From NCBI RefSeq assembly GCF_002215035.1, contig NZ_NKFP01000004.1:63726-127725 (forward strand): DNA of 64,000 nt. The letters run 5' to 3'. Below the pieces are notes generated by a model. It was given only the letters and a program-made list of their open reading frames with translations, was not told the origin of the DNA and ran no database searches. Both the position numbers and the translations under genes were made by a program. This DNA is from Leptolyngbya ohadii IS1. Its GTDB lineage: Bacteria > Cyanobacteriota > Cyanobacteriia > Elainellales > Elainellaceae. Positions 1 to 64,000 of the stretch are shown piece by piece (the stretch's first letter is position 1; each line of letters opens with the position of its first letter).

Positions 1-1211
1 TTCGGATAGGTGAGTTCCAGCAGCGGCGAAGTCATAAAGGTCGTCACCAGCGCCATAATCACCAGCATGGTAAACAGCAAAGGGGAAATCACGCCCAGAC
101 TCAAGCCGATATTCAGCACGATCAGTTCCGTGAGTCCTCGCGTGTTCATCAGCCAACCCAGCGCTGCCGCCTCCCGTTTTGCCATGCCGCAGACCCGTCC
201 CGCCCCGTAGGTGCCAATAAACTTGCCGCCGATCGCCACCAGCAGCACCAGTCCGCAGAGCAACCAAAGTTCCGGACGGTTGAGCAGCCCGATCTGGGTT
301 CGCAGCCCGCTATAGGCAAAGAAGATGGGCAGTAGAAAGGTGAGGACAAAATCCTCGGTTTTTTCCGCCAGTTCGCGGGTGAGTCCTTCGTTTTTGGGCA
401 TCACTGCCCCCAGCAGAAACGCGCCGAAAATCAGGTGAATCCCGATCGCCTCTGTAATCAGCGCTGAAGCCACCACCCCCATGTAAATCCCTGCCAGCAC
501 AAACTGGGTTAATTTGCCCGTGCGATCGTAATGTTTAGCAAGCTGTTGGAGGAATGATCGCCCGATCGTCACCATCAGGGTAATGTAGACCACGGCTTCG
601 AGCAGGGTGGGCAGGGCAGCGATCATGCTATTGGTGCGGGTCACGGCGATCGCCAATGCCAGCAAACACCAGGCAGTCACATCATCGACAGCAGCACAGG
701 TAAGTGCCAGGGTTCCCAGCCGCGTATTCTGCAAATTGTTCTCGGTAATAATTCGCGCCAGCACCGGAAACGCCGTGATCGACATTGCCGCCCCCAAAAA
801 CAGCGCAAACGCCGTAAAGGAGACGCTGCTATTCGACACCAATGGATACAGCAGCAGCGACAGCAGTGCCCCCAGCGCAAAGGGAACCACAATACTCACA
901 TGGGAGGTAAGAATCGCCGTTTCAAGCTGTCCGCGCAAATAGCGGGGGTTTAACTCCAGCCCGATCAAAAACATAAAGAAGATTAGACCGACCTGGGACA
1001 GCACATTCAGAAACGGAATTGTCTCCGCCGGAAACAGGGCATCCGCAACGCCCGGAGCGATCAAGCCTAGCAGCGAAGGACCGAGCATAATCCCGGCAAC
1101 AATTTCGCCAATCACCAACGGCTGCCGCAACGCCCGAAACCCCAGTCCCACCAGGCGCGATAGCCCAATCACCAGCAGGACTTGCAGCAAGACCAGAACA
1201 ACGGTTGACAT
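1..1211 (-). CDS. CPA2 (Kef-type) cation:proton antiporter, 3' end cut by window edge
   Basis: About 403 codons are visible, starting at an ATG at 1211 and running off the left edge, so the C-terminus is missing. The translation is a chain of hydrophobic segments with the pattern of the sodium/hydrogen exchanger domain: an N-terminal stretch reading GEIVAGIMLGPSLLG, then GLIFFMFLIGLELNP and, near residues 155-160, AAVDDVTAW, whose paired acidic residues are typical of the transport site. The family exchanges K+ or Na+ for protons across the membrane. Regulatory domains such as TrkA-N would lie outside the window, so the subfamily is open. The 160 bases upstream hold no gene. Confidence 0.85.
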   Translation of the reverse strand, partial: MSTVVLVLLQVLLVIGLSRLVGLGFRALRQPLVIGEIVAGIMLGPSLLGLIAPGVADALFPAETIPFLNVLSQVGLIFFMFLIGLELNPRYLRGQLETAILTSHVSIVVPFALGALLSLLLYPLVSNSSVSFTAFALFLGAAMSITAFPVLARIITENNLQNTRLGTLALTCAAVDDVTAWCLLALAIAVTRTNSMIAALPTLLEAVVYITLMVTIGRSFLQQLAKHYDRTGKLTQFVLAGIYMGVVASALITEAIGIHLIFGAFLLGAVMPKNEGLTRELAEKTEDFVLTFLLPIFFAYSGLRTQIGLLNRPELWLLCGLVLLVAIGGKFIGTYGAGRVCGMAKREAAALGWLMNTRGLTELIVLNIGLSLGVISPLLFTMLVIMALVTTFMTSPLLELTYP

Positions 1212-1371
1212 CTTAAATCACTCGTCAGATTACTCCGTCGCCGCCCTCCTGACATCGTTTCTGTCGTTCTACCGAGAGAGCGGAGAATGCGATCGTCTCA
1301 CTCTCTAACACCGATATGCCTAAACCGCAGTCTACTTTTTATAATTTGATAGTTTGTTTCCTGATCAAAAT

Positions 1372-2436
1372 CTAACGCCGATCGCTCGACGCTACCGGAA
1401 CTCTATCGCCCACCCGTGAATCCTCGCCCCACTGATTGAGAAGATCCTTCACCAGAATTTCCTGAATCCAGATCTGCGCCACAATCACCAGCGGAATTGC
1501 CAGAAATAGCCCTAGGAAACCAAAAAAGATGGCAAACACTACCTGGGCGATCAGTGTCACGGCGGGCAATAGCGACACCTGCTGCTGCATGACAAAGGGA
1601 ACCAGCAAATACTGCTCAAGCTGCTGAATCAGCAAATAGAGGATAATCACGGCGACTGCTTTCCACGGTGCATCCAGCAACGCCACCGCCACGGGCGGAA
1701 TCAGACTAAGGGTGGGGCCCACATTTGGAATCGCTTCCAGCAGTCCAGCGATCGACGCATTCGCAAACACCAGCGGCACCCGCAAAATCGATAGACCGAT
1801 CGCAGACACAATCCCGACTACCACCATGTCGATCAGAATGCCCCGCGTCCATCCGGTCAACGACACCTGACATTTAGTGAGAATTTCATCCGTTCTGCGC
1901 CGATAGAATGCCGGAAACAGCGAGATAAATCCCTGCCGATAGGGTTTGGGATTAATTAGCAGCATGATCGTGAGAACGAACACCAGCAAAATGCTGAGAA
2001 CGATCGTAAGAATATTAGAGAACAGCGAGAAGAAATTATTCACTGCCCACTGGGCGAAGGGTTGCGCCTGCCGTACCAGCATATCTAAATCAGGCAAAAC
2101 TGGACTGCCAGGAAGTCGCTGCCGCAGTATATCCAGCCGATCGCTCAACTGACCGACCCCAACGGGGACAAGCTGGGCAAGCTGGTTAAACTGACTGATA
2201 AAGGGCGGCACAATAATCACCGCAAAAAATCCCAGAATTGTCAGCAGCACCAAAATCGACAAAATTGCCCCAAATCCTCTTCCCACCCCCGATCGCCGCC
2301 ATCGCACGACAATGCCATTTAGAGCGGTTGCAAAAATTACGGCGGTAAAAATCAGCAGCAGCACCTGGCGGATCTGCCAGAGGATGTAGAGCGAAATCAG
2401 CAGGGCAATTAAGCCAATCCATTGACCCAGTTTCAC
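1372..2436 (-). CDS. AI-2E family transporter (PerM-like permease)
   Basis: The protein has 354 residues if the GTG at 2436 is used. That gives the N-terminus MKLGQWIGLIALLISLYILW, which looks like the family, whereas the open frame extends 19 unlikely residues further (Cys/Arg-rich) to 2493. An AGGT sits 7 bases upstream of the GTG. It carries several membrane helices, a soluble central region and the conserved C-terminal part (EAIPNVGPTLSLIPP followed by helices and FGFLGLFLAIPL). Family members export small molecules or ions; the substrate cannot be inferred. It stands alone between the antiporter and the DUF2267 gene. Confidence 0.85.
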   Translation of the reverse strand: MKLGQWIGLIALLISLYILWQIRQVLLLIFTAVIFATALNGIVVRWRRSGVGRGFGAILSILVLLTILGFFAVIIVPPFISQFNQLAQLVPVGVGQLSDRLDILRQRLPGSPVLPDLDMLVRQAQPFAQWAVNNFFSLFSNILTIVLSILLVFVLTIMLLINPKPYRQGFISLFPAFYRRRTDEILTKCQVSLTGWTRGILIDMVVVGIVSAIGLSILRVPLVFANASIAGLLEAIPNVGPTLSLIPPVAVALLDAPWKAVAVIILYLLIQQLEQYLLVPFVMQQQVSLLPAVTLIAQVVFAIFFGFLGLFLAIPLVIVAQIWIQEILVKDLLNQWGEDSRVGDRVPVASSDRR

Positions 2437-2553
2437 GGCATTACCTGAGCGTAGACAACGATGAGCGCATCTTATACACTTCCACCGCAACACACATCTC
2501 TATACTGGCGGATTAGTAAACTGACAACTTAGCCCTGCTGAATGGGAATTGCC

Positions 2554-3009
2554 TTACGCCCGAACCGCCTCCGGGAAAAGCTCCTTCAGTTCCGCTGGCA
2601 GCATGTGGGTAATATCCTGCATTTCTCCTGCCGGGATGCGATCGCTCATCACCCGAAACACAGCCCGCGCCAACTGCTCGATCTCAAAGCCAGGATTCTC
2701 ATCACGAATATATTGATGCACATGGCTTTGCACCGTCTCCAGGAAAGCCGCCTGGGTGCGCTCTTTAGTGGGAGTGGATTCGGGTTTCCAGCCTTCGTAG
2801 TAAAAGCCCGCCAGCAGGGTCGGCAGTTCTGCGCCCAGGTGAGCCGCTTCGCCCATCGGCATCCGGTTGCGGACTGCGTGCAGCGTTGCCCGTAGCCCCT
2901 GAAACGCTCTGTGCTTGTCTTCGAGATTTAGCTCTTTTGCCACCTCGCTCACCCACTGCTCCGTAGTTTGAACAGTTTTATCAAACACGCCTAATCCGTG
3001 CATTGCCAT
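2554..3009 (-). CDS. DUF2267 domain protein
   Basis: This is a 151-residue soluble protein with an ATG at 3009 preceded by GAGGA about 6 bases upstream. The DUF2267 pattern is clear: VAKELNLEDKHRAFQGLRATLHAVRNRMPMGEAAHLGAELPTLL, GFYYEGWKP, then a second similar half with MSDRIPAGEMQDITHMLPAELKELFP. The two halves look like an internal duplication of a helical unit. The biochemical function of the family is unknown. No operon partner is obvious, since the SDR downstream is 200 bases away. Confidence 0.85.
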   Translation of the reverse strand: MAMHGLGVFDKTVQTTEQWVSEVAKELNLEDKHRAFQGLRATLHAVRNRMPMGEAAHLGAELPTLLAGFYYEGWKPESTPTKERTQAAFLETVQSHVHQYIRDENPGFEIEQLARAVFRVMSDRIPAGEMQDITHMLPAELKELFPEAVRA

Positions 3010-3210
3010 AAGGATTCCTCAGTAAATCTAGTCGGGGTTAAATCAGCTACTTTCAGCCTCTGGGCAGGCGTTTTGGGACGATCGCCTGTGAATCCCAAAG
3101 CGTTGAATAAAGCACTGATTATGCTAACGAGGGCATTTTGGGCAAAAGGTCTATCAAATTAAAGAGATTCGCGCCGATTTGCACCGCGCTTTGCGCCAAT
3201 TTCCACTGCG

Positions 3211-3957
3211 CTACCGCCCGCCTGCCACATCCACGATCGCCCCGGTGCAATAGGATGCCTCCTCAGACAGCAGCCACAAAATTGTCTGCGCCACTTCAAG
3301 GGCAGTCCCACCCCGCTGCATGGGAATCGTGGGCAAAATCCGCGCCAGCCGATTCGGTTCTCCCATGGCGGCATGAATTTCGGTATCAATAAATCCCGGT
3401 CGCACAGCATTCACGCGGATTCCCGCCGCTGCCACTTCCTTTGCTAAACCGATCGTCATCGTATCAATCGCCCCTTTGGATGCCGCATAATCCACATACT
3501 CGTTGGGCGATCCCAGGGTGGCTGCCACCGACGAGACATTCACGATCGCACCCCCTGCCCCACCTCGATCAATCGACATCCGCCGGATCGCTTCACGGGC
3601 ACAGAGAAAGCTGCCGATGACATTGGTTGCAAAAATACTTTGAATCCGCTCAGGATCAATCGCTTCTACGCGCCGAGCCGGGGCAGCAATTCCCGCATTA
3701 TTTACCAGTGCGCTCAGCGTGCCAAAGGTACGATCGATTGCCTCAAACAGACGCAGCACATCGGATTCCAGGCTAACATCTGCTTGAACTGCGATTGCCT
3801 CACCGCCTGCGGCTGTAATCTGTTCGATCATGCGATCAGCTGCTGCCCGATTCTGCCGATAGCTCATGCAAACGGCGTAGCCTTTTTCTGCTGCCAGAAT
3901 TGCCGTTGCTGCACCAATTCCCCGACTGCCGCCCGTAACAAGCATCGTTCTATTCAT
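3211..3957 (-). CDS. SDR family oxidoreductase
   Basis: This is a classical 248-residue short-chain dehydrogenase/reductase. It has the NAD(P)-binding TGGSRGIG at residues 8-15, NNAG at 86-89, the catalytic serine near 143 and YAASK at 157-161. An Arg in SYRQNRAAAD after strand 2 suggests NADPH preference (inference). The C-terminus ending in VDVAGGR is typical. The substrate is unknown. It is the last gene of the minus-strand run beginning in the rhamnose region, 68 bases after the glycosyltransferase, so a metabolic link to that locus is possible but unproven. Confidence 0.9.
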   Translation of the reverse strand: MNRTMLVTGGSRGIGAATAILAAEKGYAVCMSYRQNRAAADRMIEQITAAGGEAIAVQADVSLESDVLRLFEAIDRTFGTLSALVNNAGIAAPARRVEAIDPERIQSIFATNVIGSFLCAREAIRRMSIDRGGAGGAIVNVSSVAATLGSPNEYVDYAASKGAIDTMTIGLAKEVAAAGIRVNAVRPGFIDTEIHAAMGEPNRLARILPTIPMQRGGTALEVAQTILWLLSEEASYCTGAIVDVAGGR

Positions 3958-4025
3958 TCACTCCACCCGGCTCAAATTTCCTCCAGCATGGCAGCAAACG
4001 TGAACCCAATAGAACGATCGAGTGC

Positions 4026-5138
4026 CTAAGCCGACAGAGCAACGCTGGGGATCATGCCATAAGCCTTGCGGCGCAACTGCTTGATCTGCTCCTCCAGAGT
4101 TTCCGGCGTTTCCAGTCCTACCGTGCTGAACATTTCCCGGAAGCGATAGCGCCAGTCGTGCTGGAGTAAGGCTTCCCGGTAGTTGCGCTCTGCGTTGCGT
4201 TGGAGGGTAGATTCGTCCTCTAGCAAGTCCTCGAAGAAAGGAATCCAATCCGAGGGCGAATTAGGGAGATCGATCGCGCTATTTTCCCACTGCATGAGTT
4301 CAGCAACGCCTTGACCTGTTGGCTTTTTGCCCACCACCGTACAGCCTGCCGCCCATGCCTCAAACCAGCGGTACAAAATCGGCGAATAGCCCATAAACCG
4401 ACCCACATCGCTGGCTTCAAAACAAAGGCTCACCTTCGATCGATTCAGCAGATTTTCCAGCAGATCAATATGCTCCTGCTGATCGTGAACCTCTGGCTGG
4501 AAGAAAGTGGAATAGTGGTAGAACCGATCGCTTCCCAGTTTGCCGTAGCGGTCATGGAGGACGTGATGAACATCCTGGTTGCCTCTGCCGTAGCTAAGGA
4601 TGTCGATCGGGCGATGCTGCAAATTCAAATCCTGCTTCAGCACGTCGGTTGCCAGCGGCAGAAAGCTGGTTGAAATCCCGTGAAGCCGCTGCACATCCTC
4701 TGCCAGTTCACTCCCGATCACAAACAGATGATCGAGACTATCTTTCAGGGTTGAATCAAGATGCTGCGGGTTAAAGCCATCTAGAATATAGCCCAGGCGC
4801 AGATCAAACTGCTTTAGCAGCGGACCCAACGCATGGATTGACAGCAGGAAACGAGGTCCGAGCCCGACAACGAGCAACACATTAACGCCTTCTGGCAGGG
4901 TCGGCAGAGCGTCTACCGTAAACCAGGACTTAAAGAGGCGGTGACGATATCGCTGAAGGTAATCGACTCCACTGTCAGAAATTTCAAAGCGATCGAACAG
5001 ACGTAGTGTTTGGTTAGGGGAAGGATAAATGAACGTCGGATTACAGACCTGAGCCAGGGTGGACTCCATGCTGCAAGACACCGACCAACCTACGTGCTTG
5101 TTACCAGGATTCAGCTCCGAGAGAACAAATAAATTCAT
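4026..5138 (-). CDS. Glycosyltransferase-like protein (GT-B fold, spore-maturation-protein type)
   Basis: A 370-residue protein starting at the ATG at 5138. The C-terminal half carries a pattern seen in glycosyl transferase group 1 proteins: LSYGRGNQDVHH, VSLCFEASDVGRFMGYSPILYRWFEAWAAGCTVVGKKP (a search/replace-type nucleotide-sugar site with an acidic residue before a Gly/Ala-rich loop) and a final helical segment. Hence a cytoplasmic glycosyltransferase is likely; donor and acceptor are unknown. It follows the GH-A-like gene on the same strand after a 278-base spacer (5139-5416) in which I see no gene or convincing terminator. Confidence 0.65.
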   Translation of the reverse strand: MNLFVLSELNPGNKHVGWSVSCSMESTLAQVCNPTFIYPSPNQTLRLFDRFEISDSGVDYLQRYRHRLFKSWFTVDALPTLPEGVNVLLVVGLGPRFLLSIHALGPLLKQFDLRLGYILDGFNPQHLDSTLKDSLDHLFVIGSELAEDVQRLHGISTSFLPLATDVLKQDLNLQHRPIDILSYGRGNQDVHHVLHDRYGKLGSDRFYHYSTFFQPEVHDQQEHIDLLENLLNRSKVSLCFEASDVGRFMGYSPILYRWFEAWAAGCTVVGKKPTGQGVAELMQWENSAIDLPNSPSDWIPFFEDLLEDESTLQRNAERNYREALLQHDWRYRFREMFSTVGLETPETLEEQIKQLRRKAYGMIPSVALSA

Positions 5139-5416
5139 GATGCTGCTAACCCTTGGGGCAATTAAGGGAAACTGCTCACTTTCAGAACGAAAGGCGATTG
5201 AGCGAATGAGAATTAGTCTTGAGCCGTAGAACCCAAAACTTCAAACCGATAAGGCTTCAAGAAAGACTAAAAAACCAGAAAACCGCAGCTAGTACATCAA
5301 ACCGTAGGATTTGCGTCTAGCCCTAATGCCCTAAACCCCTGATTCAAATCTTAAACCTATTATTAGTTCAGACCATAAAAATTCGTAAGCCTTAGGATAG
5401 AGGCTTTACAGGAAAT

Positions 5417-7150
5417 TCATTTCCGCAGCTGATTCTGATCGATAAAGTCTATCAGCGCATCATATTTAGGCGATCGGGTTTGCAGCACCGACTCCAGCGC
5501 CCCCCACGCGCCCCATTTACCGGGTTGCCCAATGTCGGAGAAGTGCATAAACAGGGTTCCACCCGCTGCCTTCCACTGATTCAGCAGTTCTGTGTAGCAC
5601 TCGCCCATGCGGGGATGCCGATTTAACGCCGTAAAGAAGTTGACGATCGCCTCATTATTCTCAATACCTTCCCGTCCGGTAAGATGCTGTCCTCCCTCGT
5701 ATGCCACCAGATTCAGTCCGTAGCGGTTGGCAACATTGGCGTGATATTCAAAGCTTTTTGCCGCATCCCCCACGCTGTTGCCGTTCGTGCCATTCATGCC
5801 CAGCTGCTCAAAGGCTTTGCCAATGCCGCCATCCGGCTCTCGCAGCCAGGATTCAACGGTGCTAATCTTCTCCGGATTGCCCAGATCACCGCTAAAGTAG
5901 CCTGCCGTAGCGTAGGCAGTAAATCCATGCTGATAGCAGGGACGATTCCCCTCGGCGACCCAGTAGGGACAGTTGAGAATTCCCTCCTCTAAGCCCTGCC
6001 ATGCCTCCTGAGTTGCAATGATGGGGATCACGCGATCGCCCTCGTCGCCAAATTCCCGCTTCCACAGGTCAGACATCTGGGCTGCCCGCATACCGTACCA
6101 CTGGGTATAGGCGTCGCCCTTATCCTTGCCCCAGCGTGTCTGTCCCTGCTCAAGGGCATAGTGTGCCTGCCGAAACTGCCAGTTCCACACCTCGTTGGAG
6201 TATTCCACGTAGACCTTCAACTGGGGATCAAGCCGTTCCTTGACCAGTCGGGCAAAGCTGGTGATGTATTCGTCGGTTGCCTGGTGGGGAATGTTGAACC
6301 AGGGGTTTGCCTGGAGCTGATTTGCCAGTTCGACCATGATTTCGAGCGGCACACCCTGAATTGCATAGGTGGCATCCTCTACCTGGGGACGGTCAGACCA
6401 TTCTTTCTGCTCAGAATTGTTGGTCTGCATCCAGTCCATAAAGCGCAGGGCATTAAATTTGCGGGTGCGCTCCAAAAATTGCGGGTTGAAAATCTGCTGC
6501 CGAAAGGTTTGCTCGTAGGCGATCGGCACGACATGGATATTGCGGATATAGTTACCCGATCGATTGGGATCGGTTTCTCGGACAGTCAGAAGCACCGCCC
6601 CGCTACCGTGCGCCACGTTAATCACATCGCGTCCAGGTTGGGAAGCCGCTTCGTCCTGTTTGGCATCAAAACCGTATTCCAGTTTGCCTTCCCCCTCGTA
6701 CAGCACCACATACTGGTCGTAGGGATAGCGTTCCAGTCCGTTAAATAGGAACGTGCTGACCTTGGTGAAGCGGGGCGAGTCTTCCGGGGCAGGCAAAGAT
6801 TTCACCCAGCCCTGCTCATCCAGATCCAGCCTGTCGAATTCCTGGGTGTCCCATGCGTCGTTGCAGCCGGGATCATCGTCGTTGCACTGCGTAATCCAGG
6901 CGCGGGAGGATTTCATCAGATCAAGAAAGGGAATCTGGCTCGACCAGTCCGCGATCCCCGCCAGATTGGTTCCCAGCCCCAGCGGAATTTTGCTCGACCG
7001 CACTTCCGATGCTGAGGCAGGCACGATCGCCGTTTTTACCCCATCCTGAGCCGCTAGAAAATGCGACACTGAGGTACAGCCCACCGCCATAAATACCGAC
7101 AGAAATAGGGCGATCGCAAACAGACCTAACCGTTTTTGAAGGCTACGCAT
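5417..7150 (-). CDS. Probable secreted lipoprotein with GH-A clan (TIM-barrel glycosidase-like) domain
   Basis: A 577-residue protein. The first 25 residues form a signal peptide with MAVGC as possible lipobox (Cys25). The body resembles clan GH-A glycosidases: [12 protein letters not shown] places an Asn-Glu pair (319-320) as at the end of strand 4, and [10 protein letters not shown] gives a second Glu (485) as the strand-7 nucleophile. LRFMDW near 238 and FNIPHQ near 287 fit barrel loops. No glycosidase family can be named with certainty and similar proteins are often annotated as cellulose-binding. The start overlaps the 3' end of rfbB by 8 bases, indicating co-translation with the rhamnose genes and a role in an exported polysaccharide (inference). 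Confidence 0.65.
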
Positions 7151-8267
7151 AAACCTTGCGATAGTACGCCTGATACTCCTCCGACAGGAGCGGCTGCCAC
7201 CAGTCTGGATGGTTGAGATACCACTGCACCGTGCGCCGCAGTCCCTCTTCTACGGTAACGGAAGGCGTCCAACCTAGCTCGGTTTTAATCTTGGTCGCAT
7301 CAATGGCGTAGCGGCGATCGTGTCCCGGTCGATCTTTGACAAAGGTAATCAAATTGCTGGACGGACGGACGGGCAGATCGGGAGCGAGTTCATCCACCAG
7401 CGTACAGAGCATCTGCACCAGATCGAGGTTTTTGACTTCGTTGTTGCCGCCCACGTTGTAGGTTTCACCCGGTTGGCTCCGGTGGATCACGGTGTCGATC
7501 GCGCTGCAATGGTCTTCTACATACAGCCAGTCCCGAATGTTTTGCCCGTCGCCATAAACAGGCAGGGGTTTGCCCAGCAGGATGTTAATGCACATCAGCG
7601 GGATCAGCTTTTCCGGGAAATGATAGGGACCATAGTTATTGGAACAGTTGGTCATCAGCGTCGGCATGCCGTAGGTGTGGTGGTATGCCCGCACCAGATG
7701 ATCGCTGCCCGCCTTCGATGCCGAGTAGGGGCTATTGGGCGCGTAGGGCGTGATTTCCGAAAATCCCGGATCGTCTGGATTTAGACTGCCGTAGACCTCA
7801 TCCGTCGAAACATGGTGGAAGCGATACTGCTCCGGTTTACCCTGCGCCTGCCAGTGCTGCCGAAACGCCTCCAGCAACGTAAACGTCCCAACCACATTCG
7901 TCTGCACAAACGCCCCCGGACCCAGAATCGATCGATCGACATGGGATTCCGCCGCAAAGTGAACGATCGTATCGATCGCCTCTTCCGCCAGCAGGGTATC
8001 GATCAATGCCCGATCGCAGATATCTCCCTGGACAAATCTAAGATTCGCGTGTCCCTCCAGTCCCGCCAGGTTAGCTCGGTTTCCGGCATAGGTGAGGGCA
8101 TCCAGAACAATCACGCGATCGCCCGGATAGTGCTGACCCCAGTAATGCACAAAGTTCGAGCCAATAAAGCCTGCCCCTCCGGTAATAATCAGGCGGCGCG
8201 GATGGCGATCGAGCAGCGTAGAGGACAGAGCAGACGAAGTCACAGATTGAATTTCGGGAGTAGACAT
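7143..8267 (-). CDS. rfbB: dTDP-glucose 4,6-dehydratase
   Basis: RmlB converts dTDP-glucose to dTDP-4-keto-6-deoxyglucose, the second step of dTDP-L-rhamnose synthesis. The 374-residue protein shows the extended-SDR motifs: [10 protein letters not shown] near residues 30-39, STDEVYG, and [11 protein letters not shown] with the Tyr/Lys pair; [10 protein letters not shown] and [13 protein letters not shown] are typical of the family. It carries about 24 extra N-terminal residues compared with the usual start; no internal ATG replaces it. It is separated from rfbA by a glycosyltransferase gene and overlaps the next gene by 8 bases. Confidence 0.95.
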
Positions 8268-8353
8268 AGCTATTTAGTTAGATGGGGGCGATGCAGCGTT
8301 TGAACGACGGAGGAACAATGCCAGGGAAACAGCCACGGGATGCTAATTCCTTC

Positions 8354-8392
8354 TTCTAGAACTGATTTCTAAAACTGATTTCCAGAACTGAT
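8354..8392. repeat. 13-bp tandem repeat, three copies
   Basis: Units ttctagaactgat, ttctaaaactgat and ttccagaactgat lie head to tail in the 179-base spacer between the glycosyltransferase and rfbB. It belongs to a set of short local tandem duplications seen across the window's spacers. Confidence 0.8.
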
Positions 8393-8446
8393 CCATCCCT
8401 GAGCGATGAGCTAAGCTATCGGCTGAGCCATGAGAACTGAAATCGA

Positions 8447-9766
8447 TCACACCGGAATTGGCATTGAATTATCGGACTGCCAGTAGTCTGGCTTCGTCTC
8501 CTCCAGTCCCGCCAGCCAGCGATAGATCTCCAGCAGCTTGTATCCCTTCGCTTCCCAGGCATAATACTCCAGAACGTGCTGATGTGCTGCCTGTCCCAGT
8601 TGAATCATCCGATCGGGGTTCGTCACCAGTCCCTCTAGCTCTCGCTGGTAACGATCGACTAATTCATCAACGCTGCCGGGCTGCACTTTCACCCCGCGAT
8701 CGGAGTTCACAAAGACCGAGGGTCCGCCGTAGTCTATCACCACGCAGGGCAGTCCACTTGCCATCGCTTCAATAATCACGCCGCCGCCCAATTCCCGAAT
8801 CGAGGGGAAAGCAAAGATATCGGCTTCCTGCATCATTCGGGGAAACTCCAGGTAGGGCATAGACTGGTGAAACTCTACAGCCTCCTGAATTCCCGCTGCG
8901 GCAACCATCTCTTCCAGGCGGGGGCGCTCCGGTCCATCCCCCACAATGACCAGACGATGTTCTCGCAAGATTGGGCTGGCAGCAAAGGCACGGACCACAA
9001 CCTCCGGCAGCTTATAGGGAACCAGCCGCCCTGCAAACAAAATCGTTTTGCGCTCTCGACCGCTCCGATCGACCGGGAAAAACTGCTGCGGATCGTAGCC
9101 CGTTTCTGGAAAATCGATCGCCCTCTCCTGCGCTGCTTTGGGAATATCGTTGCGGGTATGGGCATGGGCAGTTAGAAATGCCGTTCCCTTCCGATAAGTG
9201 GATTGGTAGAAGGGCATTAGCCGCGACGCACCCCGCAGATAGGTCATCCATTCCCGTTCGCGCACCAGCTCCGCCCGGTATTCCGGCATCCAGGGCAAGC
9301 CGCTATTCAGCGGACCCATTAGAAACGGGATGGGACTGCGAGAGGCGATCGGGCTGGGGATCGTGGTCGTCATCGGGGTGATGCGATGAATCAGATCGAA
9401 TTCGCCCTGACGAATCTGCCTGCCGAACTGCTGCCAAACCTCCTGTTCAAACAGCACATAGGCAGGATAGTCCATCGCCATCTGCGTTGTCCAGGCAACT
9501 TGATTTCCGCCCCGCAGAAAAGTAGAAATTCGAGCCAGCGGTACCTGCCATTTATTCTGGTTGAAATAAACGACCTTTGCATTCCCAATGCCCACCCGCT
9601 CGATATTCGGCTGATTGTAGTGAGGGGTGACGACCGTAACATCAACGTGCTGGGAAATGGTCTTCACCATTCGGTGTGCCAGGATGGGCAACGAGGGCCA
9701 GTCGGGGTTGCACTGAAATGCCAGCACTAGAACTCGAAGCCGTTCAGCAGACATGCCGCTACTCAT
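8447..9766 (-). CDS. GT4-type glycosyltransferase
   Basis: The protein has 439 residues. The ATG at 9766 has a perfect AGGAGG five bases upstream; a TTG directly before it can be ignored. It has two Rossmann-like halves. The C-terminal half carries ILFAGRLVPYKLPEVVV, LVIVGDGPERPRLEE and FAFPSIRELGGGVIIEAMASGLPCVV, the E-x7-E retaining GT4 signature. It should add a sugar from a nucleotide donor on the cytoplasmic face of the membrane. It sits between rfbA and rfbB, so a rhamnosyltransferase role in the same polysaccharide is a reasonable inference, not shown by the sequence. Confidence 0.9.
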   Translation of the reverse strand: MSSGMSAERLRVLVLAFQCNPDWPSLPILAHRMVKTISQHVDVTVVTPHYNQPNIERVGIGNAKVVYFNQNKWQVPLARISTFLRGGNQVAWTTQMAMDYPAYVLFEQEVWQQFGRQIRQGEFDLIHRITPMTTTIPSPIASRSPIPFLMGPLNSGLPWMPEYRAELVREREWMTYLRGASRLMPFYQSTYRKGTAFLTAHAHTRNDIPKAAQERAIDFPETGYDPQQFFPVDRSGRERKTILFAGRLVPYKLPEVVVRAFAASPILREHRLVIVGDGPERPRLEEMVAAAGIQEAVEFHQSMPYLEFPRMMQEADIFAFPSIRELGGGVIIEAMASGLPCVVIDYGGPSVFVNSDRGVKVQPGSVDELVDRYQRELEGLVTNPDRMIQLGQAAHQHVLEYYAWEAKGYKLLEIYRWLAGLEETKPDYWQSDNSMPIPV

Positions 9767-9933
9767 CAAAACCTCCTGGGTGTGAAACTTCGCCCTTCAG
9801 GACAACTTTGCATTGCAGAGTGACTTCACATCGGACAGCCGTTCTGCGGAAATACTCCACCGATCCAGCAGGGATGACAATCCTGCATCATCGCTATGCC
9901 GCCTTTCAGCGAATCGATTAGTTTGGACATCCG

Positions 9934-9966
9934 TTCGACATCAGCTCGACATCAGTTCGACAATTC
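9934..9966. repeat. 11-bp tandem repeat containing the rfbA stop codon
   Basis: Copies ttcgacatcag, ctcgacatcag and ttcgacaattc are contiguous, with a diverged fourth copy just to the left. On the minus strand the unit reads TGTCGAACTGA, so the rfbA stop TGA (9952-9954) is part of the unit that has been duplicated downstream. Confidence 0.75.
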
Positions 9967-11028
9967 GATCTGGCAGTCGTCCCCAATCATGAATCGGAGT
10001 GCTTTGGGTCTTCTGGGCGCTTCCGTCAAGTATGCCCGCTGCCCGATCAGACTATCTACGATCCGATGATGCACCCGATCGACCTTTGCGCCCTGCAAGA
10101 TCACGCTATGCTCCAGGTCAGCCTCAATCAGCGTCACGCGATCGGCAATGCTGGTGTAAGGACCAATAAAGCAGTTTTCCAGATGGCAGTGATCCCCGAT
10201 CGTGACGGGACCGCGAATCGTGCAGTTGACAATCTTCGTGCCTTCGCCGACGTGAACCCGTCCAATAATCCGGCTTTGGTCATCCACTTCGCCGTGAATC
10301 TGGCAGTCGATGCAGCTATCCAGAATGACGCGATTTGCCTCCAGCAGATCATCTTTCTTTCCGGTGTCTAGCCACCAGCCGCGAATCTGCCTTGCCTCTA
10401 CCGGGCTTTGCCAATCGATTAAGGTTTGGATGGCATCCGTAATTTCCAGCTCGCCCCGCGCCGAGGGTTGGATGGCGTCGATCGCCTTATGGATTGTGTT
10501 ATTGAAAATGTACACGCCGACCAGCGCCAGATTCGAGGGCGGATCTTTCGGCTTTTCCACCAGCTGAAGCAGTCGCCCATTGTCATCCACCTTCGCGACA
10601 CCGAAGGCACTGGGATTCGCCACCGGACAAAGCAGCGTCAGCGCATCCAGGCTATTCGCGTGGAAATGCTCCAAAAATAGATCCAGATCGCTCTGCACCA
10701 GGTTGTCGCCCAAATACATCACAAACGGCGAGTCTCCCAGAAACGGCTGGGCTATCCTAACCGCATGTGCCAGTCCCGCAGGCTGCTCCTGCAAGATGTA
10801 CTCGATCCTCGCGCCAAATCGATCGCCGTTCCCCGTCTTTGCCTTCACCTCTTCCCCCGTTTCCGGGCTGATGATGATGCCGATGTCGGTGATACCCGCC
10901 GAGACGATCGACTCAATCCCGTACCAGAGGATTGGCTTATTCGCCACGGGCACCAGCTGTTTTGCTCCCGTATAGGTCAACGGACGCAGACGTGTTCCTT
11001 TACCGCCGGACAGAATAATTGCTTTCAT
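9952..11028 (-). CDS. rfbA: Glucose-1-phosphate thymidylyltransferase, long form
   Basis: RmlA makes dTDP-glucose from dTTP and glucose 1-phosphate. With the ATG at 11028 the protein is 358 residues and begins MKAIILSGGKGTRLRPLTYT, the nucleotidyltransferase signature; the open frame upstream is a shadow of rfbD. The N-terminal 240 residues are the catalytic domain (PVANKPILWYGIE, YLGDNLV, GWWLDTGKKDDLLEAN). Residues from about 245 onward show the hexapeptide pattern of a left-handed beta-helix, marking the long RmlA subtype. Its start lies 29 bases inside the 3' end of rfbD, so the two are translationally coupled. Confidence 0.93.
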   Translation of the reverse strand: MKAIILSGGKGTRLRPLTYTGAKQLVPVANKPILWYGIESIVSAGITDIGIIISPETGEEVKAKTGNGDRFGARIEYILQEQPAGLAHAVRIAQPFLGDSPFVMYLGDNLVQSDLDLFLEHFHANSLDALTLLCPVANPSAFGVAKVDDNGRLLQLVEKPKDPPSNLALVGVYIFNNTIHKAIDAIQPSARGELEITDAIQTLIDWQSPVEARQIRGWWLDTGKKDDLLEANRVILDSCIDCQIHGEVDDQSRIIGRVHVGEGTKIVNCTIRGPVTIGDHCHLENCFIGPYTSIADRVTLIEADLEHSVILQGAKVDRVHHRIVDSLIGQRAYLTEAPRRPKALRFMIGDDCQIELSN

Positions 11029-11941
11029 GGGCGTGGATATATTCAGTGAGCATCTGACGAAGTGCCTGTCGCCACTGGGTGGGCGGCGCAGGAAGCAGTT
11101 TGCCAACCTTCTGGCAGGCTAAGACCGAGTAGGCAGGACGCTGGGCAGGGGTGGGATATTCGGCTGTGGTAATGGGAACCACTTGGCGCAGCCTCAGGGG
11201 CAGCTTGAGTGCCTGTGCCTCTTCAAAAATGGCAACCGCGAAGTCATACCAACTCGCCGCGCCACTATTGGCAAAGTGATAGATACCGCTCAGCGACAGG
11301 GGCGTTTGACCATTGGCTTCTGCCAGCAGACCGCGAGACAATACGGCGATCGTCCGCGCAATATCTGCCGCCCAGGTGGGAGAACCAATCTGATCCGCCA
11401 CGACCCGCACTTCCTCCCGCTCCTTGCCCAGCCGCAGCATGGTCTTCACAAAGTTGCCTTTGCCATAGGTGCCATAGACCCAGGCAGTTCTCAAAATCGC
11501 GTAGGGCGTTGCAGATTCCTCACAAACCTGCTGAATGCCAATTTCGCCCGCCAGCTTGGACTGACCATAAACACCGATCGGATTCGTCGGATCGATCTCC
11601 CGGTAGGGCGTACTCTGGGAGCCGTCAAACACATAGTCGGTGGAAATATGAATCAGCGGAATTTTGAGCGATCGCGCCTCCTCTGCCATCACCGTGGGAG
11701 CTGTGCCGTTAATCGCCTGGGCGAGTTCGACCTCGGATTCTGCCTTATCGACCGCTGTGTAGGCAGCCGCGTTCACAATCAAATCGGGTTGAGCCGTCTG
11801 GATTACCTGACGAATCTGCTCAACCTGCGTTAAATCCAGTTCATCCCGCGCGACCCCGACCACTCTGCCCAAAGGCATCAGCATTTGCTGAAGTTCGTGA
11901 CCAACCTGCCCCGCTTTACCAATGAGAAGAATGCGCGTCAT
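11000..11941 (-). CDS. rfbD: dTDP-4-dehydrorhamnose reductase
   Basis: RmlD carries out the last step to dTDP-L-rhamnose. The ATG at 11941 is preceded by GAGGG six bases upstream and gives MTRILLIGKAGQVGHELQ; a TTG four codons further upstream overlaps that ribosome site and is rejected. The 313-residue protein shows the NAD(P)-binding GKAGQVG, VNAAAYTAVDKAE, STDYVFDG and YGQSKLAGE (catalytic Tyr/Lys). It overlaps rfbA by 29 bases and follows rfbC after a 242-base spacer that holds a 13-bp imperfect duplication (12071-12096) but no gene. Confidence 0.95.
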   Translation of the reverse strand: MTRILLIGKAGQVGHELQQMLMPLGRVVGVARDELDLTQVEQIRQVIQTAQPDLIVNAAAYTAVDKAESEVELAQAINGTAPTVMAEEARSLKIPLIHISTDYVFDGSQSTPYREIDPTNPIGVYGQSKLAGEIGIQQVCEESATPYAILRTAWVYGTYGKGNFVKTMLRLGKEREEVRVVADQIGSPTWAADIARTIAVLSRGLLAEANGQTPLSLSGIYHFANSGAASWYDFAVAIFEEAQALKLPLRLRQVVPITTAEYPTPAQRPAYSVLACQKVGKLLPAPPTQWRQALRQMLTEYIHAHESNYSVRR

Positions 11942-12183
11942 GAATTCCCTCAATTTCGCTCTGTTTTCGCCTTATTTTCGCTTTGATTGGCTTTCGTTAC
12001 GTCAGGAGCATGCAGGCTCTCAATCGATCGAAACTGCTCTGAAAGCTGTCTTCGGACTAACTAGATATCTGGATAAACGATTTGGATAGACGATCGTTAC
12101 ACCCCATCATGCCCCACTGGGAATCGCAATTCTACGGATTCTTTTTGCGCATCACAAAATCTTTAAGCAATCCACTCAATTCC

Positions 12184-12729
12184 TTAATCAAACAGATCCG
12201 CCTGCTGGAACGGTTGTCCTGCCTGATCCTTCGCAGAAACGATCGGCTCTCCATCCAATTGCCAGTGAATTCCCAAGTCCGGATCGTTCCACAGAATCGA
12301 TCGCTCATGGGCGGGGGCATAGTAATCTGTCGTTTTGTACAGCACCTCGGTTCCGTCCTCCAGCGAGATAAAGCCGTGGGCAAAACCGGGCGGAATCCAG
12401 AGCTGGCGTTTATTTGCTCCACTTAGCTCATAGCCCACCCACTGTCCAAATGTAGGCGAGCTTTTGCGAATATCCACCGCTACGTCGTAGATTGCGCCTG
12501 CTACGACCCGCACCAGCTTTCCCTGCGCCTGCTGAACCTGATAGTGCAGTCCCCGCAGCACGTTTTTAGCCGATCGTGAATGGTTGTCCTGCACAAACGG
12601 CAGCATCACCCCCGTCTTTTCCTGAAAGGTTTTCTCGTTAAAGCTCTCGAAGAAAAAGCCGCGCTCATCGCCAAAGACACGAGGTTCAATTAGCAAAACC
12701 TCTGGAATATCGGTCTGCGTAATGTTCAT
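12184..12729 (-). CDS. rfbC: dTDP-4-dehydrorhamnose 3,5-epimerase
   Basis: RmlC epimerises dTDP-4-keto-6-deoxyglucose at C3 and C5. The 181-residue cupin protein has the family landmarks: EPRVFGDERGFFFESFN, the catalytic His in NVLRGLHYQ, QGKLVRVVAGAIYDVAVDIR, WIPPGFAHGFISLE and YAPAHERSILWNDPDLGIHW. The ATG at 12729 has AGGAG about five bases upstream. It is the first of the four rhamnose-precursor genes in transcription order and follows a membrane GT2 gene by 60 bases. Confidence 0.96.
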   Translation of the reverse strand: MNITQTDIPEVLLIEPRVFGDERGFFFESFNEKTFQEKTGVMLPFVQDNHSRSAKNVLRGLHYQVQQAQGKLVRVVAGAIYDVAVDIRKSSPTFGQWVGYELSGANKRQLWIPPGFAHGFISLEDGTEVLYKTTDYYAPAHERSILWNDPDLGIHWQLDGEPIVSAKDQAGQPFQQADLFD

Positions 12730-12789
12730 GCCGCTCCTGCCCTGTTTCTAATAAGCCAATTCCTGATTCCTACCGTTCCGTCAGCTATC

Positions 12790-14073
12790 CTACCTGACAT
12801 CGCGATCCGTTCTGACCCATTTTTTCTGACGGCGCACCAGAAAGGCGAAGTAGAGAGGAATTTTCCAGAGCACATAAAAGGGAATCGCCAGCAAACTCAT
12901 CAGCGGCAGTTCCGATCGCCCGAACCGATACCAGGCAACCGCGATCGCCAGCAGCAGGGGAAGTCCATCCAGCCCCAGCAGAATTGCCGGTAAGGAGGAA
13001 CCGCCCAACTCCAGCAGCCCGATCGACAAACCGAATCCTGCTAGCCAGAAGATCACCAGCAGCGACAGCGGCGGAATTGCCAGATCTAGCGCCATCGCCA
13101 GCAGATCAAACCGCTTTTGTTTCAGGGAGGCTTTCAGCAGTCGCGGTACCTGGGTCAGCAGGGTTTGCAGATGTCCATGCTCCCAGCGAGTTCGCTGACT
13201 TTGGGCAGCCTGTTCCTGCTGCGGCAGACGTCCCATGACCAGTGTGTCAACTCCTACAGCAGGCGGATAGCCCTCGATCGCCAGATCCACACCAAGCTGC
13301 ATATCTTCCACAATGTTGCCGCTCGCCAGCTTTGCCGATCGAATGACCGACCAGGGAAACGCCATTCCCGTTCCGGTCAGCGGACTGGGTAATCCCAAGC
13401 GCTCCATCCCACGTGGACGTACCAGATTTTTCACCAGAAATGCCAGGGCAGACACGGCATCCTTGGGCTTGGGTTGGGCGGGTCGCTCCATCAGGTAAAC
13501 CGCCTGCACCGGACGGTTCGTAGTTAATGCTTTGCGGCTAATTCGCTCGATCGTTCCCGGCTTCACATCACAGTCCGCATCCACAATGACTAAGACATCA
13601 GGTGGATCGTTTGTGAGGAACCGCACCCCGTAGTCCAGGGCATAGCCTTTGCCACGCCGATCGGGATCATGACGTTCTAGAACAGCTGCCCCCGTCGATC
13701 GGGCGATTTCAGCCGTATCGTCTGTGCAGTTATCGGCCACTACAATCAGGCGGTGCAGTTCAGTGCAACCCGGTAGTTTTCGGAGCTGCGCCACCAGCCC
13801 TTCCAGCACCGGATAAATTCCCGCAGCCTCATTGTGCGCCGGAACCAGAACGGCAACTTTTGCACCAGATAAAGCCGTTGCCCGATTGGAAGAACGGTTC
13901 GCGGCATAATTTACCTGGCTCGGTGAATCGTTGACAGAACTGGAAGATTGCCAGCTTTCTCGAATCGGCAGCAGTGCCGCAAGACATTCAATTAGAAGAA
14001 CGCCAATGGGTAGAAGCAACAGCAGGGCGATCGCCAGCAGTAAACCGTTGAGGGTGGGAAACAGTGCAGACAC
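12790..14073 (-). CDS. Membrane-bound processive-type GT2 glycosyltransferase
   Basis: A 427-residue protein from a GTG at 14073 with GAGG nine bases upstream. It has one N-terminal membrane helix (residues 7-35), a cytosolic GT-A domain and several C-terminal helices. GT2 motifs are visible: VLVPAHNEAAGI, VVADNCTDDTAE, VIVDADCDV (the metal-binding D-x-D), TGTGMAFPW and QSQRTRWEHG, a QxxRW motif usual in processive or secreting enzymes such as cellulose or poly-N-acetylglucosamine synthases. It leads the rhamnose operon in transcription order, so it may build or start the polysaccharide to which rhamnose is added (inference). Confidence 0.85.
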   Translation of the reverse strand: MSALFPTLNGLLLAIALLLLLPIGVLLIECLAALLPIRESWQSSSSVNDSPSQVNYAANRSSNRATALSGAKVAVLVPAHNEAAGIYPVLEGLVAQLRKLPGCTELHRLIVVADNCTDDTAEIARSTGAAVLERHDPDRRGKGYALDYGVRFLTNDPPDVLVIVDADCDVKPGTIERISRKALTTNRPVQAVYLMERPAQPKPKDAVSALAFLVKNLVRPRGMERLGLPSPLTGTGMAFPWSVIRSAKLASGNIVEDMQLGVDLAIEGYPPAVGVDTLVMGRLPQQEQAAQSQRTRWEHGHLQTLLTQVPRLLKASLKQKRFDLLAMALDLAIPPLSLLVIFWLAGFGLSIGLLELGGSSLPAILLGLDGLPLLLAIAVAWYRFGRSELPLMSLLAIPFYVLWKIPLYFAFLVRRQKKWVRTDRDVR

Positions 14074-14435
14074 AGGGTATTTACCTCAGTCTTGTACCTA
14101 TCCGAGGATCTGCGGATGTCGTACACATAATATTTACTTACAGCCGGAGAGTCCCCATCTTATTGCCCCAACTGTATCACTATATTAAGTTTTGACCAAC
14201 ACCGACGGATTGAAGCTTGCCGCCCAAATTATGAAATTGTAGTGAAGCTCTCATCGCCCCGGACTCCGGATAAGCACGTAGAGTCCACTGAAACAAATAA
14301 ACGATCGCAATAAAAAACCCAGCAGCCCCCTGCTGGGTCAATTCCATGAACGTCACTTATCTTCCTTTAATGTACGTGGGGCGATCGACGTTCTACTTCG
14401 TTAAGTTGGTTCACCCAGGCGGGTGATTTGCGGGG
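14074..14435. other. Spacer between chlH and the rhamnose locus
   Basis: 362 bases without a credible gene. The chlH terminator lies at 14312-14337. The rest should hold the promoter of the minus-strand GT2/rhamnose operon, but I do not see a convincing -35/-10 pair. Confidence 0.7.
14312..14337 (-). terminator. Rho-independent terminator of chlH
   Basis: The arms CCCAGCAG and CTGCTGGG form a perfect 8-bp stem around a CCCC/GGGG loop (14318-14337). On the minus strand the stem is followed directly by six T residues. It lies about 100 bases beyond the chlH stop codon. Confidence 0.9.
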
Positions 14436-17400
14436 TTACTCCACGCCTTCGATCCGGTCTTCAACTTCCTGATACAGTTCGCGCAGCAGTTCCAGGTTTT
14501 CCTCAGAAGTTTCCCAGTAGCCGCGACCGTTCACTTCCAGCAGCGTGGTAACGACCTTGCGGAAGGAGTGGGGATTCAGGTTCATCAGGCGATTCCGCAT
14601 CTCTTCGTCTTTGATGAACGTGGTGTTGGTGTCTTCGTAGATCCAGTTGTCTACAGCACCAGCGGTGGCAGACCAGCCCATCGTGTTCACCAGTCGCTTC
14701 GAGAGTTCGCGCACGCCCTCATAGCCGTGGGACAGCATTCCCTCATACCACTTGGGATTCAGGAGTTTTGTGCGCGCATCCAGACGAACGGTTTCCGACA
14801 GGGTTCGCACTTGGGCGTTTGCCGTGGTGGTATCAGCGATGTATGCCGCAGGCTTTTTGCCGTCCTTCCGCAGGGTTTCCACCAGCTTGGTCGGGTCGGA
14901 GTCGAAGTAGTGGGAGACGTCCGTTAGCGAAATTTCCGAGGAGTCGAGGTTCTGGAACGTCACATCTACCGTCTTCAGCGCAGCGGTAAACAGATCCTGG
15001 TTTTGATCCATCATGCCCGGATTATCCGAGTTGAAGGCAAAGGATTTGCGCGACAGGTACATATTCTGTAGCTCTGCCTCATTTTCCCAGGTGCTATTCT
15101 CCACCGCCAGGTTGACGTTGGACGAGTAGGAGCCAGACGCATTCGAGAAGACGCGGCTCGCTGCCTGACGCAGATTAATCCCCATGTCCTCCGCCTGCTT
15201 GATTGCATGCTTACGGACGTAGTTCATCTCGACAGGCTCATCCGCTTCCGCCGCCATCTTAATTGCGCGATCGAGCAAGTTCATCTGGTTAATGAACAGA
15301 TCGCGGAACACGCCAGAGCAGTTCACCACCACGTCGATCCGGGGGCGACCCAGTTCTTCCAGCGGAATCAGTTCCAGCTTGTTCACCCGTCCCAGAGCAT
15401 CGGGAACCGGACGCACACCCACCAGCATCATCACCTGCGCCAGGGATTCACCGTAGGTCTTGATGTTGTCCGTACCCCACAGCACAAAGGAAATGGTTTC
15501 CGGGTATTCGCCGTTATTCTCGGCTCTCTGGCGATCGAGCAAACGCTCCACCACAATCAGCGCACCCTGAACTGCTGCGGTCGTCGGGATAGATTGGGGA
15601 TCGAGGGCGTGAATGTTCTTACCCGTGGGCAGCACATCGGGGTTACGAATCGGGTCACCGCCGGGACCGGGCAGGATGTATTCGCCTTCCAGACCCTTGA
15701 GCAGTGCGCCCAGCTCGTTATCCGCGATTACCTGCTTCAGGCAGAACTCCAAGTACTCGAACAGGGGCTTGATGTCGTCCGCGTTGACCTTCGGGTAGCC
15801 CGCTTCCGCCAGAGCTTCGACCCAGGGTTCCTTGCGTCCGATGTTGAAGAAGTTGAGCTTGGTGACTTTCGAGACACGACCCTCAGCGTCGGTCTGTTCC
15901 TTCACCATTGCCGCCACCGCCGATCGCACTGCCTGATTGATGTTGAACAGCAGTTCCACGTCTGCCAGTACACCCCGATCGGAGTTGCGGTAGATCTCGT
16001 CCATCTCGCGACCAATGCTTTCGGCAATGATCCGCTGGAGGCTCTTGATGCTCTCTTCGGGGCGATCGAGTCCGGCGATATTCACCAGAGTGGCGATCGC
16101 TTCTTCGGCTGAAGGGGGCTTACCGACCACGTGCAGACCGCAGGGCAGCAGACGCGACTCGATTTCCATCAGCTTGATGTAGACCTTGCCAATCAGCGCA
16201 TCGCGATCGTCCTGGCTCAGTTCCGAAGCGTCGTTTTCGGGCAGGGTGATGTCCTTATCGAGGTTGACCTGACGGCATTTTTCGATGATGGCATTCACGA
16301 TCGGAATTGCCCGTCCGCTCTCCTTCGAGGTCTGGTAGGAGGCGATCAGTTCGCTCAGTTCCTTCAGTCCCTTGTAGAGTCCGGCATTCTCGGCGGGAGG
16401 GGTCAGATAGCTGATGGTTTCGGCATAGCCTCGGCGCTTGGCGATCGTCGCTTCAGACGGGTTATTTGCCGCGTAGTAGTAGAGGTTGGGGATCGTGCCG
16501 ATCAGTGAGTCGGGATAGCACTCGTTCGACATTCCCATCTGCTTACCGGGCATGAACTCCAGTGAACCGTGGGTTCCGAAGTGCAGCACCGCATCCGCCT
16601 GCCAAACGCGCTCCAGGTAGGTGTAGTACGCCGCAAAACCGTGGTGGGGACTTGCCGATCGGGAGAACAGCAGCCGCATCGGGTCGCCCTCGTAGCCAAA
16701 GGTGGGCTGTACGCCGATAAAGACGTTGCCGAAGTGCTTTCCGAATACCAGCAGGCTTTCGCCGTCGGTGTTGAGATGTCCCGGAGGCGGACCCCAGTTC
16801 TCTTCCAGGCGGTGGGAGTAGGGCGTTAATGCCTCGTACTCAGGAACCGACATCCGATAAGCGATATTGAGTTCCGGGCTGCTGTACTGCGCCTGAGCAT
16901 CGTGGATTACTTCCTGCATCAGCGCCTCAGCCGATTCGGGCACTTCCTGTACGTCGTAGCCGTTATCGCGCAGAGCTTTCAGCACTTCGTAGATAGAGCC
17001 AAACACATCCAGGTAGGCGGCAGTTCCGACGTTGCCCTTGTCCGGCGGGAAGCTGAACACGGTAATCGCCACTTTCTTGTGCAGCTTCGGCTTCCGGCGC
17101 AGGTTTGCCCACTTCATTGCCCGCTGAGCGATCGCCTCAATCCGGTCTTGCAGCGCAATTGCCTTACCCGTTGCTCCGTCGCGTCCAGAGAGGATGATCG
17201 GCTCGATCGCCCCATCCAGTTCGGGAATCGCAATTTGTAGCGCCACCTGAATCGGGTGCAGACCCAGATCGCTGTCCTGCCACTCTTCCGTGGTCTGGAA
17301 TACCAGCGGCAACGCCACCATATAGGGACGGTTCAACCGCTTCAGGGAATCGATCGCCTTTGGATGATCCTGACGAGCGGGACCGCCCACCAGCGCAAAT

Positions 17401-18419
17401 CCGGTGAGGGAAATAACGACATCGACTAGCGCATGATCTTTCTTGATCGGGTCGTAGAAGTAGGCATCCACGGGCTTGGAGAAGTCCAGACCGCCCGCAA
17501 ACACAGGGACGACTTTTGCCCCCATACACTCCAATTCCTGCACCATTGCAACGTAGTGCGCGTCATCTCCGGTGACGAGGTGAGTCCGCTGAAGCACCAG
17601 ACCGACGCAGGGCGCGAGGGGGTCTTTCACATCTTCGGGGACATCCTGGCGGGTGTTGTACCAGTTCAGATACTCCTTCAGGTCTTCGTACATCTGGGGC
17701 GCGAGGGGATGCCAGATGCCCATGTCGGGATAGGTGACGGGTTCCCGATACTCGACCTTCGCAGACTCGTTGCCGCTGGGCTTAACATACTTATCCGCCA
17801 GCATTAGCAGGAAGTTTTCCAGGTTCTCGGAGGAGCCACCCAGCCAGTACTGGAAGCTGAGCATGAAGTTGCGGGCATCCTGCGCCTTGTCCATCGGCAG
17901 GTACTTCAGCACCTTCGGCAAGGTATTGAGCAACTTCAGCATTGCGTCCTGGAAACTGCTGCCTGACTGCTCCTTGCGCTTCCGCATGAACTGGGCGATC
18001 GCACTCTTCGACTGACCCAACTGAGCCATCGAGAAGGTTCCCATCTTGTTCAGGCGCATCACCTGCGGCATTGAGGGGAAGACGACTGCCACATCTAAGC
18101 GATCGCGATGGGGTTCAACCGCTGCGACGACTTTTTCTGCCAGTTCTTCGATGAAGATCAGCGACGCGATGAAAACATTAGCTTCTGAAACATCTTTTTG
18201 GAGTGCCTCGTAATTTTCGGGACTGCGAAGCTCTTCTAATAGATAGCCGCTAATTTCGATCGCCAGATTGGGGTTGTTCGCATTAATCGAACGGACAGCC
18301 GCCGAGAGGGCACTCTGATACTGCGGCTCTAGCACGACATAGACCACTTTGATCAGCGATCGCCCGTTGAGGTTGTCGGGAACGATATGCCTGATCGCGG
18401 GCTTGACGTGGGTGAACAT
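14436..18419 (-). CDS. chlH: Magnesium chelatase subunit H
   Basis: ChlH is the large porphyrin-binding subunit of magnesium chelatase, which with ChlI and ChlD inserts Mg2+ into protoporphyrin IX, the first committed step of chlorophyll synthesis. The 1327-residue length matches cyanobacterial ChlH. Visible family segments include [20 protein letters not shown], the CobN/BchH-like core [21 protein letters not shown] and [19 protein letters not shown]. It is transcribed alone: the nearest upstream gene is over 370 bases away and the terminator at 14312-14337 closes it. chlI and chlD are not in the window. Confidence 0.98.
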
Positions 18420-18792
18420 GCGGTTAGGCTCCTTGGATTCTAGGCTGAGGCTCAGGCTGCCGGGGTCAATCGATTTAACTGCAAGGCGAGAGACGCCTAT
18501 AGGAAGAGGGCAGTTCAGTCCAAGGCTAGATGATGAGACTGACCGCCGACAGCTTAAAGGTACATAGGTGTTTTTACCACGAAAAGCCTTACCAAAAGGG
18601 CGATCGGGCGTTCAAGTGACACAATTTGATAAAAAAACCGTGAAATTTCTTTACAATTCGTTACAAAAAGGTGAGTAAACACTCATTATGGTAAAAATCA
18701 GACTTATAGATATTTTATTATTGTTTTCATTAGGAGAATCTATAGAAGCGATCGGGTGAGGGGAGACATCGGGTGAGGGGAAACAACTGCCT
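18420..18792. other. Spacer upstream of chlH with a 14-bp direct repeat
   Basis: 373 bases without a gene; it must contain the chlH promoter and leader. A perfect direct repeat atcgggtgagggga occurs at 18751-18764 and 18768-18781 (17-bp period) just after the HNH gene end. AT-rich sequence around 18630-18690 (including a TTGTAA direct repeat on the minus strand) is the likely promoter zone, but no element is definable. Confidence 0.6.
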
Positions 18793-19194
18793 TTACGGAA
18801 ATAACCCTAACCCTATCCACAATCGGCGTGCTGCAATCTGAGCTGGGCTGTTCATCTCCAGGCATTGGGCAGTAGTTTTCCCAATCGGAGTTCTTCCTAT
18901 GACCTCTCCAGAGTCAGGAATTACCTGAAAATGCTCGTCCCAGTTGTCCTGTCGTGGGTTAAAGAAACGAACCTCAGTATTAGAGCTAGGATCTAACCCA
19001 CTGATGCGATTACCCTTTCGGAGATTACAAGAACGGCAGGCGAGGGCTAAATTCTTCTCATCATTCGATCCCTGCCGAGAAAGCGGAATAATGTGCTCCA
19101 CTTCAAACGGGAAGTTGAAAACGACTTCAGGAGCTTGGCAATATTCACAGCGATGATTTGCCCGTTGAGCAACCTCTGTATAAGCGGGATTCAT
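18793..19194 (-). CDS. HNH endonuclease
   Basis: A 133-residue single-domain protein. It has the HNH zinc-finger nuclease pattern: RCEYCQAP, the catalytic-type FEVEHIIPLSRQG, then NLALACRSCNLRKGNR with the second Cys pair. Its ATG overlaps the stop of the upstream gene by four bases (ATGA), so the two form a bicistronic unit. Such small HNH proteins are widespread in cyanobacteria; a role in defence or in a homing-type element is possible, but none is shown. Confidence 0.85.
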   Translation of the reverse strand: MNPAYTEVAQRANHRCEYCQAPEVVFNFPFEVEHIIPLSRQGSNDEKNLALACRSCNLRKGNRISGLDPSSNTEVRFFNPRQDNWDEHFQVIPDSGEVIGRTPIGKTTAQCLEMNSPAQIAARRLWIGLGLFP

Positions 19195-19550
19195 GAATTC
19201 CCTTGCATCAGTGCTGCTGTGCGGGCTGTTGCCGCTCTTAGCTCCATTTCAACAAGGCTATCCAACTCTGACTGTTGTTCTGGTGGGAGTTCTTGCCCCC
19301 GATCTCGCGCCAACCGCCACAATTTCATCAACTCAGCTAACCGCTCTTGCTGCTCAGTCGTGAAAAACGAATCAGGGCGAAAGCTTTGGATAACCAGTAG
19401 CGCACTAAACTCAATTTCATCCAATTGGGCAGTTAAAGCATCCAGGGCTTGCCCTGCCGTTTTGCCAACAGAATGCTTGTCTCCGGCGATCGCCCGATAG
19501 AACTTCTCACCATTTGCATCGGAGGCTGGAACGATCGCTACTGTGGTCAT
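19191..19550 (-). CDS. Conserved-type hypothetical protein upstream of HNH nuclease
   Basis: A 119-residue protein starting at the ATG at 19550 with AAGG five bases upstream. The first half reads like a small alpha/beta region (GDKHSVGKTAGQALDALTAQL), the second half is a charged helix rich in Glu, Arg and Leu (TTEQQERLAELMKLWRLARDRG). I do not recognise a named domain. The 4-base overlap with the HNH gene suggests that the two products act together; an accessory or inhibitory partner is one guess. Confidence 0.7.
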   Translation of the reverse strand: MTTVAIVPASDANGEKFYRAIAGDKHSVGKTAGQALDALTAQLDEIEFSALLVIQSFRPDSFFTTEQQERLAELMKLWRLARDRGQELPPEQQSELDSLVEMELRAATARTAALMQGNS

Positions 19551-19711
19551 AATCCTTACTGAGTAACGATTGGCTTAAATTATAGCTCTACTTAACTTTG
19601 TGCCACAGATCGCTCTTGACCTAGAGCGGTTGCTATTAACATAGTTAACTCTTTGAGTACTAATGTATTGTAATTTAAGGTAGAAAAACTGATTGGGTTA
19701 AATTGCGCAAA

Positions 19712-20671
19712 ATGAGTAGAAAAGATCCAACAATACAGCAACGGGAACGGTTACTTCAAAAGAATGCTGGTGTATGCTGCGTATGTAAAAAACGAGGATT
19801 AGGGATCAATTTACATCATATAGATGGAGACAATTCAAATACTATTGACGAAAACCTAGCTGTCCTTTGTGTCAAGGATCACGATCTGCATCATCGACCT
19901 CATGCTTACTCAAGTAGCAGCCACCTTGAATTAGGGGCATCCGAAATTCGAGAACTTAAAGAGTCCTGGGAGGGTTTTGTAGCTGAAGCCCAAAAGCCTA
20001 ACTCAATGGCATGCGCTGTGCTAACAATGTATGGTACACACTCGGAAATTCATTCGATACAAGCTGTTTTTCAGTGGGCTAATGGAAAAATAGAATTCGA
20101 GCGTACATATCATCAACTTGATAGAACTGCCGAGGATTGTATCAACAACTTGTTCTCTCAATTTGAGTGGCTTGGTACAGATATAAAATTAATCATAATC
20201 GATGAACCGCTTCCTGTTGAATACTGTCCATGCTGTAGCTCTCCTCTTAAAAGATTTTTAGCAGAAAACCAGTATAAGAGAATTTTTCATAATTCATGGG
20301 AAGCGGAATCTTTATGTGCTATATACATTAACCCTCATCAGCCATCCCTTGCACTTTCCCTTTTCCTAGAAGGAGAAGTAATTTATCAAGGTGCTTTGCA
20401 TCTGTGTGGAAATTTTCTTCATTACACCTGTAGCAATTTTGAGGAAAGATTTCCTATCACAAAAAGAGCTAGTGTTAGGACTCAAGTTACTGGAATAATT
20501 CAAGAGATCCTAGATATATGGAATCCTGGGCACATATTCATAGGCACAGGTGATCATGAAGATCCTTGTCTAATTGGAAATTTCGATCTTCCAAAGTTCT
20601 GGGAGAAGCTGAAAGGCAAGAAGGTTACCTGGGAATGTAGTTGGGATGAATCGAATTGTACGCACTTTTAG
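19712..20671 (+). CDS. HNH-domain protein with uncharacterised C-terminal region
   Basis: A 319-residue protein (ATG at 19712; a TTG three codons upstream is less likely). Residues from about 15 to 65 are an HNH module: GVCCVCKKRGLGINLHHIDGD then NLAVLCVKDHDLHH. The remaining 230 residues match nothing I recognise. They include a CPCC zinc-knuckle-like motif, a VFQWANGKIEFERTYHQ segment and a Cys/Trp-rich end. The gene is clearly more AT-rich, with different codon use from its neighbours, and lies alone on the plus strand, suggesting horizontal acquisition. A defence nuclease with a sensor domain is possible but speculative. Confidence 0.75.
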   Translation: MSRKDPTIQQRERLLQKNAGVCCVCKKRGLGINLHHIDGDNSNTIDENLAVLCVKDHDLHHRPHAYSSSSHLELGASEIRELKESWEGFVAEAQKPNSMACAVLTMYGTHSEIHSIQAVFQWANGKIEFERTYHQLDRTAEDCINNLFSQFEWLGTDIKLIIIDEPLPVEYCPCCSSPLKRFLAENQYKRIFHNSWEAESLCAIYINPHQPSLALSLFLEGEVIYQGALHLCGNFLHYTCSNFEERFPITKRASVRTQVTGIIQEILDIWNPGHIFIGTGDHEDPCLIGNFDLPKFWEKLKGKKVTWECSWDESNCTHF

Positions 20672-20753
20672 AGAATGTTAAAAAAATATGGGGTATATAA
20701 ATTATGAAAACAAACTGGAAAAGTGCTTTAGTCGGTTTGTTTCCCTCACCCCC

Positions 20754-20942
20754 TTAAGCACTAACCTCAACATAAGCAGATGAAGTAGTAAGCTTCTGAA
20801 TCTCTAAACCCTCCAGCTTCAATCCCTCTAAATGAAACTCGATCGCCCCAAGAGTCTCCCCAGTCGAAATACATCCTGGTAAATCAGGACAGTAGGAAGA
20901 GTATCCGGTTTCAGTTTGTTCAATCAGGATGAGAGATTTCAC
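20754..20942 (-). CDS. HicB-like antitoxin-type protein, orphan and internally shortened
   Basis: A 62-residue protein beginning MKSLILIEQTETGYSSYCPDLPGC, the standard HicB/UPF0150 N-terminus, and ending IEFHLEGLKLEGLEIQKL then SSAYVEV. Compared with the usual family layout, roughly 8-10 residues are missing between STGETL and AIEFHLEGL, which would shorten the first helix. The only usable start is GTG at 20942 and the AAGGAG overlaps it, leaving no normal spacing. No HicA toxin gene is adjacent. Either a stand-alone HicB-like protein or a decaying remnant. Confidence 0.6.
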   Translation of the reverse strand: MKSLILIEQTETGYSSYCPDLPGCISTGETLGAIEFHLEGLKLEGLEIQKLTTSSAYVEVSA

Positions 20943-21079
20943 TCCTTTATTTTATTCTGTTCACTAGAAACAGCCAATTCTCTACCTTTTGCTAGAGGAC
21001 AGGATCTATCCCAAGAGAATTGCACCCAATCGCTCCAGCCCTCTATGCTTTACAGCAATTCTTTCCAATCGAACGTCCT

Positions 21080-21394
21080 ATGGAACTCGCGCAACCGATT
21101 CAGCCGATGCGGGCGGTGATTCGCTGTAAGGCAAAGCAACTGTTAATTGCCGATCCGGAACTGCGGGAAACGATCGCCTGCTTTGACGAAGCACTCTTTC
21201 AAGAGTTGGCGATTACGCTGTTTCGGGGAGAGAGCTATCAACAGCTTGCGAGTTCCTGTCGAACAAAACAAATTGCAGCGGCGATCGAAGACCGGGTTGC
21301 GATTGCGCTGGCGGTTTCCTATAAGCGGATCAAACAACAGCAGCGAGATCCGGTTGTGCAACAGCTAAATCAGCTTCTTGAAAGTGCGAAATAG
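21080..21394 (+). CDS. Hypothetical protein
   Basis: A 104-residue protein from the ATG at 21080; the same frame opens at a TTG at 21020, adding 20 residues, and no ribosome site clearly decides. The sequence is mostly helical and rich in Gln, Ala and Leu (AVIRCKAKQLLIADPELRET, QQRDPVVQQLNQLLESAK). No domain is recognised. It is followed 98 bases later by the GAF gene on the same strand. Confidence 0.5.
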   Translation: MELAQPIQPMRAVIRCKAKQLLIADPELRETIACFDEALFQELAITLFRGESYQQLASSCRTKQIAAAIEDRVAIALAVSYKRIKQQQRDPVVQQLNQLLESAK

Positions 21395-21492
21395 TACTCC
21401 ATAACAGAATATCTCTGGCGATCGAATGATTGTCTAGATTACAAAACCAGCGGTAGATTGAATTGAAGCGGTAATGTCTCTTGGGAAAGCCT

Positions 21493-22122
21493 GTGCAAAA
21501 TCAGTTCGATCGCTCCGCGTTGCCGCCAAAGGCGGATCGTCCCTCATCTGAAGCTACACCCCATTTTGATCAGGGGTTGAAAAAGCTGATCCAGCGGTTA
21601 TCGCATAACCTGGAGCGGGATGCGCTGGTGCAGAAAACGACAAATGAGGTGCGGGAGCAGCTTCAAGTTGATCGAGTGGCGCTGTATTACTTCTATCGCG
21701 AATGGAAAGGGCGCGTCACCTTTGAGGCATTGAGCGACAGGAAATATTCCATCTACGGCGAGACCGGACCCGACGAATGCTTTAACTGGGAATACGCCCA
21801 GCTTTATTTGCAGGGCAGAGTTCGATCGATTCCTGATATTGATGCAGAGCCGATCGCCGACTGTCATCGGGACTTTCTTAAAGGAATGCAGGTGCGAGCA
21901 AATCTCGTGGTACCAATTTTGATTCCGCCGCCACAAGCGTCAACTGATTCAGAGCCAAACAATTCAGTACGGCTTTGGGGATTGCTCGTCGCCCACCATT
22001 GCCAGGATGTGAAAGATTGGACAGAAGCGAATGTGCAAACCATGCAACAGGGGGCAGAAACGCTGGCAACCTCTCCCGTGATTGTAAAAACCGATCGCAC
22101 TAACGTGCCGCCAATTAACTGA
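21493..22122 (+). CDS. Stand-alone cyanobacteriochrome-type GAF protein (DXCF class)
   Basis: A 209-residue protein from a GTG at 21493 with GGGA six bases upstream (a TTG at 21481 is the alternative). Almost the whole chain is one GAF domain: LVQKTTNEVREQLQVDRVALYYFYREW, VRANLVVPILIPP and LWGLLVAHHC are typical of cyanobacterial bilin-binding GAFs. Both bilin-linked cysteines of the DXCF class are present: DECF (Cys96) and the canonical CH pair (Cys124), 28 residues apart. No kinase, GGDEF or other output domain follows, so it would act through a partner or as a free photosensor. Chromophore binding is inferred from motifs. Confidence 0.75.
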   Translation: MQNQFDRSALPPKADRPSSEATPHFDQGLKKLIQRLSHNLERDALVQKTTNEVREQLQVDRVALYYFYREWKGRVTFEALSDRKYSIYGETGPDECFNWEYAQLYLQGRVRSIPDIDAEPIADCHRDFLKGMQVRANLVVPILIPPPQASTDSEPNNSVRLWGLLVAHHCQDVKDWTEANVQTMQQGAETLATSPVIVKTDRTNVPPIN

Positions 22123-22217
22123 GCTTGCTTGAAAGAGGGCTTTCGCAACCACCGGGCAGTCGTCTTCAGGGCGATCGGCTTTATCCAGTCAAAATCCTGT
22201 CCTGGTAGTGCTTTGGC

Positions 22218-22289
22218 TCAGCGGGCAACAAAAATTTGCAGCAATAGAATCAGAATCCCCGAAATGGCGAGGGTTTTTACTGTGGTCAT
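22218..22289 (-). CDS. Candidate small hydrophobic protein (23 residues)
   Basis: The minus-strand frame starts ATG at 22289 with AAGGGG five bases upstream and ends TGA at 22218-22220. The product begins MTTVKTLAISGILILLLQ and ends FVAR: a polar N-terminus, one 15-17 residue hydrophobic stretch and a basic C-terminus, the make-up of a single-span small membrane protein as in many photosynthetic small subunits. It does not match any I can name. At this length chance is a real alternative. Confidence 0.35.
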   Translation of the reverse strand: MTTVKTLAISGILILLLQIFVAR

Positions 22290-22362
22290 TTCTACCCCTT
22301 GCCCAGATGCCCTTCCGACAGACGGATCAAACCCCCGACTCCAGACTGAGCGGAAGGATTGT

Positions 22363-22418
22363 CCCAAGGGGAAGCAGACAGCTCATGAGCCCCCATAACT
22401 GTCTGCCCCGATCTTGGG
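22363..22418. repeat. Imperfect inverted repeat (potential hairpin)
   Basis: The left arm has CCCAAG (22363-22368) and CAGACAG (22375-22381); the right arm has CTGTCTG (22399-22405) and CTTGGG (22413-22418), with unpaired purine/pyrimidine patches between. The loop contains the palindrome CTCATGAG. No T-run follows on either strand, so it is not a typical terminator; it lies 74 bases upstream of the candidate small ORF. Confidence 0.55.
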
Positions 22419-22558
22419 TTAGGGTAGTCACTCACCCTGCTATCAGCCTAATATGCCGTCTCCTGCAATTGGTCAAAGTTGAGATAAAGAGATGGCAAGA
22501 AAATGATAAATCTCTGGCTGATCGCATTCCCTTACCCAGATCTTTCCAAATTCTTGCA

Positions 22559-24061
22559 CTACGTTTCTTCCGAGCGACGATCGAGCTTGGCTTGCAGTTC
22601 GGCTTTAATCCGACTCAAAATTGAGGCTTCATCCAGCGAAGACAGAATTTCTGTCACCACCGCCTTCGGGCTGTCCGATCCCCAGGTTGCACCCTGTGCC
22701 AGATAAGCTTTTGCCACCTGTCCGATCGCATAAGTGGAGACACCCGCTACCCCTGCCTGCGTCATCGCAACCGAAACATAGGGCGCAAGGGAAATTCCGC
22801 CTGTCGCCGGAGCCGCCGCACCCAAAAGACTTTTTAGCGAACCCAAGCCCAGCGTCAGCAGCAGTTCACTCGCCGTAATGCCACCCATACTGAGCGCGAT
22901 TTTTTGCAGCAGCCCGATCGCCGCCTGCTGAGTCATAGGAATCCCGTAGAGCCGCGACAGAAGCACAATCAGCGTTACATCGATCGCCGCCCCACCCACC
23001 AGATCCAGCATCGTCACCGGATTCAGGGCAACCGCCATTGCCTTTGCCATCACGCAATTCCAGATCGTTTCGTTCGCACTGCGATCGCGGATCTCCAGCT
23101 TACGCTGCACAATTTGCTCGTTCACATTGTCCGTAAACAGCATCGTATTCAGCGCAACAAGAGACTTCCCTTCTCGATTCAGGATCTCTAGAATCTTCAG
23201 CTTTACCTCATCCACCTGGGACAAACCGCGACTGAGGTGGGGCACGAGTTTTCCGTCCGATCGCTTCACTGCCCTTGCCACCAACGGCGCAGCCGACGCC
23301 ATCACAATTTCGTCCGGCGACAGCAGTTCCTTCACGCGCTCATCGCGAATCTTTTCATAAATCGCCAGGCGATCGGCTTGGGGATACTGATCCATCTTGT
23401 TCAGCACAAGCAGAATTGGCTTGCTTGCCTGACGCAGAGCGGATAACGCCTCAAACTCAACCCGCGTCATATCTCCCGCCACCACAAACAGAATCAGATC
23501 TGCCTGCTCTGCAAGCTGCCGCGCCATGAATTCGCGGGTTTCCCCGTTCACTTCATCAATTCCTGGTGTATCAATCAGCTCGACCTGCGCCCGATCGGTA
23601 TCCCGTCCAAGATCTCGGAGTGACACCTTCCACAAGTCCTGATTGCTGCCCGGAAGTGCCTGTCGCTCGGCTTGCCACTGGGCGGATTGAACCGTCTGGG
23701 TCACGCCGTGAATTGCGCCCGTCTCAAAAATCTCCTGTCCCAGCAGAGCATTCAGCAGAGAAGACTTGCCCCGCCCTACCATGCCAAATACCGCAATTTG
23801 CACTACCTGACGATCGAGCTTGTCCTGCAAAGTCTCCAGGCTGTTTAGCTCCGTCTCCAGCTCCGATCGCTCCCTGGAGGTCAACTGCATTTTCTGCACC
23901 AGATCGCGCAATACGTCCTGCGCCTGTCGGTAGTGCAAATCGGCTTGCAGATCGCTAAAGCTGGCGATCGTCTCTTCAAGCTGACGCTGCAAAACAGCTT
24001 CCCCCGGAGGGGAGTCAACGTCAGGGAAATTGGGGTTGGGGGTTGCGTTGCTGTCTGTCAT
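22559..24061 (-). CDS. Dynamin-like/Era-type GTPase with C-terminal membrane region
   Basis: A 500-residue protein, ATG at 24061 with GGAAG eight bases upstream. After a helical N-terminus (residues 20-85, probably coiled coil) comes a GTPase domain: P-loop GMVGRGKSS at 93-101, DTPG at 164-167 and NKMD at 221-224. The C-terminal 170 residues contain hydrophobic helices (NPVTMLDLVGGAAIDVTLIV; AIGLLQKIALSMGGITASELL) as in DUF697-type proteins. It likely acts at a membrane; the process is unknown. It stands alone, with long spacers on both sides. Confidence 0.85.
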   Translation of the reverse strand: MTDSNATPNPNFPDVDSPPGEAVLQRQLEETIASFSDLQADLHYRQAQDVLRDLVQKMQLTSRERSELETELNSLETLQDKLDRQVVQIAVFGMVGRGKSSLLNALLGQEIFETGAIHGVTQTVQSAQWQAERQALPGSNQDLWKVSLRDLGRDTDRAQVELIDTPGIDEVNGETREFMARQLAEQADLILFVVAGDMTRVEFEALSALRQASKPILLVLNKMDQYPQADRLAIYEKIRDERVKELLSPDEIVMASAAPLVARAVKRSDGKLVPHLSRGLSQVDEVKLKILEILNREGKSLVALNTMLFTDNVNEQIVQRKLEIRDRSANETIWNCVMAKAMAVALNPVTMLDLVGGAAIDVTLIVLLSRLYGIPMTQQAAIGLLQKIALSMGGITASELLLTLGLGSLKSLLGAAAPATGGISLAPYVSVAMTQAGVAGVSTYAIGQVAKAYLAQGATWGSDSPKAVVTEILSSLDEASILSRIKAELQAKLDRRSEET

Positions 24062-24662
24062 AAGCTTCTTCCTTCCGCATTATGACATTGGCGCAACAGT
24101 CTTGTAGCGCATCTGTAACGTTACAGGCTCCAACGCACTCTCTCTAAACTTTATACAAACTCCATGAAAACCTGATGCAACCTGTTGCAATTTATGCAGC
24201 TAGAATCTATTCAACTGGAACAAAGTTCAAAGCAAAGTGCAGCGCTATATCGCACTCATTATTCGCTCTATTGTTTCCTGTTTCAGGGAATTTCTCATCG
24301 TATCAGCTCCTCCCTTCGATCGCAACGTCGCTTTTCGGATAATTGTCATCTATTTCATCAAGAATCCATCAACTAACAAACGACAAATTCTTCTGACGCT
24401 GAAGTAAGAGACATCTTGGAACAGGACGATTTAGCAGTCTCTATACCACTCTGTTCCCATCCTTTGCTTCGACGGACGCCAATCCCATCACGCAGATTTT
24501 CCCTGAGATTTAGCTCAGCAGGCGATCGGATGGCTAACGCTAAAAGCCTGATTTACTGGTGGATTTACCCTGTTTAGCGAAGAATTTATCCATCCGGACA
24601 ATTTCGATGAAAGTTATATCTAGCACCTTGAAGATTCCATAAAGTTAGAGTTAGGCGCTTAA

Positions 24663-24690
24663 TTGTTTTCCCGGATTTCGTTAGCATACT
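24663..24690 (+). promoter_or_regulatory. Possible sigma-70-type promoter
   Basis: TTGTTT (24663-24668), a 16-base spacer and CATACT (24685-24690). It is the best plus-strand match in the spacer upstream of the Arn-like genes, but AT-rich DNA makes chance matches common. Confidence 0.3.
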
Positions 24691-24815
24691 TCCAGTAAAC
24701 GATGCATAAGGACAGCTTTTGAATCAAGTTTTAGCAGTTTCAGTTTTCCCCTTTAAACTTGTCTTCCTAAATTCATTCTGCCTGTAGAAAAACTACAAAA
24801 CTAGGAGGAGCTTAA

Positions 24816-24896
24816 TTGAAGGGAAGAATCGCAGCGTTGGTCTGGGTGCTATGTTTGGCTCCCACCCTGAAAGTTCTCCATTCGTTCAGTTCCTAA
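24816..24896 (+). CDS. Candidate 26-residue leader or small protein
   Basis: A TTG start at 24816 lies five bases after AGGAGGAG, one of the strongest ribosome sites in the window, and the frame ends TAA at 24894-24896. The product starts MKGRIAALVWVLCLAPTL: two basic residues then a hydrophobic run, like a small membrane peptide or signal-peptide remnant. The long AT-rich leader around it would fit an upstream ORF for the gene at 25063. The TTG start and short length keep confidence low. Confidence 0.3.
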   Translation: MKGRIAALVWVLCLAPTLKVLHSFSS

Positions 24897-24938
24897 GCTT
24901 TTAGACACAGTTTTTTTGGAGTCTTCACTTCAGATCGC

Positions 24939-24959
24939 AGGTATTTAGAGAAAATACCT
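24939..24959 (+). promoter_or_regulatory. Leader hairpin
   Basis: AGGTATTT (24939-24946) pairs perfectly with AAATACCT (24952-24959) across a 5-base loop. No T-tract follows. It lies about 100 bases before the start of the ArnC-like gene and could be an mRNA leader structure. Confidence 0.4.
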
Positions 24960-25062
24960 CGTTTTAGGTCGTCTTTTTGTGTGTTCTCAAATTTAGACAC
25001 ATCTCAGCAGCTTCATTAATCTGAGTTGCTTAAAAGTTTATCTTCTTTCGGAGAGCCTCATT

Positions 25063-26226
25063 ATGGAAAGAGTGTCAGCTTACGCTACCAATCCCGAATC
25101 TAATAATTTTGAAAAGTTTGAAGAACCCGCTGTGGCTCGATCGGCTGAAAGAAGCGAACGATCTGTCCCGAAGAAGCCTCTCGTTTCTTTAGTAACCCCC
25201 GCTTACAACGAAGCCCTCATTCTCGAAAAAAACCTGACGATTCTCTGCGAGTACATGGCAAGCCTGGAGGATGAGTACGAGTGGGAACTCATTGTCGTCA
25301 ATGACGGGAGCCGGGACAACACGGGCGCATTAGCAGAATTGTTCGCCCGGAAACACAGTAAAGTGCGCGTCGTCCACCACGAAGTGAACTCTGGAATGGG
25401 GCAGGCACTCCGAACCGGATTTGACAATGCTCTGGGGGATTATGTCGTTGTTTTAGACATGGATTTGAGCTTTGCGCCCAGCCACGTCGAGCGTCTTTTA
25501 GACAAAATTCGGGCAACCCATGCGGATGTCGTCACCGCATCTCCCTACATGGGCGGCGGCAAGGTTTCCAATGTTCCCTTCATTCGCTTGATGCTGAGCG
25601 TGGGTGCAAACTGGTTTCTCGGCTTTGCCACCAAAAAGAAATTCACCAGCATTACCGGCATGGCAAGGGTTTACGATGCAGAATTTCTGCGTTCCCTCAA
25701 CCTGCGATCGAAGGGGATGGACATCAACCCGGAAGTGCTGCACAAGGCAGCTTTGCTGGAGGCACGGGTGGAAGAAATTCCTGCCCATCTGCGCTGGATT
25801 CCCCAAAACGATCAGCCTAAATCTAAGCGTCGCAAGTCCAGCATGACGACGATGAAGATCCTGAAGCACACCTGGGCGATCGTCTTCTTTGGGTTTCTGT
25901 TTCGTCCGGTGATGTTTTTTGTAATTCCCAGTCTGCTGTTCTTTGCCATCTCCCTGTATTCCCTGGGCTGGGCAAGCATTCACTCCTGGACTTCTTACCA
26001 ATTCTTGATCGCACAAGGCGCTATTGCCACCACCTTCGACGATAGGATTTCGCAAGCCGTAGCGCAGGCATTTCAATCCTCTCCCCATTCGTTCGTCATT
26101 GGGGGCATGGCGCTGATGATTGCAATTCAGCTCTTTAGCCTGGGCGTGCTGTCGGTGCAGAGCAAGCAGTATTTCGAGGAGGTCTTTAATCTCGGAACTG
26201 CAATCTACAAATCAACTCGCAATTAG
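25063..26226 (+). CDS. GT2 glycosyltransferase, polyprenyl-phosphate type (ArnC/DPM-like)
   Basis: A 387-residue protein; GGAGAG lies eight bases before the ATG. The GT-A domain shows SLVTPAYNEALILEKNL, IVVNDGSRDNT, VVHHEVNSGMGQALRTGFDNA and VVLDMDLSF (the D-x-D metal site), the layout of dolichol- or undecaprenyl-phosphate sugar transferases. The C-terminal third holds two to three membrane helices (VMFFVIPSLLFFAISLYSLG; FVIGGMALMIAIQLFSLGVL), as in ArnC. It would charge a polyprenyl phosphate with a sugar on the cytoplasmic side. First gene of the five-gene plus-strand cluster, followed by a 200-base spacer. Confidence 0.85.
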   Translation: MERVSAYATNPESNNFEKFEEPAVARSAERSERSVPKKPLVSLVTPAYNEALILEKNLTILCEYMASLEDEYEWELIVVNDGSRDNTGALAELFARKHSKVRVVHHEVNSGMGQALRTGFDNALGDYVVVLDMDLSFAPSHVERLLDKIRATHADVVTASPYMGGGKVSNVPFIRLMLSVGANWFLGFATKKKFTSITGMARVYDAEFLRSLNLRSKGMDINPEVLHKAALLEARVEEIPAHLRWIPQNDQPKSKRRKSSMTTMKILKHTWAIVFFGFLFRPVMFFVIPSLLFFAISLYSLGWASIHSWTSYQFLIAQGAIATTFDDRISQAVAQAFQSSPHSFVIGGMALMIAIQLFSLGVLSVQSKQYFEEVFNLGTAIYKSTRN

Positions 26227-26426
26227 CGCAAGCCTTAACGCATAGCTGTCTATTCGGTCTGTCCAGTCTATTTACGACTGGTTGAACGATCGACAGTCTT
26301 TACTCAGGCACCTGAACAACAGCGGGTGGGGGCAGAGGCAGTCGCGACTCAGGGAAAAAGCCTCTATATCCCTGCCTTCAGCAGACAACGTCAGTGAACA
26401 ATGCTCTATTTCGGGTTGATGGAACA

Positions 26427-27722
26427 ATGAATATTGCGATCGTCGGTGGCGGCATGATGGGGATGACTCTTGCCTATCGTCTGTCAGAGCAGGGAAACCG
26501 GGTCACGCTGTTTGAGGGTAGCCCGCAACTGGGCGGCTTAACGACCCACCATGATTACGGCTCCTTTGTGTGGGATCGGTTCTACCATGTGATTCTGCCG
26601 TCCGATCAGGCGTTGATTGCGCTTTTGAAAGAGATTGGTTTGGGCGACGAGCTTGACTGGCAAAAGACCTTGACCGGATTCTATGACGGTAAACAGTTTT
26701 ATTCGATTAGTAATTCGATCGAGTTTTTGAAGTTTCCGCCGCTGAATCTGCTGGACAAAATTCGGCTGGCGTTTACCCTGCTCTACGGATCGCGCATCAA
26801 GAACTGGAAAAAGCTAGAAACCATTCGGGCGGAGGATTGGCTGATTTCCCTATCCGGTCGCGGCACCTACGAGAAAATGTGGAAGCCGCTGCTGCGGGCA
26901 AAGCTGGGCGAAAACTATAAGCGCGTCTCTGCCGTATTCATCTGGGCTTACATCAGCCGTTTGTTTTCTGCACGGGATTCTTCCCTGAAAAAAGAGGAAT
27001 TGGGGTATGTGCGAGGAGGATACAAAACGGTATTCGATCGCCTGACTGCTCTGATCCAGTCCACCGGGGGAAAAGTCCTGACGGGCATATCGGTAGAGTC
27101 GATCGTCCCCCATCCCAGCGGAGGGTTATGGGTGGAACACAGCCAGCGCAAAGAACATTTCGACAAGGTTATTTTTACAGGTCCGGTGAACGTATTGGAG
27201 CAGGTTGCTGCGAAGGAACTGGTGAATGTTTCTGGGAACGGTAACGCGATTGAATATATGGGAGTGGTGTGTATGGTGCTGTTAACGCGCAAGCCACTGG
27301 TTCCCTACTACGTCGTGAATATTGCCGATCAGAAAGTTCCCTTTACCGGGGTGATCGGAATGAGTAATCTGGTGGACTTGCAGGAGACCAACGGGCTGCA
27401 CATGACCTTTTTACCCAAGTACGTTCTTTCCGATGATCCGTTCCTGAAGGAATCCAACGAGTCGATCGAAAAGTATTTCCTGGACGGACTGCGATCGATG
27501 TTCCCGGATTTGCGATCGGAGGACATTGCCGGAATCCATATCAACCGGGCATTTAAGGTGCAGCCGCTCCAGGTGTTGAACTATTCCAGTCTGGTGCCCC
27601 ATACCACGGTGAGCAGCAAGGATTTCTATATCCTTAACACTGCCCAACTGGTGCAGGACAATCCCAATAACAATGCGGTTGTCCGCCTGGTGGATCAGTT
27701 TTTGCAGGATCAGTTTTTGTAA
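26427..27722 (+). CDS. FAD/NAD(P)-dependent oxidoreductase, amine-oxidase/UGM-like
   Basis: A 431-residue protein from the ATG at 26427 (an upstream GTG adds 11 unlikely residues). The N-terminus MNIAIVGGGMMGMTLAYRLS is a dinucleotide-binding Rossmann fold followed by the acidic strand end VTLFEGSPQLGGLT, characteristic of the FAD-dependent amine oxidase/protoporphyrinogen oxidase/UDP-galactopyranose mutase superfamily. The C-terminus (LNTAQLVQDNPNNNAVVRLV) fits the FAD-closing segment. The substrate is unknown; within this cluster a modification of a lipid-linked or nucleotide sugar, or of the polyprenyl carrier, is the most economical guess. Confidence 0.8.
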   Translation: MNIAIVGGGMMGMTLAYRLSEQGNRVTLFEGSPQLGGLTTHHDYGSFVWDRFYHVILPSDQALIALLKEIGLGDELDWQKTLTGFYDGKQFYSISNSIEFLKFPPLNLLDKIRLAFTLLYGSRIKNWKKLETIRAEDWLISLSGRGTYEKMWKPLLRAKLGENYKRVSAVFIWAYISRLFSARDSSLKKEELGYVRGGYKTVFDRLTALIQSTGGKVLTGISVESIVPHPSGGLWVEHSQRKEHFDKVIFTGPVNVLEQVAAKELVNVSGNGNAIEYMGVVCMVLLTRKPLVPYYVVNIADQKVPFTGVIGMSNLVDLQETNGLHMTFLPKYVLSDDPFLKESNESIEKYFLDGLRSMFPDLRSEDIAGIHINRAFKVQPLQVLNYSSLVPHTTVSSKDFYILNTAQLVQDNPNNNAVVRLVDQFLQDQFL

Positions 27723-27776
27723 TAAGCAATAAATAAAACTTTGTCTAGCGTTTGCCTATCCCCCGCCAATTTCACA

Positions 27777-28772
27777 ATGAAAAAGCATCAGCCTGTTGCC
27801 AGTCTTTCCCTGGATTTGGATAACCTCTGGTCTTACCTGAAAATTCACGGCGATTCCGGCTGGGAGTCTTTTCCTTCCTACCTGGATATTGCCGTCCCCC
27901 GCGCCCTGGACTTTCTGAAGCAGCGGGATCTGCAAATTACCTTTTTTATCGTCGGTCAGGATGCCGCCCTGGAAAAGAATCATCGGGCAATTCGGGCGAT
28001 CGCAGATGCGGGACACGAAATTGGCAATCACTCGTTCCATCACGAAGCCTGGCTGCATCTCTACTCCGAGGAGGACATCGAGCAAGAGGTCAAAAACGCA
28101 GAAGCCGCCATCCAGGAAGTGACGGGCGTTCGACCCACAGGATTTCGCGGTCCTGGATTTAGCTACTCGCTGGCTTTGCTGGAAGTGTTGCAGCGGCGGG
28201 GCTACCAGTATGATGCCTCTACGTTCCCAACCTTTTTGGGACCGATCGCCCGTGCCTATTACTTCATGACCAGCAACCTGAGCAAGGAGGAGCGGCAGAA
28301 GCGGAAGGCACTCTACGGCAGTTTCAAGGATGGCTTGCAGCCCCTCAAGCCCTATCGCTGGCAAATGGAGGGCAATCAACGGCTGGTAGAAATTCCCGTG
28401 ACGACTATGCCGATCTTCAAAATTCCCATCCACTTCACCTACGTTCTCTATCTGAGCGTGTTCTCCCCGGTGCTGGCGCTGCTTTATTTCCGCATTGCGC
28501 TCTGGCTCTGCAAACTCACCGGGACTCAGCCCTCTCTACTGCTGCATCCGGTGGACTTTCTAGGACAGGAGGATGTCCCGGAGCTGTCGTTCTTCCCGAC
28601 CATGAATCTTTCGAGTGAGCAGAAGCTCAAGACCCTGAGTAAGGCACTGAAAATGCTGGCGCGGGACTTCACTATTCTGCCGATGGGAGAACATGCCCAA
28701 TGGGTCGCAAATCGCAGCCGCTTACCCGTCCTGGAACCGAAACGCCGTGGCACACAGGTCGAAGTCGCATGA
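27777..28772 (+). CDS. Polysaccharide deacetylase family protein, ArnD-like
   Basis: A 331-residue NodB-fold protein from the ATG at 27777 (TTG at 27741 rejected). Motif 1 is SLDLDN (Asp13, Asp15), the D-x-D form of ArnD rather than the usual DDG. The metal histidines are in GHEIGNHSFHHEAW (His85, His89). FRGPGF, EIPVTTMP (205-212) and LLHPVD (His257) match further ArnD positions as I remember them. A hydrophobic stretch at 221-245 suggests membrane contact, fitting a lipid-linked substrate. ArnD removes a formyl group from undecaprenyl-phosphate-Ara4FN; the natural substrate here is unknown. It overlaps the next gene by 4 bases. Confidence 0.85.
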   Translation: MKKHQPVASLSLDLDNLWSYLKIHGDSGWESFPSYLDIAVPRALDFLKQRDLQITFFIVGQDAALEKNHRAIRAIADAGHEIGNHSFHHEAWLHLYSEEDIEQEVKNAEAAIQEVTGVRPTGFRGPGFSYSLALLEVLQRRGYQYDASTFPTFLGPIARAYYFMTSNLSKEERQKRKALYGSFKDGLQPLKPYRWQMEGNQRLVEIPVTTMPIFKIPIHFTYVLYLSVFSPVLALLYFRIALWLCKLTGTQPSLLLHPVDFLGQEDVPELSFFPTMNLSSEQKLKTLSKALKMLARDFTILPMGEHAQWVANRSRLPVLEPKRRGTQVEVA

Positions 28773-29806
28773 CCACCATTCACTCCAGTCCATCCAAACT
28801 CAAAAAATACGTTTCCCTAGGTCTGGGAACAGCGATCACCGCTGTACTGCTTGCCTGGGCATTTCGAGGCGTTGACCTGCGATCGGTCTGGCAGGCGTTG
28901 CAGCAGGCAAAATGGCAGTGGCTATTCCTGGGATGGCTTGCCTATCTTGCATCCTACTGGGTTCGCGCCTGGCGATGGGGAACACTTCTCGCAGCAACCA
29001 CTCCGCCCGGTCATTTCAACAACCGATTAGCGGCGATCTTTGTTGGCTTTGGAGCAAGTAGTGTCCTGCCGTCCTACGTGGGGGAATTCCTGCGGGCAGG
29101 GGTCGTTTTTCGGAAAGATCAGATCTCGATGGGGGCAGCCGTGGGCAGCATTTTTGCGGAGCGTCTGCTCGACGTGGGCATGGTGTTTCTCTTTTTGCTG
29201 CTGCCGATCTGGATGGGCGCATTGCCCCTGCATTCCAGCTTGAGCAGTCTACCACTGGGATGGATTGGAGCGGCGATCGTCCTGCTCTGGGCAACCTTTG
29301 TGATTGGGGCGAGTTTTCCCAAACCGATCGCGCAGGTTGTTGGTTCACTCTGCCAATTCGTTGGCTTAGGCAAGTTTAAAGCTTCCGTAACCTCAGCACT
29401 CACCAGTTTCCTGGAAGGTCTGACGGCACTAAAGCAGCCGCAGCGCAGCAGTATGGCATTCCTGCAAACCGTTATGGTCTGGCTGCTCAACGGCATCACC
29501 TACTGGTCAGGACTGGTTGCCTTCGGTTTAACGGCTCCTGGTTTTTTGGGTGCGCTATTTACCCAGAGTGCAACGGCATTAGCGATCGCCATTCCCTCAA
29601 CGCCAGGCTATGTGGGTCCATTTGAGGCAGGGGTGCGATTCTCGCTCGGAATTTATGACATTGCACCGGATTCAGTCCTTGCCTACGCGATCGCTCTGCG
29701 GTTTCTCATGTACGTCACAATTCCCATCATTGCAGCGGTGATCGCCTTGCGGATGAGCCTGTTTCAGGGAGAATTTCTCGCCGCATTCAAGGCAAAGCTT
29801 AAGTGA
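28769..29806 (+). CDS. Flippase-like membrane protein (lysylphosphatidylglycerol synthase TM-domain family)
   Basis: A 345-residue protein starting at the ATG at 28769, whose ATGA overlaps the deacetylase stop. It has about eight hydrophobic helices and the family pattern: GVDLRSVWQALQQAKWQWLF near the start, YWVRAWRWGTLL, FVGFGASSVLPSYVGEFLRA, SIFAERLLDVGMVFLFLL and a terminal IPSTPGYVGPFEAGVRFSLG. Members include the MprF translocase half and AglD-type proteins that act on lipid-linked sugars. In this cluster a role in moving a polyprenyl-phosphate sugar across the membrane is inferred from position. Confidence 0.85.
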   Translation: MTTIHSSPSKLKKYVSLGLGTAITAVLLAWAFRGVDLRSVWQALQQAKWQWLFLGWLAYLASYWVRAWRWGTLLAATTPPGHFNNRLAAIFVGFGASSVLPSYVGEFLRAGVVFRKDQISMGAAVGSIFAERLLDVGMVFLFLLLPIWMGALPLHSSLSSLPLGWIGAAIVLLWATFVIGASFPKPIAQVVGSLCQFVGLGKFKASVTSALTSFLEGLTALKQPQRSSMAFLQTVMVWLLNGITYWSGLVAFGLTAPGFLGALFTQSATALAIAIPSTPGYVGPFEAGVRFSLGIYDIAPDSVLAYAIALRFLMYVTIPIIAAVIALRMSLFQGEFLAAFKAKLK

Positions 29807-29842
29807 GTGGTTGATTAAGGATTAATCGGTTAAAGCTCGATC

Positions 29843-29870
29843 GCTCAACATTTCTAGCTCAATATTTCTA
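29843..29870. repeat. 14-bp tandem repeat, two copies
   Basis: gctcaacatttcta and gctcaatatttcta are contiguous, ending 13 bases before the start codon of the GT39 gene. The short spacer is thus largely a duplication. Confidence 0.7.
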
Positions 29871-29883
29871 AAATTCATGACCC

Positions 29884-31488
29884 ATGAAAGAAATTTCTTC
29901 TGCTTCCCCAGAGCGGGATCGAAATTGGCTGCAATCCGTTAGTCAATTACTGGCGCATCAGGAAGCGATCGTCGCTCTCTTCATCCTCTGCCATCTGGCA
30001 ATTACCATTCCCCTTGCTGCGGTTCTTAATATCTGGTTTGACGAAGGCTACTCGCTGAATACCACCAGTCGAGACGTAGTTTTTGCCGTCCAGCACGGCT
30101 TAAATTATGAGTGGCAGCCCCCCGTCTTCCCCGCACTGCTGAATCTTTGGCGCAGTCTCAATGGCTCAATCTTCTTTGCCCGACTGTTCTCCGTTTTATG
30201 CTCAACGTTAACAATTTACGTTGGTTTTCTATTATCAAAACGGTTTATTCATAATATTCATCCCGCCTGGATTGCTGGGATTCTTGCATTTAATCCCTAT
30301 CTGATTTGGGCTGGCGTCGAAATTCGTCTTTATGCGCTGTCGATTCTATTCTCAGCCCTGTTACTTCTCTTCTTTTATGACGGCTATCTAGCTGACAACG
30401 GCAGCTCCAGAGCCAGATGGATTTACTTCTTCCTTTCCATCCTCGGACTCTACACCCATTTCTTTCTTGCTTTTGTCCTGATTGCTAACGGTGCTGCCCT
30501 TCTATTTCTTCGACGCTGGAGAGCATTGAGCACCTATATAGTGTTTACCGCGATCGCGGGTTTGTGTTTCCTACCGTTCTTTTTGCTGTTAGTTGCCCGC
30601 CTATCCGATCGGTTAGAAGCTTACAACGACCCGGTTCCGCTCACCCGCAGTCTGAGCTTTGTGGTGCTATCAATCACCAATTTTATTGTTTATATCTGGA
30701 AAGACTCTTCTTTCTCCTCCAGAGTATTTCGCGCCTTCTGGGGTTTAGCTATTCCGCTGGTTTGCCTCTTCCTTATCGCAAAGAGTCGTCGGACTGTGCA
30801 GGCTCAGCATCAGGCGCTGTGGATTGGAACGCTGGTGATTGGACTATTGCTGGCGGCATTTCTCACCAAAACTTCTACGGCAACGGAAGAACGGTACGTT
30901 TACCCACTGCTCGTTCCGTCCATTCTTGGGTTTCTCTGCGTTCTTTCCCTGATTCAGAGTGGGGCAGTTCGCAGGAGCGGTTTACGAATTTGGGCGGGAG
31001 TCATAGCCTGCTTCTTTACAGTTTCCCTGTTCACAATCTATAGTCCTTTAGCGAAAACAGGCGACTGGCATAGAGTTGCCTCTTATCTCACCGCTACTGA
31101 GCAAAGTAATCAGCCGATTCTGGTGTTTAGCGCTGAGCTAGAAATGATGCTGAAACCCTACTATTCCGGCAAAAATGCGATCGTTCCTGTTCCCCAGAAG
31201 CAGCAGTTTGAACAGTTTAATCCGGCGGATTTCCAGATCAAGAACGAACAGCAGGTTTTTGACTTTTTCTCGCAAATTCCCGCAGACCAGCAGACGGTTT
31301 GGCTTGTCACTAGCGAGCAACATTGCCCCGGTCTAGGAACCGTGAAGCTGAGGCAATACCCGGATAGCCTCAACTGCGGCGTTCTAACGGATTTCGTCAA
31401 CAAAAACTACTCCGTTGTCTCCGTTCAACAATTCTTTGAATCCACAGTTCAACTGCTGAAAAGAAATCCTGCTCCTCTAAAGCCATAG
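29884..31488 (+). CDS. GT39-type polyprenyl-phosphate-sugar transferase (ArnT/PMT-like)
   Basis: A 534-residue protein. After the first membrane helix comes NIWFDEGYSLN, with the Asp53-Glu54 pair of the GT39/ArnT superfamily in the first outer loop. About 10-11 hydrophobic segments follow, including VEIRLYALSILFSALLLL, then an outer C-terminal domain (residues 410-534). Such enzymes take a sugar from a polyprenyl phosphate on the outer face and transfer it to lipid, protein or polysaccharide. It closes the Arn-like cluster, 77 bases after the flippase-like gene. Confidence 0.85.
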   Translation: MKEISSASPERDRNWLQSVSQLLAHQEAIVALFILCHLAITIPLAAVLNIWFDEGYSLNTTSRDVVFAVQHGLNYEWQPPVFPALLNLWRSLNGSIFFARLFSVLCSTLTIYVGFLLSKRFIHNIHPAWIAGILAFNPYLIWAGVEIRLYALSILFSALLLLFFYDGYLADNGSSRARWIYFFLSILGLYTHFFLAFVLIANGAALLFLRRWRALSTYIVFTAIAGLCFLPFFLLLVARLSDRLEAYNDPVPLTRSLSFVVLSITNFIVYIWKDSSFSSRVFRAFWGLAIPLVCLFLIAKSRRTVQAQHQALWIGTLVIGLLLAAFLTKTSTATEERYVYPLLVPSILGFLCVLSLIQSGAVRRSGLRIWAGVIACFFTVSLFTIYSPLAKTGDWHRVASYLTATEQSNQPILVFSAELEMMLKPYYSGKNAIVPVPQKQQFEQFNPADFQIKNEQQVFDFFSQIPADQQTVWLVTSEQHCPGLGTVKLRQYPDSLNCGVLTDFVNKNYSVVSVQQFFESTVQLLKRNPAPLKP

Positions 31489-31587
31489 CATCAAGCCCTG
31501 GAGGACAGTCGCAAGGCTCTACCGGCCCAATTGCGCTATCTTAAATGGAGTTGAATTGGAGAGAGGACTCTGGCGCTGCAAGCAAGT

Positions 31588-32223
31588 TTGGTTCCGGCAA
31601 AACAGGAGCCTGTGAAAGGATTATTGGTTGGGCTGCACGGATGGGGTGCAAATGGGCAGGATGTGGCAGGCGTTGCGGCTTACCTGAATTTGCCTAGCTA
31701 CCAGTTTGCCTTTCCCGATGCTCCCTTTCCCTTTCCCTACGGTGGACCGGGGCGCGTCTGGTACAACTTTCCGGCAAACTACTCCTTTGCCAGTCGATCG
31801 GATTTCGCCCACAATCCCGAACTGAAGTCCAGCCGTCAGCAGTTGACCGAATGGCTGCGATCGCTCGAATCCCAGACCGGAATTCCCCTGTCTCGCACTG
31901 TGCTGGCGGGCTTTTCCCAGGGCGGTGCCATGACGCTGGATGTGGGTTTGCAGTTGCCCCTCGCCGCAATTATGATTCTCAGCGGCTATCTGCACACGCC
32001 AATCGATCTGCCCCAGCCCATCGATCCGGCAAAACTGCCCCAGGTGGTGATGCTGCACGGACGATCGGATCAGGTCGTTCCTCTCCGAGCAGCCCATGAG
32101 GCACGCGATCGGCTTACCGAGTTAGGGATTCCGGTGTTGTACGAAGAGCTGGACATGGGACACGAAATTTCGATGTCTGTCCTTAGCCGGATGCAAAGTT
32201 TTATAGAAGAAAAGCTGGAATAG
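31588..32223 (+). CDS. Carboxylesterase/phospholipase family hydrolase
   Basis: A 211-residue alpha/beta hydrolase. The triad is visible: Ser110 in GFSQGG, Asp161 in HGRSDQVVP and His192 in GHEI; LVGLHGWGANGQD supplies the oxyanion loop. It cleaves short-chain acyl esters; the physiological substrate is unknown. The start is unusual: the frame has no ATG. TTG at 31588 is used here, but the ribosome site GGAGAGAGG ends near 31567 and the residues upstream (TLALQAS) resemble the family N-terminus, so a CTG at 31570 or 31576 is possible. Confidence 0.85.
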   Translation: MVPAKQEPVKGLLVGLHGWGANGQDVAGVAAYLNLPSYQFAFPDAPFPFPYGGPGRVWYNFPANYSFASRSDFAHNPELKSSRQQLTEWLRSLESQTGIPLSRTVLAGFSQGGAMTLDVGLQLPLAAIMILSGYLHTPIDLPQPIDPAKLPQVVMLHGRSDQVVPLRAAHEARDRLTELGIPVLYEELDMGHEISMSVLSRMQSFIEEKLE

Positions 32224-32359
32224 TGCCGATCCGGGTGGGGTCTGCGAGTAGGATAGGAGTAAGGTCGCATCTGTGGCTTTGCGGGTATAGACGGTCTCAC
32301 GGCTACTCGCAGTTACGTTTACTCACGGTCGCAAGATTGCGGAACACTGGAGGGGTCAG

Positions 32360-32572
32360 ATGAAAGCAATTCATTTTTCGCGTCAGGAAATCGAGAAGAT
32401 TACGGATACGGAATTGGCTGCGCTGGCAACTCGGCTGGAGCAGGACGAATACACCAGCCCGTTTGAAGGCTTGCAGGACTGGCATCTGCTGCGGGCGGTC
32501 GCCTTTCAGCGTCCTGAAATGATTGAACCCTATGTCTATCTGCTGGATCTGGAAGCATACGACGAAGCTTAA
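32360..32572 (+). CDS. DUF2555 family protein
   Basis: A 70-residue protein with GGAGG six bases before the ATG. The sequence IHFSRQEIEKITDTELAALA, EDGL-like EGLQDWHLLRAVAFQRPE and YVYLLDLEAYDEA matches the cyanobacteria-specific DUF2555 family. The molecular function is not known to me. It precedes coaBC by 47 bases, and the spacer is made of 16-bp repeats that start inside its stop codon. Confidence 0.85.
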   Translation: MKAIHFSRQEIEKITDTELAALATRLEQDEYTSPFEGLQDWHLLRAVAFQRPEMIEPYVYLLDLEAYDEA

Positions 32573-32622
32573 CGGTGGTACAGCTTAGCGGTAATCAAGC
32601 TTAGCGGTAACGGAGCTTAATG
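32566..32622. repeat. 16-bp tandem repeats spanning DUF2555 stop to coaBC start
   Basis: Units agcttaacggtggtac (32566-32581), agcttagcggtaatca (32582-32597), agcttagcggtaacgg (32598-32613) and a partial agcttaatg (32614-32622) are contiguous. The first contains the TAA stop of the DUF2555 gene; the last two supply the GGAG ribosome site and the ATG of coaBC. The whole spacer is therefore a tandem duplication of a gene end. Confidence 0.85.
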
Positions 32623-33843
32623 ATTCAGGGTCGCAAAATTTTGATTGGCGTGGGGGGCGGTATTGCTGCCTACAAGGTGTGCGAGGTTGTTTCTACCCTG
32701 GCAAAAGCAGGGGCAGAGGTGCGGGTGATCATGACCGATCGCGCCCAGCAGTTTATCCCCGCCCTCACGCTTGCCACCCTCTCCCGCCATCCGGCTTACA
32801 CCGATGCAGATTTCTGGCAACCCCATTCCCGTCCGCTGCATATTGAACTGGGGGAATGGGCAGAGGTCTTTTTGCTGGCTCCCCTGACGGCAAATACCCT
32901 GGGAAAACTCGTTTATGGACTGGCGGATAATCTGCTGACTAATACCGTTTTGGCTTCCACCTGTCCCGTGCTGGTGGCTCCCGCTATGAATACCGATATG
33001 TGGGAACAGCAGTCGGTACAGCGCAACTGGCAGCAGCTTCAGACCGATTCTCGCTATCATGCGATCGATCCCAATGCCGGGATTCTTGCCTGCGATCGGG
33101 TCGGAAAGGGACGCATGGCAGAACCCGCCGAGATTTTGTCTCATCTGGAATCCCTGCTGTGGACGGGCGGCAAGCGAGATTTGCAGGGCAAACGGATTTT
33201 GATTAGTGCCGGTGGAACCCGCGAACACCTTGATCCGGTGCGGTTTATTGGCAATCCCTCCACGGGAAAAATGGGGATCGCTCTGGCACAGGCAGCCTTG
33301 CATCGAGGGGCATCGGTGACGCTAGTTCATGCGCCGATGGAGTCCGGGTTGCTTGCACCCCTAACCAATATTCGGACTGTGCCGATCGGTTCCGCCGCCG
33401 AAATGCAGCAGTCTCTCCAGCAGGAAATGCTTCAGGCAGACTGGATTGTGATGGCAGCAGCAGTTGCCGATGTGCGTCCAGCAGAATACCACTCCGAGAA
33501 ACTGCCCAAGCGATCGCTCCCGGACTCCCTTGCCCTAGCCGCCGTTCCCGATATTGTGGCGGAGTTAAGTCAGCAAAAGCAGCCCCATCAGAAACTCATT
33601 GGCTTTGCGGCACAAACGGGCGATATTCTGCCGCCTGCAATGGAAAAGCTCCAGCGCAAAAATCTGGATGTGATTGCCGCCAATCCTGTCGATCGTCCAG
33701 ACAGCGGCTTTGGCAGCGATCGCAATCAGGCGGTATTTCTCGACCGTTCAGGACGGAAGCAAATTTTAGACCCGTGCAGCAAGCTCGTCATGGCGCACGC
33801 CCTTTATGATTTTGTAAATGATTGTGTGATCCAGACTTCGTAG
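32620..33843 (+). CDS. coaBC: Bifunctional phosphopantothenoylcysteine decarboxylase/phosphopantothenate-cysteine ligase
   Basis: The enzyme couples 4'-phosphopantothenate to cysteine and decarboxylates the product to 4'-phosphopantetheine in coenzyme A synthesis. The 407-residue protein has the flavoprotein CoaC half first ([51 protein letters not shown]) and the CoaB half from about residue 188 ([54 protein letters not shown]). The ATG at 32620 has GGAG five bases upstream. It ends one base from the convergent Lrp gene. Confidence 0.97.
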
Positions 33844-33844
33844 T

Positions 33845-34330
33845 TCAGGAATGCTCTGGAAAGGAATACTGATACTCGGATTTGAGCAGCTTTAAGACCA
33901 TGCAGGAATCGTAGTGGATAATTCCCTGAATCCGCTGAATTCGCTCGAACAGCGAGAGCAAATCCTCGTGAGTGCCAAAGCAAGCGTCCATAATGATGTT
34001 GTATTGCCCCGTTACGATCGCCACAAACTGCACCTCTGGCATTTCGGACAGGGCTTCGGCAACGGCATCGATCCGATCGCAGGCAACGTTCAGCCGCATC
34101 GTCATAATGTGGGGAATCCCAAGCTTGCGCGGGTTAAGCTGGGCACGGATCTGGAGGACATTAGACTGAAGCAATCGCTGGACTCGATATCGAACGGTCG
34201 ATTCGGGCAGAGACAGCTGCTTGGCAATATCGGTAAAGGGCTTGCGTCCATCCTCCTTCAGCAGGTCGATAATATCCTGATCGACCTCATCCAGCGGCAC
34301 AACTTCCAATAAAGACGGCGTTTGAGTCAT
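33845..34330 (-). CDS. Lrp/AsnC family transcriptional regulator
   Basis: A 161-residue protein: an N-terminal winged helix-turn-helix (DQDIIDLLKEDGRKPFTDIA followed by LSLPESTVRYRVQRLL) and a C-terminal RAM/ligand domain (VACDRIDAVAEALSEMPEVQ, VTGQYNIIMDACFGTHEDLL). It binds DNA as a dimer or octamer, usually responding to amino acids; its targets are unknown. It is convergent with coaBC (one base between stop codons) and divergent from the acyltransferase gene across a 367-base spacer. Confidence 0.93.
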   Translation of the reverse strand: MTQTPSLLEVVPLDEVDQDIIDLLKEDGRKPFTDIAKQLSLPESTVRYRVQRLLQSNVLQIRAQLNPRKLGIPHIMTMRLNVACDRIDAVAEALSEMPEVQFVAIVTGQYNIIMDACFGTHEDLLSLFERIQRIQGIIHYDSCMVLKLLKSEYQYSFPEHS

Positions 34331-34697
34331 GAGCGCAGTCCTACTCTATTCATAAGGCAGAGAATTAGTTAGGCGAAAAGCTTTACTTCCAGTGTGACGC
34401 AGAGCGACTGATAAAGACTTGCGATGCCCACAATAAACCAAAAATAAATTCATTTTGTAACAATACAAACGGTTTCGAGTTACGGTTGTTTTTAAGTTGT
34501 TCAGAGTGACATCTCTCCTAACAGCGGGGCTTCTGCCCCTTTATTGGTATTTGCCCAGCTATCCGTCCTGCTATCAATAGTGATTTTCCCGTTGAGTTGT
34601 TCGGTGCTTTTCTGTTGAGTTGTCGATACCTGCGTGAGGGTAGGGCTTGCGCTAAAGGCTAGACTGAAGAAAATTTGCTTGTCTGCTTACCTTGCCC
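34331..34697. other. Divergent spacer between Lrp and acyltransferase genes
   Basis: 367 bases without a gene. It should contain both promoters and any Lrp autoregulatory sites. A small GGGGC-TTCT-GCCCC hairpin (34526-34539) lies in it without a proper T-run, and the phrase gttgagttgt occurs twice (34591-34600 and 34614-34623), another local duplication. Confidence 0.6.
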
Positions 34698-35939
34698 ATG
34701 AAATCCCGATCGTCCCGTGGGGGAAACGGCTCCGCATCGCAGCCCTTCTATCCCGCCAAAATTAACTTGCCGCTCCTGCGGGGACTTCAGCACATTGCAC
34801 CCTGGCTAATTCGATCGCGCGATCGCGTGGAGCTGGTGATTAGCTCTGATCCAAAGGTGCAGCTTGAGACGCTCAGGGGGCGATCGTGCCTGTTAGTCTG
34901 CAATCATCCCACGTTCGACGACCCGAAAGCCATGTTTTTGCTGTCGTCCCGGCTTCAGGAACCGTTTTACTATCTGACTGCCTATGAGCAGTTTCGCGGT
35001 TTGCAGGGCTGGCTGTATCAGCGGTTGGGAGCCTATTCGATTCGGCGTGGGTTAGCCGATCGCGACAGTATTGCCTATACGCTCAACCTCCTGCAACAGC
35101 CACAAATCAAACTGGTGATCTTCCCTGAAGGTGGCTGCTCCTTCCAGAATGATACGGTGATGCCCTTTCGATCGGGGGCAGTCCAGATGGCACTCCAGGC
35201 AATGAGCCGTAAACTGAAGCAGAGCGAACCGGGAGACGCTGACCTGTATATTGTGCCTATCAGCCTCAAATACCGCTATACGGGCAGCATGACCCCTGTG
35301 ATTGAGAACACCCTGCGGCGACTGGAACGGGCACTGGGCGTTTCCTCGGAAGGTGATGTGTATATTCGACTGCGGCGGGTCGCGGCTAAGATTATCGATC
35401 GGTGTGAACAGGAAGCCCATCTCGCCCCTGACCCGGAGGCAGACTGGAACCAGCGCATTGCCCGTCTCAAAGCCGAAGTCCTCGATCGCTGCGAACAGGA
35501 ATTAGGACTGACCTCAGCCGCAGGAGAGCCAAACCGGGAGCGGGTCTATCGTATTCTGTACGCCCTGGAAGCCCGCCAGAACACGCTAATGCCCGACGGT
35601 CAGGATGCTCTGGACGTGATGTTTCGCGCCGTGCGCCGGGTGCTAAACTTTGACGCGATCTATGACGGCTATGTGGCGGCAATGCCTACACCAGAGCGAT
35701 TTTTAGACACACTCATCCGTCTGGAGCGAGAAGTCTTTGGCATCGATCAGCCTCCCCCCAAGGGACATCGACAGGCATTCCTGCGGATTGGGGAACCCAT
35801 CAGCCTGAAGGATTACCATGCTGCCTATCGTGCCGATCGCGCCAATACGGTGAACAACCTGACGCGCCAGCTTCAGCAGACCGTTCAGCAAAACCTTGAT
35901 CTGCTGGCGGAGGCTACTTCAAGAGGTATTTCATGGTGA
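34698..35939 (+). CDS. PlsC-type 1-acylglycerol-3-phosphate acyltransferase family protein
   Basis: A 413-residue protein from the ATG at 34698 (TTG two codons earlier rejected). The acyltransferase motifs are CNHPTFDDPKAM (the H-x4-D catalytic pair), GAYSIRRG, VIFPEGGCSFQND and VPISLKYRYTG. The C-terminal 200 residues are an extra helical region not found in minimal PlsC. It probably acylates a lysophospholipid at the membrane; the exact acceptor is unknown. Its 3' end overlaps the convergent DUF2141 gene by 26 bases. Confidence 0.85.
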   Translation: MKSRSSRGGNGSASQPFYPAKINLPLLRGLQHIAPWLIRSRDRVELVISSDPKVQLETLRGRSCLLVCNHPTFDDPKAMFLLSSRLQEPFYYLTAYEQFRGLQGWLYQRLGAYSIRRGLADRDSIAYTLNLLQQPQIKLVIFPEGGCSFQNDTVMPFRSGAVQMALQAMSRKLKQSEPGDADLYIVPISLKYRYTGSMTPVIENTLRRLERALGVSSEGDVYIRLRRVAAKIIDRCEQEAHLAPDPEADWNQRIARLKAEVLDRCEQELGLTSAAGEPNRERVYRILYALEARQNTLMPDGQDALDVMFRAVRRVLNFDAIYDGYVAAMPTPERFLDTLIRLEREVFGIDQPPPKGHRQAFLRIGEPISLKDYHAAYRADRANTVNNLTRQLQQTVQQNLDLLAEATSRGISW

Positions 35940-36378
35940 TAGTGACGATCGGATGACCCTCCCGAAACTCAAATGCCGCTTTCTCAAAGGAGGGAGCGCC
36001 GTGCCAGATGGGAGGATTCCCGGAAAAGCCGATGCCCTCGGTGGGAATACCGAGCAGATTGAAGTTCAGCTCACCGTCCATATTCTCGTCGTGGTGAACT
36101 GTAACCGCATATTTACCGTAGGGCAGATCCGGCAACTCGATTTCTAGCGGATTCTCATCGGCATCGAAACTACCCGATCGCACGGCTTTCCGAATATCTT
36201 TGGGATACCCTTCTGCACTACTGAAAACGGCAAGGTGAATCTGCCCCTTCAGATTGCGAAGACCATCAATTCTGAGAACCAGAGTCCGATCAGCAAGCGT
36301 AGCAGCAGCACTGGAGCGAGGTAAGGAAGTCACGGGCAATCCTTGCAGTAAAAAACGACTGGAGAATAAAAGGGACAA
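35914..36378 (-). CDS. DUF2141 family secreted protein
   Basis: A 154-residue protein; the only start in frame is a TTG at 36378 because a stop lies eight codons upstream. A short N-terminal hydrophobic/Ala-rich region ending in AAATLA looks like an export signal. The body has the DUF2141 pattern: LVLRIDGLRNLKGQIHLAVF, LPYGKYAVTVHHDENMDGEL and a final GAPSFEKAAFEFREG with a beta-rich tail. Function unknown; probably periplasmic. It overlaps the acyltransferase end on the opposite strand. Confidence 0.8.
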   Translation of the reverse strand: MSLLFSSRFLLQGLPVTSLPRSSAAATLADRTLVLRIDGLRNLKGQIHLAVFSSAEGYPKDIRKAVRSGSFDADENPLEIELPDLPYGKYAVTVHHDENMDGELNFNLLGIPTEGIGFSGNPPIWHGAPSFEKAAFEFREGHPIVTITMKYLLK

Positions 36379-36575
36379 AACTGGGATTGAGATAAAACCT
36401 TAATCCAACGACTCAGAAAAGATACGGAATTTCTGTAATTTCTCTTACGATCGCATAGCCCTAAGCCGATCGCAATCCCTCAATTCATAGACTTCCTTAA
36501 GAATACGGAGTCACCAAAAGGGAGAAAGGTCAGAAGCGATTGCCTAACCTAAGCTAGAGCCATTTCGCTACACTC

Positions 36576-36611
36576 GTTTTCCTCCTGGTTTTCCTCCTGG
36601 TTTTCCTCGTT
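36576..36611. repeat. 12-bp tandem repeat, about three copies
   Basis: gttttcctcctg occurs twice in a row, followed by a partial third copy gttttcctcgtt. Confidence 0.85.
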
Positions 36612-36709
36612 CCAATGCTCTGTGTTGGAATGCTTACAGGAGGCTCTGCGTCCATTTCAAATTAGCTAGCGGCAGAGCCGCATCCAAACCATATCCAGGC
36701 TGAGCCTGG
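36612..36709. repeat. Probable interspersed palindromic repeat
   Basis: The stretch contains ttccaatgctctgtgttggaa (inverted ends TTCCAA/TTGGAA), aggaggctctgcgtcc, ggcagagcc and a perfect ccaggc-tga-gcctgg palindrome at 36695-36709. Strings of this GCTCTGC/GGCAGAGCC kind recur in many cyanobacterial intergenic regions; membership of a defined family would need a genome comparison. Confidence 0.5.
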
Positions 36710-36736
36710 ACACCAGACAGAACATATAATTCGCAC

Positions 36737-36762
36737 AAAAAAAGACTGGAACCATGTCCAGC
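36737..36762 (-). terminator. Rho-independent terminator of ftsH
   Basis: On the minus strand CTGGA pairs with TCCAG across a 6-base loop and is followed by T, C and a run of seven T. It lies about 30 bases beyond the ftsH stop codon. The stem is short (5-6 bp). Confidence 0.75.
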
Positions 36763-36792
36763 CTGATTGATTAGAATTTCATGCGATTCGGC

Positions 36793-38679
36793 TTAGAGCT
36801 TCGGAACGTACTGCTCTTTCTCCGGAACGATAGTATATTCCGCCACAATTTGACGAAACTCTTCGCCGTCGATCGTCTCTTTCTCGATCAGCAAATCCAC
36901 GAGGCGATCGATCACTTCCCGATTGTCGCGGATGATCTTGCAGGACTGGTCGTAACAGTGCTCCACGATCGATCGCACCTGGGCATCAATGCGAGCTGCA
37001 ATTTCCTCCGAGTATTCGGAGCGAGACATCCAATCCCGTCCCAGGAAAACTTCACCCTGCTGGCTTTCCAGCGAGAGCGGTCCCAGGTCAGACATTCCGA
37101 AGCGAGTTACCATCTGCCGCGCCATGCCTGCTACCTGCTGAAGGTCACCGCCTGCACCCGTGGTCACTTCCGCATCGCCAAAGATCACCTGCTCGGCAGC
37201 TCGTCCGCCCAGCGCACCCGTAATCCGTGCGAGAAGCTGTGCCCGCGAAATCAAGCCCTGCTCCTCATTCGGCGTAAACCAGGTAAGCCCCTGAGCCTGT
37301 CCGCGAGGAATCAGCGTGACCTTCTGCACCGGATCGTGATCCTTCATCAGGGTTCCGACGATCGCGTGTCCGATTTCGTGGTAGGCAATCAGTCGCTTGC
37401 TCTTGCTGTCCACCAAGGGCGTTCCTTCCATCCCAGCCACCACCCGATCGACCGCATCATCGATTTCGAGCATGGTGATGGTTTCCTTACGGCGACGGGC
37501 TGTGAGAATTGCCGCCTCGTTCAGCAGGTTTGCCAGATCCGCTCCGGTGAATCCAGGAGTCCGACGGGCGATCGCTTCCAGGGAGACAGAAGGATCGAGT
37601 TTTTTGTTGCGGGAGTGAACTTGCAGCACTTCCAGACGACCTTTGATGTCCGGTGCGTCTACCGTGACCTGTCGATCGAAACGACCGGGACGCAGCAGCG
37701 CCGAGTCGAGGACATCCGGTCTGTTTGTCGCCGCGATGATAATGATGCCCGTATTGCCCTCGAAGCCGTCCATCTCGGTGAGTAACTGGTTCAGGGTTTG
37801 TTCCCGCTCGTCGTTACCGCCACCGATACCCGCTCCCCGCTGACGACCCACTGCGTCAATTTCATCGATAAAGATGATACAGGGCGCGTTTTCCTTTGCC
37901 TTCTTAAACAGGTCACGCACCCGCGACGCACCCACACCCACAAACATCTCGACGAATTCGGAGCCGGAGATGCTGAAGAAGGGTACGCCTGCCTCACCGG
38001 CGATCGCCTTTGCCAGCAGGGTTTTACCCGTTCCGGGAGGACCCACCAGCAGCACGCCTTTGGGAATCTTTGCGCCAACTGCGGTAAAGCGTTCGGGTTT
38101 CTTGAGGAAGGTGACGACTTCCTGAAGTTCTTCTTTTGCTTCTTCGATGCCTGCCACGTCGTCAAACATGACGCCCGTTTTGGCTTCCATCATGAAACGA
38201 GCCTTGGACTTGCCAAAGTTCATCGCCTGACCGGGACCACCCGGAACGTTGCTGGAGCGGCGGAACAAAAAGAAGAGTCCACCAATCAACAGCAGGGGGA
38301 AGATGAGATTGCCCACCAAGCCCCAAACCGCGCCATCATTGCGGGGCGGATGAATATCAAAGCTAACGTTGTCTTCGCGCAGGCGAGTAATCAGCTCCGG
38401 ACTATTTCCGGGCAGATCAACGCGCAGCCGCTGCATCCGACCATCAAGATCCGGATCGATCGCTTCGACAATAGCAGTTCTGCCACCTTCATACAGGTCA
38501 ACGCTGGTGACGCGCCCCTGATTCAGGTAGTCGAGAAAGCGCCCGTAGGTCATACGAGTGCTTGCCGTATTGTTGGCAGCAGTCATAGGAGCGGTCGAGA
38601 ATGCGCCCTGCCACAGGAAAAAGCCAATGATCAGGGCTGGCAGTGTCCAGAGAAGGATAACTCTCCAGGATAGTTTCAT
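36793..38679 (-). CDS. ftsH: ATP-dependent zinc metalloprotease FtsH (FtsH2/Slr0228-like)
   Basis: Membrane-anchored AAA+ protease that extracts and degrades proteins; the cyanobacterial FtsH2 type removes damaged D1 in photosystem II repair. The ATG at 38679 gives 628 residues starting [20 protein letters not shown], close to my memory of Synechocystis Slr0228; the frame upstream to 38763 is not family-like. Order: N-terminal helix, lumenal domain ([20 protein letters not shown]), second helix near 155-170, Walker A GPPGTGKT, Walker [13 protein letters not shown] region, then the zinc motif HEIGH. It is monocistronic, with the terminator at 36737-36762. Confidence 0.97.
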
Positions 38680-39129
38680 AGTGGTGTGTTGCCTCTGATG
38701 AATGCAGCAAGTCCGGCGGCGACTGAATCGGAAGGATTTGCTATAGAAATATCCCGACCCCATCAGGGAGTCAATTCATCGATCGTTTGATTTAGTCGCT
38801 TGTAATCTTCAGTGTAATTCTCATCTTTTGTTTCGCCTGAATGCCGACAGAAGATGAGTCGCCACTGAACTTGCTGAGAACGAATCTTAACTAAATTTAA
38901 CGTAATTGACAGCGTTAGGGCAACTTATCGACGGACTGCCGTTGTGCCGCCCGATAGAGATTAAAAATATTTGGAACGGGTGTACTATTTGAGAAAATCG
39001 TGATAGAACAAACGTATCAAAATTCTTCAAGGCTGATCTGTGGCAGATCTGGCAAATCTTCCATTAAGTCTCTTACTGATAGCCCCCTTCATCAATCCTC
39101 CCTTTAATTTCATGAGGCGATCGAATCCT
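38680..39129. other. Divergent spacer between ftsH and the ParM-like gene
   Basis: About 450 bases. It must contain the promoters of both genes. I looked for tandem iterons that could be a parC-like centromere next to the actin-like gene and see none. A TTGACA occurs near 38907 on the plus strand without a convincing -10. Confidence 0.5.
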
Positions 39130-40203
39130 ATGGCAGGAAAATCTTCTAGCTCTCAGCCCAGCGTCCCTTCCCACTCTATTCTGAGCGTCGATTTAGGACG
39201 GACTTCCACTAAAGCCAGCGTCGGACGCAATCCCGATCAGGTTGTTCTGATTCCCGCCAATGTTGCCCATCTCACAGTAGAACAGGTGCGACGCGGCGGC
39301 TTTGAATCCCAGTGTACCGATCCGCTGCTGGATGTCTGGTTGGAGTTTCAGGGGCGGGGCTATGCGATCGGGCAGCTAGGTGCAGATTTTGGAGCCGATC
39401 TGGGTGTCGGGCGATCGAAGGTGGAGGACGCCCTGATTAAGGTGTTGGCTTGCGTCGGTTACTTTGGCTTGCGCGATCGGATTTCGGTGGTGGTGGGACT
39501 GCCCTACTATTCTCAGGAACAGTTCGATCGGGAAAAGGAGCATTTGATCAGCCTGCTGCGAAGCCCCCATGTGATGAGCTATCGGGGCGAACTGGTTGCC
39601 ATTGAGGTAGAGCAGGTCTGGGTGATGCCGGAAGGGTACGGCAGTTTGATCTGGTGCGAGGCGGATAAGAAAGCGTCCGGTGCGGATTTTCCCAATCTCT
39701 CGGTCGCAGTAGTCGATATCGGACACCAAACCACGGACTTTTTGACGATCGATCGTTTCCGGTTTGCCAGAGGCGCATCGAAGAGCGAACCCTTCGCCAT
39801 GAGCCAGTTTTATGAGCAGGTAGCGGCGCAAATCCAGGGGGCAGATAGTCAGTCCCTTTCCCTGATTGAGGCAGTGAATCGACCGGAAGGAGAACGGTTT
39901 TTCCGTCCGCGTGGAGCAACCAGTCCCACCAATCTGGATGACATTTTGCCTAGCCTGCGGCGCAGCTTTGCCCGTGATTTATCTACCCGGTTTGTGGAAT
40001 GGCTCCCAGAACGGGTCACGGATGTAATTGTGAGCGGCGGCGGCGGCGAATTTTTCTGGAACGAACTGCGTCCCCTGCTGAAGGAAGCCCGTTTGAAGGG
40101 ACATCTGGCAAAACCCTCCCGCAAAGCAAATGCCCTGGGGCAATATCTCTACGGTGAAGCACAGTCCCTGATTTTGCTCAGCCAAGCCGCCACAAAAGCC
40201 TAG
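39130..40203 (+). CDS. Actin-like ATPase, ParM/StbA family
   Basis: A 357-residue protein from ATG 39130; ATG 39112 and GTG 39040 are alternatives, with GAGG 12 bases before 39130. The actin-fold signatures are present: phosphate-1 loop ILSVDLGRTSTKASV, VVGLPYYSQEQFDRE, phosphate-2 loop VAVVDIGHQTTDFLTI, the adenosine motif VIVSGGGGEFFW and a C-terminal NALGQYLYGEA. ParM proteins polymerise with ATP and push plasmid copies apart via ParR. This copy lies among ordinary chromosomal genes, 21 bases before a ribbon-helix-helix/coiled-coil gene that could be its adaptor. Confidence 0.85.
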   Translation: MAGKSSSSQPSVPSHSILSVDLGRTSTKASVGRNPDQVVLIPANVAHLTVEQVRRGGFESQCTDPLLDVWLEFQGRGYAIGQLGADFGADLGVGRSKVEDALIKVLACVGYFGLRDRISVVVGLPYYSQEQFDREKEHLISLLRSPHVMSYRGELVAIEVEQVWVMPEGYGSLIWCEADKKASGADFPNLSVAVVDIGHQTTDFLTIDRFRFARGASKSEPFAMSQFYEQVAAQIQGADSQSLSLIEAVNRPEGERFFRPRGATSPTNLDDILPSLRRSFARDLSTRFVEWLPERVTDVIVSGGGGEFFWNELRPLLKEARLKGHLAKPSRKANALGQYLYGEAQSLILLSQAATKA

Positions 40204-40224
40204 ATTCACACTGCGGATTTACCT

Positions 40225-40827
40225 ATGCTCGACCGCTTCGCGCAACCGTCCCAGGCACGCCAGCAATTTCTCACACCCCCAGATCAGAGACCATCCCCAA
40301 TAGAACATCGCGCCTCCTACTGCAATCGATCGGTCTGGTTTACGGCAACCGATGCCGATCAGCTTTTGCTGCAAACGATCGACGATTTGCTGGAAGCAGG
40401 CGACTACAGCAGCTTTAGCGATCTGTGCAAACAGGCACTCCGAGCCTGGCTCCTTCCCGACGAGCCGCAGACCGATCCATCGCTGATGATGCTGCAACAG
40501 CAGATGATGGCACTCCAGCTTCAGGTAAACCAGCTTTCTCAGCAGCTTGCTCAAACTGCCCAGACTGCTCCATCTGTTCCGTCCGGTTCTGCGGAGTTGC
40601 GCCCTGCTCTAATCACCACCTTAGAGGCACAGGTTTCTGCCCTGCTTGAGCGAGTTGCCCACCTTGAAGCACGGACTGTCCAGACGGAGTCCCCTAAATC
40701 GGCGCAGGAGTTTGTCCTGCCGAATCGGGCTATTCCGCCTCTTTCAGTTGATTCAATTTCAGTCACTTCAATTCGCGAAGCCGATCCCCTGCTCGATCGC
40801 CTGGTGGCTCTGGTTGAAGATTTTTAG
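40225..40827 (+). CDS. Ribbon-helix-helix plus coiled-coil protein, possible ParR-like partner
   Basis: A 200-residue protein 21 bases after the actin-like gene on the same strand. Residues 33-75 (RSVWFTATDADQLLLQTIDD then SFSDLCKQALRAWLL) fit a strand-helix-helix DNA-binding unit. Residues 85-115 are Gln/Leu-rich (MMLQQQMMALQLQVNQLSQQ) and 130-155 (TTLEAQVSALLERVAHLEAR) have clear heptads, both likely coiled coil. The last 20 residues (EADPLLDRLVALVEDF) form an acidic amphipathic tail, as ParR uses to contact ParM. DNA binding and pairing with the upstream gene are inferred. Confidence 0.65.
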   Translation: MLDRFAQPSQARQQFLTPPDQRPSPIEHRASYCNRSVWFTATDADQLLLQTIDDLLEAGDYSSFSDLCKQALRAWLLPDEPQTDPSLMMLQQQMMALQLQVNQLSQQLAQTAQTAPSVPSGSAELRPALITTLEAQVSALLERVAHLEARTVQTESPKSAQEFVLPNRAIPPLSVDSISVTSIREADPLLDRLVALVEDF

Positions 40828-40839
40828 GGCGAAGAAGTT

Positions 40840-41391
40840 TTAGGGTTTCGTTTCGCTAATGCGAATCACATAGGGCGAGAAACTGTTTTGAGCAAAGGAA
40901 CCAACCCATACCTCGTAGGTTCCAGAGAGCCACTGTCCTGCAATGCCGGGATTCTTGCCGCTGTAGTCATCATTGCACCAGGTTCCGCCCGGTCCTCGCA
41001 CAATGATCGTGGTGTCTTCGTTGCTCTGAACTTGCAGACTCAGATAGTTGAAAAACTGCGTCAGAACGATCGTGTGATCCGGCTGAGTATCAATAAAGCC
41101 ATTGCACGGACCCGTTGCTGTGCTCGATCGCCCTGCGATTTCATTGGCTGAACGATCGCCGCCGCTGATGCCTCGAACCGTGGTCGGGTCAGGGGCAAAA
41201 CCGGGGCTGAGGGTTACGTTCTCGAAGATCGTTAAGGGTTGCCCAGGAGTTTGGGCATGAGCAGGCGCAGCGCCAATCCCGCTGATTACTCCGGACAGCA
41301 GCCCAGCAACGGTACTGGCGAACGCAGCATAAGAAATAACAGAGGCGAGTCCTGTCGATCGACGAGCGAGTTTCAACCCTAGCTGATTCAT
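40840..41391 (-). CDS. Secreted protein with PPC-like beta domain
   Basis: A 183-residue protein from the ATG at 41391 with GAGAG six bases upstream; the longer frame to 41577 is Cys-rich noise. A signal peptide ends at PAHA-Q near residue 46. The mature part (ENVTLSPGFAPDPTTVRGIS, CNGFIDTQPDHTIVLTQFFN, IIVRGPGGTWCNDDYSGKNP, GTYEVWVGSF) is beta-rich with two cysteines that could pair, resembling bacterial pre-peptidase C-terminal domains. It is probably periplasmic or extracellular; function unknown. Convergent with the ParR-like gene, 12 bases apart. Confidence 0.75.
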   Translation of the reverse strand: MNQLGLKLARRSTGLASVISYAAFASTVAGLLSGVISGIGAAPAHAQTPGQPLTIFENVTLSPGFAPDPTTVRGISGGDRSANEIAGRSSTATGPCNGFIDTQPDHTIVLTQFFNYLSLQVQSNEDTTIIVRGPGGTWCNDDYSGKNPGIAGQWLSGTYEVWVGSFAQNSFSPYVIRISETKP

Positions 41392-41589
41392 GATGGCTCT
41401 CAAACAATTCCGTTCACAGCATTCGTTCATGGCAGGCTCAAGCGAACCGGGAAGCAGGAAATTCGTTTCCCTACGCTCAAGTGAACCAGGGAACATGACC
41501 AGAGGCAATCCTAAACTGTTCCTGGAGCAAACACCAGGAATTGCAGCCGCAAAATTGCCTCCCGTCCAACGCAGCACGGACGTTGTTAT

Positions 41590-41661
41590 GTTGCTACGCG
41601 TTACGTTGCTACGCCGATTCGTTACACCAATTTCGTTACACCAATTTTTTACGCCGATTCT
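41590..41661. repeat. Mixed tandem repeats at the gltX 3' end
   Basis: gttgctacgc occurs at 41590-41599 and 41605-41614; cgttacaccaattt is perfectly duplicated at 41620-41633 and 41634-41647; tacgccgattc at 41610-41620 recurs at 41650-41660, where it is the last codons of gltX. On the minus strand nearly every unit carries a TAA or TAG, so the stop region has been duplicated several times. Confidence 0.8.
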
Positions 41662-43103
41662 GCAATCGCCACTGCCTGCTTCAGCCGGGACAATGCCATC
41701 TGATGCTGATGCAGCAGTATCCAGGACTCGACCAGATCCGGACCCTGTAGATCGCAGGTGAGCGCCGCCCGCAGGGATTTCATCAGCAGTCCCTTTTTAA
41801 TGCCCTGCGCCTTCACAACGGTTTGGACGATCGCCTGTGCCCCTTCTGCGGTCAGGTCTGTCACACCTTCGAGTTCTGTAATCACACCCTTCAGGGCATT
41901 GCCCACACCCTCTAGCTTCAATTGGGTCTGAGCCGCTTCGCTGTATTCCAAATTCGGATCGAACAGATAGCGGGTCATCGGTACGGCATCTTCCAGCCGC
42001 TCTAGGCTGGCAGCAACCAGGGCAGTTAATTTTTCCAGCCAGGAGCGGTCTCCCTCTGAATTAACCGGATAGCCTGCCTCTTGCCAGTAGGGGACTAGCA
42101 GATCGGTGAGTCGATCGATCGGCATGGCGTGAAGGTACTGGCTGTTGATCCAGTTGAGCTTGTCCCAGTCAAACTTTGCGCCCGCTTTGTTAACGCGATC
42201 GAAACTAAACTGCTTTGCGGCTTCCTCCAGCGTGAACAGCTCGGACATTCCCTCGGTTGGCGACCATCCCAGTAGCGTCATGTAGTTGCCGATCGCCTCT
42301 GCCGTGTAGCCCATGCGCTGAAAATCTGAAATAGAAGTCACTCCGTCCCGCTTCGAGAGCTTTGCGCCCGCCTGGTTCAAGATTAGCGGCGTATGTCCAA
42401 ACTGGGGCACGCTAGCTCCCAACGCTTCGTACAGCAGGATTTGCTTAGGCGTATTGCCAATGTGATCCTCTCCGCGAATGACGTGGCTAATCTGCATATC
42501 GATATCGTCTACCACCACCACGAAGTTGTAGAGGGGCTGTCCCACGTCTCCGGCATCCGCTGCCCGCGCAATCACCATATCGCCGCCCAGGTCGCGCCCC
42601 TTCCAGGTGACTTTGCCGCGCACCAGATCATTCCAGCTGACTTCGCGATCGTCATCAATCCTAAAGCGAATCACGGGCTTGCGTCCCTCTGCCACAAAAG
42701 CGGCTTCCTGCTCTGGCGTAAGGTTGCGGTGGCGGTTGTCGTAGCGGGGAGCTTCGTTGCGGGCTTTTTGCGCCTCGCGCATCGCGTCCAGTTCTTCCGG
42801 CGTGTCGTAGGCGCGATAGGCTAAGCCTTTGTCTAGCAGTTCTTTCACCTTATCGCGGTAAAGATCCAGCCGTTTCGTCTGGTAGAACGGTCCTTCGTCC
42901 CAGGTCAACCCCAGCCAGCTCAAGCCCTCCAGGATATTCTGGGTGTACTCGTCGCGCGATCGTTCCAGATCGGTATCTTCAATCCGCAGCACAAACTGTC
43001 CCCCGTTATGGCGGGCAAACAGCCAGTTGAAGACGGCAGTGCGGGCAGTACCAATGTGCAGCTTTCCGGTAGGACTGGGAGCAATACGAACGCGAACAGA
43101 CAT
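41649..43103 (-). CDS. gltX: Glutamyl-tRNA synthetase
   Basis: Charges tRNA-Glu with glutamate; in cyanobacteria the product also feeds tetrapyrrole synthesis through GluTR and is usually non-discriminating. The 484-residue class I enzyme has [20 protein letters not shown] (HIGH) at 6-25, the inserted tRNA acceptor domain, [20 protein letters not shown], and KLSKRDG as KMSKS equivalent near residue 250. The C-terminal helical anticodon domain is complete. It is transcribed alone; the stop lies inside a repeat cluster. Confidence 0.98.
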
Positions 43104-43298
43104 AAAAATTTCGAGTGAAGGAATTTAGAGCGAGGAAATCAGCAGGGCAATCCTTTCGCCTCTGATTGATTTTTCGCATTCTTAGAATTCTAGCGAGTCT
43201 CGATCGCCTCCGATGCGTCAGGTTTCTAAATTCTCTTTCTCCGAGGCAATCCGATATGAAAGTCGGTCGGGTAACTCGGGAATTTTTTGAGATCTTGT

Positions 43299-43327
43299 TT
43301 GACAAACCCCGCTGGAGTCTGCATAAT
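43299..43327 (+). promoter_or_regulatory. Sigma-70 promoter of tRNA-Asp
   Basis: A perfect -35 TTGACA (43299-43304), a 17-base spacer and -10 CATAAT (43322-43327). Transcription would start near 43334, about 30 bases before the tRNA. Confidence 0.75.
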
Positions 43328-43363
43328 AGAAGTCGCGCCAAACAAAAGAAAAGGCGAAGTTAA

Positions 43364-43437
43364 GGGACTGTAGTTCAATTGGTTAGAGCACCGCCCTGTC
43401 ACGGCGGAAGTTGCGGGTTCGAGCCCCGTCAGTCCCG
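43364..43437 (+). tRNA. tRNA-Asp (anticodon GTC)
   Basis: 74 bases. The acceptor stem GGGACTG pairs with CAGTCCC, discriminator G. The anticodon arm CCGCC-CTGTCAC-GGCGG exposes GTC. The T arm has GTTCGAG in the loop. CCA is not encoded. Confidence 0.97.
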
Positions 43438-43559
43438 TAAAAAGCAAAGTTCTTGGAAACTGCTCTTAGGGTTTTCCCCAAATGGTCAAATCTTCAATGT
43501 TTGAGATATTTCAAACTTGATTGTTTGCTATTTGCCTACTTTCAATTTATCTGAATTCC

Positions 43560-43589
43560 TTGTTTGTGTTAGGGATTATGGGATATACT
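43560..43589 (+). promoter_or_regulatory. Possible promoter of tRNA-Thr
   Basis: TTGTTT (43560-43565), an 18-base spacer and TATACT (43584-43589), about 28 bases before the mature tRNA. The sequence between the two tRNA genes (180 bases) holds nothing else definable. Confidence 0.5.
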
Positions 43590-43616
43590 ACTCAATTGTA
43601 TTGATAAAATAAGTTT

Positions 43617-43689
43617 GCTGGTGTAGCTCAGTTGGTAGAGCAGCTGATTTGTAATCAGCCGGTCGCAGGTTCGAGTCCCGTCACCAGCT
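43617..43689 (+). tRNA. tRNA-Thr (anticodon TGT)
   Basis: 73 bases. The acceptor stem GCTGGTG pairs with CACCAGC, discriminator T. The anticodon arm CTGAT-TTGTAA-TCAG region exposes TGT. D loop AGTTGGTAGA and T loop GTTCGAG are standard. CCA is not encoded. Confidence 0.97.
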
Positions 43690-43769
43690 TTATGGCAGTA
43701 ACTACTCCACGTTCTGGTAAAGTAACACTGTTGTCCTATGCCAAGCTGCCCTTTGCCAAGCCATGCTGC

Positions 43770-46124
43770 TTAGCTAGTCTTTACTAAGTCTGCAATGACT
43801 TTGATCAATGCCTCCGGTTCTACGGGCTTCGCAATATGGCGCTGAAATCCAGCCCTTACAGCCTGCTGCTGATCGTACTCTCCCACATAGGCAGTCAGGG
43901 CGATCGCAGGCAATTGTCTAGCCTGTTTGCTCAATCGATCGCGGATCTGCTGCATTAGCAGGTAGCCATCCACCTCAGGCATACCGATATCGCTGATGAG
44001 CAGACTAAATTCTGCTTGTTCAATGGCTTCTAATGCTTCACTGGCAGATTCTACAGCAGTCACGATCGCATGATTTTGCTCAAGCAGGAAGGCAATCAGG
44101 TCTCTTGCATCCGGATCATCATCCACTAGCAAAACTCGCAGCCCTTCAAAAGGGGAAGCGTTCAAAATAGGAGATGAAGCGTCACCACGGGAATAGGTTA
44201 CTTCTCGGCTTTCCGCTATGAGTGGCAGCGTGACCGTAAATGTTGCGCCCTGCCCTTCTCCCTGACTATCTGCTTGAACTGTTCCACCATGCAGTTCTAC
44301 CAGGTGACGCACGATTGCTAGCCCCAGCCCTAACCCCCCAAATTGGCGGGTCGTCTTACCATCCTCCTGGCGAAAATAGTCGAATACGTGGGGCAGGAAG
44401 TCGGGGTGAATGCCCTTGCCGGTGTCTCTGACTCGAATTTGAGCCTGAGCAGCGATCGGCTCTACCTCAATTTGGATTTGTCCTCCCTCCGGTGTAAATT
44501 TCACTGCATTACTCAGCAAATTCCAAATCACTTGCTGGAGACGGGCAGAATCTCCCAGGACTTGCATAGAAACTGGAGCAAGCAGCGTTTGAATTTGAAT
44601 GGACTTTACTTCTGCCGCTAGTCTTACTGTTTCAATGGCAGACTCAATGATGAATATCAAACTAACGGGAGCCATTTTGAGGTTCAGTTTTCCCTGCATG
44701 ATGCGGGAAACGTCTAAGAGATCCTCAATCAATTGAGTTTGCAGCTTGGCATTCCGCTCGATTGTCTCCAAGGCAAAAGCCGTTTTTGCAGCATCCAATC
44801 CGCCCGTGCGAAGCAGCTTAGACCAGCCCAAAATGGGGTTGAGAGGAGTTCTTAGTTCATGGGATAACACCGCCAAAAACTCATCCTTAATGCGGTTTGC
44901 TGCCTCGGCTTCTGCTCTTGCGGCTTCTGCTCGCGTCAGGTTTTCAGTCCGCTCCTGCTCCCGCTGCAACAGCAAGCTAGCCGCAGACTCTAGAGATTGC
45001 CCTAATAGGACAATTTCTTTAATTGAGAACGCACTTGAGAATGAGCTAGTCTGGGGCTGTCCACCCTTTGCCAGAGCGTCCGCAGCTGAGGCAGCCGAGG
45101 TAATACTGCGAGAAATTTGGCGGGAGAGGATGAACGCTCCAACACCGCTGATTAGGAGCAAAATCAAACCAGACCCTATTACAATCTCCATCGCTCGCTG
45201 AGCCGGTGCCTGCACCACATTAACAGGAACTGTGACAGCAACAGTCCAGGGTAAATTCCCGACCCGACAGAAGGCAACATAAACTTTTTTTCCTTCCAGG
45301 GTGGTATCGCGATAAATTCCCTCCGGTGCCTCTCCAATTTTCTCTAGAAAGGAGGGTGTCCCACGCTGCCCCACAAAGCGTTCAGGATCACGAGTGCGGG
45401 CAACAACGATCCCTCGCCCATCCACGATGGTGCGCGTCCATTCCCCATCAATCATTTCCTGCTGATTCACTACCTTGGCGATCGCTTTCTGATGAATGAC
45501 AGCCGTAAGAATGTACCGAGGACTATTACCCTGCATCACCGGGACACGAACCGGAAAGCCAAGAAGATTAGGATTTAGCCTTGAAGGAGCGAGATCGCCA
45601 ACGGTGGGTTGGCGGGTTTCAACCACCTGCTGTAGACTTGCCCGCTCTCTAACTTGAGGCAAGGGACGACCAAAAGGTCTTGTGGTGTTCACGAGTTGCT
45701 GCCCTTGGGGCGACAGGAGAATTACAGTTAACCACGATGGTTGCGTTTGTACGACTCGCTTTGCCTGTTCGTGAAAGCTTTCGAGATCACCCTGGCTGAG
45801 CTGTTCCGATGATGCCAGCGCTTCGAGCGTTCGGGTTGTGCTTGAAAGTTCGCGCTCTACCGTTTCTGATAGGTTCCGGGCTGATAGAAGAATGCGTCGC
45901 TCTGATGCTGCTTTTTCTTGGCTAGAAAGCTGATAAACAACCACAGCGGCAAACAGTACGACTGGAAGTAACGTTCCTGCCACAAGCAAGACAAGATACC
46001 ACCTTAGAGAAAGCGTTCCGCTACCGGAAAATATCGAAGGGAAATCTCTATTCCTATTCCTTAACGTGATCCGCTTGACAAGCATCCTAAAGAATTCAGT
46101 GCCTGTAAACTTGTCTTTTGCCAT
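43770..46124 (-). CDS. Hybrid sensor histidine kinase with periplasmic dCache-type sensor and receiver domain
   Basis: A 784-residue protein. One membrane helix (residues 41-65), a sensor region of about 230 residues (LLSPQGQQLVNTTRPFGRPL; FVGQRGTPSFLEKIGEAPEG), a second helix near 310-335, then a HAMP-like linker. HisKA follows with LSHELRTPLNPI (His about 422), then HATPase_c with NLLSNAVKFTP and GLGLGLAIVRHL, and a C-terminal receiver with LLVDDDPDARD and LLISDIGMPEVDG (Asp about 711). Ligand and target are unknown; no response-regulator gene is adjacent. About 80 bases separate its stop from tRNA-Thr, with an imperfect gccaag duplication between. Confidence 0.93.
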   Translation of the reverse strand: MAKDKFTGTEFFRMLVKRITLRNRNRDFPSIFSGSGTLSLRWYLVLLVAGTLLPVVLFAAVVVYQLSSQEKAASERRILLSARNLSETVERELSSTTRTLEALASSEQLSQGDLESFHEQAKRVVQTQPSWLTVILLSPQGQQLVNTTRPFGRPLPQVRERASLQQVVETRQPTVGDLAPSRLNPNLLGFPVRVPVMQGNSPRYILTAVIHQKAIAKVVNQQEMIDGEWTRTIVDGRGIVVARTRDPERFVGQRGTPSFLEKIGEAPEGIYRDTTLEGKKVYVAFCRVGNLPWTVAVTVPVNVVQAPAQRAMEIVIGSGLILLLISGVGAFILSRQISRSITSAASAADALAKGGQPQTSSFSSAFSIKEIVLLGQSLESAASLLLQREQERTENLTRAEAARAEAEAANRIKDEFLAVLSHELRTPLNPILGWSKLLRTGGLDAAKTAFALETIERNAKLQTQLIEDLLDVSRIMQGKLNLKMAPVSLIFIIESAIETVRLAAEVKSIQIQTLLAPVSMQVLGDSARLQQVIWNLLSNAVKFTPEGGQIQIEVEPIAAQAQIRVRDTGKGIHPDFLPHVFDYFRQEDGKTTRQFGGLGLGLAIVRHLVELHGGTVQADSQGEGQGATFTVTLPLIAESREVTYSRGDASSPILNASPFEGLRVLLVDDDPDARDLIAFLLEQNHAIVTAVESASEALEAIEQAEFSLLISDIGMPEVDGYLLMQQIRDRLSKQARQLPAIALTAYVGEYDQQQAVRAGFQRHIAKPVEPEALIKVIADLVKTS

Positions 46125-46629
46125 TAATTTCTCTTGCGATGTGAGGCGACGTAGGCTACAAAGAAGGCAGTTGTTGCCCTCTGCGACAAAGACTGATAAT
46201 AAGCACTTTTTAATTACTGCTTCGCGACTGTTATCAGCACGATAGCTACTGATGATCTTTCTATTTATGTCCCAGTTATATCCAGCCGACCAAGAATATA
46301 ATTAGCGCCAATTATTGTTGAATTTAAAGAGGGTTAAATCAGAAAAGATTAATGGTCAAACTAAACAAGAGTTTGGCTGATACTCGACATAACAGCGGGC
46401 ACAAAACTCTTCTTTAGAAAAATAAGTTACAATTCAAATTAATTTGTCTCAGACTGAAGCAATCCTTTTCCCATCATAGATAGATTTATCGATTTTATAA
46501 TTTCTCACATCGGAGAATGAAATTACGTTTTCTGTAGGGCGATTCGATCGCTCTGCGAATTGATAGAGATGCATTAGAGACCATTAGGAAATTCGTGCGT
46601 CATCACTTCTCAAAAGCTGTAGGCAGCAA
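46125..46629. other. AT-rich spacer
   Basis: 505 bases upstream of the hybrid kinase and downstream of the DHH gene, both on the minus strand. No gene, tRNA or convincing terminator is seen; it presumably holds the kinase promoter. Confidence 0.6.
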
Positions 46630-47706
46630 TCAAGACTCTGCCGCGAAAACCTGCTCCGAAAAGCCAAGCTGCTTCAGGAGTTCGTTCCAGCGATCGACGG
46701 GTAAGCTTCCGCCTGATGCCTGATCATGACCGTGACCAAAGGAGCCATCCCCCTCACTAATCTGCTGACTTTGCAGAAACTCCAGGACGTTTTGACTGTT
46801 CGATCGCGCCGAGAAGTTGACTCGTCCAGGTAAGTAGCCATCGTTGGCGGCAATCACAATATACTGGGGCAGACGATCGCGCCAGCTTTGGGCAATCAGC
46901 GGGTGAATCTGGCAGGAGGAATGGAGCCGCAGCAGCGCTACTTTTCCGGCAAAGGTGGGAGCGGCACGGCGGGCTTGGTCGAGTTCCTGTTTCACCTGCG
47001 ATCGCATCTGGCGCAGTTGTCCGACTTCCGGCAAATTGGAATTGACTAATTCTTTTGGATTCGAGTGATTCAGCAAAGCCTGAGCCGCCAGTTCCGGGTT
47101 GTATTCGCCTGCGCGACGGGAGGCATTAATCAGCGCCGTGGCTTCCTTGAGATACTTGGCGGTGTATTTCTTCTTGGCGGAAGTCAGCAGATCAAAGGGG
47201 GCACGATCGCCCAGGTCACTCACCGTTCCAATTGCCGCAATCCACTCCAGGTCGGAAATATCCACCAGGGGGCAGCAGAGTTCCCAGATCAGCAGGGAGG
47301 TATTGGGCACAGGTTCCCAGGTGTAGGCGCTGATGAGGGTATCGCCTGTGGGCACGCCTTCGGGGTGGTGATGGTCGATAAAGCAGGTGGGCACACCGGG
47401 AATCACCTGATGATCCTGACTGCCCAGATCCATCACAAACAGGCGATCGGGGTTTGCCTCCCGGACTTTTTGCTGGTTTGCCGCTGTCCAGGCGTTGCGT
47501 TCGCGATCGGGCACGACTCGAATGACAGACTCAAAGCCCATTCGATCAAAGGCTCTTTGCCACACCACTCCGGCAGTCAGTCCATCCGCATCGGAATCAT
47601 GAAGGGCGACAAGACGATCAGACTTTGCAAGAGGCTGGATGAATTCCTGAAAGGCTTGTTGGGCGGCTTCTAGGTTGGGCGTTGTGTTGGGCGTGGCGGT
47701 GAGCAT
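46630..47706 (-). CDS. DHH family phosphoesterase (RecJ-like)
   Basis: A 358-residue protein using the ATG at 47706. The open frame continues 51 codons to an ATG at 47859, but that stretch is unlike the family and its start codon interlocks with the start of the divergent peptidase gene. DHH motifs are DSDADG near residue 39, VMDLGSQDHQ, CFIDHHHPEG and ISDLEWIAAIGTVSDLG. The C-terminal DHHA1-like part has GDGSFGHGHDQASGG. Members cleave phosphodiesters of nucleic acids or small nucleotides; the substrate here is open. Confidence 0.88.
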   Translation of the reverse strand: MLTATPNTTPNLEAAQQAFQEFIQPLAKSDRLVALHDSDADGLTAGVVWQRAFDRMGFESVIRVVPDRERNAWTAANQQKVREANPDRLFVMDLGSQDHQVIPGVPTCFIDHHHPEGVPTGDTLISAYTWEPVPNTSLLIWELCCPLVDISDLEWIAAIGTVSDLGDRAPFDLLTSAKKKYTAKYLKEATALINASRRAGEYNPELAAQALLNHSNPKELVNSNLPEVGQLRQMRSQVKQELDQARRAAPTFAGKVALLRLHSSCQIHPLIAQSWRDRLPQYIVIAANDGYLPGRVNFSARSNSQNVLEFLQSQQISEGDGSFGHGHDQASGGSLPVDRWNELLKQLGFSEQVFAAES

Positions 47707-47857
47707 TGGCGGGGGCGATCGATTAGTGAAGGATAGGGATAATTTCACCGTAGCGATCGGGGGGAAAATCACGTCTTTCGATCGGGATAAATATTCCAGA
47801 ACTCCTTCGGCTGACGAAACGTACAATGAGAAACGTTGATCGATCGAGATTTGAGCC

Positions 47858-49777
47858 ATGCCAGTTGCCCCTTACGGTTCTTGGAAATCCCCCATTACCT
47901 CCGAATTAATTGTGGCGGGGAGTTTACGTCTGGGCGAGATCCGGCTGGACGGACAGGATGTTTACTGGAGCGAGGGACGAGCCACCGAAAGCGGGCGAAA
48001 TGCGATCGTTCAAAGAACACCATCCGGGCAGACGTTCGATCGCCTACCAATTCCCCTGAATGCGCGGACACGGGTACATGAGTATGGCGGTGGGGCGTAC
48101 ATCGTGGCGGATGGGACAATCTACTTCTCAAATTTTGCCGATCAGCGGCTTTACAAACAGTCTCCCAGTCAGGACGCAGAGCCGATTACGCCGGAAGCAG
48201 ACCTGCGCTATGCCGATGCAATCCTCGATCGCTCCAGAAATCGCCTGATCTGTGTACGGGAAGACCATACAGCGGGGGGACATGAGCCAACAAATACGAT
48301 CGCGGCAATTCCGCTAGATGGTTCTCCACAGACCATCCTGGTTTCAGGGTCAGATTTTTATGCGGCTCCGCGTCTCAGTCCTGCGGGCGATCGGCTGGCG
48401 TGGATTTGCTGGAATCATCCGAATATGCCGTGGGATGGGACGCAGCTTTGGGTGGCGGAGGTTCAAGAGGACGGATCGCTGGGTGAAGCGCAACGGATCG
48501 CAGGAAGTGAGACGGAATCAATCTTTCAGCCGGAATGGTCGCCGGACGGGACGCTATATTTTGTCAGCGATCGATCGAACTGGTGGAATCTGTATCGCTG
48601 GCAGGGGGACGAGGTAGAAGCAATTTGCCCGAAGGCAGCGGAGTTTGGGCAACCCCTGTGGGTGTTCGGCATGACGAACTACGGCTTTGCCTCCGCAAAT
48701 CAGCTCATCTGCACCTACGTCGAGGGCGGCATTCAGCATCTCGCCAAGCTTGATACCACTTTCCTGGAACTGACCGAAATCGAAATTCCCTATTCCAGTC
48801 TGGGCGGTTTGCGCGTCGGCGATGGCTTTGCGGCGTTTCTGGGTGGTTCTGTGGCGGCTCCGGGCGCAGTTGTGCGATTGGATTTGGCGACGGGCGAAAC
48901 GGTGGAACTGCGGCGATCGTCCTCACTGGAAATCGATCCGGGCTATATTTCTGTGCCCCAGGCGATTGAGTTTCCCACGGCAGAGGACAAGACGGCATTT
49001 GCGTTCTTCTACCCGCCTCAGAACAAAGATTTTCAGGCTCCGGATGGGGAACTGCCGCCCCTGCTAGTGAAGAGTCACGGTGGACCCACGGCAGCAACCT
49101 CCGCCAGCTTCAGCCCCAGCATTCAGTACTGGACAAGTCGCGGCATTGCCATCCTGGACGTGAACTACGGCGGCAGCACCGGATACGGACGGGAGTATCG
49201 GGAACGGCTGAAGGGCAGATGGGGCATTGTGGATGTGGAGGACTGCATCAACGGCGCGAAATATCTGGTCGATCAGGGCTTAGTGGATGGCGATCGGCTT
49301 TGTATCGATGGCGGCAGTGCGGGAGGCTATACAACGCTGGCAGCTCTCACATTCCACAACACCTTCCGAGCGGGAGCCAGTCACTACGGCGTGAGCGATC
49401 TGGAGGCGCTGGCAAAAGATACTCACAAATTTGAGTCGCGCTATCTAGACGGCTTGATCGGCAAGTATCCCGAAGAAGTTGCTATCTACACGGAACGATC
49501 GCCTATTTCTGCGGTCGATCGCCTCTCCTGTCCGGTAATCTTCTTCCAGGGCGATGAAGATAAAATCGTGCCGCCCAATCAGGCAGAAATGATGGTAGAT
49601 GCGCTGAAGGCGAAAGGTCTACCCGTCGCGTATGTTCTGTTTGAGGGAGAGCAGCACGGCTTCCGCAAAGCCGAAAATATCCGACGTGCCCTCGATGGGG
49701 AACTGTATTTCTACTCGCGGGTATTTGGGTTTGACCTGGCGGAGGCGATCGAACCTGTGGCAATCGAGAATCTGTAA
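47858..49777 (+). CDS. S9 family prolyl oligopeptidase-type serine peptidase
   Basis: A 639-residue protein. The N-terminal 380 residues form a beta-propeller with repeated WSPDG-like blades ([33 protein letters not shown]). The C-terminal alpha/beta hydrolase domain holds the triad: Ser about 487 in GGSAGGY, Asp in [10 protein letters not shown] and His in EGEQHGF. No signal peptide is seen, so it should act in the cytoplasm on peptides. It is divergent from the DHH gene, with about 150 bases between the favoured starts; trpF follows after 82 bases. Confidence 0.94.
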
Positions 49778-49859
49778 TCAGTTTGAACGCCCCCTAACCC
49801 CCCAATCCTGGGGGGAACCGAGCCACTTTTGAAGGCAGTTGCTAAGAACCCCACAAATC

Positions 49860-50552
49860 ATGCGCGTCAAAATCTGCGGAATTACTGACCCCCAACAGGG
49901 AAGATCGATCGCTCAAATGGGCGCAACGGCGATCGGGTTTATCTGTGTGCAGCAGTCGCCCCGGTACGTGACACCGGAACAGATCCGTGCGGTAGTAGAT
50001 AGTTTGTCAGAGGAGAACAAAGTCGATCCCGCAGGGTTGTGGGCAACGGTGCCCGATCGAGTGGGGGTGTTTGCCAATACGTCGATCGAGGAAATTTTGC
50101 GCGTAGTGGCGATCGGACAGCTCAATGGGGTGCAGCTTCACGGCAGCGAATCGCCGGAGTTTTGTCAGCAGTTGCGCGATGCCTGCAAGGCAGAATTCAA
50201 GTCGGAATTTGGGACGCTCAAATTCATTAAGGCACTGCGAATTCGCACAGATGCAGATCTAGAGCAGGCAGAAATTTATCAGACCTGCGTGGAAACCCTT
50301 TTGCTCGATGCCTACCATCCGGGAATGCTGGGCGGCACGGGACAGACGATCGACTGGACGAGCCTCCAAAACTTTCGTCCGATGTGCGATTGGCTCCTGG
50401 CAGGCGGACTCACTCCCGAAAACATTCGCGATGCTCTGCGGCTCACCCGTCCCGATGGCATTGACCTCTCCAGCGGAGTCGAGCATTCCCCCGGTCAGAA
50501 GGATCTGCAAAAAGTAGAGCGACTGTTTGCCGAACTGCGATCGATTCTTTGA
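49860..50552 (+). CDS. trpF: Phosphoribosylanthranilate isomerase
   Basis: Performs the Amadori rearrangement of phosphoribosylanthranilate in tryptophan synthesis. The ATG at 49860 gives 230 residues starting MRVKICGIT, the standard TrpF N-terminus with its catalytic Cys; a TTG seven codons upstream is not needed. Other marks: [49 protein letters not shown] (catalytic Asp), [10 protein letters not shown] and [16 protein letters not shown]. No other trp gene is adjacent, as is usual in cyanobacteria. Confidence 0.96.
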
Positions 50553-50672
50553 TCGATGCCCTCAAGCAATCTGCGTTTTCAAGTGTTGGTTGAAATAGGT
50601 GAGGCGATCGTTTCAGTAATCCAAATGACCTGAGCCGATCGCCATCGAAGAAACAGCCCCTCAGACTGATAA

Positions 50673-53600
50673 TCAAACTGCCGGAGAAGGAGAAGCAGGA
50701 GGTGCTTCAGGAGCAGGAGCGGGCGGGGCGATCGGAGCCAGGGGATCAACCGGGGGTGCAGCAGGAGCAGGAGCAGGGGGAACCGCAGCAGGAGGAGCGA
50801 TCGGGGATGCCTCTGGAGCCGCTGGGGGAACTGGAGCAGGCGGGGCAGCCGGAGGAGCCGTTTGCGCAGGTGGGGCGGCAGGGGGAGCAGCAGGAGAGGC
50901 GGGCGGTTCGGGTGGAGCAGGAGCAGGGGTCTCAGGTTCGGGTGGGGCAGAAATCTGCGACCAGAGAGAGAAACCGAGCAGCGCCGCAATAAATCCAACG
51001 ATCGAAAACAGAATGATCGTAAAGATACCGTTGCCGCTAGAAGCTGGACGCGATGCTGGCGCAGACACAGCTCCCACAGGCTGAGGGTCTACCACCGTAT
51101 CAGCAGGATAGGTCTCAGCAGGATAGGTCTCAGCAGGATAGGTCTCAGTGGGAGGGTACGGTACTGAGTCAGCAGGCGGCACCGCAGCAAAGGCGTCTGG
51201 CGATCCTGGCACATCCGTACCCGCTACAGGCGTTTCGGCAGCAAGATCGACAGAGGTTTGCGTATCCGACCCTTGCCCCCATTCTTCCGATAGATCCAGC
51301 GACAAATCAGGTTCATTATTGTCCGGCTGTTCAAATGGGACTTCCGGTGAGGACGCCATTGAAGATGCCGCCATTCCTGCCATTCCTGCGGCAAACGGGG
51401 CAGCCGCAAAGGGAATTTCGGTGGGCTGCACATTGCCAGCCGTGTCTGGCTCAGCGGAGGTCATGAATTCCGGTTCAAGGGTCATCTCATCGGCAACTGG
51501 CTCAGGCAATTCCTCGACGGTTGGCATTTCCTCCTCCAGTCCAAACTGACGGTTGAGGTAATCCACCAGGGGTTCCTGCTCAGGGTTGGTAGATTCCGCC
51601 TGGAAAGCTGATTCGGTTTCAAACGCAACAATCGATTCATCAGCAGAAGCTTCAGATGTAAAAGTCCCAGACGCAAAAGTCCCAGACGCAAAAATCTGAG
51701 GAGCAGAACTTTCTAGAGATTCCTCTGACTGGTCGCCCAGCAAGTCCTGAAGCTGCTCATCGCTGAGTTCTTCTAGAGAAGCGGGGGCATCCGTCGCATC
51801 GAGGTTGGTAAAGTCATCCTGCGGCTGTTCCTCCGAAAACTCCATCTGGAAGTCGTCCTGAAGGTCTGTTTGAAGATCTGCCTGAAGGTCTGACTGGAGT
51901 TCATCCGGGTGCATTGCCTCAGACAAACTCAGAGTATTTGCCAGCGATAGATCGGGATCATCGGCGATCGTCTCCTCTGGAAACTCATCAAACTGCGACT
52001 CGGTGCTGGCGGGAGTCAACTGATCATCCGGCAGATCGATTCCCGGCATATCCGTCAGGAAGGATAAATCTTGAAACTCATCCTCTGGCAGACTGGGTTC
52101 TGCGGTAGCTTCGCTGTTGCCGAAGGCAATCGCCTCTTCAGCAGTCTCACCCTCAAAGGTTAGAGCAGGTTCCGCTACAGGTTCAGCAGCAGGTTCGGCA
52201 GCAGGTTCATTGAGATGGAAAGCGAGGGCATTGCTCCAGTCCTCATTATCGGCAGAGTCGTCAGACACATCATCCGACTGCAACTCCCAGGAATTCTGGA
52301 AACCTGTTTCGGTAGCGCTAGCGTCTTCCTCCGCAAACAGATTCGCGATTTGTGCCTCAAGCTGCTGCTGTGTAATTTCGGGAGGCGTTTCGGTGACAGG
52401 TTCTTCATCCGATGCAACGCCCACATTCTCAAAGGAGAAATCGGCAACCGCTTCGGGTGAATTTAATTCAGGCTCGAACTCAGGCTCGAATTCAGGCTCA
52501 GCAGATTCAAGCTCAGCAGATTCAGACTCAGGCGTAAATGCCAGCAGATCGGCTTCAGGCGTAAAACCAGGCATATCCTCACTGGTCAAAAAGTCTTCTG
52601 AAGGTGCCGTCGAAAGTTCTGCTGCCGGATCTCCAGATTCAATCTGGTTATCAAACCAGCCGCTCAGATCTAGTCGTTCATCCAGGTCAGAAACTTCGGT
52701 GTGATCGTCCTCCGCAGTTGCATCCATTAAAGGGTCTGCAAGAGGTTCAGTTAAATTCTCTTCTGAGCTAGAGGATGGAACGATCGTGAAATCATCCACG
52801 ACTAAGCCCGCAGCGATCGCTTCATCAGCGGCAGGATCGGCAGCTGGCTCCGCAAATAGATCTGCTGGGAAGTCCAACGTCTCGGAACTAGCTGGGAATT
52901 CCTGTGCAAAGACATCCTGTTCAGACAGCAGTTCATCGGACAGCAGTTCATCGGATACTAGCTCATCAGACACTAGCTCGTCGGACTCGGATTCCTCAAA
53001 CAGCGACTCCTCAAACAGCAGGGATTCTGATGCAGACGTATCCGGAACTTCCTCCGAGGCAAAATCCACAAGTGCCAGGTTATCCAGTCCAAAATCCTCG
53101 TCAGCAGCATTAGACGAAGATTCGATCCACTGATCCTGAAGCGCAACCTCTGGCGGCATTTCGGAGTCGGCGGTCATCTCGTCCAATAGCTCAGCAGATT
53201 CAACAGACTCAGCGGATTCAAGCGACAGTTCGCCCAGGAACAGGGATTCGTCTACCAGGTTAGCGTCCAACGACTCCGATTCCGACAGACTAAACTCCAG
53301 ATTTTCGACATCCAGCGGCTCGGTCGCCATTGCAAACATGATTTCATCGGACGCCATTTCAGCAGACGCCGTTTCATCCAATGTTTCATCAAACCCATCA
53401 AATGAACGGGAGCCAAACAGGCTGTTCTCCTCATCCGTTTGCGAAGCATCTGCAAATAAAAACTCTTCTGCGATCGTCGGTTCACTCGCCTCGACAGGTT
53501 CACTGACCTCCTCAGCCAGCGTCTCTTCTGCCGAAAACAGATCGAATTCGCCGCTCAGGGAAGCATCCGCATCATCCAGACCGAGGTGGCTGCCCTGTGG

Positions 53601-54764
53601 CTGATCCGACTCAAAATCCAGATCGGCTGCAAGCTGGTCTGCCATTTGCTGATCCAGATCGAATTGTCCTGGATCAAACTGCCCTGCATCGATCGACGGC
53701 TCAGGCGCAGCAGTAGAGGCATCCGGTTCGCCATCCAGAACCGACAACAGATCATCTACGCTGGTGAGCGACACAGCAGCAGATTCAAAGCCCATTTCAT
53801 CCGTCGTCACCGGATCGGTGGGCGTATCGGCAAACAGGTCATCTAACAGGGCATCAGACAGAGCATCAGAGCCGCTGTCCTCCAGCGTGGATTCCGTCAG
53901 GGCATCGGAGCGATCGGCGTCCGGCTGGAAAGCGGGCTGCGTTAATTCTGTCCAGGGATCGGGCACGGCAGAGGCAGGCGGGTCATTCGGCATTTCTGCG
54001 GCATCGCCCATCAAGTCGAGATCGGAGAAATCCGGGTCAGACAAACCCAGATCATTCGCGGTATCGGCGCTCAACTCATTCCCAAACAGGTTTTGCAGCG
54101 CATCAAAGTCGGCAGGCTCCCCCGCAGGATCAACAGACGCTCGCTCAGAAGAACCCGACCACAGCGCAGCACCCTCTGATTCAGACTGCATCAGCTCCTG
54201 TAAAAAATCTTCTGACTGGCTCTGACTTTGCTCATTCCAGAGGGTTTCCAGGTCAGCTTCTAGGTTGGCATCCGGTTCGGCAGCGATCGGGGCTGCGTTC
54301 AGGTTCTGCGTCAATTGGAGAGTGCTGTCATCGATACTGGTACTGTCATTAATATCATCAATAATGCGGTCATTCGTGGAGTCATTCGTGGAGTCACCCG
54401 TCAGGTCATCAAGGGTAGGATCGATGAGCGAGCTGGCAGATGCAATTTCGGAGGATGGATCAGCAGACGAAGCTTCCAGATAGAGTTCCTGCATCCAGGC
54501 AGGGAAATCTGTTCCAGTTTGCTGCCCCATGATCCGGATCGATCGAATAGAGGCAATGCCAAGATTGTGAATGCCTTTCTCCACAAAAGCGGTTAATGCC
54601 TGACGGTTCGGCACGCGATCGGCTTGCAGCGTTACTTCAAGCGCGTCGCCCTGTCTTTCCACGAATGCCGTCATGCCCTTCTGCTGAAGCGACTGATTCA
54701 TTAAGGCGGCGATCGCGGCGGGATCACCTTGCTGTGCCTGTTCTATCAAACGTAGTTCTGCCAT
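50673..54764 (-). CDS. Giant acidic low-complexity protein with membrane anchor and Pro/Ala tail
   Basis: A 1363-residue protein. Residues 1-95 form a small domain (LIEQAQQGDPAAIAALMNQS; AFVERQGDALEVTL; FPAWMQELYLEA) like N-terminal modules of other cyanobacterial proteins. About 1100 residues follow that are overwhelmingly Asp, Glu, Ser, Ala and Leu and should be disordered and strongly negative. They contain short repeats such as SDELVSDELVSDELLSDELL, EFEPEFEPE and AETYPAETYPAETYP. Residues 1244-1270 are one membrane helix, then a 93-residue Pro/Ala tail. Function unknown; a scaffold or ion-binding membrane protein is possible. Long frames on the other strand are composition shadows. Confidence 0.85.
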   Translation of the reverse strand: MAELRLIEQAQQGDPAAIAALMNQSLQQKGMTAFVERQGDALEVTLQADRVPNRQALTAFVEKGIHNLGIASIRSIRIMGQQTGTDFPAWMQELYLEASSADPSSEIASASSLIDPTLDDLTGDSTNDSTNDRIIDDINDSTSIDDSTLQLTQNLNAAPIAAEPDANLEADLETLWNEQSQSQSEDFLQELMQSESEGAALWSGSSERASVDPAGEPADFDALQNLFGNELSADTANDLGLSDPDFSDLDLMGDAAEMPNDPPASAVPDPWTELTQPAFQPDADRSDALTESTLEDSGSDALSDALLDDLFADTPTDPVTTDEMGFESAAVSLTSVDDLLSVLDGEPDASTAAPEPSIDAGQFDPGQFDLDQQMADQLAADLDFESDQPQGSHLGLDDADASLSGEFDLFSAEETLAEEVSEPVEASEPTIAEEFLFADASQTDEENSLFGSRSFDGFDETLDETASAEMASDEIMFAMATEPLDVENLEFSLSESESLDANLVDESLFLGELSLESAESVESAELLDEMTADSEMPPEVALQDQWIESSSNAADEDFGLDNLALVDFASEEVPDTSASESLLFEESLFEESESDELVSDELVSDELLSDELLSEQDVFAQEFPASSETLDFPADLFAEPAADPAADEAIAAGLVVDDFTIVPSSSSEENLTEPLADPLMDATAEDDHTEVSDLDERLDLSGWFDNQIESGDPAAELSTAPSEDFLTSEDMPGFTPEADLLAFTPESESAELESAEPEFEPEFEPELNSPEAVADFSFENVGVASDEEPVTETPPEITQQQLEAQIANLFAEEDASATETGFQNSWELQSDDVSDDSADNEDWSNALAFHLNEPAAEPAAEPVAEPALTFEGETAEEAIAFGNSEATAEPSLPEDEFQDLSFLTDMPGIDLPDDQLTPASTESQFDEFPEETIADDPDLSLANTLSLSEAMHPDELQSDLQADLQTDLQDDFQMEFSEEQPQDDFTNLDATDAPASLEELSDEQLQDLLGDQSEESLESSAPQIFASGTFASGTFTSEASADESIVAFETESAFQAESTNPEQEPLVDYLNRQFGLEEEMPTVEELPEPVADEMTLEPEFMTSAEPDTAGNVQPTEIPFAAAPFAAGMAGMAASSMASSPEVPFEQPDNNEPDLSLDLSEEWGQGSDTQTSVDLAAETPVAGTDVPGSPDAFAAVPPADSVPYPPTETYPAETYPAETYPADTVVDPQPVGAVSAPASRPASSGNGIFTIILFSIVGFIAALLGFSLWSQISAPPEPETPAPAPPEPPASPAAPPAAPPAQTAPPAAPPAPVPPAAPEASPIAPPAAVPPAPAPAAPPVDPLAPIAPPAPAPEAPPASPSPAV

Positions 54765-54921
54765 AACTCCCTTTGCACCATCAATCGTTTTGCTTAACTT
54801 TTGCTTTACAATCTTGGCAACGGCTTTTACTATTCCGGTCTAGAATTCCCGATTTCCGTCGTTTTCATAACTGCTCCAGAAATCTTTCCATTGCCTGCCC
54901 TCGCTGTCAGAGCTTAAATCT

Positions 54922-56514
54922 ATGAGTATTGGCTATCTTGCGCTGGTCTTGCACGCCCATTTGCCCTTTGTGCGCCATCCCGAAAGTGATTACGTCCTGG
55001 AGGAAGAGTGGCTATTTGAGGCGATTACTGAAACCTACATTCCGCTGCTCCACGTCTTTGAAGGACTGAAGCGGGACGGAATTGATTTCAAAATGACCAT
55101 GAGCATGACACCGCCTTTAGTGTCGATGCTGCGAGATCCGCTACTCCAAGAACGCTACGATCATCACCTGGCTCAGCTTGAGGAATTAGCGGAGAGAGAG
55201 GTTGAACATCATACCCAAAATGGGCATCTCCGATACCTGGCTGAATTCTATGCCACTGAGTTTAACAAGGTACGCGAAACATGGGAGCGTTATGACCATG
55301 ATTTAGTTGCGGCATTTAAGCAATTCCTGGACAGCAACAATCTGGAAATTATTACCTGCGGGGCGACGCATGGATACTTTCCCTTAATGAAAATGTACCC
55401 GCAAGCCGTCTGGGCACAGATCCAGGTTGCCTGCGAACACTACGAACAGCACTTTGGTCGCCCGCCCAGCGGAATCTGGCTGCCCGAATGCGCCTATTAT
55501 GACGGACTGGAGCGGATGATCGCCGATGCCGGACTGCGCTACTTCCTCACCGATGGTCACGGGATTCTCTATGCCCGTCCCCGTCCCCGCTTTGGCACCT
55601 ATGCGCCGATCTTTACAGAAACGGGTGTGGCGGTCTTTGGGCGCGATCATGAATCTTCGCAGCAGGTCTGGTCATCAGAGGTAGGCTATCCGGGTGCGCC
55701 GGAATATCGGGAGTTTTATCGGGATCTGGGCTGGGATGCAGAATACGAGTACATTCGCCCCTACGTAATGCCCAACGGACAGCGCAAGAATACGGGCATC
55801 AAGTACCACAAGATCAGCGGACGCGGACTGGGACTCAGCGATAAGGCGCTTTACGATCCCTACTGGGCAAGGGAAAAGGCAGCAGAACACGCGGGCAATT
55901 TCCTGTATAACCGGGAGCGGCAAATCGAACACCTCAACGGCATCATGCAGCGTCCGCCCATCATTGTTTCGCCCTACGATGCCGAACTGTTTGGGCACTG
56001 GTGGTACGAGGGTCCCTGGTTCCTGGATTACCTGTTCCGCAAAACCTGGCACGACCAGAAAACCTATGAGATGATCCACCTGGCGGACTACCTGAAACGC
56101 CATCCCACGCAGCAGGTTTGCCGTCCCTCCCAGTCGAGCTGGGGCTTTCGTGGCTTCCATGAGTATTGGCTGAACGAAACCAACGCCTGGATCTATCCCC
56201 ACCTGCACAAAGCCGCCGAGCGGATGATCGAGCTATCGCAACGCGAACCCGCCGACGAACTGGAATGGCGTGCATTGAATCAGGCAGCCAGAGAACTGCT
56301 CCTCGCCCAATCCTCCGACTGGGCATTTATCATGCGAACCGGAACAATGGTTCCCTACGCCGTGCGCCGCACTCGATCGCATCTACAGCGATTTAACAAA
56401 CTCTGGGAAGACCTGAACCAGGACAAGATTGACTCCGGCTGGCTAGAGAAAGTTGAGGCGATCGACAATATTTTTCCAGAGGTGAACTATCGCGTTTATC
56501 GCCCGCTCGCCTGA
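54922..56514 (+). CDS. GH57 1,4-alpha-glucan branching enzyme family protein
   Basis: A 530-residue protein of the GH57/DUF1957 type, which creates alpha-1,6 branches in glycogen-like glucans. Motifs: GYLALVLHAHLPFVRHP at the start, ATHGYFPLM, GIWLPEC with the nucleophile Glu189, and IIVSPYDAELFGHWWYEGP with the acid/base Asp353. The C-terminal helical region (NQAARELLLAQSSDWAFIMR) is typical. Cyanobacteria usually also carry a GH13 GlgB; none is in the window. It is divergent from the acidic-protein gene across 157 bases. Confidence 0.93.
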   Translation: MSIGYLALVLHAHLPFVRHPESDYVLEEEWLFEAITETYIPLLHVFEGLKRDGIDFKMTMSMTPPLVSMLRDPLLQERYDHHLAQLEELAEREVEHHTQNGHLRYLAEFYATEFNKVRETWERYDHDLVAAFKQFLDSNNLEIITCGATHGYFPLMKMYPQAVWAQIQVACEHYEQHFGRPPSGIWLPECAYYDGLERMIADAGLRYFLTDGHGILYARPRPRFGTYAPIFTETGVAVFGRDHESSQQVWSSEVGYPGAPEYREFYRDLGWDAEYEYIRPYVMPNGQRKNTGIKYHKISGRGLGLSDKALYDPYWAREKAAEHAGNFLYNRERQIEHLNGIMQRPPIIVSPYDAELFGHWWYEGPWFLDYLFRKTWHDQKTYEMIHLADYLKRHPTQQVCRPSQSSWGFRGFHEYWLNETNAWIYPHLHKAAERMIELSQREPADELEWRALNQAARELLLAQSSDWAFIMRTGTMVPYAVRRTRSHLQRFNKLWEDLNQDKIDSGWLEKVEAIDNIFPEVNYRVYRPLA

Positions 56515-56526
56515 TCAACCGACCCA

Positions 56527-56556
56527 AGACCTGATCCATAGAGACCTGCTCGATAG
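56527..56556. repeat. 15-bp tandem repeat, two copies
   Basis: agacctgatccatag and agacctgctcgatag are contiguous just after the GH57 stop codon and before the next gene end. Confidence 0.65.
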
Positions 56557-56561
56557 ACGCT

Positions 56562-56753
56562 TTAGCGATCGTTAATTTCCACTACGATTTTCGTGGTCTT
56601 CTTGCCGCCATCTTTCTTTTCTTCGTATTTCGCCAGTGCCTCTAGCAATTCCTGCTCAGGGGTCTTCGGCTTTTCCTCCTTTTTCTTGGGAGCCGTATCC
56701 TGCCAAAAAACAATTCCAAAAAGGGCGAGAACTAACAGCAGTATTGCGTCCAT
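56562..56753 (-). CDS. Small membrane-anchored hypothetical protein
   Basis: A 63-residue protein from the ATG at 56753 with GAGGA about nine bases upstream; the longer frame to 56831 is unlikely. Residues 2-17 (DAILLLVLALFGIVFW) form one membrane helix, followed by a Lys/Glu-rich region (KKKEEKPKTPEQELLEALAK) and a small strand-like end (KTTKIVVEIND). Function unknown. Convergent with the GH57 gene. Confidence 0.65.
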   Translation of the reverse strand: MDAILLLVLALFGIVFWQDTAPKKKEEKPKTPEQELLEALAKYEEKKDGGKKTTKIVVEINDR

Positions 56754-57060
56754 GGTGATGCTTCCTCTCCCAGGTAGTTCAAATGCACTTGCCGTGCAGC
56801 CAGAAATCAATCGATTTTCGTCTTTATACAAAGAATCTGCGGGAATTTCCAGACATCCTCCCTTTAATGCCCTGATAGATCGTATTGAGCACCTAGATGG
56901 ACTGATGCACCACTATCAGGATTGCGGTGATAGGGCAATTCGCCATTGATCCCCAATTCCTCTTAGGGTTTAGTTTTGTAGCTCACAAAGCCCAAAAAAA
57001 GGTGGGAAACACCCACCCAATTGCCTATGCTGCTGAGGTTTTCGTTAAAAATTCTGTCGC
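56754..57060. other. Spacer with terminator
   Basis: 307 bases between two minus-strand genes. It holds the terminator at 56994-57017; no gene is supported (a plus-strand frame at 56593-56949 overlaps the small protein and looks non-coding). Confidence 0.6.
56994..57017 (-). terminator. Rho-independent terminator of the YiaA/B gene
   Basis: GGTGGG (57001-57006) pairs with CCCACC (57012-57017) across a 5-base loop; on the minus strand the stem is followed by seven T. It lies about 45 bases after the stop of the gene at 57061. Confidence 0.88.
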
Positions 57061-57342
57061 TTATCGCAGAGGATGATGCTCTGCCAACAGCTTTTCGACC
57101 CTTGCTTCATCCACTTTTGCCAGCAGTCTTTTTGCCTCGTGCTCATCGCGCACTGTTTTGGTGAGGCTCATCGTAGAACCCAGCGTGAATGCCATCCCCA
57201 TACCGAGGTAGCCTTTAATCCAGCCATCTACGGGAAGATACAGAATCCCGATCGCCATTGCAGAGGTCGAAATTGCAAACGAAATCCAGGTCTGTACAAC
57301 CCACGCCTGACTGTGGGATTGCTGTGCGGGAAGATTTTTCAT
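57061..57342 (-). CDS. YiaA/YiaB two-helix domain membrane protein
   Basis: A 93-residue protein with two membrane helices (residues 16-36 and 43-63): WVVQTWISFAISTSAMAIGI and KGYLGMGMAFTLGSTMSLTK, the second followed by the conserved TVRDEHEA. The C-terminal 30 residues are a charged helix. The family is of unknown function. It stands alone, closed by a strong terminator. Confidence 0.82.
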   Translation of the reverse strand: MKNLPAQQSHSQAWVVQTWISFAISTSAMAIGILYLPVDGWIKGYLGMGMAFTLGSTMSLTKTVRDEHEAKRLLAKVDEARVEKLLAEHHPLR

Positions 57343-57460
57343 GAGGATTTTCAGGAACGCAACCAGTTAACGATCATCCTATCGATCGATTTTTGGGCTG
57401 CATTTGGGCAATGTGACAGTTGTGACAGTGGCGAAGAAAAAGTCTCTATCAAAGCTGCAA

Positions 57461-58369
57461 TTAGGGCACCGCAACCGATCGCAAAAGCCGATCGACAATC
57501 AGCCGCGATTTGCGTCCAGCAGCCGGGATAATTCGGTGAGACAGCACATAGGGCGCAAGGAATTTCACGTCGTCGGGGATGGCGTATTCTCTGCCTTCCA
57601 GAAACGCTAACGCCTGAACTGCGCGATGCAGGGCAACCGTACCTCTGGGACTCACCCCCAGGGAAATTTCCTCATCCTCACGAGTCGATCGCACCAGGTC
57701 GAGCAGGTATTGCTGAAGCGGGGGTTCCACACGCACCTGGGCGCAAAGCTGCTGGAGGGACTGTACCTCTGCCAGGGAAATGCAGGGACCCAGGGCTTCG
57801 GGTTTCTGACCTTGTTGGAGCCGCTGAAGCATTTGCAGTTCCTCTGTCTTCGTGGGGTAGCCCAGACTAAAGGACAGGGTAAAGCGATCCATCTGCGCTT
57901 CTGGCAGGGGAAACGTGCCCTGATATTCCACCGGATTCTGAGTCGCAATCACAAAAAAGGGATGGGGAACCGGGCGAGATTTGCCGTCGATCGTCACCTG
58001 ATGTTCTTCCATCACTTCCAGCAGGGCAGACTGGGTGCGGGGCGTAGCGCGATTAATCTCATCCGTTAGCAGCACATTGGCAAATACGGGTCCAGGCAAG
58101 AATTCAAACTCACCGGAGCGAGGATTCCAGATATTCGTTCCCGTCACGTCCGCAGGCAGCAGGTCGGGCGTACACTGAATCCGCTGAAACAGTCCGTCGA
58201 TCGATCGTGCCAGGGATTTCGCCAGCAGAGTTTTTCCCACCCCTGGCACATCCTCCAGCAGCGCATGACCTCCGGAAAATAGGGCAACCAGCACCAGCCG
58301 GATCGCTTCTTCTTTGCCGACGATCGTTTGTCCCAAATGCTGGACGAGCTGTTCAATCCGGTCACGCAT
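57461..58369 (-). CDS. MoxR family AAA+ ATPase
   Basis: A 302-residue protein: VGKEEAIRLVLVALFSGGHA, Walker A EDVPGVGKTLLAKS, Walker B NVLLTDEINRATPRTQSALL, sensor FFVIATQNPVEYQGTFPLPE and the C-terminal lid (SPRGTVALHRAVQALAFLEG). MoxR ATPases act as chaperones that insert cofactors or activate partners, usually encoded beside DUF58 and VWA proteins; none is adjacent, so the partner is elsewhere. Confidence 0.93.
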   Translation of the reverse strand: MRDRIEQLVQHLGQTIVGKEEAIRLVLVALFSGGHALLEDVPGVGKTLLAKSLARSIDGLFQRIQCTPDLLPADVTGTNIWNPRSGEFEFLPGPVFANVLLTDEINRATPRTQSALLEVMEEHQVTIDGKSRPVPHPFFVIATQNPVEYQGTFPLPEAQMDRFTLSFSLGYPTKTEELQMLQRLQQGQKPEALGPCISLAEVQSLQQLCAQVRVEPPLQQYLLDLVRSTREDEEISLGVSPRGTVALHRAVQALAFLEGREYAIPDDVKFLAPYVLSHRIIPAAGRKSRLIVDRLLRSVAVP

Positions 58370-58379
58370 GGCTTTACCG

Positions 58380-58418
58380 CTGGAAAGGGGTTACTGGAAA
58401 GGGATTACTGGAAAGTTT
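58380..58418. repeat. 14-bp tandem repeat upstream of the MoxR gene
   Basis: ctggaaaggggtta, ctggaaagggatta and a partial ctggaaagttt are contiguous, ending 10 bases before the MoxR start codon on the minus strand. Confidence 0.85.
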
Positions 58419-58597
58419 GAGAATTTGATCTGAGTGATCTGGGCGAATCTAGGTGAATCTGATCTCAGCAAGTTTAGCTTGCCCTATCGTAAGCGCGATC
58501 GATCGGGCTGGATGGCGCTTCGGTGAAAGCTGTGTAGCAGGGTAGATTGGATGGGGCGAGCGGGGGCAGATAATAGGGGAAGGTTTTTTGTTTTGCT

Positions 58598-59431
58598 ATG
58601 ACTCCAGCCCATCCCAATCAAAACTCGTCCGATCGATCGCCCAACCCTCTGTCCCAATATTGGCGCGTTCTGCAACTGTTCTGGTCAACAGCGCTGGCAG
58701 CGGAACTGGAGTATCGGGTGAACTTTGTGATTGCCGCTTTCACAAGTCTGGGCAGTCTGGCGGGGAGTTTGTTCAGTCTGTCGCTGTTTTACCAGACGGG
58801 CTATCAGTTTCAGGGCTGGAGCTGGGAAGAGGCTCTGCTGGTGCTGGGCGTGTTTACGGTACTTCAGGGCTTTTCGGCGACGCTGCTGGCTCCCAATCTC
58901 AATCAAATTGTCGATCAGGTGCAAAAAGGTACGCTGGATTTTGTGCTGCTGAAGCCGATTAGCTCCCAGTTCTGGCTATCGCTGCGGAGTGTTTCCCCCT
59001 GGGGACTGCCCGACCTGATTTTTGGCATTGTGCTAATTGGCTATGCCGGGACACGGCTAAATCTGCCGCCGATCGCCTACCTTGCCAGCATTATCCCGAT
59101 CGTCTTCGGAGTGCTGATTCTCTATAGTCTCTGGTTTATTCTGGGCGCGACAAGCATCTGGTTTGTCAAAATCTACAACGTCACGGAAGTGCTGCGCGGA
59201 CTCCTGGAAGCCGGACGGTATCCGATGGCAGCCTATCCGGTGGCATATCGCGTCTTTTTTACCTTCATCGTTCCTGTTGCCTTCCTGACGACGATTCCGG
59301 CGCAAGTGCTGCTCAGTCGGGCGGAACTCTGGTGGATTCTGGGATCTGGGGTTTTGGCGATCGCCCTGCTATTATTTGCCCGCGCCTTCTGGGGATTTGC
59401 CCTGCGGTTCTATACCAGTGCCTCCAGCTAG
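58598..59431 (+). CDS. ABC-2 type transporter permease (DUF990-like)
   Basis: A 277-residue integral membrane protein with six hydrophobic segments. Family features: the N-terminal LELY-like ALAAELEYRVNFVIAAF, GWSWEEALLVLGVFTVLQGF, IVDQVQKGTLDFVLLKPISS, YNVTEVLRGLLEAGRYPMAA and a Phe/Tyr-rich end. Such permeases work with an ATPase and a second permease; neither is adjacent, so the complex is encoded at several loci. Substrate unknown. Confidence 0.88.
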   Translation: MTPAHPNQNSSDRSPNPLSQYWRVLQLFWSTALAAELEYRVNFVIAAFTSLGSLAGSLFSLSLFYQTGYQFQGWSWEEALLVLGVFTVLQGFSATLLAPNLNQIVDQVQKGTLDFVLLKPISSQFWLSLRSVSPWGLPDLIFGIVLIGYAGTRLNLPPIAYLASIIPIVFGVLILYSLWFILGATSIWFVKIYNVTEVLRGLLEAGRYPMAAYPVAYRVFFTFIVPVAFLTTIPAQVLLSRAELWWILGSGVLAIALLLFARAFWGFALRFYTSASS

Positions 59432-59481
59432 AAAACAGCCGATTAGCAGTCCCAGCTAGAAACCCAAATTAAAAGCCTGAA

Positions 59482-60318
59482 TTAGAAACCCAGACCGCCC
59501 ACACCGCCGCTGAGAAAAATTTGCAGTGCCAGTCCCGCAACTGACCCCAAAAAGTTAAAGAAATTGCCGCCACCGCCGCCACCCTGACCGTTCGCCACCC
59601 GGATTCGCTGCTCCTCCGCTTCGCGATACGCCTGCACACTGGCAATAAACTGAGCAGAAAGTTCCTGTCCCTGGCTGTCGCCCTGGGTGGTGTAAAGCTG
59701 CTGTGCCCGTTCCGCATCCGTCATGGCATTTACATCATCACTGAGCCGCATTCGTGCCATTGCTCGCGCCAGATACGCATGGGCAAAGGTGGGATTTTGA
59801 TCTAATGCCTGACTGTAGTTGTTAATTGCGCCTCGAAAATTGCCTCGCTGCGCCTCTGCCAATCCAAATCGGTAGAGATTTTCGGGTGTGGCGATCGTGT
59901 TAGGCAGTCCGACCGCTTGCAGCACATTTGCTCCATCCAGATTCGCGCCCTGGATATTAACGCCCGTCAAAATTGCCCCCCGCAGATCCGCATTTCTTAA
60001 ATCCGCATTGGTCAGGTCTGCGCCGCTGAGATTTGCGTTCACCAGTGACGCCCCTGCCAGATTTGCTCCCCGCAGGTTTGCCCCACTCAAATTCGATCGG
60101 CTGAGGTTCGCCTGTACCAGATTCGCATCTTGCAAATTCGCCCCAGGCAGATTAGCAAACACCAGTCCCGCCTGACTGAGTTCACACCGCGCACAGTCCT
60201 TTGTTTCGATTAGCTGCTGGGTATGCTGCAAATTTTCCGCCGAGGCAGCGGTTCCCCAGGTTGCAACGGTCAATACAGCCAGGGAAGGCAAAAGGGAAGG
60301 CAACAGTGAACGCTTCAT
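59482..60318 (-). CDS. Secreted pentapeptide-repeat protein with TPR-like segment
   Basis: A 278-residue protein. A signal peptide ends near residue 27 (TAASA-E). Residues 43-145 are pentapeptide repeats of the A(N/D)LxX type (ANLPGANLQDANLVQANLSR), which form a right-handed quadrilateral beta-helix. Residues 145-215 (YRFGLAEAQRGNFRGAINNY; AHAYLARAMARMRLSDDVNA) fit two TPR units. The C-terminus is Gly-rich with a hydrophobic stretch. Probably periplasmic or lumenal; function unknown. Its stop region and the stop of the convergent permease gene share copies of (c)tagaaaccc, a further spacer duplication. Confidence 0.85.
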   Translation of the reverse strand: MKRSLLPSLLPSLAVLTVATWGTAASAENLQHTQQLIETKDCARCELSQAGLVFANLPGANLQDANLVQANLSRSNLSGANLRGANLAGASLVNANLSGADLTNADLRNADLRGAILTGVNIQGANLDGANVLQAVGLPNTIATPENLYRFGLAEAQRGNFRGAINNYSQALDQNPTFAHAYLARAMARMRLSDDVNAMTDAERAQQLYTTQGDSQGQELSAQFIASVQAYREAEEQRIRVANGQGGGGGGNFFNFLGSVAGLALQIFLSGGVGGLGF

Positions 60319-60332
60319 AGGTGATATTTCAG

Positions 60333-60386
60333 TGAGACTTTGAAACTGAGACTTTGAATAGATGAGACTTTGAATAGGTGAGACTT
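60333..60386. repeat. 14-16-bp tandem repeat upstream of the pentapeptide gene
   Basis: tgagactttgaa occurs at 60333, 60347 and 60363, with a partial tgagactt at 60379; the linkers differ by two bases. It occupies most of the 130-base spacer between two divergent genes. Confidence 0.85.
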
Positions 60387-60448
60387 CAGAAGTGAAACGC
60401 CAGATGTAGAGTTATGCCAAGTGTACTCAAGATTTGCAGGATGCACCA

Positions 60449-61012
60449 ATGCCCATCCGCTTCTTTATCGCCCTCATTCCACCGCAGGACATCCGGGACT
60501 ATGCCGATCGCGTGATTCAGGAATTGACCGATCGCTTTCAGACTCGCACTGCCAAAGCCCCACCCCACGTTACGCTTCAGCCACCTTTCGAGTGGGAAAT
60601 GGATCAGGTTTCGCAGTTAGAAGATCGGTTGCAGCAGTTTGTCCAGGGACGATCGCCTGTGCCCGTCGCAATTTCGGGGTTTGGGGCATTTGCGCCGAGG
60701 GTGCTGTATCTGAATGTCTTAAAAACTCAAGAACTGCTCGCCCTTCAGTCTGAGTTGGCAATGGATTTAGAACAGATCGGCATCTTTGACCCAAAGGGGA
60801 AACAGCGGGGCTTTTCGCCTCACCTGACGGTGGCTTCGCGGAATATCAACAAGTCTACTTTTAAGGCAGCCTGGGCGGAGCTTCAGCCGCGATCGGTGGA
60901 GTTTGAGTTTGCGGGCGATCGGCTAATTCTACTGATCCATGACGGGCAGCGGTGGCAGGTGCGATCAGAGTTTGGTCTGAATCAGAAGGAATCGCAGAAT
61001 GCAGTAGGGTGA
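60449..61012 (+). CDS. thpR: RNA 2',3'-cyclic phosphodiesterase (2'-5' RNA ligase family)
   Basis: A 187-residue protein from the ATG at 60449 (AGGA eight bases upstream; a TTG at 60434 rejected). It carries the two H-x-T-x motifs of the 2H phosphoesterases: HVTL in APPHVTLQPPF and HLTV in FSPHLTVASR, plus the N-terminal IRFFIALIPP. ThpR hydrolyses 2',3'-cyclic phosphates and can ligate tRNA halves in vitro; the natural role is unclear. Confidence 0.92.
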   Translation: MPIRFFIALIPPQDIRDYADRVIQELTDRFQTRTAKAPPHVTLQPPFEWEMDQVSQLEDRLQQFVQGRSPVPVAISGFGAFAPRVLYLNVLKTQELLALQSELAMDLEQIGIFDPKGKQRGFSPHLTVASRNINKSTFKAAWAELQPRSVEFEFAGDRLILLIHDGQRWQVRSEFGLNQKESQNAVG

Positions 61013-61051
61013 TCCGATGTCAGGAAGTCGTGACGACCGAGCAGATTTTTG

Positions 61052-61080
61052 TTGACAAAAGAATCCCGAACAGTAACAAT
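61052..61080 (+). promoter_or_regulatory. Probable promoter of the DUF4278 gene
   Basis: A perfect TTGACA (61052-61057), a 17-base spacer and AACAAT (61075-61080). It would give a leader of about 180 bases before the ATG at 61269. Confidence 0.55.
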
Positions 61081-61268
61081 GAATACAGAAAGTAAATCGT
61101 TCATCCTAATCCGACTCGCAAATCCTGAACTACCGAACAAGCCCGATCACCGGGAAGGCAGCAGGAACGATCGAAAAGGACGGAAGTAGGGAAAAGGCAA
61201 TATCAGCAACATTTTTCCGAAGGAACGCGCCTCATTTCATCCCATCAATCACTCGAAAAGAGGCGAAT

Positions 61269-61694
61269 ATGAAACTTAACTATCGCGGCGTTAGCTACGA
61301 ATACAACGCTCCTAAAGTTGAATACGGCGATCCTACGCAAGTCGGCAAATATCGTGGCTTAGATATCCGGTTCCGCAACATCAAGAAAGCTCCGGTGCTT
61401 CAGCCCACCCTGGATCTGATCTATCGCGGTGTGGCTCATACGGCAAATCCGGCTCCTGCAACGGAAACCCAAACCGAGAAGGTTCCTGCACTATCTGTTC
61501 AGGATCGGGCACGCGTGCTGATGATGGATCGTCATCGTTCCGTCAAGCGTCGTCAGCAGGCAATGCTGGCTCGTTCCGATGAGCGGGTTGGCTTAGATGC
61601 AAGCCAGGCTTCTACCTTCTGGAATCACATCCAGGGCAAGGTACATCCCTCCTTTGGCGAAAACTACGATCGGAGCCACGCAGCTCTGAGCTAA
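61269..61694 (+). CDS. DUF4278 family protein
   Basis: A 141-residue protein with GAGG six bases before the ATG. It starts MKLNYRGVSYEYNAPKVEYG and contains YRGLDIRFRNIKKAPVLQPT and LIYRGVAHT, the DUF4278 pattern common in cyanobacteria. The second half is Arg/Ala-rich and helical. Function unknown. It is a single-gene unit between its own promoter and the terminator at 61817. Confidence 0.85.
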   Translation: MKLNYRGVSYEYNAPKVEYGDPTQVGKYRGLDIRFRNIKKAPVLQPTLDLIYRGVAHTANPAPATETQTEKVPALSVQDRARVLMMDRHRSVKRRQQAMLARSDERVGLDASQASTFWNHIQGKVHPSFGENYDRSHAALS

Positions 61695-61816
61695 CTGCCT
61701 TCTGAACGCTAAATTTACCGTGCCTTGCAGAGGTTTTGCGTTTGAAGTTTGTTCTTGCATTCACGCAAGTTTCTCCAGATTTGATCCAAGTGTGATCTAA
61801 GTTAGCTGGTTGATAG

Positions 61817-61840
61817 CACCTCCACTTCGGGGGTGTTTTT
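61817..61840 (+). terminator. Rho-independent terminator downstream of the DUF4278 gene
   Basis: CACCTC pairs with GGGGTG (one T-G pair) across a loop, followed by TTTTTG on the plus strand. It lies 120 bases after the stop, just before the convergent kinase gene end. Confidence 0.7.
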
Positions 61841-61846
61841 GTTTGG

Positions 61847-64000
61847 TTATTTCTTCGCGTCCAGATCGGGATGGATGGAGAAAGTGAGGACGGTTTCGTC
61901 AATGCCTTTCAGCTGTAGTGGGCTAAACTTCGTAATCGCATCCTCTTCCAGTTCCAGATAATCCGCCACGGCAGCAGACACCAGAATCGAATCCGGGTCG
62001 GCGGCTTCCTGAATGCGAGCGGCAATATTCACGCTGGGTCCGATCGCTGTATAGTCTGCCCGTTCCGTTCCGCCAAACATTCCCACCACGGCAGTTCCCT
62101 GATGGATGCCGCAGCGAAACTGCACCTGACTGATGCCCTGTGCCTGCCAGCGTTCGTTCAACTTGCCCAAGGTGCGATACATCTGACGTGCCGCCGCGAT
62201 CGCCCGTTTCACCTGCTCATTAGGGCTAATTTCCTCCGGTGCGCCAAAGATTGCCAGAATCGCATCACCCATAAACTTATCCACCGTGCCGCCGTTGGCA
62301 AAAATTGCCTCGGTCATTTCCGTCAGGTATTCGTTCAGCAACTCGGCAATGCGGCGCGATCGCAAATTGTTGGAAAGCTGGGCAAAGCCAATGATGTCGC
62401 TAAACAGCACCGTAATCATGCGCGGCTCTGGACGCAGATCGAGGGCGAGTTCGCCTCTGGCAGCTTTTTCCACCAGGGGAGGCGGTAGGAAGCGACGCAG
62501 CACAGATTCCGTCAGGTAGGCATTGAGTTCCGCTACTTTGCGCTCGTTCTCTTTCAGCGCCAGCAGGTTTCGCACCTCTGCTAATAGCTCCCGTCGGTTA
62601 AACGGCTTTGCCAGGAAAGCATCTGCACCCTGTTCCGTTCCGGCAATTCGGGTATCTTCGTCCGCTTTAGCCGTCAGCAAAACGATCGGCGTCCCCTTGA
62701 GCTGGCTATCCTGCCGAATTTGGTGGATCATCTCTGTGCCGGATACCAGCGGCATCATCAGATCGGTCACGATCAGGTCGGGCAGCAGTGCCTTTGCCTT
62801 TTGCAGTCCTTCTCCACCGTGGCGGGCTGTGTCGATCGCATAGCCCTTCTGCTTCAAGATGCCGGAAATATAGCTCCGCATATCGGCATTGTCCTCCACC
62901 ACCAGAATTCGGGCGGTTTTCTCCTGCGCGACTTCCCGTGCAGATCGCTCAAACAGCATAGACTCCGGCAGAATCAGGGGATGCCCTGAAACAAACTCGA
63001 TCGCAGACGGTAAGGTCTCCTGCTCGACAAGCTCCGTTTCAATATCCGCCAGTTCGACTGGGGCGCGGATTGGCTCCAGTTCCGCTGGGACGAGATCAAT
63101 TTGGGCGGCGGCAAGATGTTCTGTACCCGGTTTCAGCCAGACCGTAAAGACTGTACCCTCGCCATAAACTGATTCCACGGTAACGCGACCGCTGTGCAGT
63201 TCCACCAGTTCCTTCACCAGTGCCAGCCCTAAACCACTGCCCTCATGTCTGCGACTTGTCGAGCCATCCGCCTGCCGAAACCGCTCAAACAGTTCTGGGA
63301 TCTGATCCGACTGAATCCCAATGCCCGTATCCCTCACCCGAATTGCGCATTCCTCAGCGGCAGATAGGCTAACTTCGATCGTCCCACCCGCTGGCGTAAA
63401 CTTAATCGCATTCGACAGCAGGTTGTAAAGCACCTTATCGAATCTTTCCAGATCCAGAAAGAGGGGCGGACAGGGCTGCAACTCGGTGCGGAGGGTGATC
63501 TGCTTTTTGTCGCAGTAGGGACGGAAGGACTCGACCACCTGCGCCACAAACTCCAGCAGATTCGTCGGGCGAAAGCGGGGCTGCATCCGTCCAGCATCCA
63601 ATCGCTGAAGATCGAGCAACTGATTAACGAGCCGCAGCAAACGGCGGGAATTCCGCAGAGCAATCACTGCCTGGTCGTAGGGCAAGCCCTCCCCATTTTC
63701 CACAGCGGATTCTAAAGGTCCGATCGTCAGCGTCAGGGGCGTCCGAAACTCGTGGGAAACATTCTGGAAAAATTCCGTTTTCTGGCGATCGAGCTGCAAA
63801 AGCTGTTCTGCCTGCTGGCGGGTAGTTTGATACAGGCGAGCCTGCTGAACGGCGATCGCTGCCTGTGCCGCCACGGTTTGTGCCAGTTCCACTTCTACGG
63901 TCTCCCAAAACCGGGGCTGATTCACCTGTCGCAGAGAAATACTGCCAATGATCTTGCCGTCATGCAGCAAAGGAACAACCAGCAGGGATCGGGCAGGCGA
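61847..64000 (-). CDS. GAF-histidine kinase-receiver-class III adenylate cyclase fusion, N-terminus cut by window edge
   Basis: About 718 codons are visible; the frame is still open at the right edge. Order: the end of a GAF domain (SLLVVPLLHDGKIIGSISLR), HisKA with NVSHEFRTPLTLTIGP, HATPase_c with NLLSNAIKFTP and GSGLGLALVKEL, a receiver (ILVVEDNADMRS; LIVTDLMMPLVSG) and a class III cyclase domain. In the cyclase both metal aspartates are present (VLFSDIIGF; FMGDAILAIFG), with Lys in VDKFMGD and Asp in ERADYTAIG as adenine-selecting residues and NIAAR as transition-state motif. Hence an active cAMP-forming enzyme controlled by an in-built phosphorelay is predicted. Confidence 0.93.
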   Translation of the reverse strand, partial: SPARSLLVVPLLHDGKIIGSISLRQVNQPRFWETVEVELAQTVAAQAAIAVQQARLYQTTRQQAEQLLQLDRQKTEFFQNVSHEFRTPLTLTIGPLESAVENGEGLPYDQAVIALRNSRRLLRLVNQLLDLQRLDAGRMQPRFRPTNLLEFVAQVVESFRPYCDKKQITLRTELQPCPPLFLDLERFDKVLYNLLSNAIKFTPAGGTIEVSLSAAEECAIRVRDTGIGIQSDQIPELFERFRQADGSTSRRHEGSGLGLALVKELVELHSGRVTVESVYGEGTVFTVWLKPGTEHLAAAQIDLVPAELEPIRAPVELADIETELVEQETLPSAIEFVSGHPLILPESMLFERSAREVAQEKTARILVVEDNADMRSYISGILKQKGYAIDTARHGGEGLQKAKALLPDLIVTDLMMPLVSGTEMIHQIRQDSQLKGTPIVLLTAKADEDTRIAGTEQGADAFLAKPFNRRELLAEVRNLLALKENERKVAELNAYLTESVLRRFLPPPLVEKAARGELALDLRPEPRMITVLFSDIIGFAQLSNNLRSRRIAELLNEYLTEMTEAIFANGGTVDKFMGDAILAIFGAPEEISPNEQVKRAIAAARQMYRTLGKLNERWQAQGISQVQFRCGIHQGTAVVGMFGGTERADYTAIGPSVNIAARIQEAADPDSILVSAAVADYLELEEDAITKFSPLQLKGIDETVLTFSIHPDLDAKK

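Follow-up and report, generated by a model that had tools for sequence, protein, structure and literature searches.

A cyanobacterial five-gene cluster with a phytoene-desaturase-fold flavoenzyme, read as a candidate polyprenyl-phosphate amino-sugar pathway

What do five consecutive plus-strand open reading frames, at positions 25063-31488 of the window (the whole 64,000-nucleotide stretch of Leptolyngbya ohadii IS1 DNA analysed here), make together? A sequence-only reading had proposed an Arn-like route that charges, modifies, flips and transfers a sugar. That outline is retained in its ArnC-like GT2, its deacetylase of the ArnD subclass and its clustering, whereas ArnD by sequence, ArnT or GT39 as the terminal protein and lipid A as the acceptor are not supported, and the idea that an FAD enzyme replaces ArnA/B needs revision. 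We consider the cluster a probable polyprenyl-phosphate sugar pathway that charges, edits, deacylates, flips and transfers (probability roughly 0.66). Its best reading is an amino-sugar pathway, Arn- or three-component-glycosylation-like, whose distinctive part is an FAD enzyme with a predicted phytoene desaturase fold.

The five genes are real, being found in a program-made ORF list and matched to families by profile search (Table 1). Three starts were refined: the FAD gene begins with ATG at 26427 within a longer GTG ORF from 26394, the deacetylase (DAC) gene with ATG at 27777 within a TTG ORF from 27741, and the gene of the flippase-like protein (FLIP) with ATG at 28769 within an ORF from 28700, its start sitting in the DAC stop codon. 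Intergenic distances are, in gene order, 200, 54, -4 and 77 bases, so that the 4-base overlap of DAC and FLIP noted earlier is correct. Promoter- and terminator-like sites across the cluster do not exceed the expectation from shuffled sequence, and the operon structure is therefore unproven.

Table 1. Genes of the cluster, in window coordinates
Feature	Position	Strand	Evidence
GT2, polyprenyl-phosphate sugar synthase-like	25063..26226	+	PF00535 110 bits; two C-terminal hydrophobic segments
FAD oxidoreductase	26427..27722	+	PRK07233 family (NF005560); predicted phytoene desaturase / protoporphyrinogen oxidase fold
NodB-fold deacetylase (DAC), own subfamily	27777..28772	+	PF01522 81 bits
LPG_synthase_TM flippase-like membrane protein (FLIP)	28769..29806	+	PF03706 133.5 bits
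GT-C-like membrane protein, candidate terminal transferase	29884..31488	+	nine hydrophobic segments; acidic D-E loop

The GT2 is homologous to ArnC but scores far below the ArnC equivalog threshold. Its family aligns with ArnC at an hhalign probability of 99.6 % (E 6e-25, 280 columns), its score against the ArnC equivalog is only 50.6 bits (cut-off 529), and a simple hydropathy scan, used for all counts of hydrophobic segments, finds the two at its C-terminus.

DAC matches Polysacc_deac_1 (PF01522) with 80.9 bits against a cut-off of 23.1. Its residues D14, D16, H86, H90, R125 and H258, in the numbering of the translated window:27774-28772 (where Met is residue 2), are invariant in 23/23 aligned members, and we take them to be the catalytic and metal residues of the CE4 motifs. 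Most members carry the subfamily motif SLDxDNxWSYxKxxG. The D-x-D motif and EIPVTTMP, once put forward as ArnD-style features, are indeed present, along with HEIGNHSFHH; D-x-D was rejected as an ArnD marker because a loose motif scan also prints it (VLSFDVDGESG) in the distant cyanobacterial paralogues L018 and L021, at 32-33 % identity. By sequence DAC is not ArnD: it reaches 25.3 bits against the ArnD model NF011923 (cut-off 382), local hhalign gives 91 % over 107 columns, global hhalign returns nothing, and there is no ArnD chain among its profile matches to the PDB at E 1e-5. The predicted model (pLDDT 88.7) was compared with ArnD as the earlier reading had suggested, and matches ArnD 8T0J with Z 22.2 (2.6 Å, 227 residues) and 3RXZ, 3QBU, 3S6O and 1Z7A with Z 23-27, above the classical peptidoglycan, chitin and xylan enzymes (Z about 16-19; insect chitin deacetylase 5Z34, 20.0). 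These four structures are given as the closest relatives of ArnD in the relevant part of PMC10967932. The modelled fold thus supports placing DAC in the NodB structural subclass that holds ArnD.

The FAD enzyme scores 473 bits against NF005560, above the curated threshold of 252, and was rightly called an oxidoreductase; the name of that model is only 'hypothetical protein'. It also matches Amino_oxidase (PF01593) with 109 bits. The folds closest to its predicted model (pLDDT 89.2) are phytoene desaturase (5mog, Z 31.8, 3.2 Å, 421 residues) and protoporphyrinogen oxidase, and monoamine oxidases score Z 26-29. Monoamine oxidases have a flavin-facing lysine; an informal inspection by eye saw none in the matching stretch, and the amine-oxidase reading was dropped. 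A pyranose-furanose mutase is possible and not favoured, since UDP-galactopyranose mutases (Z 26.7-26.9; 4dsh, 26.9) rank below many other folds.

For the last two genes, the earlier assignments fared unequally. FLIP is an LPG_synthase_TM protein as proposed (PF03706, cut-off 33.4). The acidic D-E outer loop of the terminal protein is likewise present, as DEGYSL in the window and as DEAYSL and DDAYSL in two orthologues. Its proposed identity as GT39 or ArnT finds no backing at the sequence level: it has no Pfam match even at E 0.1 and no curated family match, hhalign with ArnT gives 0.3 % for both the GTC family (3 sequences only) and the GTC420 family, and ArnT is absent from its PDB matches at E 1, the sole match being a chance one. 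PMT_2 is matched weakly by 2/3 members of the terminal-protein family A4 (best E 8e-4, 20.1 vs 26.1 bits). The terminal protein thus has no relation to ArnT detectable by these searches.

Conservation was followed by six-frame tblastn around FAD genes, of which the best 80 of 521 loci were kept (31 non-cyanobacterial and 49 cyanobacterial), so that the 31 are close relatives of the window FAD enzyme. Among these 31, the GT2 is present in 30/31, an epimerase-type SDR in 26/31, DAC in 25/31, a GT-C-like protein in 17/31 and GtrA in 4/31. Three of the six DAC-negative loci lie on short contigs (L137, L140, L147); the L137 and L140 genomes have DAC elsewhere, and none was found in the four genomes L123, L134, L139 and L147. 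The GT2 relatives near the FAD gene in other phyla are 40-51 % identical to that of the window, and GT2 and DAC co-diverge with rho 0.87 across 31 loci (L049 and L075, on the same contig, both counted). Because of these counts in relatives and other phyla, the expected clustering of GT2, FAD enzyme and DAC holds and their neighbourhood is more than chance.

Within cyanobacteria the cluster is patchy. In same-family relatives the FAD gene lies at most two genes from DAC in 10/11 DAC-bearing genomes, and a FLIP orthologue directly follows DAC in 4/10 of the loci holding both. The predicted co-occurrence of five genes is thus seen for GT2, FAD enzyme and DAC, whereas FLIP and the last gene seldom adjoin DAC: the genome with the nearest DAC (G013) has GT2-FAD-DAC with neither flippase nor GT-C adjacent, and the same-genus genome G001 lacks both DAC and a GT2 orthologue. 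DAC is present with no GT2 orthologue at E 1e-50 in five Nostoc-type genomes and G034. In seven same-family relatives the locus also holds genes for an aminotransferase, a UDP-GlcNAc-3-dehydrogenase-like protein and an acyltransferase, and two further relatives have two or three of these beside the GT2 on another contig. Since many relatives thus have SDR or aminotransferase genes beside the FAD gene, the notion of this enzyme replacing ArnA/B-type tailoring needs revision. In the whole window genome that aminotransferase is absent at E 1e-60; an SDR at an unlinked site was considered and rejected, the best match being 40 %, which is not an orthologue. The SDR orthologue of G153, at 91 %, lies beside its FAD gene.

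FAD enzyme and DAC also co-occur unlinked. Among the best 80 of 521 loci, 44/49 cyanobacterial ones have ArnE/ArnF-like small transporters at most 2 kb upstream of the FAD gene (41-46 bits in the Nostoc-type variant, under the cut-offs 92 and 99), and DAC lies at an unlinked site in 21/28 genomes tested, drawn from 48 such loci. The other 7/28 FAD-bearing genomes are without DAC. With an SDR beside the FAD gene DAC is present in 2/8 of these genomes, against 19/20 without it, so that SDR and DAC tend to be mutually exclusive among cyanobacteria, in contrast to the other phyla. In a phylum sample DAC occurs in 6/292 cyanobacteria and the FAD enzyme in 5/292, all DAC-bearing and both confined to the same three genera of 116; with about five candidates scored per genome an FAD enzyme may be missed, as in G218. 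The samples overlap, since L049 and L075 share a contig and G153 and L108 are one genome (same DAC place). Fisher values were given no weight here, as they take no account of relatedness and set differently drawn samples against each other.

How else could these genes be explained? DAC might act on finished surface polysaccharide or peptidoglycan, in a general exopolysaccharide locus. Among curated models, the XrtA-system polysaccharide deacetylase TIGR03006 matches its sequence best (77-84 bits, cut-off 276); in the PDB, HP0310, a CE4 pseudoenzyme and PdaA come closest by sequence, and several loci sit inside larger glycan clusters. Against this, the stretch ahead of DAC motif 1 is 9-13 residues in 21/23 aligned members, a length that leaves no room for an export signal as in peptidoglycan deacetylases, and DAC apparently has no signal peptide; the longer stretches of the other 2/23 (50 and 70 residues) belong to ORFs read from a start further upstream. 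Moreover, classical CE4 enzymes resemble the DAC model less than the ArnD/HP0310/PuuE subclass does, and a GT2 of this type accompanies nearly every non-cyanobacterial FAD locus (30/31 among the best 80 of 521). We regard this explanation as unlikely.

The nearest folds of the FAD enzyme, together with its second NCBIfam match, hydroxysqualene dehydroxylase HpnE (92 bits, below the cut-off of 283), would suit an enzyme acting on an isoprenoid (lipid carrier or hopanoid/carotenoid), in a cluster that makes a glycosylated or modified isoprenoid. This is improbable in view of how the FAD enzyme varies: its identity to that of the window is 69 % in G013 and 42-45 % in those same-family relatives that carry the aminotransferase set and have another FAD subtype, whereas GT2 and DAC follow lineage. 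Such switching is expected if the enzyme reads the sugar. That the genes are chance neighbours serving different processes would fit the 200-base gap after GT2, the shuffle-level promoter and terminator sites and the few relatives in which FLIP and the last gene adjoin DAC; for GT2-FAD-DAC it is largely contradicted by clustering conserved across phyla and by the unlinked co-occurrence of FAD enzyme and DAC, and we give it very little credence.

In the polyprenyl-phosphate sugar pathway that we prefer, the GT2 would load an N-acylated sugar, its presumed substrate, onto polyprenyl phosphate. The FAD enzyme would then, in the order we infer, act on this sugar, probably while it is lipid-bound, to alter its redox state or its stereochemistry; elsewhere it would do so together with an SDR or the 3-dehydrogenase/aminotransferase/acyltransferase set. 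A cytoplasmic NodB-fold enzyme, probably membrane-associated, would take off the N-acyl group, and a putative flippase would move the lipid-sugar outward, its class apparently varying between lineages (from LPG_synthase_TM in the window to a pair resembling ArnE/F among Nostoc and its relatives and GtrA in certain Bacteroidota). Finally, the GT-C-like enzyme may hand over the sugar, by then basic, on the outer side, where O-antigen, exopolysaccharide, protein and lipid A are the candidate acceptors.

The core of the cluster that would load and edit the sugar is found again in distant bacterial groups and appears unstudied so far; no paper on this gene set was found in the open-licence PMC literature. 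The broader proposal of a widespread undescribed pathway, with a phytoene-desaturase/amine-oxidase-superfamily flavoenzyme that edits a polyprenyl-phosphate-bound sugar, a cytoplasmic membrane-associated deacetylase and three flippase classes swapped round a constant core, is tentative and to our mind rather more doubtful than probable. If true, a large FAD enzyme family so far annotated only as hypothetical would gain a function, and one deacetylase subfamily would be connected with lipid-linked sugars. Three flippase classes could then serve one chemistry, which would help in assigning orphan PF03706 and GtrA proteins, and a basic surface sugar would be predicted in Nostoc-type cyanobacteria, the window's own family and marine Flavobacteria.

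The Arn pathway (ArnA-F, ArnT) places 4-amino-4-deoxy-L-arabinose on lipid A. Shared with it are the ArnC-like GT2, a deacylase whose predicted model falls in ArnD's NodB structural subclass, the ArnE/F-like pair of Nostoc-type variants and, in many loci, an SDR homologous to the dehydrogenase part of ArnA (hhalign 99.9 %). In contrast, the window cluster has no ArnA/ArnB-type gene and has the PF03706 protein in place of ArnE/ArnF, and neither its deacetylase nor its terminal protein matches the Arn counterpart by sequence. It also carries an FAD enzyme, which the Arn pathway is not known to have. In Bordetella LgmA-LgmB-LgmC and Francisella FlmF2/NaxD/FlmK, an N-acetyl sugar is charged, deacetylated and transferred, a work-alike logic; neither system is known to have an FAD enzyme or SDR. 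In Bordetella, lgmA, lgmB and lgmC are all needed for GlcN on lipid A phosphates (excerpt of PMC4993483), and GlcN is added by LgmB (excerpt of PMC11401268).

Three-component glycosylation systems (GtrA/GtrB/GT-C) share lipid charging, flipping and GT-C transfer. In polyprenyl-phospho-ribose systems an auxiliary GalE-like SDR acts on the lipid-linked sugar, with a MATE flippase and with polyprenyl phosphoribose synthase in place of GT2; a text search of PMC11127046, which describes these systems, gives neither an FAD enzyme nor a deacetylase. The likeness to mycobacterial DprE1/DprE2 lies in enzymatic editing of a polyprenyl-phosphate sugar, and no homology is claimed. One of that pair is a flavoenzyme, and DprE1 has a flavoprotein fold different from that of the cluster's FAD enzyme. 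There, two enzymes together edit the polyprenyl-phosphate sugar, as outlined in PMC11127046.

The five genes exist and are placed as the sequence-only reading had described, with start sites now refined, and the window sits in contig C4 of the 7.9-Mb genome. From the Pfam search, the GT2 falls into PF00535, the NodB-fold deacetylase into PF01522 and the flippase-like product of the fourth gene into PF03706 (LPG_synthase_TM), the deacetylase and flippase-like genes overlapping by 4 bases; the final protein of the cluster, with nine hydrophobic segments, had no match. The FAD enzyme belongs to PRK07233/NF005560 (473 bits). A single gene of the window genome scores above the NF005560 cut-off, and PF01522 has five matches there. 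A carboxylesterase/phospholipase-type gene (PF02230) lies 99 bases downstream of the cluster, and nothing seen ties it to the other five genes.

The FAD enzyme model (pLDDT 89.2) is of the phytoene desaturase/protoporphyrinogen oxidase/amine oxidase superfamily, with Z scores of 31.8 against 5mog, 31.0 against Myxococcus protoporphyrinogen oxidase and 26.9 against UDP-galactopyranose mutase; D50, R/K51, Y53, H54, W173, R178, R183, Y277 and C282 are conserved in 40/40. The predicted fold fits a lipid-borne substrate but does not single out a reaction. In the deacetylase, the catalytic and metal positions checked are invariant in all 23 members, and the first motif comes only 9–13 residues after the start in 21 of them, which would leave no room for a signal peptide. 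Its model (pLDDT 88.7) matched 3rxz (Z 27.1, 2.8 Å, 257 residues), 3qbu (25.1), 3s6o, 1z7a and PuuE (23.3–23.6) and ArnD 8t0j (22.2, 2.6 Å, 227 residues). Below these ranked 3lm3, a putative glycoside hydrolase/deacetylase (21.2), GH57 amylases (20.6 at most) and an insect chitin deacetylase (20.0); fungal chitin enzymes and those of PgdA and acetylxylan-esterase type scored about 16–18. An ArnD-like mode of action is plausible, but by sequence the enzyme is not ArnD (25 bits versus a cut-off of 382), and its best curated score was for XrtA-system deacetylases (77 versus 276). Profile-profile alignment matched the GT2 family to ArnC of E. coli across 280 columns (99.6 %). Profile comparison found no relation of the last protein to ArnT (0.3 %), and its single PDB match was a chance one at E 0.1; it is a candidate GT-C protein on account of its hydrophobic segments, its acidic loop and the weak hits of two relatives to PMT_2.

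In the cyanobacterial phylum sample (292 genomes, 116 genera, window genome included), the deacetylase was found in six genomes and the FAD enzyme in five, all among those six, and both were found in the same three genera. Among 28 FAD-bearing cyanobacterial genomes examined, drawn from 48 such loci with L075 (the locus of relative G013) left out, 21 have the deacetylase at another genome site. It is present in 19 of the 20 without an SDR (an epimerase-type gene) beside FAD, as against 2 of the 8 with one, so SDR and deacetylase tend toward mutual exclusion in cyanobacteria; outside cyanobacteria they occur together at loci. Pairwise distances over 31 loci gave a rho of 0.87 between deacetylase and GT2, and for FAD 0.60 with the deacetylase and 0.72 with GT2. 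This looser correlation arises because same-family relatives with the aminotransferase set carry another FAD subtype (42–45 % identity to the window's), which we read as the FAD enzyme type probably following the sugar.

In Arn and in Bordetella Lgm, a deacylase joins the charging, flipping and transfer steps. Three-component systems charge, flip and transfer a sugar, and in one of them a GalE-like SDR works on the lipid-linked sugar, according to PMC11127046. Compared with all of these, the FAD enzyme is the distinguishing part of the window cluster. We know of no three-component, Arn or Lgm system that includes it, and no comparable system with it was found in the open-licence PMC literature; the cluster is therefore a variant of an already known pathway type. 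Taken together, a polyprenyl-phosphate sugar pathway is the probable reading (about 0.66), our confidence being reduced by the deacetylase-bearing genomes without GT2 and by the exclusion of SDR and deacetylase in cyanobacteria. The logic of the Arn-like pathway proposed earlier holds, without its ties to Arn, ArnT and lipid A, which were too specific.

The search for relatives covered 59 further genomes; a deacetylase orthologue (60–76 % identity) is present in 11, the remaining matches listed being at most 41 % identical. FAD lies within two genes of the deacetylase in 10 of the 11; the contig of the eleventh is just 4.6 kb. The LPG_synthase_TM gene directly follows the deacetylase in 4 of these 10 loci, and the last gene has an orthologue in 2. 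Many loci also hold a DegT aminotransferase, a Gfo/Idh enzyme, a hexapeptide acyltransferase and methyltransferases; the first three occur together at the locus in seven relatives, and adjoin GT2 on a separate contig in G027 (all three) and G010 (two). The Gfo/Idh enzyme matched inositol 2-dehydrogenase (147 bits versus a cut-off of 355), then UDP-GlcNAc 3-dehydrogenase (138 versus 450). At E 1e-60, the aminotransferase was not found in the window genome or in G013, its nearest relative by deacetylase identity. The trait is patchy, since G001 (same genus), G006, G008 and G012 have neither a deacetylase nor a GT2 orthologue at E 1e-50. At this threshold, six deacetylase-bearing genomes lack a GT2 orthologue: G034 (68 % complete) and the Nostoc-type G121, G153, G176, G218 and G326.

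In five Nostoc-type genomes (L060–L064), no FAD, SDR or window-type GT2 adjoins the deacetylase; a distant GT2 does in L064. At the G027 locus (L059) the deacetylase appears decayed and the adjacent FAD gene is split across two frames; an assembly error may be the cause of both. The clusters of some relatives hold a second, different FAD oxidoreductase together with extra methyltransferases.

Positions of additional genes in the window and at compared loci
Feature	Place	Positions	Remark
PF02230 gene	window	31588-32223	same strand as cluster
Deacetylase	L059	~2448-3421	two overlapping frames, internal stops
Second FAD oxidoreductase	L052	6496-7857	PRK07208-like, below cut-off
Second FAD oxidoreductase	L053	6284-7633	PRK07208-like, below cut-off
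Second FAD oxidoreductase	L054	6944-8347	PRK07208-like, below cut-off
Sulfotransferase-family gene	L126	12496-13518	Pfam
Sulfotransferase-family gene	L131, L132, L133, L136		local profile

When named genomes were searched with ten aligned FAD proteins, 521 relatives emerged, of which the best 80 loci (31 non-cyanobacterial, 49 cyanobacterial) were kept. Six-frame search over up to 21 kb showed GT2 at 30 of the 31 loci outside cyanobacteria, the deacetylase at 25 and an extended SDR at 26; 17 hold a GT-C-like protein and 4 GtrA, a flippase class. The order SDR-FAD-DAC-GT2-GT-C (DAC, deacetylase) recurs in Flavobacteria; Nitrospira and certain Proteobacteria share the order GT2-SDR-FAD-DAC. The families that the SDRs matched, all below cut-offs, are those of 4,6-dehydratase, UDP-xylose synthase and the ArnA type. 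In the 49 cyanobacterial loci, small transporters, usually a pair and in some loci one alone, lie within 2 kb upstream of FAD in 44; the pair scored, in L077, had ArnF and ArnE as sole curated matches, below cut-off. Deacetylase and window-type GT2 are near FAD in one of the 49 (L075), and in most others a more distant GT2 (~30 %) adjoins FAD. A sulfotransferase-family gene follows the deacetylase in some Flavobacteria/Cytophagales loci, a hint that the sugar or the acceptor may be sulfated.
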